Shown here piece after piece: positions 1 to 29,527 of a stretch of DNA of 29,527 nt. Below the pieces are notes generated by a model. The model made no database searches. It was not told the origin of the DNA and was given only the letters and a program-made list of their open reading frames with translations. The stretch comes from a virus, in the IMG/VR virus record IMGVR_UViG_3300010885_026593, positions 1 through 29,527 of that record, one strand, 5' to 3'. Position 1 is the first letter of the stretch. Each line of letters begins with the position of its first letter. Both the position numbers and the translations under genes were made by a program.

Positions 1-540
1 ATGACTGGTAACTTCTCCCTAACAACCGCAACCGTTAAAGATGCAGTTGAAACACTTGCTACCAAGAACATCCCACGGTTGGGCGAAACATACGTTGCTT
101 TCGTTCACCCACACCAGAGCCGTAAGCTTCGCGACAATCCAGAATTCATCGAAGTAACGAAGTATGCCGCACCTGGTAACTTCATGCTAGGTGAAATCGG
201 TCGTTTGTATGACACCGTGTTCATTGAAACCACACAGGTTCTCAAGGTTCCAGGTGGAGCAGGTACAGGCTACACCACTGATACAGCCGTTTCGACTCCT
301 GTCGTTTCTGCTGGTGGTGGCTACACTACACCTAACACCTTCACAGGTAATGGTGGGTCAGACCGCTACTCAGCTATCTTCATTGGCGACAACGCCTTTG
401 GTCACGCTATCTCACTTCCTGTGGAATTGCGCGACGGTGGTATCCTTGACTTCGGACGTGAGCATGCTTTGGCATGGTACTCAATCTTCGGTCTTGGTCT
501 TATCACTGATCAGGCTATCGTAGTTGCAGAAACCAACTAA
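1..540 (+). CDS. Major capsid protein, N4-gp56 family (C-terminal part)
   Basis: This is the shell-forming head protein. The 179 residues visible carry features I associate with the C-terminal half of N4-gp56-type capsid proteins: YVAFVHPHQSRKLRD near residue 31, a GEIGRLYDTVFIETT segment near residue 64, and a conserved end with GHAISLPVELRDGG and the aromatic stretch HALAWYSIFGLGL. Whole proteins of this family are usually around 300-400 residues, so the ATG at base 1 is probably an internal methionine and the true start lies upstream. Codons end mostly in C (aac, ttc, tac), unlike the T-ending codons of most tail genes here, which fits very high expression. A strong terminator follows the stop. 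The family call rests on recalled motifs, not a search. Confidence 0.85.
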   Translation: MTGNFSLTTATVKDAVETLATKNIPRLGETYVAFVHPHQSRKLRDNPEFIEVTKYAAPGNFMLGEIGRLYDTVFIETTQVLKVPGGAGTGYTTDTAVSTPVVSAGGGYTTPNTFTGNGGSDRYSAIFIGDNAFGHAISLPVELRDGGILDFGREHALAWYSIFGLGLITDQAIVVAETN

Positions 541-550
541 GTAAGTCCTC

Positions 551-578
551 AAGAGGGGGGCCTTCGGGCCCCCTTCTT
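551..578 (+). terminator. Rho-independent-type terminator after the capsid gene
   Basis: The arms 551-562 and 567-578 form a 12-bp stem, with one G-T pair, closed by a TTCG tetraloop. The inner seven pairs are all G-C. A short mixed T-rich tail (cccttttaac) follows. It lies 10 bases after the capsid stop codon and would limit read-through from the very highly expressed capsid gene. Confidence 0.85.
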
Positions 579-614
579 ACCCTTTTAACAGATACAAAAT
601 TGGAGAAAACACTT

Positions 615-986
615 ATGGCAACAAGTAAAGCAAAGCCTACTGACGCAACAGGTCGTCAGCGCGAAGCGGCTGCAGCTGCTGCAGCAGAACAGCAGCAACA
701 GGCTGCTGAAACAATGGCAATGGCAACTGCTGAAAAGCAGAATGCTATTAACAACGATATTATTGATGCAACCAAGCCAACACAGGTAGCAACAGTAGTT
801 GTAGATGAACCCACAATAGTGGCTAAGGGTGATGAAACTGTCACCATTCGTGTTGTTGAAACTATTGAAAACATGACTTTCGGTGCGGGTAATATGTACT
901 CGTTTACGGCTGGTCAAAAGTACCAGGTCCAACGAGACCTAGCCCGTCACCTTGAAGAAAAAGGTTACCTCGCAGGAGTAATTTAA
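615..986 (+). CDS. Small capsid-associated protein of unknown function
   Basis: This 123-residue protein has an N-terminal region rich in Ala and Gln (about residues 14-48) that should be one long helix or coiled coil. It is followed by a compact, probably beta-rich C-terminal domain (residues 80-123) with ENMTFGAGNMYSFTAGQKY and RHLEEKGYL. The second half resembles small proteins often coded directly after phage capsid genes. A decoration or connector role is possible but not shown. I chose the ATG at 615 because GGAG at 602-605 sits nine bases upstream; the in-frame TTG at 600 would overlap that site. The gene is isolated between two terminators, so it may be transcribed partly by capsid-gene read-through. 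Confidence 0.75.
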   Translation: MATSKAKPTDATGRQREAAAAAAAEQQQQAAETMAMATAEKQNAINNDIIDATKPTQVATVVVDEPTIVAKGDETVTIRVVETIENMTFGAGNMYSFTAGQKYQVQRDLARHLEEKGYLAGVI

Positions 987-998
987 GCGAGTGATTGT

Positions 999-1020
999 AG
1001 CGGGCTCTTTTGAGCCCGCT
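999..1020 (+). terminator. Rho-independent-type terminator
   Basis: A perfect 9-bp stem (999-1007 with 1012-1020, core CGGGCTC/GAGCCCG) with a TTTT loop is followed by ATTTTCATTTTAG. It starts 12 bases after the stop of the small capsid-associated gene and separates the head genes from the adaptor and fibre block. Confidence 0.85.
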
Positions 1021-1045
1021 ATTTTCATTTTAGACAGATTTTTCT

Positions 1046-1069
1046 TTATAAATACGGCATTATTTATAA
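1046..1069 (+). promoter_or_regulatory. TATAAATA late-promoter-like element in an inverted repeat
   Basis: TATAAATA at 1047-1054 is followed by C and G and is mirrored by TATTTATA at 1061-1068. The arms 1046-1054 and 1061-1069 form a 9-bp inverted repeat around CGGCAT. It lies just after a terminator and about 35 bases before the next start codon, where a promoter is expected. TATAAATA is the known core of T4-type late promoters, read by a gp55-type sigma factor. Whether this phage has such a factor cannot be seen here. The symmetry could instead mean a protein-binding site or an RNA hairpin. Confidence 0.45.
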
Positions 1070-1088
1070 GAGTAGTTTAGGAGCTTCC

Positions 1089-2657
1089 GTGGCACTTTTA
1101 GCTGACCTATTGAGTCGGGTCCGCCTTGAACTAGGTGATAATGCGGCACAGTTTACTACTACGCTTACTGGCGACGGTGTTACTAAAGACTTCTATATGA
1201 AAGTCAAACCCGTAGATGCTACTTATTTAGTAGTCACCGTTAATGGTGTAACCCAAACTAATCCTGGAAATTTTACAATTGAAGAAAACATTGGAATGAT
1301 ACATTTCAATACTGCTTCAACTACAGGAACTGGTTCAAGTTCTGCTACAACAATAACTGTTTCAAGTATAACTGGAATTTCGGCAGGTATGAAAGTATCT
1401 GGTACTGGGGTAGCCACCGCAGCCACAGTTACCTCAATAACAGGGACTAACACAGTAAACGTATCCGTTGCAAATACGGGAGCAGTATCTGGAACAATTA
1501 ATTTTAGCTCTATTCCAGCACTAAACTCGGCAATTGTTATTTCAGGTACTCATTATCGGTACTTTACTACTAATGAACTTACCACGTTTGTTAACACTGC
1601 CGTTTTACAGCACACAGACAACCGTACAGACTCGTATGGTAGTAATGTGACCATCTCTAGCATACCTCCTGTTGAAGAGTACCCAGTGGCTCTCCTGGCC
1701 TCTGTAGAGGCATTGTGGGCTTTAGCAACTGACGCTTCCTTTGATATTAACATTACCGCTCCTGATGGTGTACAAATTCCTCGTGCACAACGATTTGCTC
1801 AATTAAGTCAAATTATTGGTGCTCGTCAAGAACAATATAGAAACCTATGTTCTGCGCTTAATGTTGGCCTATGGCGTATTGAAATAGGTATTTTACGCCG
1901 CATTAGCCGTACAACAAACCGCCTTATTCCAGTTTACATGCCTCAAGAAATTGATGACAGTACTGTGCCTGAGCGCGTTTACATTGAAAACAACATGAAG
2001 GGTCGCACACCGCTTCCAAGCAATGTTGGCGTTTACGATATTATTCTTACTCAAGGTGATACTTGGAGTACTAATTTTGATTTCCCACTTGACTTAACTA
2101 ACTATTTAGTTAAGGCTCAAATCCGCACCTACCCAGACTCACCAATTCTTGCTGCAGAAATGGCAGTTACTACTGTTACAGCAACTACTGGCATAGTTAC
2201 TTTAAGTTTAACTTCAACACAAACATCAAACTTACCACTTAAATCTTTTTGGGATGTTCAAGTTTATAAAGCTGATGGAACGTTTAATCAAACTTATGTA
2301 AGAGGTTTGGTATTTGCTAACCGCGCAATTACAGATGAAGCCACTACTGTAGGTAGTTCATTAGCTGCTCCTACGTTTACTGCGTCTACCCCACCTGCTG
2401 GTACTCGTACTGTGCCATATTCATATCAATTCCTTGCTACTGGACCTGACCCTGTATTTTACCTTCAAACTGGCACTCTACCAACAGGTTTAAGCCTTGG
2501 TAGTACAGGTCTTTTAAGTGGAACTCCTACTACAACAGGTACATATAATTTTACAGTTAGAGTATACAATTCAGGTCTTGGATATAGTACCGCTCAAACA
2601 ACTTTGCCTTTAAGTAGTTTATATACAGATTTAGCAGTGTCAGTGGTGATTAGCTAA
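1089..2657 (+). CDS. Probable head-tail adaptor fused to BppU-like and Ig-like domains
   Basis: The 522-residue product is a mosaic. Residues 1-80 and about 142-300 look like a connector or adaptor core (MALLADLLSRVRLELGD; VALLASVEALWALATDA near 200; LRRISRTTNRLIPVYMP near 268). Residues 81-141 are the recurring beta module (ITVSSITGISAGMKVSG). From about 315 (DIILTQGDTWSTNFDF) to 415 the pattern resembles N-terminal domains of BppU-type baseplate proteins. Residues 436-505 form an Ig-like domain of the He_PIG type (LPTGLSLGSTGLLSGTP). Translation starts at GTG 1089, with AGGAG at 1079-1083. Position after the capsid genes favours a neck role, while the C-terminal half looks like fibre or decoration material. 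The adaptor call is inference from layout and recalled similarity. Confidence 0.6.
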   Translation: MALLADLLSRVRLELGDNAAQFTTTLTGDGVTKDFYMKVKPVDATYLVVTVNGVTQTNPGNFTIEENIGMIHFNTASTTGTGSSSATTITVSSITGISAGMKVSGTGVATAATVTSITGTNTVNVSVANTGAVSGTINFSSIPALNSAIVISGTHYRYFTTNELTTFVNTAVLQHTDNRTDSYGSNVTISSIPPVEEYPVALLASVEALWALATDASFDINITAPDGVQIPRAQRFAQLSQIIGARQEQYRNLCSALNVGLWRIEIGILRRISRTTNRLIPVYMPQEIDDSTVPERVYIENNMKGRTPLPSNVGVYDIILTQGDTWSTNFDFPLDLTNYLVKAQIRTYPDSPILAAEMAVTTVTATTGIVTLSLTSTQTSNLPLKSFWDVQVYKADGTFNQTYVRGLVFANRAITDEATTVGSSLAAPTFTASTPPAGTRTVPYSYQFLATGPDPVFYLQTGTLPTGLSLGSTGLLSGTPTTTGTYNFTVRVYNSGLGYSTAQTTLPLSSLYTDLAVSVVIS

Positions 2658-3004
2658 TGACTGATGTAATTGTTAATCCAATTGCAACATCTACTGTAAT
2701 TGTAAGTCCTCCAGTAGGTAGTACTAGTTCTAGTACTACTGTAAGCGTAGGCGCTGCTACTACTGGGCCTCAAGGACCTCAAGGGCCAACTGGGCCTCAA
2801 GGACCATCTGGTGGATTTTTTACGTTTACCCAAGCTTCCCCAGCTAGTACATGGACTATTACTCACAATCTTGGATATCAACCAAACATATCTGTTGTTG
2901 ATTCTGGGGGCTCTCAAGTAGAGGGTGAGACCGTTTGGAGTAGTCCTAACAGTTTAACTATTACTTTTAGTGGCGCCTTTAGTGGCGTAGCGTATTTATC
3001 GTAG
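2657..3004 (+). CDS. Small collagen-like fibre protein
   Basis: This 115-residue protein has a Ser/Thr-rich N terminus, a short collagen-like stretch (GPQGPQGPTGPQGPSGG, about residues 37-53) and a C-terminal beta domain with the sequence WTITHNLGYQPNISVVDSGG. The same ITH.LG...VVVQV.DS.G.QVE pattern ends the next gene, so the two share a C-terminal module. Gly-X-Y repeats in phage proteins normally make trimeric fibre stalks. The start codon overlaps the previous stop (TAATG), so translation is likely coupled. A virion fibre or tip role is inferred from these features. Confidence 0.75.
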   Translation: MTDVIVNPIATSTVIVSPPVGSTSSSTTVSVGAATTGPQGPQGPTGPQGPSGGFFTFTQASPASTWTITHNLGYQPNISVVDSGGSQVEGETVWSSPNSLTITFSGAFSGVAYLS

Positions 3005-3013
3005 GAGATATAA

Positions 3014-4399
3014 ATGGCACGTAAATTTTTAACCCCCGTAGATTTAGGTAAGAACGAGCTTCAAAATGCTCGTATTCAAAACTTATCTGGCTCTCCTGCG
3101 TCCCCTGTTTCTGGTCAGATTTATTACGATAGCACGGCTAATGTGCTGTACTTTTACAATGGTTCTGGATGGATTAGCGCTGGTGGCGTTCTTGCTGGTG
3201 TTATAGGTTCTCGTCCTTCAGCAGCTTCGGGTAACGTAGGTACTTTTTACTACGCTACAGACACCACGCTTTTGTATTACTCAAATGGTACTACTTGGGC
3301 TCAAGTTGATTCGTTTGGTTCTCCTGCTAATCTTGCTACTTCTGCGGCTGATGGCACAGCCACTACTTATGCTCGTTCTGACCATGCTCACCGCCATGCT
3401 GGAACAGACCACAATAGTATTACACTTAATGATTTAAGCAAGGCTGCCACACTTAGCGCCGACCTTGTTCTTAGCGGTTCTAATACGATTACGGTTGCTA
3501 AAACTCCGTCAAATGCAAACGATGTAGTTAATAAAAGCTACGCGGATACCATTGCTACTGGGCTTAATGCTCACGATGCAGTCGGGTATGCATCTACCGC
3601 TAATCTTACTGGAACTTACAATAACGGTACCTCAGGCGTAGGCGCAACGCTTACTAACAGTGGAACGCAGGCGGTATTTGCGCTTGATGGCTACACTTTT
3701 CTAACCTCTGATGTAACTAACGGTACTCGTGTTCTTCTTAAAGACCAGACTTTTACTGACCAAAATGGTATTTATGTAATAACCACTTTGGGTAGTGCAT
3801 CTACAAACTGGGTGCTTACTCGTGCTGTAGATTATGATACGTTCCCAGAAGTATCTGCTGGAGATTTTGCTTTTGTTCTTGGTGGAACGGCTAACGGTAA
3901 ATTTACGTTTGTTCAAATTAGTAAGCCCACACAGATTAGTGGTACAGGTGCGGCGGCTGGTGCAATAACATTCTCTATATTTGCCAACGGTAATATCAGC
4001 GGAACTGTTGGTGTAAGTCAGGGTGGAACTGGCTCAAGTTTAACTGCTACAAGTGGTACTTTTCTTGTAGGTAACGGAACCGTATTTACTAACCGTGTTT
4101 TAGCATATACTGACCTTGTAGCTACTTCTGCTGCTGCTACATCTAGCACTACTGCAGCAGCCATTACCGTTCAGCACAAAATTGGGCAAAAACTAGGTAT
4201 TACATTTACTGCTGACGGAACGTTAACTTCATTTACTATTACTCATGGTTTAGGTAGTAGATTTGTAGTTGTTCAAGTTACAGATTCTTCAGGTCTTCAA
4301 GTTGAATGTGATATTACTAATACCGCAACTACTACACAGGTATTGTTTGCTGCTGCTCCTACTAATGGTACTATTTACTACTGTACAATTATTGGGTAA
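3014..4399 (+). CDS. Tail fibre protein
   Basis: The 461-residue protein starts [19 protein letters not shown] and then has two copies of a short beta repeat: [20 protein letters not shown] (residues 34-53) and a second one ending YYSNGTTW (residues 76-95). A His-rich turn, [12 protein letters not shown], lies near residue 122. Residues 165-320 ([29 protein letters not shown]) resemble a domain widespread in phage tail fibres. [10 protein letters not shown] lies near 333 and a C-terminal FTITHGLG domain near 410. AGGAG precedes the ATG. It is likely a trimeric fibre. What it binds is unknown, and its position far from the baseplate genes leaves open attachment at the neck. Confidence 0.8.
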
Positions 4400-4409
4400 G
4401 GAGTATTAA

Positions 4410-5306
4410 ATGTCCCGCAAATTTCTTTCACCTATTGGAGTTTTGTCGCAGGCAACTGACCCTACAGGTGCTTCTAATGGTGACTTATACTTCAACACTA
4501 CCAATAATGTTTACAAACAATACACAGGTTCAACTTGGGTAAACTTAGTTGCACAACCTACTGATGGTGTTGCTGGTGGTCGTATCTTTACTGGGGACAC
4601 TACTCCATCATCCCCAACAACTGGTGATATTTGGATTGATAGCACTAACTACACAGCGCTAGGTACTAGCGCTAATACAATCAACACCGTAGTTCAACGT
4701 GATAATACGGGTGGCTTTTCTGCTGGTGCGGTTTCTTTTACCGCTGGTTCTACTACAGCTGTTGCCTTAACTGCGTCTATACCTACAGGTTCGTCTGCAA
4801 ACATTTTAGAACTTAAAAGTCCAGATTTTGGTGGGTCAACGTCATTAATAAATGTTGATGTTGCTGGTAACTTAAATTTTACTGGTGGTCAACAAATTAA
4901 TAATACTGGTGGGTCGGTAAATATTTACAGAGTATCTGCAGGCGATTATATATTCTCAAGTAATAGACTTTATACTTATGGTGCTCTATGGGGAGGTTTT
5001 AATGACCTTGGAGCAGTTAGTGGCGCTGTTTCTATAGATTTTTCTCTTCAAAATGTATATAAAATTACTGTTGGTGGGGGCAATGTGACTTTAACAAATC
5101 CCAACCCTACTTTATGGTCAGGGCAGTGTGCAACACTTATTATATATACAAGTGGTACTACCACCAGAACAGTCACCTTTAGTACAGGCTTTAAGACTGG
5201 TAATACATCCCTATTAACTGGCACTACTAGTGGTAAATATTTTGTGCTTAACTATGTATGTGACGGAGTTACCTTTATTGAAACTTCTAGAACGGCGGCT
5301 ATCTAA
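4410..5306 (+). CDS. Tail fibre-like protein, relative of its neighbour
   Basis: The 298-residue product begins MSRKFLSPIGVL, close to the start of the preceding fibre ([11 protein letters not shown]), and carries one copy of the same G-Y-N-G-W repeat (GDLYFNTTNNVYKQYTGSTW, residues 24-43). A VVQRDNTGGFSAG motif near residue 94 recurs in the next gene. The C-terminal half is beta-rich with a segment of the form ITVGGGNVTLTNP. AAGGAG lies just upstream. It looks like a paralogue that kept the N-terminal attachment region and changed its distal domain. Confidence 0.75.
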   Translation: MSRKFLSPIGVLSQATDPTGASNGDLYFNTTNNVYKQYTGSTWVNLVAQPTDGVAGGRIFTGDTTPSSPTTGDIWIDSTNYTALGTSANTINTVVQRDNTGGFSAGAVSFTAGSTTAVALTASIPTGSSANILELKSPDFGGSTSLINVDVAGNLNFTGGQQINNTGGSVNIYRVSAGDYIFSSNRLYTYGALWGGFNDLGAVSGAVSIDFSLQNVYKITVGGGNVTLTNPNPTLWSGQCATLIIYTSGTTTRTVTFSTGFKTGNTSLLTGTTSGKYFVLNYVCDGVTFIETSRTAAI

Positions 5307-6013
5307 TGGCAGTTAAAAGATGGAACGGTTCGGCTTGGGTAGTACAAGCAGGTAGTTCAGCAGCCACTAATGCTGCTACTCCTAATACTATAATTCAACG
5401 TGATGGTTCAGGTGGGTTTTCCGCTAGTGGCACGGTAAATTTACCTGCTAATACTATAATTGGTAACGTAAGTTCAACTGAACTTGGTTATCTTGATGGA
5501 GTAACTTCTTCAATTCAATCACAATTTGATATTACAAAACCTGTTGCAAGACTAACAACTTCAGCAGGCGCGGTTGGTTCTTCTGAAGCAGTTGTTCTTA
5601 GCTACGCTGCGCCTGCAGATAGTATTGTTGTTGGTGATGTGTTTAAATTTACTGGTTATGCTACTCGCACAGGCGCAAGTACTAATAACCCAATATTTCG
5701 TATTCGTGTAGGTACTACATCAGGTGTGTTTACTAATGCAGCAGCTGTATCACTGACTCCAGTGACTGGAACATCAAGTACTGTTGCTTATAAGTTTGAA
5801 GCGTTATCTACCTGTCGTAGCACTGGTACTTCTGGAACTATGGGTGGAGCGGCATCTGCAACATATGCAGCAGGAACTGGACATCAGGCAATCACTGCTC
5901 CTGTAACTGTAAATACAACAGTATTAAATTATATTGAAGCAACAATTACTGCTAATAGTACTACAAACACCTATAATTTTGAACACGCTATTTTAGAGAA
6001 ATTGCCAGCATAA
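5306..6013 (+). CDS. Tail fibre-like protein with LDGVTSS motif
   Basis: The 235-residue protein has IIQRDGSGGFSASG near residue 29, shared with the preceding gene, and SSTELGYLDGVTSSIQSQ at residues 56-73, a motif common in phage fibre shafts. The C-terminal part (from about residue 80) is a predicted beta sandwich with RIRVGTTSG and ending NYNFEHAILEKLPA-like sequence. It starts by a TAATG overlap, so it is co-translated with the upstream fibre. Its N terminus (MAVKRWNGSAWVVQAG) matches the WNGS.W element of the neighbouring repeats, supporting descent from the same module pool. Confidence 0.75.
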   Translation: MAVKRWNGSAWVVQAGSSAATNAATPNTIIQRDGSGGFSASGTVNLPANTIIGNVSSTELGYLDGVTSSIQSQFDITKPVARLTTSAGAVGSSEAVVLSYAAPADSIVVGDVFKFTGYATRTGASTNNPIFRIRVGTTSGVFTNAAAVSLTPVTGTSSTVAYKFEALSTCRSTGTSGTMGGAASATYAAGTGHQAITAPVTVNTTVLNYIEATITANSTTNTYNFEHAILEKLPA

Positions 6014-6135
6014 TAGTCTGTAGATTTATCTTAAATTTTTGGATAGTAATACTTTAATAACCCCAAATAGCCATTTGTAATGGTATTCTTATTGTTGGAC
6101 CATGTGTCTCTACCCCTACTTTTTAGGAGAAATCA
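6014..6135 (+). other. Intergenic region between fibre genes and the 931-residue gene
   Basis: About 120 AT-rich bases hold no ORF that I can support. A weak hairpin, CCATT-TGT-AATGG (6071-6083), is followed by a moderately T-rich stretch and may be a poor terminator. No TATAAATA octamer is present. AGGAG at 6125-6129 is the ribosome binding site of the next gene. Confidence 0.5.
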
Positions 6136-8931
6136 GTGGCAAACGCTGAAATTAATTTTGACCCTACCAATAAGTTGCGTACCTCAAGCCCCCAGGCTTT
6201 GATTGATACTGACTTTGAGTATGGTACACAGGTCTCCAAGTGGGAAAACCTTGCTATGACCAACAACCGCCCATTTGCTTACGCTAATCCTACTTCACTT
6301 GCAGTAACAGCTATGACTATTACTGGACGTACTGTTACAGTAAGCACTACATCTCCGCCAACAGTTGGCACTCCTGTTATTATTAATGACTCATACTTGT
6401 CTATTGCCAATGGCGTATTTGTAGTTGAAACTGTTGTTGCTAGCACAAGTTTTACTTATACGGCTCGTGCTACAAGTAGTCTTGCTGGTGGCACATCAAT
6501 TTTTGATTCTAATAAAACTTCTGTTACTCCAGGAATATATTACACAGCTAGCCAAATTAATCAAACTAATTTAACTGGTACTTCTGCTGTTGGTGTTAAT
6601 AGTATTACCTCTGATAATTCAGCCAATACCTCTAAAATTACAGTTGCTATGGCTAATGCTCACGGCCTCTCTTTAGGTAATGAGATTCAAGTTGCTTCGG
6701 CAACTACTGCTGCAACGGGCGCATTAGGAGCATTTTATGTTGCTCAAGTACTCAGCCCTACTTCATTTGCGTATTATGCTCGCTCTCAAGTAGCAGCAGC
6801 CGTTGGTGCTACAGCAGATTTTAAAATTTATGCCCGTACGCAAGGTCAAGTTCTTCATCGCCCATTTGATGGTGGAGTTATTTTCTCATCTAATGCTGGC
6901 TCTAACTACGAGTCACAAATTCGACAGACTCGACGTTACTTCCGTTACCAATCTGGTAAGGGTATTCAACTGTCTTCGGGTACTATTCTTAAACCTAACT
7001 TCCAAATCGACAAATTATCATACGCTCAATCCACTGGTCTTATTACTATTACGTTTAAAGATGTTCACAACATTCAAACAGTTCCACCAGATGCTCAAAT
7101 TACAATTGCTAATGCTAATGAACCTGCTTTTAATGGTACATATTTTGTTACTAATGTTGTTAATTATAATACTGTTACAGTTACTCCAACTGCAGGTAAG
7201 TTTACTGCTGACGCCACAGCCTCAGGAAACTACTACGTATCAACTTCAGGTTGGTATGGGGCCGTTAACCGCCTTGGTATTTTTGACCAGCAAAACGGTT
7301 TGTTCTTTGAATTTGATGGACAAACTCTTTACGCAGTACGCCGCAACTCAACTTATCAATTGTCAGGTCGTGCTAACGTAGTTGGTGGTTCAACTTCTGT
7401 AACAGTTAGTTCTTTAGCCACATTTGCTAATGCGGTATACACCAAGCAATTAACTGGTGGGGACTATGTTGTTATTAAGGGTCAATCATATCGTGTAGAA
7501 AGTGTTCAAAATGATAGTAATTTTACTATCTCACCTGCTTACCGTGGTGCTACAGCAAACAACGTCATTATTTCTAAGACTATTGATACTAAAATGCCAC
7601 AGTCGCAGTGGAATCTTGACACAATGGACGGCAATGGGCCATCAGGATATAGATTAGATTTATCTAAAATGCAAATGTTCTACATTGATTACTCATGGTA
7701 CGGTGCTGGGTTTATTCGTTGGGGACTTCGTGGAACAAACGGTGATGTACTTTATGTCCATAAAATGGCTAATAATAACGTTAACCAAGAAGCATACATG
7801 CGTTCAGGTAACCTTCCAGGTCGTTATGAATCAGGAACTATTCCTCCAGTAACCAAGGTAACTAACGCGGTTGCTTCAACTGACACAACAATTACTGTAG
7901 CCGATACTAGTGCATTCCCAAGCACAGGTACTCTTTACATTAAAGACTACCAATATGTAGAATATGTATATTACAAAGGTAAGACTCCAACCACATTCCA
8001 AAATGTTGTACGCGCACAGGCTGGTAAAGGTACTGGAGCGCTTCCTATTACATCAACCACTGCTGCTGGTTCTAATACAATGACTGTTGCTACTACAGAT
8101 GTTCAGATTGGGCAGCGCGTTATTGCTACAAGTGCAACGGCTTTGTCAGATGGTACCTTTGTTACTGCTATTGGTTCAGGAACAGTTACACTTAGCCAAG
8201 CGGCATTATCTGCTGATCCAAGTGTTATCTTTGTTTCTATGAACGATGGTAATGCTAAAACGTTTACACCAGCAACTAATCCAGTTACTGTTGAACTTGC
8301 TTATCCAACACTAGCCCCAACAATTTCTCACTGGGGTACATCGGTCATCATGGACGGCCGTTTTGATGATGATAAGTCTCTTGTGTTTACTTATGGTCAG
8401 ACTTCATTTACTACTATTGCTGCTGGAACTTCAAAAGGTTTGTTTTCTATTCGTGTTGCTCCATCAGTTGATAATGGTCAAATTGGTGCTTTTGGTGCAC
8501 GAGAACTTATTAACCGTATGCAATTAACGTTAAGAAATTTAGGTATTTCTACTAAAACTGCTAACGCAAACATGCTTGTACGTGCTTATCTAAATGGTGT
8601 TCCAAGTAGCGCTACAACTTGGACCAATGCTGTAGGTGATATTGCTGGTACTGCAAACTCTAGCCTTGCACAAATTGCAGATTACGCTGCTGGGTCTACA
8701 ACAGTTTCTGGTGGTGAAATTACCGCAGGTTTCTTAGTGGCTGGAACGGACCGCCTTGATTTGCTAGATGTGCGTGATTTAGGTAACTCTGTTCTTGGTG
8801 GCGGAGGAGCTAATTCAAATACTCAAATATACCCTGATGGTCCTGATGTTTTAACTATTGTGGTAACTAATTTAGGTGGTTCATCTATTGATGTGCTTGG
8901 TCGTCTATCTTGGACTGAAGCACAAGCGTAA
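6136..8931 (+). CDS. Large virion structural protein (931 residues)
   Basis: The product begins MANAEINFDPTNKLRTSS followed by PQALIDTDFEYGTQVSKWE (residues 19-37). I associate this opening with large virion proteins of aquatic T4-like and other myoviruses. Three copies of the HGL-type beta module interrupt it (about residues 60-135, 165-231 and 290-370), and one GM-V-type module lies at about 638-700. A conserved-looking core with RQTRRYFRYQSGKGIQ, NGLFFEFDGQTLYAVRR and YIDYSWYGAGFIRWGLRG runs between them. An ITVADTSAFPSTGTLYI element lies near residue 590. It starts at GTG with AGGAG upstream. Likely an external tail, baseplate or whisker protein; the exact site is unknown. Confidence 0.7.
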   Translation: MANAEINFDPTNKLRTSSPQALIDTDFEYGTQVSKWENLAMTNNRPFAYANPTSLAVTAMTITGRTVTVSTTSPPTVGTPVIINDSYLSIANGVFVVETVVASTSFTYTARATSSLAGGTSIFDSNKTSVTPGIYYTASQINQTNLTGTSAVGVNSITSDNSANTSKITVAMANAHGLSLGNEIQVASATTAATGALGAFYVAQVLSPTSFAYYARSQVAAAVGATADFKIYARTQGQVLHRPFDGGVIFSSNAGSNYESQIRQTRRYFRYQSGKGIQLSSGTILKPNFQIDKLSYAQSTGLITITFKDVHNIQTVPPDAQITIANANEPAFNGTYFVTNVVNYNTVTVTPTAGKFTADATASGNYYVSTSGWYGAVNRLGIFDQQNGLFFEFDGQTLYAVRRNSTYQLSGRANVVGGSTSVTVSSLATFANAVYTKQLTGGDYVVIKGQSYRVESVQNDSNFTISPAYRGATANNVIISKTIDTKMPQSQWNLDTMDGNGPSGYRLDLSKMQMFYIDYSWYGAGFIRWGLRGTNGDVLYVHKMANNNVNQEAYMRSGNLPGRYESGTIPPVTKVTNAVASTDTTITVADTSAFPSTGTLYIKDYQYVEYVYYKGKTPTTFQNVVRAQAGKGTGALPITSTTAAGSNTMTVATTDVQIGQRVIATSATALSDGTFVTAIGSGTVTLSQAALSADPSVIFVSMNDGNAKTFTPATNPVTVELAYPTLAPTISHWGTSVIMDGRFDDDKSLVFTYGQTSFTTIAAGTSKGLFSIRVAPSVDNGQIGAFGARELINRMQLTLRNLGISTKTANANMLVRAYLNGVPSSATTWTNAVGDIAGTANSSLAQIADYAAGSTTVSGGEITAGFLVAGTDRLDLLDVRDLGNSVLGGGGANSNTQIYPDGPDVLTIVVTNLGGSSIDVLGRLSWTEAQA

Positions 8932-8955
8932 TTATTTGTAGAATAAGGTGTCTTA

Positions 8956-9468
8956 ATGAAATATTTTTCATTTAATTCAAGCACTAAAAAATGGCAATCT
9001 ATAAATGCTCCGCTTCCTTTGCCAGCACCAGTTATTAAGTATGATACAAGCGGCTCTTCTGACAACGTATTTACTCTAACCTCTACCTCATTCGCAAATG
9101 TAACAACAACTGCTCAAGGAACTGTTCAAGTTTCCATTACTTGTCCATACGATTTATACGCAATTGTTGATTACTCTGCTTGGCTTACTGCTGGACCAAA
9201 CTCTTCTTCTGAAAGTATCCGAGTATCTACGACTGCAACTGGTACAACAACTTGGTCTCCTGGTGGCGCTAAAGGTTGGGGTAATGCATTGTATACAACT
9301 GGTCTTGCAGCCAATGGTTCTGGGCAAAGTGCTTCAAGTAGTTTCACAACTTTACTAAACGCTGGTACAACAACTATTACAATGCAGGCGTACAGAAGCG
9401 CAACTACACTTACAACAGCAAACATAAGTTTTCCTTATTTGTCTGTTACTCCAGTTACGTGGGCATAG
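8956..9468 (+). CDS. Small beta-rich virion protein, possibly fibre tip
   Basis: This 170-residue protein opens with a conserved-looking MKYFSFNSSTKKWQSI, another lysine/aromatic W element like those in nearby fibre genes. It continues as a single predicted beta sandwich (VQVSITCPYDLYAIVDYSAW) rich in Ser, Thr and Gly, ending in FPYLSVTPVTWA. It has no signal peptide or membrane segment. It lies between the 931-residue protein and a 33-residue peptide, two bases before the latter. A fibre-tip or decoration role is inferred from composition and neighbours only. AAGGTG a few bases upstream serves as a weak ribosome binding site. Confidence 0.65.
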   Translation: MKYFSFNSSTKKWQSINAPLPLPAPVIKYDTSGSSDNVFTLTSTSFANVTTTAQGTVQVSITCPYDLYAIVDYSAWLTAGPNSSSESIRVSTTATGTTTWSPGGAKGWGNALYTTGLAANGSGQSASSSFTTLLNAGTTTITMQAYRSATTLTTANISFPYLSVTPVTWA

Positions 9469-9470
9469 TA

Positions 9471-9572
9471 ATGGCTTGTAGAACAGGGTGTCCAACCCAA
9501 GACCACGCTGATTATGGCGAGTGTTTATTTGCTGCTCGTATTAATATAGATAAAACTAGTTTGAGGCCTTAA
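9471..9572 (+). CDS. 33-residue cysteine peptide
   Basis: The encoded peptide has Cys at positions 3, 7 and 18 plus His12, and contains CRTGCPTQDHADYGEC. The C-x3-C, His, Cys pattern could bind a metal ion, though it is one residue short of an obvious CCHC site unless Asp11 or Asp14 takes part. I recall similar CPTQDHASYAEC-type peptides in actinobacterial phages, which makes it more than a chance ORF. It begins two bases after the previous stop and ends in a TAATG overlap with the head-closure gene, fitting snugly into the operon. Function unknown. Confidence 0.65.
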   Translation: MACRTGCPTQDHADYGECLFAARINIDKTSLRP

Positions 9573-10309
9573 TGAGTAGAGCGTACACCCCAAGCGGGCG
9601 GTTTGACACAGATTTTGAAACCAATGAAATCCATGACGCTATTACTAAAGACCTTACTAATCCAGTAGGTACTACGGTTCAATGGTTTGTATGGAACTCT
9701 TCAGCTTCTAATGTTGACCCAATTTATGACGTTGGATCAAACTATTTAACTAGTACTACGGGCGCAAGCATTAATACCACAATGTCTGGAACTGTTGGAA
9801 CCACGGCTATTACTGTTGTTTCTACTGCTGGAGTAACTGTAGATATGGCAGTTAACGGCTCAGGTATTGCTAAGGGTACTCTAGTTAAAAGTATCTCTGG
9901 AACAACAATAACGCTGACTTTACCTAACGTCAACAACATAGCTGCAGCTACAGCTGTAAACTTTACAAGTGATGGTCGTCAATGGAAAACCCCTGTAGAT
10001 GTTCCTGCTATTCGTGCTGTTGTTAAACAAAGTCAAACTAACCTTATTGAAGAAGGTTTTTACAATGCTGACCGTTTGCATTTAACAATTGATAAAGAAA
10101 TACTTTCTTCTTTAATTCCAGGTGTTTTAGATGATCCAGACCCATTAAATCGTGACCGTATTGTTTGGAAGGGTCAAGTATACCGACCTCTTATGAATCA
10201 ATTATTAGGTATTATTTCTGAAAGATTTGCTATTATTAGTTTTGAATGTCAACAAATTATGCCTGAAGAACTGGTTAATGATCCACAGTTCCAGGCTTAT
10301 GCTAACTAG
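9572..10309 (+). CDS. Probable head-closure (head-tail stopper) protein
   Basis: The 245-residue protein starts MSRAYTPSGRFDTDFETNE and has a core from about residue 132 (WKTPVDVPAIRAVVKQSQ; DRIVWKGQVYRPLMNQ; FECQQIMPEELV). The pattern of a short beta protein with a D.I.W.G..Y.P segment, in a gene upstream of the tail terminator and sheath, suggests a head-closure or stopper role at the neck. Residues 64-132 are an inserted copy of the recurring beta module (ITVVSTAGVTVDMAVNGSG). Removing it leaves about 175 residues, a typical size for this class. The functional call is inference from position. Confidence 0.55.
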   Translation: MSRAYTPSGRFDTDFETNEIHDAITKDLTNPVGTTVQWFVWNSSASNVDPIYDVGSNYLTSTTGASINTTMSGTVGTTAITVVSTAGVTVDMAVNGSGIAKGTLVKSISGTTITLTLPNVNNIAAATAVNFTSDGRQWKTPVDVPAIRAVVKQSQTNLIEEGFYNADRLHLTIDKEILSSLIPGVLDDPDPLNRDRIVWKGQVYRPLMNQLLGIISERFAIISFECQQIMPEELVNDPQFQAYAN

Positions 10310-10318
10310 GAAAATACT

Positions 10319-10630
10319 ATGACAGAAAAATGGCAGAAAAAAGAAGGACAGAATAAAAAGGGTGGCTTAAATGAAAAAGGCCGTAAGTCTTACGAGTCCT
10401 CACACCCTGGCTCCGATCTAAAAGCTCCAGTTAAGTCTGGAGACAATCCTCGTCGTGCATCTTTCCTTGCTCGCATGGGAAATGCACCTGGCCCAGAACG
10501 TAAGCCAAATGGTGAGCCAACACGTTTGCTTCTTTCTCTGCAAGCTTGGGGAGCATCTTCTAAGGCTGACGCTAAGAGCAAAGCAGCCGCTATCTCTAAG
10601 CGCAATGCCGCAAAGAAGGGGAAAAAATAA
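10319..10630 (+). CDS. Basic protein, DUF6321-like
   Basis: The 103-residue, Lys/Arg/Gly-rich protein contains KWQKKEGQNKKGGLNEKGR, LKAPVKSGDNPRRASFLARM and KPNGEPTRLLLSLQAWG, ending in a lysine-rich tail. I recognise this layout from small proteins in environmental phages, which I recall as DUF6321. The function is unknown. Its charge suggests nucleic acid contact, perhaps with packaged DNA. It heads a row of seven similar small basic genes and overlaps the next one by TAATG. Confidence 0.75.
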   Translation: MTEKWQKKEGQNKKGGLNEKGRKSYESSHPGSDLKAPVKSGDNPRRASFLARMGNAPGPERKPNGEPTRLLLSLQAWGASSKADAKSKAAAISKRNAAKKGKK

Positions 10631-10830
10631 TGGCTGAGAAGAAAAAACCCGCAAAGCCTAAATCCAAGGTCAATGAGGCTGGTAATTACACTAAACCAGC
10701 ATTACGTGCATCTTTGTTTAAAAAAATTAAGGCTGGTACAAAGGGCGGCGACCCAGGTGAATGGTCAGCCCGTAAAGCCCAACTGCTTGCGTCAGAATAT
10801 AAAAAAGCTGGCGGAGGATACAAAGACTAA
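10630..10830 (+). CDS. Small basic protein with WSARKAQLLA motif
   Basis: This 66-residue protein has a Lys/Pro-rich start and a conserved-looking body: NEAGNYTKPALRASLFKKIK, GTKGGDPGEWSARKAQLLA and YKKAGGGYKD. Proteins of this pattern recur, in my recollection, in aquatic phages and large viruses, often beside the type of protein encoded next here. Function unknown. It starts and ends by TAATG overlaps, so it is translated together with its neighbours. Confidence 0.75.
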   Translation: MAEKKKPAKPKSKVNEAGNYTKPALRASLFKKIKAGTKGGDPGEWSARKAQLLASEYKKAGGGYKD

Positions 10831-11072
10831 TGGCTAAGGAAAAATCACAAAAGTCTTTAGACAAATGGTCTGATGAAAAATGGCGTACTTCAGACGGTAA
10901 GGAATCTAAAGGTAAGAAACGATACCTTCCAGATAAGGCTTGGGATTCCCTTAGTGATAAAGAAAAAATTGCTACTAATAAGGCTAAAGCTGCTGGTAAT
11001 AAAAAAGGTAAGCAATACGTAGCACAGCCTAAAAAAATAGCAAATAAGACTAAAAGTTACCGAAAGGGTTAA
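10830..11072 (+). CDS. Small basic protein, DUF5872-like
   Basis: The 80-residue protein has LDKWSDEKWRTSDGK, KKRYLPDKAWDSLS, and KKGKQYVAQPKKIANKTKSY. This order (W..EKW.T.DGK, RYLPDKAW, GKQ...QPKKIA.KT) matches a small family I recall as DUF5872, known from phages, nucleocytoplasmic viruses and bacteria, with no established role. It is strongly basic with no membrane segment. The neighbouring WSARKAQLLA protein is a frequent companion in my recollection. Confidence 0.75.
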   Translation: MAKEKSQKSLDKWSDEKWRTSDGKESKGKKRYLPDKAWDSLSDKEKIATNKAKAAGNKKGKQYVAQPKKIANKTKSYRKG

Positions 11073-11074
11073 AC

Positions 11075-11311
11075 ATGGCTGCTAAAAAGAAAGAAAGTCC
11101 TGCTACACTTAAAGTGTCAGGTAAAGTTCACCGTGTCTATAAAGACAAAAAAGGTGACGTTGTAGTTGACCATGCTGGCACTAAAAAAGAAAATGGCAAA
11201 TACGACAAAATTGATTTAACCAAAAAAGCTGGTGCCAAGACAGTTAAAGCTGGTGTAAAAGCCACCAAAGATTGGCATAAAAATAACCCTCATAAAAAGA
11301 TAGGTAAATAG
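11075..11311 (+). CDS. Small lysine-rich protein of unknown function
   Basis: The 78-residue product is about one quarter lysine. A short beta-like segment (ATLKVSGKVHRVYKDKKGDV) is followed by a lysine-rich region ending in DWHKNNPHKKIGK. I do not recognise the family. It sits three bases after the previous stop and two bases before the next start, in the middle of the basic-protein row, and is probably co-translated with them. Confidence 0.7.
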   Translation: MAAKKKESPATLKVSGKVHRVYKDKKGDVVVDHAGTKKENGKYDKIDLTKKAGAKTVKAGVKATKDWHKNNPHKKIGK

Positions 11312-11312
11312 T

Positions 11313-11486
11313 ATGTGCGCATTATGTGGATGTGGAATGAAAAAGGGTCAAGCTGGATACGGCAAAGGTAAAGGCGCTGCAAAGAAGCTATCTCCAAAGC
11401 AAAGCAAAATTGCTGCAAAAGCTGGAAACCCAAAGAAAATTGATGCTGCTGATTTAGCCGCATTACGAAAGACCAAGAAAAAGTAA
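11313..11486 (+). CDS. 57-residue CxxCxC basic peptide (first of three)
   Basis: The peptide begins MCALCGCGMKKGQAGYGKGK and continues with lysine- and alanine-rich sequence to LRKTKKK. Cys at 2, 5 and 7 gives a CxxCxC motif right at the N terminus. Two further genes downstream start the same way, which supports all three as real. A metal-binding knuckle is possible, but a fourth ligand is not evident. It ends in a TAATG overlap with the next gene. Confidence 0.65.
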   Translation: MCALCGCGMKKGQAGYGKGKGAAKKLSPKQSKIAAKAGNPKKIDAADLAALRKTKKK

Positions 11487-11599
11487 TGTGTGCAACATGT
11501 GGCTGTGGACAGCCTAAAAATAAGCATGGCGAAAAAACTCTTGCCGCTGCTAATAAAAAGTTTGCTAAGAAAAAACCAGCAAAGAAGGTGAAAAAATAA
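11486..11599 (+). CDS. 37-residue CxxCxC basic peptide (second of three)
   Basis: The peptide starts MCATCGCGQPKNKHGEK and ends in a tail of lysines (FAKKKPAKKVKK). The N-terminal MCA.CGCG is nearly identical to that of the preceding gene, pointing to gene duplication. His14 could act as a fourth metal ligand. The gene is linked to both neighbours by TAATG overlaps. Confidence 0.65.
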   Translation: MCATCGCGQPKNKHGEKTLAAANKKFAKKKPAKKVKK

Positions 11600-11811
11600 T
11601 GTGTAAAAAGTGTGGTAAAGGAAAGTGCGCTTGTGGTCCAATGAAGGCTTCAGATAAGAAGCAAGATGCTAAGACCATGAAGGGTATGACTCCTGCACAG
11701 AAGGCTAAGTTCGCTAAGGAAGATAAGAAAATGGACAAGAAGCCTATGTCTCGCAAGGAAGATACCAAAAAAGATAACGCCCTTGCTAAGAAAATTAAGG
11801 GTAAAAAGTAG
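11599..11811 (+). CDS. 70-residue cysteine- and lysine-rich protein (third of three)
   Basis: The protein starts MCKKCGKGKCACGPMK, with Cys at 2, 5, 10 and 12, so this copy has four cysteines and could hold a zinc ion by itself. The rest is a charged, helical Lys/Asp/Met-rich tail with MTPAQKAKFAKEDKK and ends KKIKGKK. It is the last gene of the basic row and is followed by a terminator region. Function unknown; high charge suggests nucleic acid or capsid-interior contact. Confidence 0.75.
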   Translation: MCKKCGKGKCACGPMKASDKKQDAKTMKGMTPAQKAKFAKEDKKMDKKPMSRKEDTKKDNALAKKIKGKK

Positions 11812-11833
11812 GGACTGTAGTTCCAAAGAAGTA

Positions 11834-11847
11834 TCCTATAAATAGGA
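11834..11847 (+). promoter_or_regulatory. TATAAATA within a perfect inverted repeat
   Basis: The sequence TCCTATAAATAGGA is a 6-bp inverted repeat around AA, with TATAAATA at 11837-11844. It matches the octamer at 1047 and 17149, but lies just upstream of a terminator (11855-11872). A promoter here would therefore fire into a terminator. A role as a binding site or RNA structure is equally possible. Confidence 0.3.
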
Positions 11848-11854
11848 ATGATTT

Positions 11855-11872
11855 AGCCCTTGCAAAGGGGCT
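11855..11872 (+). terminator. Rho-independent-type terminator after the basic-protein genes
   Basis: The stem AGCCCTT/AAGGGGCT (7 bp, one G-T pair) with a GCAA tetraloop runs straight into TTTTTCATTT. It follows the last small basic gene by about 45 bases and closes that transcription unit. The tail resembles the one after the 999-1020 hairpin (TTTTCATTT). Confidence 0.85.
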
Positions 11873-11883
11873 TTTTCATTTAC

Positions 11884-11938
11884 ACTTATAAGTAGTTCCA
11901 TTGCAGGAACTGAAATACCCACTGCGAAATACCCCTGC
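11884..11938 (+). repeat. Cluster of short palindromes and an imperfect direct repeat
   Basis: Between the terminator and the next gene lie a 10-bp palindrome ACTTATAAGT (11884-11893), an inverted repeat AGTTCC/GGAACT (11894-11899 and 11906-11911), and an imperfect tandem repeat with units GAAATACCCACTGC (11912-11925) and GAAATACCCCTGC (11926-11938). TATAAGTA at 11887-11894 differs from the TATAAATA octamer at one base. The density of symmetry suggests a regulatory leader for the sheath and tube operon. Its function is not known. Confidence 0.4.
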
Positions 11939-11961
11939 GACTCCGCCAAGGAGATTACATT

Positions 11962-12087
11962 ATGGCAAGCGATAGAATCTCTTCAGGTTCCGTCACTGAC
12001 TTTTACGACGGCGCTGCTGGCGATGAGTCCTTAGGTAATATGGTGTGGTTTCTTATGGGTATAGCTCGTAGTGGGGGCTTTCGTTGA
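11962..12087 (+). CDS. 41-residue ORF at the head of the neck/tail operon
   Basis: The ORF begins at ATG 11962 with AAGGAG at 11948-11953, an excellent ribosome binding site eight bases upstream. It encodes MASDRISSGSVTDFYDGAAG followed by a short hydrophobic stretch (NMVWFLMGIA). I do not recognise it. Its stop overlaps the TTG start of the next gene (TTGA), so it may serve mainly to bring ribosomes to that weak start, or be a small structural peptide. Confidence 0.55.
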   Translation: MASDRISSGSVTDFYDGAAGDESLGNMVWFLMGIARSGGFR

Positions 12088-12401
12088 ACGAACAACCTGA
12101 TGCTATTCTTGGAGCAGTTAAAAACCAAGAACATGAACTCACTTCTCTATTAAAAAGTACGGCTACTCAACACGGCTGGGACGATCACATTGTATCCAAT
12201 CTTACCGCTAAGGTTGTTGGCGACCAAATTCATGCTATATACCCAGAACATTTACGGGATTCTGTATTCAAACTTGAGTATGGACATGAGGCTAACCCAC
12301 CTAGACCTGCATTTAGAGACTTTAATGTTAAATCCGAAAGCCTTATCGATCAAGCATTAGGTGAAGGTTTTATTAACGAATTAATGCGGGTGATGTCATA
12401 A
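12084..12401 (+). CDS. Probable neck/tail-completion protein, HK97-gp10-like
   Basis: The 105-residue protein starts at a TTG that overlaps the preceding TGA. It has a helical N-terminal half (AILGAVKNQEHELTSLLKS) and a segment YPEHLRDSVFKLEYGHE followed by NPPRPAFRDF. A V..LEYG....PPRP..R pattern is characteristic, as I recall it, of HK97 gp10-type tail-completion proteins. It lies directly before the tail terminator candidate and the sheath, where such genes belong. The unusual start codon and weak ribosome binding site imply coupling to the 41-residue ORF. Confidence 0.6.
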   Translation: MNEQPDAILGAVKNQEHELTSLLKSTATQHGWDDHIVSNLTAKVVGDQIHAIYPEHLRDSVFKLEYGHEANPPRPAFRDFNVKSESLIDQALGEGFINELMRVMS

Positions 12402-13030
12402 TGACATTTGTAATTGCTGAAGATGCCGCCCTTAAAACCTACCTTACTGGCATGACGGTATCAGATGAAAAAAACGCTTCCCGTTCTGTTAAAGTCTGGT
12501 TTGGGTTTCCTGATGTAGAAATCCGTGCCCAAGAATTTCCTTTTGTAACCATAGAACTTGTCAATGTTCGCAACGCTATTGAGCGCCAAACCTCTGGTTT
12601 TATCTACGACCAGGATTTTTCAGGTACGGTAACCCCTTCAGGTAATTTGTATTATGGATATGAAGTACCTATTGCTTATGATTTGTTGTATCAAATTAGG
12701 TCTTATGCCAGACATCCACGTCATGACCGCGCTATAATTTTTCAGTTAAGCCAAAAATTTCCTGGTATGCGTGGGCACCTCCCAGTCCCTAACGACCTAG
12801 GCACTTCCACTGCTTATCGCCATATGTTCCTTGAAAGCACATTAAAAAGCGATAGGGCCGAGGGTGACAATGGAAATAAACGTCTTCTACAAAATATCTA
12901 CACAATAAGAGTTGTTAGCGAAATGACTCCTATGCCTAATTCAGTTACACCTGGACCAAAACCAACATCCGTAAAAATTAATAAAGAAGTTACTTCATCA
13001 GTTCCTTCTACAATGACAATTGTTAACTAG
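12401..13030 (+). CDS. Probable tail terminator / neck protein
   Basis: The 209-residue product has FPFVTIELVNVRNAIERQ near residue 46, then YYGYEVPIAYDLLYQIRSYA and HDRAIIFQLSQKFPGMRGH. A mixed alpha/beta protein with a central strand of the Y.L.YQI...A..., coded just before the sheath, fits tail terminators, which cap the tube and sheath and join them to the head. The last 25 residues are Pro/Ser/Thr-rich and probably disordered. It starts by TAATG overlap with the previous gene. The role is inferred from position and general pattern. Confidence 0.6.
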   Translation: MTFVIAEDAALKTYLTGMTVSDEKNASRSVKVWFGFPDVEIRAQEFPFVTIELVNVRNAIERQTSGFIYDQDFSGTVTPSGNLYYGYEVPIAYDLLYQIRSYARHPRHDRAIIFQLSQKFPGMRGHLPVPNDLGTSTAYRHMFLESTLKSDRAEGDNGNKRLLQNIYTIRVVSEMTPMPNSVTPGPKPTSVKINKEVTSSVPSTMTIVN

Positions 13031-13057
13031 TTATTAAAACCTTACTAAGGAGAAACA

Positions 13058-15667
13058 ATGGCTTCAGCCCCATATACTAAGCCTGGCGTGTACGTTGAAG
13101 AAACACTTACGCCTAATTTGCCTGTTGCACCTGCAATATCTAACTCTGTTGCTGTACTTATTGGTGTAGCTGACCGTGGTCCTACAACCACATCTGGTGC
13201 TAACGTTGTAGGTGTTCCTACTCTTGTAAGTACTTGGTCTGACTTTGTTAACACGTTTAGTTTTGGTTCTAGTACTAATACTTTTAGTGGCGCTGGTTTA
13301 AGTATGTCCACAACAGGTACAGCTTCTTCAGGAGCAACTACTGTAACAGTTGCATCTACTGCAGGTATTACTGTGGGTATGGGAGTGTCTGCTACAAACA
13401 TTGATCCTTCTACTATAGTAACAGCCATTTCTGGTAGCGTAGTTACATTATCTTTAGCAACTACTGCAGCCTTTACAGCGGCTGCTATTAGTTTTAATAA
13501 CAACCCACTTAAGTACGCTGTTAAATCTTTCTTTGATAATGGTGGCGCAGGGTTATACGTACAGCGTGAAATCAATACAGACGCTACAAAAGCAGGTATT
13601 AGTTTCCGAGATAGTAACGGTACAGCAACAACTGTTAATACAAACAGTACGACCGCAGTAACTGCAACGGCTTCCGCCTCTGCTACATCACTTGCAGTTC
13701 TTAGTACCTCAGGAATAGTTGTTGGTCAAAATATAACAGCGGTTTCAGGTTTAGCTGCAACTACTACAGTTACCGCTATTTCATCAGTAGTAGCAACAAC
13801 TATTTCTATTAATACAGCATCATCTGGAGTTTCTACTATTACAGGTATAACACCTACTGGAGTTGTTCCTGGTCAAATGATTACAGGTACAACTAGTATT
13901 ACTGCAGGTACTTATGTAAAATCTACTACTGCAAGTACCGTTGTTATTTCAGCTACTACAGCTAGTGCTATAAGTAATCAACCATTAGTATTTACTGCTA
14001 ACAATCTTACAATATCTCCTGCTACAACTGGAACTGTTGCTGATGCGGCAGTAGTAACTCTTGTAGGTAATACGTTTGATTTTACAACAAGTACAACTGC
14101 ACTAAGTATTATTTCTACGGCTGCAACATTTCCAACAGCTACTGTTGGTAAATCAATTAGTTTTTCTGGCGTAACCGCTACAGGATATACTGGATTAAAC
14201 TCGGGCCGTTATGTTATTAGTGCAGTATCCGCTGATGCCAGTTCTATCAGCATTGTTTACAAGGGAACTGCAATACCTATTGCTGGTCAATCAACCGCTG
14301 TATCTGTCGTTAATGCTGCAGTAAGTACAACCCCAACACTTACAGTTACTGCTAAAGACCCAGGATCATGGGGGCAAGATGTATGGGTTGGTATTTACCC
14401 TAATAACAATGCACTTTACTTTGATCTGCACGTATTCTACTCAGCAACTGCGACCTTATCTACACAGTTAGTTGATGCTAACCGAGTAGAGCGTTTTACT
14501 AAATTAAGTATGGATTCAACAGACCCACGTTATTTTGTTAATAACATATCTTCTAAGTGGATTACTGTGGCAGATGCTAATTCAGCGGCTACTGATTACA
14601 ACGACCTTCCAGCGTTTACGGGTGCATGGGGAACAGCAATTACTTCAGCCACTTCAGCAAATGTTATAGCTACTACAGGAGCTTTTACTTGGAATTCATC
14701 AGGATTTAGCACCTCAACAATTCAAGCTGCTAAACTTGGCCTTGCTTCAACTACAAATGCAACATTAGCTGCTAGTAGCCAAACAGGGTCAGATGGAACA
14801 ACAACAGCAACAGCGGCTACGTATACCTACCCACAACTGGATAATATTTCACAACCACTTATTATTAACCATGTTGCTAGAACAGATGCGACAAGCATTA
14901 ATGCTTTAACATTATATGCTGCAACTCGTACTGATTCTTTTGTAGTAATTGACACATTAAACGATACTGTAAGTAACACTTTAAGTGCTATTAAGAGTTA
15001 TAACACTAATCAAAACTATGGTGCTGCTTATTACCCTAATATTGTTATTAATGATCCCGCTTCAACTACAGGCGCTCCTAAAACAATTGCACCAGGTGGA
15101 GCAGTTGCTGCTCTGTACACTGTTACAGATACTTCAAGAGGCGTATTTAAGGCACCTGCAGGTTCAGCTACCCGAATTAACTCAGCCGTATCTGTATATT
15201 CTTTAAGTTCTGATGAATTTAACACAATTGGTGGAACTACCCCTAATCTAAACATTATTCGTTTTGTCCCAGGAGCGGGTATTTGCATCATGGGTGCTCG
15301 TACATTAAAGAGTGCCAACACTGATATATATGTACCAGTACGTAGATCGCTTAATTATTTATCATCAAACCTAAAAAACATTACACAGTTTGCAGTGTTT
15401 GAGCCTAATGATGCAAATCTATGGGCAAAAGTTAATGGTATTGTTTCAGGATTCCTTGATGGGTTCTGGCGCAACGGTGGTTTGAGTGGAGCATCTTCTG
15501 CTCAAGCTTACTACGTTAAGTGTGATGGTTCAATTAATACTCCAGCAGCGGTAGCCGCTGGTGAACTACGCATTGAAGTTGGTGTTGCTTTACAGCGACC
15601 AGCCGAATTTGTAATTATTAAAATTGGTCAAATTGATGGTGGCGCTACTGTCACCACTTCGATTTAA
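13058..15667 (+). CDS. Contractile tail sheath protein, enlarged by inserted beta modules
   Basis: This is the contractile outer tail tube. The N terminus (KPGVYVEETLTPNLPVAP and VLIGVADRGPT) and C terminus (FWRNGGLSGASSAQAYYVKC; GELRIEVGVALQRPAEFVI) are clear sheath signatures. LTVTAKDPGSWGQDVWVGI near residue 427 marks the start of the conserved middle part, and VPVRRSLNYLSSNLKNITQ lies near residue 757. At 869 residues it is much longer than many sheaths. The extra length is residues about 80-148 and 185-425, which hold several copies of the beta modules found elsewhere in the window. These should project from the outer surface. AAGGAG lies at 13047-13052. Confidence 0.93.
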   Translation: MASAPYTKPGVYVEETLTPNLPVAPAISNSVAVLIGVADRGPTTTSGANVVGVPTLVSTWSDFVNTFSFGSSTNTFSGAGLSMSTTGTASSGATTVTVASTAGITVGMGVSATNIDPSTIVTAISGSVVTLSLATTAAFTAAAISFNNNPLKYAVKSFFDNGGAGLYVQREINTDATKAGISFRDSNGTATTVNTNSTTAVTATASASATSLAVLSTSGIVVGQNITAVSGLAATTTVTAISSVVATTISINTASSGVSTITGITPTGVVPGQMITGTTSITAGTYVKSTTASTVVISATTASAISNQPLVFTANNLTISPATTGTVADAAVVTLVGNTFDFTTSTTALSIISTAATFPTATVGKSISFSGVTATGYTGLNSGRYVISAVSADASSISIVYKGTAIPIAGQSTAVSVVNAAVSTTPTLTVTAKDPGSWGQDVWVGIYPNNNALYFDLHVFYSATATLSTQLVDANRVERFTKLSMDSTDPRYFVNNISSKWITVADANSAATDYNDLPAFTGAWGTAITSATSANVIATTGAFTWNSSGFSTSTIQAAKLGLASTTNATLAASSQTGSDGTTTATAATYTYPQLDNISQPLIINHVARTDATSINALTLYAATRTDSFVVIDTLNDTVSNTLSAIKSYNTNQNYGAAYYPNIVINDPASTTGAPKTIAPGGAVAALYTVTDTSRGVFKAPAGSATRINSAVSVYSLSSDEFNTIGGTTPNLNIIRFVPGAGICIMGARTLKSANTDIYVPVRRSLNYLSSNLKNITQFAVFEPNDANLWAKVNGIVSGFLDGFWRNGGLSGASSAQAYYVKCDGSINTPAAVAAGELRIEVGVALQRPAEFVIIKIGQIDGGATVTTSI

Positions 15668-15680
15668 GGAGAATTGACAC

Positions 15681-16313
15681 ATGTCTGAAAAACCAACTAC
15701 TATCAGCGTAATTGATGATAGAGCCACAATCAATACCGACCCATTACGTCGGTTTAGGTTCCGTGCGGTATTTAAACCCGCAGTAGGTACCGCTACATTT
15801 GATTCACGTATTACCTCTTTTAGTGGTGGTTTCAATACCATTAATGGCTTAGGTATCTCAGTCAATGCTGTGACTTACCGCGAAGGTGGCTACAACACTA
15901 CTGACCACAAGATTCCAGGTCAAGCATCATTTTCAGATATCACGCTTTCTCGTGGTGCTTTGTATGGTAATGATGGCGCTATTACTTGGATGCGTGGATT
16001 ATTTGCCGCTGCTGCTGGTGACGGTATTGCGTTGTCACAAGCAAGCGGTGGAGGATTCCGTTGCAATGTGGCTATTTATTTAATGGATCATCCAAATGCA
16101 GCTGGTGTAACTAACGTTCCTCGTATGGGTTTTTATATCCATAATGCTTGGATTAACAACATTACGTACTCAGGTCTTGATGCTGGCTCTAACGATTTAT
16201 TATTTGAAACAATGACGCTTTCACACGAAGGTCTTTCAGTAGCAATGTTAAACGTAGCCGCAGATGGAACTATTACAGCAGCAACGGGAAGCAAACAACC
16301 TGCAGGATTCTAA
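15681..16313 (+). CDS. Tail tube protein, T4-gp19 type
   Basis: The 210-residue protein forms the inner tube of the tail. It follows the sheath directly, as in most contractile phages. Family features include DPLRRFRFRAVFKPA at the start, FSGGFNTINGLGISVNAVTY, REGGYNTTDHKIPGQASF and, later, HNAWINNITYSGLDAGSNDL and ETMTLSHEGLSV. The size is close to that of other T4-gp19-like tubes, and no insert modules are present, as expected for an internal part. AAGGAG at 15666-15671 overlaps the sheath stop codon and gives strong initiation. Confidence 0.93.
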   Translation: MSEKPTTISVIDDRATINTDPLRRFRFRAVFKPAVGTATFDSRITSFSGGFNTINGLGISVNAVTYREGGYNTTDHKIPGQASFSDITLSRGALYGNDGAITWMRGLFAAAAGDGIALSQASGGGFRCNVAIYLMDHPNAAGVTNVPRMGFYIHNAWINNITYSGLDAGSNDLLFETMTLSHEGLSVAMLNVAADGTITAATGSKQPAGF

Positions 16314-16317
16314 TTTG

Positions 16318-16327
16318 TAGTATACTA
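16318..16327 (+). repeat. 10-bp palindrome upstream of the chaperone gene
   Basis: TAGTATACTA is a perfect palindrome in the short gap after the tube gene. It is followed by ATATGGATAATAATAAGGAG. It may belong to a promoter or operator for the chaperone and tape measure genes. Nothing else in the gap supports a firm call. Confidence 0.25.
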
Positions 16328-16352
16328 ATATGGATAATAATAAGGAGAATCA

Positions 16353-17153
16353 ATGAGTTTTAGTGACATTTCTGAAATTAATAATTTAGCTAAAGAGTTT
16401 GAACAAGCGTTTTCAATTGAAGACAAAGTAAAAATTACAACAGAAGCACCTATATCTAATGTAGTTGAATTACCTGGTGGATTTGTTCTTTCTAACGGAA
16501 CTCTGGCTACCACAGCAGAAGTTCGTGAATTAAATGGTCTTGATGAAGAAGAACTTGCTAAAGCCACAACAGCTAATCGTATGTTACACACAGCGTTTTC
16601 TAAAGGTTTAGTATCTATTGGTGGTAGTGAAGCGTATAAAGAAAATTTAAATACTTTATTATCTGGTGATAAAGAAGCAATTCTTCTTGGTATTAGAAAT
16701 GTTACATTTGGGTCAAAAATTCCCTATACGTATACTTGCTCGTCTTGTTTAGAAGAACAAGATACTGAAATTGATTTACTAAAAGATGTAGAAATTACTA
16801 AACTTAATGATCCTGTTAGTGACAGAATCTTTACAGTAAAACTAAAAAATGGTGAAGCTGTAGTAACACTGCCAAATGGTGTTACTAATAAAAAACTAAT
16901 GGATGCGGAAGATAAATCTACTGCTGAATTGGTAACTATTATTTTGTCAGGATGCTTAGTTAGCATCAATGGAACACCTTCTTTAGGGGTACAAACTGCC
17001 CTTAATCTTGGTATTTTAGATAGAGAGACTATCATCTCTGAAATCTATAGGCGCACCCCAGGCCCACGCCTTGGGGAGGTGACTAAGGCTTGCAAGGCAT
17101 GTGGTAATGAAACTCCATTACCACTAAGTCTGGCTAGCTTATTTCGTATATAA
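16353..17153 (+). CDS. Tail assembly chaperone with zinc ribbon (T4 gp26-like position)
   Basis: The 266-residue protein lies between tube and tape measure, the standard place for tail assembly chaperones that coat the tape measure during tube growth. It has a mixed helical N-terminal half and two cysteine pairs, CSSC (129-132) and CKAC (247-250), that should form one zinc ribbon. Similar Cys-pair proteins in myoviruses are often labelled gp26-like hub or chaperone proteins. It ends ...SLFRI at TAA 17151. A conserved-looking reading frame shifted by +1 continues past this stop to 17286, so a fraction of product is probably extended to about 310 residues by frameshifting. AAGGAG at 16342-16347 precedes the ATG. 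Confidence 0.7.
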   Translation: MSFSDISEINNLAKEFEQAFSIEDKVKITTEAPISNVVELPGGFVLSNGTLATTAEVRELNGLDEEELAKATTANRMLHTAFSKGLVSIGGSEAYKENLNTLLSGDKEAILLGIRNVTFGSKIPYTYTCSSCLEEQDTEIDLLKDVEITKLNDPVSDRIFTVKLKNGEAVVTLPNGVTNKKLMDAEDKSTAELVTIILSGCLVSINGTPSLGVQTALNLGILDRETIISEIYRRTPGPRLGEVTKACKACGNETPLPLSLASLFRI

Positions 17154-17160
17154 ATACGAA
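17143..17160 (+). promoter_or_regulatory. TATAAATA in an inverted repeat over the chaperone stop codon
   Basis: TTCGTAT-ATAA-ATACGAA forms a 7-bp inverted repeat at 17143-17160, and TATAAATA occupies 17149-17156, sharing bases with the TAA stop at 17151-17153. Two readings compete: a late-promoter-like element before the tape measure gene, or RNA structure at the likely frameshift site. There is no T-run after it, so it is not a terminator. Confidence 0.4.
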
Positions 17161-17175
17161 AACTACGTTGATTTA

Positions 17176-17286
17176 ATGGACTCCTACGAAGCACTATTCC
17201 GAGCATTTCCTGGTTGGAGCCTTTCTGATGTGCGCTCCCTTTCCTACAGGGAAAGACTTAACTGGCTACTACGAGCTACTAGATAG
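17176..17286 (+). CDS. Downstream frame of the tail assembly chaperone (36-residue ORF)
   Basis: From ATG 17176 the ORF reads MDSYEALFRAFPGWSLSDV and RSLSYRERLNWLLRATR. The W.L.DV..LS.RER..WL pattern resembles the second domain of tail assembly chaperones. The ATG has no ribosome binding site. The same frame is open upstream back to 17128 and gives YKYENYVDL just before the ATG, so the natural product is probably an extension of the preceding protein made by a +1 (or -2) ribosomal shift near 17145-17153. It stops right at the ribosome binding site of the tape measure gene. Translation restart at 17176 is the alternative. Confidence 0.6.
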   Translation: MDSYEALFRAFPGWSLSDVRSLSYRERLNWLLRATR

Positions 17287-17294
17287 GTGTTGAA

Positions 17295-18800
17295 ATGGCT
17301 AATAACCAGAACTTTGGCGATATGATTTCATCGCTTACTGGTGTTGTAAACAAACTTAACAGTGCCATTAATAATATGTCCAGTGGTTTGAAGAACCTGG
17401 GTAATCAGTCTCAAACAATGTCTAATACATTTGGTGGAGCTCCATCTATGGGAGGCTATCAAAGTTCAGCCCCTACTCCTCCTAGGTTTTCTAGTTATTA
17501 TGAACGTACTCAGTTTGGAAAAATTTTAGGTAGTACTTTTGGGCTTGCTGCTGGTCTTGCTAGCGCAACAGCAATGGCTCTTCCTACTACTCAAGAAGCT
17601 GTAGATGTTCAAGCTCTTGCTGAACGTATGCGTTTTTATGGTGGTGGTACTGGGTTTAGCGCTTCAGGTAAAATGGGCGGTGCTTACCAAACCCCTAAAG
17701 ACGCTATGCGAGCACAACTTCAAGCTTCAGTTATGGGTACAGCTACTAGCCCAGAAGATGCTGCACTTGCTACAAATGCGGCCGCTCAACGTGGGTTACT
17801 TCCAGGTTTACAAAACTTTGGTGCTGGTAAAGGTTACTCGGGAATTATGGGCGGTGCCGCCTTAGCGTCTAACCTTTCCCCTGGTCTTGGGTTAGCTGGA
17901 GGCGTAGGTGTTATGGCCTCATTAAATAGCCCACAATTAATTAACATGTCTCGTATGTTTGGTATTCAAATCCGTAATGCCAAAGGCACAGGAATGATGG
18001 ACTTACCAAATATTATTAATCAGTTGTACGATATTTTATCTAAAGCTGCTCCAGTTACTAAAGAAAATATTGCTATTTCAGCAATGCCTGGTAACTCTCT
18101 TGATAGCATTTTAAATCAATACTTTGGAATGGACCCTAACGTTCGTAGTGTTGTTATTGCAGGTTTAATTCAAAGAGCTTCTGGTGATAAAGGTTTTGGA
18201 AAAGCCGCTCTTATGGGAACAGGTGGCCTTACTGCTGGTATTGCATCTACAGGTAATAGAGCAGCATCTGAATTAAATTTACTACAACAATTTTCAGGTA
18301 GTACTGTGCGTAGCCTAATTGGCGCAAATAATGTATTACAAAGTTTATATGGCGGTCTTGTTAATGCTGGTGGAGATAATAGTAAAGGCAACAGCGTTAT
18401 TTCTGGTGTTCAAAAATTTAGTACTAATTTAGAAACACTTGCTGGAGCACGAGGTGGCGCAGGACAAATACTTATTGATTCTATAATTGGTGCAGGTACT
18501 ACTGGATTATCTGGTTTTGGTCCAATAGGTAAAATGATTGGTGCTACTGGCTTAGGTGCTGGAGCTTATTTTGGTTATAAGGAATTACAAAAATTAGGAT
18601 TAAATAGCACAACTCCAAATAGTCCATTTGCAAAAGGTTCAGGTATGAATGGTGAAACTTTTAGTCCAACACAGGTTGGAGTAACTCCATCTACTGCTGG
18701 TCCTATTTATACAGGTGCTATTACTATTAATGTTTCTGGTGGAACTGACCAATACAATACCGCGTCTGCAATTACTGACGCTTTAACAAGGGCAATGTAA
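17295..18800 (+). CDS. Tape measure protein (short)
   Basis: The 501-residue protein follows the chaperone and precedes the hub genes, the usual place for the tape measure, which sets tail length and sits in the tube lumen. Residues 1-45 are a polar helix (ISSLTGVVNKLNSAINNMSS). Several Gly/Ala-rich hydrophobic stretches follow, such as ILGSTFGLAAGLASATAMA near residue 76 and GLGLAGGVGVMASLN near 200, typical of tape measures. No lysozyme or peptidase domain is evident. At about 0.15 nm per residue this length would predict a tail near 75 nm, short for a myovirus. The start has AGGTG at 17285-17289. Confidence 0.8.
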   Translation: MANNQNFGDMISSLTGVVNKLNSAINNMSSGLKNLGNQSQTMSNTFGGAPSMGGYQSSAPTPPRFSSYYERTQFGKILGSTFGLAAGLASATAMALPTTQEAVDVQALAERMRFYGGGTGFSASGKMGGAYQTPKDAMRAQLQASVMGTATSPEDAALATNAAAQRGLLPGLQNFGAGKGYSGIMGGAALASNLSPGLGLAGGVGVMASLNSPQLINMSRMFGIQIRNAKGTGMMDLPNIINQLYDILSKAAPVTKENIAISAMPGNSLDSILNQYFGMDPNVRSVVIAGLIQRASGDKGFGKAALMGTGGLTAGIASTGNRAASELNLLQQFSGSTVRSLIGANNVLQSLYGGLVNAGGDNSKGNSVISGVQKFSTNLETLAGARGGAGQILIDSIIGAGTTGLSGFGPIGKMIGATGLGAGAYFGYKELQKLGLNSTTPNSPFAKGSGMNGETFSPTQVGVTPSTAGPIYTGAITINVSGGTDQYNTASAITDALTRAM

Positions 18801-19786
18801 TGGTTTTACCACCACAAGAAACATATACTTTTAGTAACCCAGGTGTTGCAGGTGGCGCTGGAGTAGAGAGCAAAGTTAATGCTGCTCTTAAAACCCCATG
18901 GGTTGATGACATTGATAGAATAAAAAAAGAAGTTAGTCCAACAGGCCTTAATGGTTACAAATGGAATTTACCTCCACATAAATGGAGCCTTCCTGTAGAA
19001 CCATCTTTAGATGATATGGTAGTTGACCCTGCAACTAGAGCAATTGGTGCTACTCATAAGTATCGCCGTGGTCGTATATATTGGTATGCTCGTGTAGATA
19101 ATGAATATGTAAATAGTAATAAATACAATGCTGATATTAAAAATGATCCTCGTTACGGGTTTCAATTTATGTGGAATCCAACCGAGTTTAGTACCTCAGT
19201 AGCCACTAATATGAGTGTTACGCCAAGTTTTGCTGACAAGTTTGCCTCTGTTGTAGGAGCATTTCCCAGTGGACAAGCCCTCAGTATTTCATTTGTTTTA
19301 GATCGTACTAATGATTTTGCTTGTCTTAATTCATTGGGTATTAGTGATGATCAGCTTACTTACTTAGACAAATTAGTTAATACTAAACTTGGTAACGATA
19401 GTACAGTGTTAGGTAAATCAGTAGCGGCTTTATTGCCTGAATTAGGATATTACCCTGGACTTTCTTTTGATTACGGATTTGCAGAGACACTTGGGGAAAA
19501 AGTTATTGATTTACTTCGTTATGGAACTACTTCTGATCTTGAATATATTTATAAAGCTATCAATGGTCCAGGTTGGACTAACGTAGCTACAGGTCGCAAT
19601 ACATCTGAAATTGGTTTTCTTCGCCCTACGCTTCTTCGCATTGACCTTGGCCCATTAAGTTATTTAGGATACGTCAGTTCTATGAACGTGGCTCATAATA
19701 AATTTACTAAGGGAATGATTCCTATGGCTACTACGGTAGATTTACAATTTAATTTAATGGCTACTGCAGGTTTGGTGACAAAATAA
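18800..19786 (+). CDS. Baseplate hub/tube adaptor protein
   Basis: The 328-residue protein is coded between the tape measure and the LysM/gp53-like gene. Its middle part, YGFQFMWNPTEFSTSVATNM (about residues 114-133), resembles the F.F.WNPT.F....  segment of proteins that link the tube end to the baseplate in contractile systems. LSISFVLDRTNDFACLNSLG and a C-terminal FLRPTLLRIDLGPLSYLGYV segment fit the same type of tube-like fold. The N-terminal 90 residues are polar with YKWNLPPHKWSLP. It starts by TAATG overlap. The exact counterpart (T4 gp48/gp54-like or CIS adaptor) is not settled. Confidence 0.55.
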   Translation: MVLPPQETYTFSNPGVAGGAGVESKVNAALKTPWVDDIDRIKKEVSPTGLNGYKWNLPPHKWSLPVEPSLDDMVVDPATRAIGATHKYRRGRIYWYARVDNEYVNSNKYNADIKNDPRYGFQFMWNPTEFSTSVATNMSVTPSFADKFASVVGAFPSGQALSISFVLDRTNDFACLNSLGISDDQLTYLDKLVNTKLGNDSTVLGKSVAALLPELGYYPGLSFDYGFAETLGEKVIDLLRYGTTSDLEYIYKAINGPGWTNVATGRNTSEIGFLRPTLLRIDLGPLSYLGYVSSMNVAHNKFTKGMIPMATTVDLQFNLMATAGLVTK

Positions 19787-20067
19787 TGGCTATTCGAGCA
19801 GGCTCTAGGTATGAAAAATCTATTGTAGATTATTTTAAAAAAACTGAAAATGGAATTACATATCCAATTGTTTTTTATTCTGCAGATAGTTTAACATCAA
19901 TTAAATTTATTTTACATACTTTTACTAAAGGTGAAACATTAACTGGATTGTCATGGAGATATTTTAATCGACCAGATGTTTGGTGGATCATTGCTGAATA
20001 CAATCCTGAAATTACTGATTTTGTAAATATTGCTGGCGGAACGGTTTTGCGTATACCTCATGTTTAA
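19786..20067 (+). CDS. LysM-like/gp53-like baseplate protein
   Basis: This 93-residue protein shows the typical layout of small LysM- or gp53-like baseplate proteins: RAGSRYEKS at the start, a strand pair, then GETLTGLSWRYFNRPDVWWI followed by IAEYNPEITD and the closing GGTVLRIPHV. The W-W-I-IAEYN core and the final L.IP are hallmarks. Such proteins bind the central hub to the wedges. The start overlaps the previous stop by TAATG. Confidence 0.8.
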   Translation: MAIRAGSRYEKSIVDYFKKTENGITYPIVFYSADSLTSIKFILHTFTKGETLTGLSWRYFNRPDVWWIIAEYNPEITDFVNIAGGTVLRIPHV

Positions 20068-21379
20068 TTATGTAGCTATTGAGTTTCCGTTGTCGCAAAA
20101 TCCGCCACAACGTATTTCTTCGTTTACTCTAAAACAAGAACGCTATGCTCATGAAATTGCTACAGCCAGGTTTAGAGATTGGGGCGTACGTTATACAAGT
20201 ATAAAGCCTGGTGACCCTGTACGTTGTGTGCTTAGAGGTAAAGATTCTAGCCGTGAATTTGTAGGTTATGTACATGATATTAAACCTAATATTTCTCCTA
20301 GTGCCAATTTTACTGAAGTAACAATTATTGGAGCTTCGTACAGATTAAAGCAAGCTAGACAACGTGTGTTTGAAAACATAACTTCTTCGGATGTTATACG
20401 TTCTATTGCTAATGATTATAATTTTAGTAGCGCTCACGTTGTAGATCACCCAAGAGTGTTTGAACAAATAACGCAAGCTGGACACACTGAACTACAACTT
20501 ATGAGCCGTCTTGCTAAACAATGTGGATACTCACTTAGAATTGAAAATACATCAATTTACTATGCTCCATTTACATATAATTATTCTCAAAAACGTAACA
20601 ACGCTAAAACATTTGTTATGAGTGAAGCTAACGATCCAGGTGGTTCTACGTTATATTCATTTCAATTAACTCTTGGAGATAGTGTTGCGTATCGAGATTC
20701 ATATAAGTCTGCTGTTCAAGTAGGTGGCGTTAACCCACAAAATAATGAAGTTAATCTTGTAACTAATCCTCGCCAGCAAACTATTAATCAAACTAGTGCT
20801 ACTGAATTTTTTGATAGTTTTGCTACTAATGTTGTTGCTCCTAGTTATGAAGCTGCTGCGTACGAAGCAAAAGCTGCGGATGAACGCAACAGATTTCCTT
20901 ACCGTGCTCGTATACAAGTTATTGGAACTCCAGAGCTTAAGCCAGATGATCCTATTTATTTAGATGGTCTTGGACCTAATTACACTGGTTATTGGGTTGT
21001 TATGTATACAGAGCATAGTGTTGTTGAACAATCTCCAAACATTTTAAAATATACAACAATTGTTGATGTAGGTGCTGACTCTATTGGACAAGCTCAAGTA
21101 TGGGAAGGTCAAGTAGTTACTGCTCCAACCAATATAAGTATAAGAGCACTAGTTCCAGATACTAAAAATGTCCCAGTTCAAAACGCATCATTATTAGTTG
21201 AAGGTACTGGTTATTATAATAACTCTGGATTTACTGAAGTTACTAATAGAACTACAGAATCAAATGTTAAACCTTACACTTGGCAATCAATAAACCCTTC
21301 ATATTTAAATAATTTATCTGATATTAAAAATCGCACTAATTCTGTAATTAATAGGTTAAGGAACAAAAATGTACTCTGA
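20060..21379 (+). CDS. Baseplate hub protein, gpD/gp27-like
   Basis: I place the start at ATG 20060, overlapping the previous gene by eight bases; an in-frame TTG at 20030 would overlap it by 38. The 439-residue product is the hub ring that links tube and spike. Typical features are an N-terminal beta domain (RFRDWGVRYTSIKPGDPVRC; REFVGYVHDIKPN), then VFENITSSDVIRSIANDYNF, the ELQLMSRLAKQCGYSLRI segment, and a second beta domain ending near PYRARIQVIGTPELKPDDPI and YTGYWVVMYTEHSV. These match P2 gpD and T4 gp27. The last 80 residues are polar and may be flexible. The next gene overlaps its end by 11 bases. Confidence 0.85.
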   Translation: MFNYVAIEFPLSQNPPQRISSFTLKQERYAHEIATARFRDWGVRYTSIKPGDPVRCVLRGKDSSREFVGYVHDIKPNISPSANFTEVTIIGASYRLKQARQRVFENITSSDVIRSIANDYNFSSAHVVDHPRVFEQITQAGHTELQLMSRLAKQCGYSLRIENTSIYYAPFTYNYSQKRNNAKTFVMSEANDPGGSTLYSFQLTLGDSVAYRDSYKSAVQVGGVNPQNNEVNLVTNPRQQTINQTSATEFFDSFATNVVAPSYEAAAYEAKAADERNRFPYRARIQVIGTPELKPDDPIYLDGLGPNYTGYWVVMYTEHSVVEQSPNILKYTTIVDVGADSIGQAQVWEGQVVTAPTNISIRALVPDTKNVPVQNASLLVEGTGYYNNSGFTEVTNRTTESNVKPYTWQSINPSYLNNLSDIKNRTNSVINRLRNKNVL

Positions 21380-21638
21380 CCTTATTACTGGTGACTTATC
21401 AGATAAAAGATTTTTTGGTATTTATCGGGGGTTAGTTATAGATATTAATGACCCTAATAATCAAAATAGAATTAAACTGCAAGTACCTCAAATTTTAGGT
21501 AAGGCTGTTACAGGTTGGGCTTGGGGAGTAAGTCCAGCCGTAACAGCTACGTTATTTGTGCCAGACCCAGGTACAGGTGTTTGGGTAATGTTTGAAGGCG
21601 GAGACCCCAATTTCCCACTATGGCTAGGAGCGTTCTAA
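21369..21638 (+). CDS. Baseplate spike OB-fold protein (gp5-type, minimal)
   Basis: The 89-residue protein is essentially one OB-fold domain of gp5/gpV type: FFGIYRGLVIDINDPNNQNR, IKLQVPQILGKAVTGWAWGV, then LFVPDPGTGVWVMFEGGDP and the end FPLWLGAF. This domain docks on the hub. T4 gp5 and P2 gpV continue into a lysozyme or beta-helical needle; this protein stops after the fold. AAGGA at 21358-21362 drives its start inside the end of the hub gene, and it ends by TAATG with the gp25 gene. Confidence 0.88.
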   Translation: MYSDLITGDLSDKRFFGIYRGLVIDINDPNNQNRIKLQVPQILGKAVTGWAWGVSPAVTATLFVPDPGTGVWVMFEGGDPNFPLWLGAF

Positions 21639-22084
21639 TGGCTATTATTTTTAATTCTGTTTCTTCAAATAGCGTTATACCTGTAGAAACATATTCAATA
21701 GCTCTTCCATTTAATATATCTAGTAATAATAAAATAACTACTGTACTTGACTCTTCTCCTAAAGCGTGGAGAGATAGGGTACTAAGTTTGTTATCTACTG
21801 GAATTAATGAACGTGTTTGGTATTATAATTATGGTGCTAATTTAGATGGACTTTTATACGAAAGCGCAGCCAATGCTGTTGAAATAGGTCGTCAAGCTAT
21901 TAAAGAAATGTTTATTTCTTGGCTTCCATCTCTTACTCTTCGTCAAGTGGTTCCTGGCTACGATAGTGATACTGGAACGCTTGAACTTAGTATTATATAT
22001 AAACTTCCCAGCGGGGACACAGATTCTGTTACAATATCTACAGCCTCTCTTACGGCTGCAGGCGAAACTATTAAGGGCGTATAA
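21638..22084 (+). CDS. Baseplate wedge protein, gp25-like (GPW/gp25 family)
   Basis: I chose ATG 21638, with AGGAG at 21626-21630 seven bases upstream, over the in-frame ATG at 21620. The 148-residue product begins MAIIFNSVSSNSVIPVETYS and includes NNKITTVLDSSPKAWRDRVL, then INERVWYYNYGANLDGLLYE and AIKEMFISWLPSLTLRQV. The R..R..Y..GA.L...L.E pattern is the signature of gp25-like proteins, which hold the first sheath ring on the baseplate. It is followed directly by gpJ, the usual partner. Confidence 0.85.
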   Translation: MAIIFNSVSSNSVIPVETYSIALPFNISSNNKITTVLDSSPKAWRDRVLSLLSTGINERVWYYNYGANLDGLLYESAANAVEIGRQAIKEMFISWLPSLTLRQVVPGYDSDTGTLELSIIYKLPSGDTDSVTISTASLTAAGETIKGV

Positions 22085-23793
22085 TGGCTAATAATTTGTA
22101 CCTTCCACAGGTAGATTACACTTCACGAGACTACGCGTCTATTCGTGATGATTTAATTGCGCTTATCCCTAACTTTACTCCACAGTGGACTTCGCGTGAT
22201 GCTAACGATGTTGGTATTGTACTTCTTGAGTTGTTCTCATATTTGGGCGATCTTCTTAATTTTCAAATTGACCGTGCTGCTAATGAATCATATTTAGGTA
22301 CATCTACCCAACGTGACACAGTTATTGCTATCGCTAGTTTACTTAACTACACACCAAATGGTAATAGTCCTGCTTCGGGTATAGTTACATTTTCTAATTC
22401 AGGCGCGTCTGACGTTGTTGTTCCTAAAGGTACTCAAGTTAGTACATCTTCTGATGGAGTAAACCCCAGCATTATTTTTACTACAACCGCTGAGATTAAT
22501 GTACCAGCATTTGCATCAGGCGTTAATGGTGTAGCAACGGCTACAGTGACTCAAGGGATTTCAACAACTGAAACTATTGGTACGTCTGATGGAACTATTA
22601 ATCAAATTTATGCTCTTACTAATCAAAATGTATTTACAGAAGTTGGTTTAATAGTTTCTGTAAGTGGTCTTCAATACACAAAAGTTCAACATATTGTTGA
22701 TTATGGTCCTGACGAACCTGTGTATTCAACTTATACTGATGGAACTAACACTACTTATATTTTTTTTGGTGATGGTGATTCAGGCCGTGTGCCACCATCA
22801 GGAACTTCAATTAGCGTTACGTATAGCTATTCTGCAACTCCAGGAAGTCTTGGAAACGTTGCTTCTGGTACTGTAGTTAATATTAATTCAGACAATATTT
22901 CGTTTGGTACTCTTACTGTTACAAATGCGGCTGTTTTTGCAGGCGGTGCTGACCCTGAGTCTACAGATTCAATTCGTATTAATGCACCAGCAGCATTGCG
23001 TACTCTTAACAGAGCCGTATCTTTATCGGACTACGGTCAATTAGCTTTACAGGTTAGCGGTGTAGCTAAAGCAAATGCTATTGGTACTTCTCTTGCATCT
23101 ATTGTTTTGTACATTGCTGCCAACGGTGCTGCGGCTAGTTCTACTGCATTTAAAACAACTGTAGCTAATTACTTTACAAATAAAATGCCTCCTGGAACAT
23201 CTCTTAAAGTTTTAGACTTTACCCCAGCATATCCATATTTAAATGCCACAGTTAACGTATTGCCTAATTACAATGTTTCTAACGTAGGTGTTGCAGCACA
23301 GTCTGCTTTGTACAGTTTGTTTGCTTTTGACAATGTAACTTTTAATGACACAATTTCTCAAGGAGATGTCATCTCTTCATTAAAAGCAGTAGAAGGTGTA
23401 GCAGGCGTTACGCTTAATGACTATGAAAAACTTCCTTCTATTTACTCACAATACGCAACGGTAACTGCAACAACTACATCTTCAACAACATTAACTACTT
23501 CGGTTACTGTAGATAGTTCGGCTGGGTTATGGGCAGGTGCCGCTATTACATCTATAACTAATGGTTCTTCAACTTTGTATTCTTATACTACCCCTGTAAC
23601 TACTATTCAAAGTATTACTAACAGTACTACGGTAGTTATAACTAGCACTCCTACAGCAGTTACCATAGCTAGTGGTGCTGTTATTACAGTTCAAGGTAAC
23701 GCGGGAACTACAGATTTAACTTGTGGAATCAATGAAGTTCCTGTACTTAACCCTAACTACATCTATGTCTTTACTACTGGTGGAACATCGTAA
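22084..23793 (+). CDS. Baseplate wedge protein, gpJ/gp6-like
   Basis: The 569-residue protein is a baseplate J-like wedge component, which forms the ring around the hub and drives baseplate opening. It shows LPQVDYTSRDYASIRDDL at the start, DANDVGIVLLELFSYLGDLL and NFQIDRAANESYLGTSTQRD in the first 85 residues, then a beta region with ATVTQGIS and VVVPKGTQVST, and APAALRTLNRAVSLSDYGQ near residue 302. Residues about 457-538 are an extra Thr/Ser-rich insert related to the beta modules found in other proteins of this region. The remaining C terminus is short (TCGINEVPVLNPNYIYVF). Confidence 0.9.
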   Translation: MANNLYLPQVDYTSRDYASIRDDLIALIPNFTPQWTSRDANDVGIVLLELFSYLGDLLNFQIDRAANESYLGTSTQRDTVIAIASLLNYTPNGNSPASGIVTFSNSGASDVVVPKGTQVSTSSDGVNPSIIFTTTAEINVPAFASGVNGVATATVTQGISTTETIGTSDGTINQIYALTNQNVFTEVGLIVSVSGLQYTKVQHIVDYGPDEPVYSTYTDGTNTTYIFFGDGDSGRVPPSGTSISVTYSYSATPGSLGNVASGTVVNINSDNISFGTLTVTNAAVFAGGADPESTDSIRINAPAALRTLNRAVSLSDYGQLALQVSGVAKANAIGTSLASIVLYIAANGAAASSTAFKTTVANYFTNKMPPGTSLKVLDFTPAYPYLNATVNVLPNYNVSNVGVAAQSALYSLFAFDNVTFNDTISQGDVISSLKAVEGVAGVTLNDYEKLPSIYSQYATVTATTTSSTTLTTSVTVDSSAGLWAGAAITSITNGSSTLYSYTTPVTTIQSITNSTTVVITSTPTAVTIASGAVITVQGNAGTTDLTCGINEVPVLNPNYIYVFTTGGTS

Positions 23794-26700
23794 TGGCTCA
23801 AGTACCAGTTACTGCTCCTAACTTTACAGTTAATGCAGATGCACGACCATCTAATTATTTAGTTAATCATATTAGTTGGGATGCGCCTAGTGAGAATATT
23901 AACTGGTCTGAGGTACGCCTTATTAGAAACACCGCGGGATACCCAGTAAACATTAATGACGGTGTTCAACTGTTTACCGAACAGTCTTACTCTATGTACG
24001 CAAAAGTTGCATCTGTACACGCAACAGGTTCTATTTCAGCCATTACTTATACAGGTGGTGGTACTGAAGGCTCTGGTTCCGAATTTACTACGTATACCGC
24101 AGTAAAACAAAGTGCTACTTCTGGTTCTGGTACAGGAGCTACTTTTGATATTGTACGTTCTTTAGATGTGCTTGGTGCAGTTTCCTCAGTAACTATTCGC
24201 TCCGCTGGCGGTAGTTACGCAGCAACCAACACTATTACTATTCCTAAAGAAAGTATTGGATACACGGCTACAGGTTTTGGTGCTTCAGTTACTGACTTAA
24301 CAATTACTGTAGGCAGTATCACTAGCGGCGCATACGGTATTAAAACATTAGATACAATTGCTCAACCTGCTTTGCAAAGTACGTCGGTTAACGGAACTTA
24401 TACTAACGTAACTGCTTTAAATACAGATACCGCTGCTGGTTCTGGCGTATCGTTTGATGTAACTAGAACAAGCGGGTCTTCTACTGCAACTATTAGATCA
24501 ACAGGTTCTGGGTATAAAGTTGGAGATATTGTACGCATTCCTGGATACAATCTTGGCGGTAGGGTATCTACTACAGACTTAGGGCGCACAGCGTCTTTTC
24601 ATGTTTATGATAACGGTTCTGCTACAGGACTTACTACCAATCCTGGTTATGGGGTTACAGGAACTTATTTAAGAGCTCCTAAGTATTATTACTCAGTGTT
24701 TCTCAAGTACACAATTAATGGCGAAACTACTGCTAGATGGAAAAGAATAGCTACTACATCTAGTTATGCTATTAAAGACAACGGCACATTAGATACCATA
24801 CTTGGACATCTTCCTTTATTTTATCGAAAAGATTATCAAGGCAAAGATAATAAAGACTTAAGAGATTTTATGCGCCTTATTGCTTTTGCGTATGACATAG
24901 CAATTACATACAACAACGCCGTGTTTAATTCGTCTAACTCTTTAAATATAGATGATAAACTTTTAGACCTTACGCTTAAACAGTTTGGTTCTAAATTAAG
25001 TGACGTTGTTAGTGTAGCTCAAGGAAAAACTCTTTTAAATAATATTATTAGGTCTTATCAAGAATCTGGTTCTCTTAAAGGTATTCAAACTTTTAGTTCT
25101 AGTAGAACTGGATATGATACCTCTGTAGTACCTGGTCGTAACTTACTTCAAGATGCTGACACATCTTCGTTTGTTGAATCAACTGGCGCCTGGTGGCCTT
25201 TAGCAGCAAGTTCTTACGCAGCAGCTTCTCCTTATGCATCTAACCTTGTTTGGGCTGCTCCAATTTCTGCGGGTTCTGCTTCTTCAACTATTACATCTTA
25301 TTTTGATACTAATGGTGTAACTCTTACTGGAGCTAGTAACGTAGGAACTCTTATTACGGTAGCAAATACTACTGGTTTACTACCTGGAAGAGCGCTAACA
25401 AAAACAGCTGGTAGTGGTACTCTTGCAGCTGGAACAGTAGTTACCTCTATTGTTAGTTCTACTCAATTTAAAGTTAATATTGCTCCTTCGTCTTTATCGG
25501 GAGCAACTTTAGTTGCGTCTTCTAACATTTTGTCAGGTATGGCAAAAAATACATCAACAACTGTAGCAACAACCGCATATTATTTAGGGCTTAGACCAGG
25601 TCAAGCTGCTGCAACTGCTGCTTCTGGTACTAACGTAGTTACTGTTAAACCTTCTTTAGCTAAAGTTGGCGATTACATTATTGCCACAAATACTAGTGCT
25701 GCTAGCAAAAGTTTTTTCCCACCAAATACAGTAGTAACTGCCGTTAATGCGTCATCTGTTACTCTATCTAATAACTCTTTAGCATCAATTGCTTCAGCAA
25801 CTGCGCTTGTGTTTACCTCTAATGTACAAGCTGCAAGTTGGTCGGGTTCAACTACCAATGCAGTACAAGCAACTGTTTATTCAAGTGATTACACATCTTC
25901 TTTATCTGCTTTGCCTACTGTAGAGCCTGGAAAACCATACGCATTTAGTTTTTGGTTTAACGCAGGAGGAACTGCTGCTGCAACAACTACTGCAAGTATT
26001 ACTTTTTATAATGCTTCTGGAAATAGTATTTCTACTACTAGTGCTTCTTCTACGGTAGGAGCTGTTGTATCTACTACCTCTTGGTACAGAAATAGTGTTA
26101 CAGGTACTGCTCCTGCAAGTGCGGTATACGCGCAACCAAGTTTTGCTGTGTATCCAAATTATTTTGTAGATGCTATGCAATTTGAAAGTTACATTACCTC
26201 TAATGCTGCCTCGTTAACTTCAAACGTAGTTACCATACTTACAAATGTTGCTCATGGTTTTACTACTACTAATAACGTAACTGTAGTTGGTTATGGCTCA
26301 CCTATTGATGGAACTTTCCCTATTGCAAGTATACCAACAACTACATCTTTTACTTACGCAGTTACTGCTAGTAATATTACTGCTATAAATACTACTGGAT
26401 ACGTTGCTTCAGCATCCACATTTCAAGATGCTCGTACAACTACAGTAAATATATTAGCTAACCGTAGAAATCTTATTACTAATCCAACATTTACAACAGC
26501 AACTACAGGTTGGTCAGTTAGTACATCGGCAGTTACAATAACATCAACTAATGCTCAATCAATTTATGGAACTACGTCTTTAAAAGTAGATTCTCCAGTA
26601 TCAGCAGTTACATATATTTATAATACCAACAGAATTGCAGTAGTTCCTAGCAATGATTACACTGCGTCTGCTCATGTTAAATGGGGTTCTGGTGCTGGAG

Positions 26701-27143
26701 TTATATATACAATTGAAATTGATTGGTTTGTAGCTTCTTCAGGTGGTTCGGCTATTTCTACAGCATCAATGTCATCTTACTTTAATGCTGCTGGTACACA
26801 AGTAACTGCAACTACTGCTGCAGTTTCTACAGCAACTGGTTGGAATAGGTTATTTGTTTCTGGACGTTCACCTAGTAACGCAAATTTTGCTGAAGTGCGT
26901 ATTATTCGTACTGATGCTGCTGGTAATACAGGAACAGTATATGTAGATGCAGTTATGTTTGAAAAATTATCCGTGCTCAAGCCTTACTTTGATGGTTCTT
27001 TTGATGGACAAAGTTACGCTGACGATAGGGATTCTTTGTGGGAAGGTACAGCAGATGCTAGCGTCAGCCACCTGTACTATAACCGTGTGTTTAACTCTGG
27101 TAAAATTGATTCTATGATTACGGATGGTATGTTCTATGCTTAG
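23793..27143 (+). CDS. gpI-like baseplate protein fused to carbohydrate-binding-like domains
   Basis: In the 1116-residue product, residues 1-335 are beta-rich and hold two copies of a Y-G-S-G motif (VTIRSAGGSYAATNTITIP; ATIRSTGSGYKVGDIVRIPG). Residues about 337-445 are the gpI-like core (LGHLPLFYRKDYQGKDNKDL; LLDLTLKQFGSKLSDVVSV), which links fibres to the baseplate. After GRNLL near 447 comes a jelly-roll domain, interrupted by two GM-V-type modules (507-577, 609-673), and ending VYPNYFVDAMQFE near 798. An HGF-type module (803-872) precedes a second jelly roll (NLITNPTFTTATTGWSV, about 889-1059). The domains resemble CBM4/9-like folds, so glycan binding at the cell surface is likely. Confidence 0.75.
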   Translation: MAQVPVTAPNFTVNADARPSNYLVNHISWDAPSENINWSEVRLIRNTAGYPVNINDGVQLFTEQSYSMYAKVASVHATGSISAITYTGGGTEGSGSEFTTYTAVKQSATSGSGTGATFDIVRSLDVLGAVSSVTIRSAGGSYAATNTITIPKESIGYTATGFGASVTDLTITVGSITSGAYGIKTLDTIAQPALQSTSVNGTYTNVTALNTDTAAGSGVSFDVTRTSGSSTATIRSTGSGYKVGDIVRIPGYNLGGRVSTTDLGRTASFHVYDNGSATGLTTNPGYGVTGTYLRAPKYYYSVFLKYTINGETTARWKRIATTSSYAIKDNGTLDTILGHLPLFYRKDYQGKDNKDLRDFMRLIAFAYDIAITYNNAVFNSSNSLNIDDKLLDLTLKQFGSKLSDVVSVAQGKTLLNNIIRSYQESGSLKGIQTFSSSRTGYDTSVVPGRNLLQDADTSSFVESTGAWWPLAASSYAAASPYASNLVWAAPISAGSASSTITSYFDTNGVTLTGASNVGTLITVANTTGLLPGRALTKTAGSGTLAAGTVVTSIVSSTQFKVNIAPSSLSGATLVASSNILSGMAKNTSTTVATTAYYLGLRPGQAAATAASGTNVVTVKPSLAKVGDYIIATNTSAASKSFFPPNTVVTAVNASSVTLSNNSLASIASATALVFTSNVQAASWSGSTTNAVQATVYSSDYTSSLSALPTVEPGKPYAFSFWFNAGGTAAATTTASITFYNASGNSISTTSASSTVGAVVSTTSWYRNSVTGTAPASAVYAQPSFAVYPNYFVDAMQFESYITSNAASLTSNVVTILTNVAHGFTTTNNVTVVGYGSPIDGTFPIASIPTTTSFTYAVTASNITAINTTGYVASASTFQDARTTTVNILANRRNLITNPTFTTATTGWSVSTSAVTITSTNAQSIYGTTSLKVDSPVSAVTYIYNTNRIAVVPSNDYTASAHVKWGSGAGVIYTIEIDWFVASSGGSAISTASMSSYFNAAGTQVTATTAAVSTATGWNRLFVSGRSPSNANFAEVRIIRTDAAGNTGTVYVDAVMFEKLSVLKPYFDGSFDGQSYADDRDSLWEGTADASVSHLYYNRVFNSGKIDSMITDGMFYA

Positions 27144-29526
27144 AAGAGCCAGCCAAAGTGGTTTAGCATCCGCTATTAAATCAATTGCTTTTGATTCAAC
27201 AGCCCCAACAGTTGCAACAGCTGCTGCCGTAACTCTTGTTGTTACCACTGTTGATAATCATAACCTGTATCCTGGTGCTCGTGTTTCTTTTACTGGTATT
27301 GCCAGTTCTAATAGTGATGCTGCTTATAACGTAACTGGTCAATGGCTTTATAAAATTATTAGCCCTACATCCTTTAGCATTACGCCTACTCTTACTTATG
27401 CTTCACAACCTACGTTTACTCTTACTAATGCAACGCTTTGGGCTCCTAATGCAGCACTTAATGCTTACAACATTCTTTATGGACAACCTGTAACTATTCC
27501 TAGACCTACGTTCTATAACTACGCTTATCCTACAATTACTGCTACTCCTTCTGGTACAGGGGTTCTTGTTACTTGGGATGCAAATGGAATTGCAAATCCT
27601 GCAATTGATTCTGTAAAAGTTGAAAGACTTAGTGGAAGTTCAGTAGTTGCAACTTTATCTTCTGGAATAGACGCTACAAATTTTGCTAATACAATATTTG
27701 AAACTGGTTTGGCTGGTGTTACTTTAGCTACTATTGGTTCAGGAAATTCTTACACGTACAGAGTTACTGCTAAAAGTCCTCTTCAATCAAATATTATAAC
27801 GCAAGATATAACTACTCTTTATTATAATAATATTGCTAGTGTTACTTCTTCAGTTCCACCAGCAACACCTACATATATTCAAGTATCTTGGGCAGCTGCT
27901 ACAGGTAATACTTCTGTAAGTAACTATGAAGTTGAACGTGCAACTAATAGTGGATTTACTGTAGGGACATCTACGCTATCTACAGCAGTATCTGGAAGTT
28001 CAACTTCGTACATAGACACTACGGCTGCAATTAGTACAGATTATTACTATCGTGTTCGCGCTAGAAAAGATTTTACCTACAGTTCAACTAGTTACCCTAT
28101 GTACAGTAACTATGCAACAACAGCTTCTTCAATTCGTGTAACTGCTATTAATACTACATTAAATGTAAACACTATTTCTAATACTTCTTATGGTACAGGC
28201 GCAGTAGTATCTGGAACTATATCTCCTAACCCAACTGGTGGCACAGTAACTATTACTGAGTCTGGAGTAACAGTAGGTACAGCAACAGTAGGCTCTTCAG
28301 GAACATATACAACTACGTTGTCTACGACTACTTCCGTTGCTACACACAATTTATCTCTTTCATATGGTGGTAATGGCATTTACCAACCTTCAACAAATAC
28401 AGCAAGCTTTACAGTTAGCAAAGCTAACACTTCTATAACGGCAGTTCCTGGCTCTGCTACTACATATCCATCTACACCAACAATTACTGGTAGTGTATTA
28501 CCAAACCCAGGAACTTTAACTTGGACGTTTACACTTACTGGAAATTCTGTTCCAGATTTGTCAGGAACAATTAACTCTAGTGGTAATTACAGTTTTGTAG
28601 CACCTAGCGGCAACGCAGGTACATACTCAGGTACCGTAGCTTTCCCAGGTAACGCAAATTACAACGCCTCTAGCTCAAGTGTTTCATATACAATTAATTC
28701 AAATGCTACTAATACTACAGGGGCAGTATCAACAACAGTAATAAATATTGGTTCGTCAGTAACGCTTTCCGTTAACCTTAAAACTGCTTCTGGTTCAAAC
28801 GTGGCTAGTCAAACTGTTGGTTGGGAAGCGTCTACAGATAATAGTAATTGGAGCCATATTACTACGGCAACAACAGATGCTAGCGGTAATGCTACATACG
28901 TATGGACTCCAGGATCATCGTCGTGGAATTACGTCCGTGCTTACTATAACGGTTCTACTAACTACGATGCAAGCATTGGATCAGCAATTGCATTTAATAT
29001 TAGGGCTAAATACACGGTTACTACAACAGTATCTGGTACTGCAAATACGTATAAATATTACGCTAAAATTGCAACTAATGGTCAAGTTGCCTCTACTTGG
29101 ACAGCCCCAACAATTAGTGGAGCAGTTAATTTAACCGTGACAGGTATAGCACTTTCTATTGCTGGTCGCACAGGTTATACTGCACCATCGGTTGCAGCAG
29201 GTCTTTGGACAGGTGCTAGTTCAGGAACACTACTTGCAAATAGTAATAACGTTACATTAGGTCTTAAAGCAGATGGTGGAGCTACATTAGTTAGTTTTGA
29301 TTTTACTTCGGACTTAGCCGTTTCTCAAGGAAGTACTTATTTTGTTGGTTTTTGGCGTAATCAAGGTACAGTTAACATGTATACACAATATGATTTAGAT
29401 ACAAGTAGCGGCTTAACCACTAAGTACGATAGTAGCACTACTTCTTCAATCACTACTTTTACTAACAACGCAACAACTGTGGGTGACACTTTGTTATATA
29501 CAGTAACGTATTATTATTACAAGTAA
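27136..29526 (+). CDS. Fn3/Ig multi-domain tail fibre or adhesin
   Basis: The start is uncertain: ATG 27136 overlaps the gpI-like gene by eight bases, ATG 27124 by twenty. From 27136 the product has 796 residues. After a short basic N terminus (MLRRASQSGLASAIKS) and an HNL-type beta module (about residues 30-100) come two fibronectin-III-like domains (133-215, 233-331; SNYEVERATNSGFTVG), then three Ig-like repeats (339-430, 430-521, 523-624; GTYSGTVAFPGNANYNASSS) of the type common in bacterial surface proteins. Residues 624-796 form a final beta domain ending VTYYYYK. The order suggests a long, thin fibre with a binding tip. It is the last gene; only one base follows its stop. Confidence 0.75.
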   Translation: MLRRASQSGLASAIKSIAFDSTAPTVATAAAVTLVVTTVDNHNLYPGARVSFTGIASSNSDAAYNVTGQWLYKIISPTSFSITPTLTYASQPTFTLTNATLWAPNAALNAYNILYGQPVTIPRPTFYNYAYPTITATPSGTGVLVTWDANGIANPAIDSVKVERLSGSSVVATLSSGIDATNFANTIFETGLAGVTLATIGSGNSYTYRVTAKSPLQSNIITQDITTLYYNNIASVTSSVPPATPTYIQVSWAAATGNTSVSNYEVERATNSGFTVGTSTLSTAVSGSSTSYIDTTAAISTDYYYRVRARKDFTYSSTSYPMYSNYATTASSIRVTAINTTLNVNTISNTSYGTGAVVSGTISPNPTGGTVTITESGVTVGTATVGSSGTYTTTLSTTTSVATHNLSLSYGGNGIYQPSTNTASFTVSKANTSITAVPGSATTYPSTPTITGSVLPNPGTLTWTFTLTGNSVPDLSGTINSSGNYSFVAPSGNAGTYSGTVAFPGNANYNASSSSVSYTINSNATNTTGAVSTTVINIGSSVTLSVNLKTASGSNVASQTVGWEASTDNSNWSHITTATTDASGNATYVWTPGSSSWNYVRAYYNGSTNYDASIGSAIAFNIRAKYTVTTTVSGTANTYKYYAKIATNGQVASTWTAPTISGAVNLTVTGIALSIAGRTGYTAPSVAAGLWTGASSGTLLANSNNVTLGLKADGGATLVSFDFTSDLAVSQGSTYFVGFWRNQGTVNMYTQYDLDTSSGLTTKYDSSTTSSITTFTNNATTVGDTLLYTVTYYYYK

Positions 29527-29527
29527 G

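Follow-up and report, generated by a model that had tools for sequence, protein, structure and literature searches.

The internal head proteins of phage T4, IPI-III and Alt, are packed with the DNA and injected, and this way of working makes them the functional comparison for the proteins described here, with which we found no sequence relation. In another virus group, the chloroviruses, basic proteins are bound to the packaged DNA (PMC3281028). Those of PBCV-1, A278L, A282L, A284L and A523R, are abundant, particle-borne and DNA associated, and two of them (A278L and A282L) contain a "basic adaptor domain" (PMC3281028). The proteins of our cassette are likewise basic, but they have no Pfam family in common with those of PBCV-1, which is an algal virus with an internal membrane and not a tailed phage. 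According to the same paper, evidence was lacking for any large contribution of basic proteins to the neutralisation of phage double-stranded DNA (PMC3281028), which counts against a neutralising role of our proteins. Of the two Pfam families that correspond to parts of the cassette, DUF5872 has been found in phages and in an algal large DNA virus. In the literature that we searched, no paper mentions DUF6321 and DUF5872 appears only in a gene list, so that an initial, sequence-only reading of this DNA was right to say that these families have no described role.

The window, i.e., the whole stretch of 29,527 nucleotides analysed (IMG/VR record IMGVR_UViG_3300010885_026593), is from a freshwater virus of bacteria and contains a row of seven tiny Lys-rich genes on the plus strand. 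They are ORF1 (10319..10630, 103 aa), ORF2 (10630..10830, 66 aa), ORF3 (10830..11072, 80 aa), ORF4 (11075..11311, 78 aa), ORF5 (11313..11486, 57 aa), ORF6 (11486..11599, 37 aa) and ORF7 (11599..11811, 70 aa), successively spaced by -1, -1, +2, +1, -1 and -1 nt. Their products have pI values of 10.0-10.5, a Lys content of 17-34% and a net charge of +15.5 to +29.7 per 100 residues. This charge is extreme: the 24 other genes of the window tested do not exceed 6.4% Lys and +1.8, indicating that the basicity of the row is not due to chance. Silent changes far outnumber replacement changes between all seven ORFs and their relatives (dN 0.039 and dS 1.30 for ORF1 and dN 0.026 and dS 0.78 for ORF4, both against contig L013; dN 0.064 and dS 0.52 for ORF5, dN 0.12 and dS 1.21 for ORF6, and pN 0.03 and pS 0.75 for ORF7), showing that all are real, translated genes under purifying selection. 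Together with the charge, this excess rules out chance or misread ORFs as the source of the row. Coordinates, spacing, charge, Lys content and selection thus all agree with the initial description of seven tiny, highly basic and tightly joined genes.

The high Lys content might be a by-product of overlapping translation signals, in which A/G-rich gene ends double as ribosome-binding sites. Lys does make up 56% of the last six residues, compared with 27% inside the proteins. Nevertheless, the interiors are Lys rich as well, and the Lys fraction of the tails is 0.60 in genes without a close following gene and 0.54 in genes with one. This tail comparison refutes ribosome-binding sites as the main cause of the Lys content, and the explanation as a whole is scarcely credible.

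The cassette is closed on its 3' side by a terminator-like hairpin and T run (11855..11877, plus strand), composed of a hairpin at 11855-11872 followed by TTTTC. This agrees with the terminator proposed at that place, although such sites are in no clear excess in the region (5 found compared with a mean of 3.1 in shuffled sequences). The upstream neighbour (9572..10309, plus strand, 245 aa) had been called a head-closure gene, a label that our searches did not confirm: its only PHROG matches are weak and to unnamed and virion-structural families. The downstream neighbour (12401..13030, plus strand, 209 aa) served as the synteny anchor. Two other short genes were observed around the cassette. 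A conserved 33-aa gene, MACRTGCPTQDH...INIDKTSLRP (9471-9572), just upstream of the 245-aa gene, is another tiny Cys-bearing gene, with similar genes in L009, L010, L012 and L013. After the terminator and before the next tail gene comes a 41-aa acidic gene (11962-12087); many relatives have a different short gene in its place, often with a hydrophobic, basic C terminus.

ORF1 belongs to Pfam family DUF6321 (PF19846; phrog_4689). It matches positions 2-72 of the 72-residue profile with an E value of 3.4e-22 and 79.3 bits, over the curated cutoff of 28.5, confirming the family named in the sequence-only reading. It is a full-domain member of this family, which includes the cyanophage gp114/T4-GC119 proteins, and its C-terminal extension beyond the domain is conserved in viral relatives. 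ORF1 is a stand-alone gene, whereas in cyanomyoviruses DUF6321 ends a long chain of modules.

ORF2 and ORF3 matched phrog_17747 (E value of 1.5e-33) and phrog_14910 (1.5e-35), respectively, and neither of them singly matched DUF5872 (PF19197) at an E value of 1. In other phages the two modules are fused in the same order, in five loci found by blast (L331, L334, L344, L362 and L278) and in Hodr. The fused relatives in L331 and L344 score 17-18 bits against DUF5872, with a cutoff of 27.5 (E value of 0.0095 for L344), and among 57 the best DUF5872 E value of a fused relative is 1.1e-5, in an alignment that covers most of the profile. Those of L334 and L278 align over 114-125 residues with L394, a canonical DUF5872 member (65.9 bits) from the same MAG as L334, with E values of 1e-6 and 2e-5 in a small set. 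The two-part architecture of DUF5872 is present, with a first half that is helical and closes with a Gly-rich turn and with a KW..W second half, and the ORF2-ORF3 order is that of the family. As differences, the canonical member has a Cys-bearing segment where the ORF3-type second half has KKRYLP, and DUF5872 is one fused protein in other phages but two separate genes in the window. These comparisons suggest that ORF2 and ORF3 correspond to the first and second halves of a split DUF5872-type protein. As the curated cutoff is not reached, we speak of corresponding halves and not of members. The DUF5872-like assignment of the sequence-only reading therefore stands for the two genes taken together and falls for either alone. 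An ORF3 homologue is located within 3 kb of an ORF2 homologue in 76 and directly downstream in 48 of the best 80 of at least 598 viral loci, proportions that are valid for those 80 only.

AlphaFold models of the fused DUF5872-like protein (pLDDT 88) and of DUF6321 (pLDDT 81) were confident and mainly helical. A fold search of both models against the PDB gave no match with an E value below 4 and no DNA-binding protein, PDB sequence searches were empty or returned chance matches, and ORF2 to ORF7 had no match in Pfam. Histone, HU, MC1 or another catalogued DNA-binding family was rejected on these grounds. In a viral structure library, the models retrieved phage relatives and weaker unnamed entries. 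One of the relatives is within a 1022-aa phage protein named ParB/Sulfiredoxin (BFVD A0A6J5PCY7), part of which matches the ORF2-type module; this fusion hints at a DNA-related role.

Single cyanomyovirus polypeptides combine the second half of DUF5872 and its first half with a CWxGY module and DUF6321. By blast, Syn9 gp114 and S-SM1_115 have the first half together with DUF6321, proteins of ACG-2014f and S-SSM7 have DUF6321 and the second half, and profiles detected all four modules in S-SCSM1_29. For Syn9 gp114, the second half was recognised by eye and went into the building of the profile, so that its presence there does not count as independent evidence. PHROG profiles agree on the order CWxGY then DUF6321. 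In phages that are unrelated to each other (MEP402, Hodr, CRP-9, HMO-2011, S-CBP4, S-RIP2, HTVC119P and L344), module genes have terminase, scaffold, capsid or head-tail adaptor genes in their neighbourhood, and the multi-module proteins of cyanophages often adjoin terminase genes. Linked by such fusions, DUF6321 and DUF5872 are modules of one kit.

The site of the cassette in the structural region is conserved. We collected as relatives 75 viral metagenomic contigs encoding the 209-aa downstream neighbour, and the 245-aa upstream neighbour was found by tblastn in 51 of them. The MCxxCGC cluster, to which ORF7-type proteins also belong, is represented by small basic genes at the site in 67 of the 75 loci, a CWxGY gene is found there in 38, an AAGRPYPNLVDN gene in 14, the ORF4 family in 11, a PFKS gene in 5, DUF6321 in 2 (one of them, L008, a contig identical to the window) and DUF6496 in 1, counts that are not independent events because many of the contigs are near copies. 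ORF4, a basic protein of no known family, is shared with relatives at the same site. Among 29 distinct complete intervals, 25 have three to five basic genes, four being the commonest number, and that of the window is the richest, with seven basic genes and a summed charge of +99. The other members of the site, different in sequence and similar in charge, are swapped in and out. No isolate phages of the window's lineage were found; the nearest sheath proteins, at ~32%, are in Streptomyces phages, and the annotation of one of these, pSt2308, has no comparable run of tiny genes. The 47-aa CWxGY gene had no tblastn match in isolate phage records, and the CWxGY profile found the module inside cyanophage proteins. 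In L013, the same variable site also holds a gene beginning MRFVSLFAGVGGFDLGLEQAGH (at -1959 to -1228, counted from the tail gene), which by eye is DNA methyltransferase-like; the site may be a general insertion hot spot.

ORF5 and ORF6 start with MCALCGCG and MCATCGCG and ORF7 starts with MCKKCGKGKCACG; Lys makes up 32% of ORF6 and 34% of ORF7. No match to ORF6 was found by tblastn in 50,697 phage records. We identified 132 distinct MCxxC small proteins, nearly all of them MCxxCGC, with a mean of 30% Lys and a Cys past residue 20 in only 13, and the MCxxCGC pattern is present and conserved in ORF5- and ORF6-type proteins. Other members have an EF-hand-like tail (EF-hand_1 at 16.0 bits in a relative of ORF5, below the curated score of 25.4), of which ORF5 itself has a degenerate relative, devoid of the loop acids. 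The N terminus of HypB binds nickel, and the MCxxCGC N terminus of ORF5-7-type peptides presumably resembles that site. HypB has a GTPase domain, whereas ORF5 to ORF7 are 37-70 aa long, with Lys-rich tails and no Pfam match. The proteins might then be metal- or thiol-binding peptides in the first place, with Lys for solubility or localisation and with ORF5-7 binding Ni, Zn or Cu via MCxxCGC, as the constancy of the motif and the rarity of later Cys residues would suggest. However, ORF1 to ORF4 have no Cys and are left uncovered, and the likeness to HypB is a short motif, which makes this a very unlikely account of the row. The MCxxCGC peptides remain a second puzzle, metal- or thiol-related. 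Contig L396, from an Actinomycetales MAG and not of the window's lineage, has at 739-1887 a row in which an MCMKCGC gene stands between a DUF6321 gene and a fused DUF5872-like gene; this row ties the MC peptides to both DUF families.

Module proteins homologous to those of the cassette were detected in cyanophage virions. We used the published virion mass spectrometry of three cyanophages, S-SCSM1, S-CREM2 and S-SZBM1, and scanned 55 to 154 kb of S-CREM2 and 11 to 158 kb of S-SZBM1 for module proteins. S-SCSM1_29 is labelled a virion protein in its record, and this label appears to mark the detected set (45 proteins in the paper, 48 labels counted). ORF160 (7 peptides) and ORF137 (4 peptides) of S-CREM2 are listed in Table 3 of its virion proteome; ORF137 has DUF6321 at 40.8 bits and is largely acidic outside this tail. 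S-SZBM1_139, which has the CWxGY module, is in the virion list with 4 peptides. S-SZBM1_192 (165 aa, DUF6321), the smallest of the five module proteins and the closest in form to ORF1, is absent from the S-SZBM1 virion list, whereas its neighbours 190 and 195 were detected. Thus, four of the five were found in particles compared with ~0.92 expected (P ~0.004, which ignores the likelier detection of long proteins and of genes near structural genes). S-SM1_115 is annotated as hypothetical, while other S-SM1 proteins are called virion structural. Absence of module proteins from virions, as S-SZBM1_192 and S-SM1 alone would indicate, was overturned by the two further proteomes. The detection in cyanophages does not prove that the tiny forms are packed, because the detected proteins are long (297-517 aa) with other regions. 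The proposal of the initial reading that the row encodes virion proteins gained independent support from the homologues in cyanophage particles, with S-SZBM1_192 as the exception; DNA contact and injection, the other parts of that proposal, are suggested by charge and gene position.

Alternatively, the proteins might be assembly or packaging helpers, made late and bound to DNA, terminase or prohead, and not retained or present as traces in the mature particle. Such a role fits the recurrent position of module genes close to terminase, scaffold and portal genes and the missing S-SZBM1_192. It is at odds with the three DUF6321/DUF5872-module proteins and the CWxGY protein in the virion lists, unless they are contaminants, which CsCl preparations can carry according to the authors of the virion proteome. 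We regard the helper role as possible but unlikely.

A genome scan with ORF3 yielded 63 loci, 18 of which, all from Pelagibacteraceae, harbour a reversed ORF3-ORF2 fusion as a chromosomal gene (L363, L365-L369, L371-L379 and L381-L383, e.g., L373:4992-5408). This SAR11 gene is mostly found near DUF1365, CFA synthase, DUF3833, SDR and TspO genes, some of which are missing from short contigs, and in L367 a bacteriorhodopsin-family gene is ~4 kb away. SAR11 contigs also have separate ORF2-ORF3 pairs, in a context of phage-like genes. The singlet-oxygen RpoE regulon of Rhodobacter includes SDR and cyclopropane-fatty-acid genes (PMC7074977), and it is possible that the SAR11 fusion gene codes for a light or singlet-oxygen stress protein. 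By extension, the phage proteins might be nucleic-acid binders directed at the host, once injected or when expressed late, that would protect DNA, silence or take over host expression or counter stress, and the chromosomal version would be their stress-response relative. Nevertheless, the SAR11 operon is deduced from neighbours only, and the structural-region position and the virion detection fit packaging better. A host-acting role is thus distinctly improbable.

Our preferred reading, to which we give a probability of roughly 0.5, is that the cassette encodes modular, exchangeable polycationic particle proteins with a putative capacity to bind the packaged genome. The seven proteins are probably packed with the virus DNA. 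They would be made together with the products of the structural genes and, by prediction, travel in the particle of this phage. They would be located inside the head, where they would bind the packaged DNA and neutralise it in part, and they may enter the cell with it. The set is modular, with DUF6321 and the DUF5872 halves separate here, fused in some phages and chained in cyanophages, and members of differing sequence and similar charge replace each other at the site.

A broader and more doubtful proposal is that many tailed phages of aquatic habitats package their DNA with interchangeable basic mini-proteins, a chromatin-like set drawn from a shared kit (DUF6321, split DUF5872, CWxGY, DUF6496 and MCxxCGC), which would also occur in multi-module form in cyanophages and whose DUF5872-type modules would extend to an algal large DNA virus and the chromosomal SAR11 gene. 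If true, it would go against the view that the DNA of tailed phages is neutralised almost only by small cations. If the proteins coat the packaged DNA, models of head pressure and ejection would need a protein term. Hundreds of marine and freshwater viruses carry DUF6321 and DUF5872 even though both are without a described role, and their linkage in one kit, the correspondence of ORF2 and ORF3 to DUF5872 halves and the detection in virions would give both families a testable one. In SAR11, the location of the host homologue next to light-response-type genes would offer a clue to its function.
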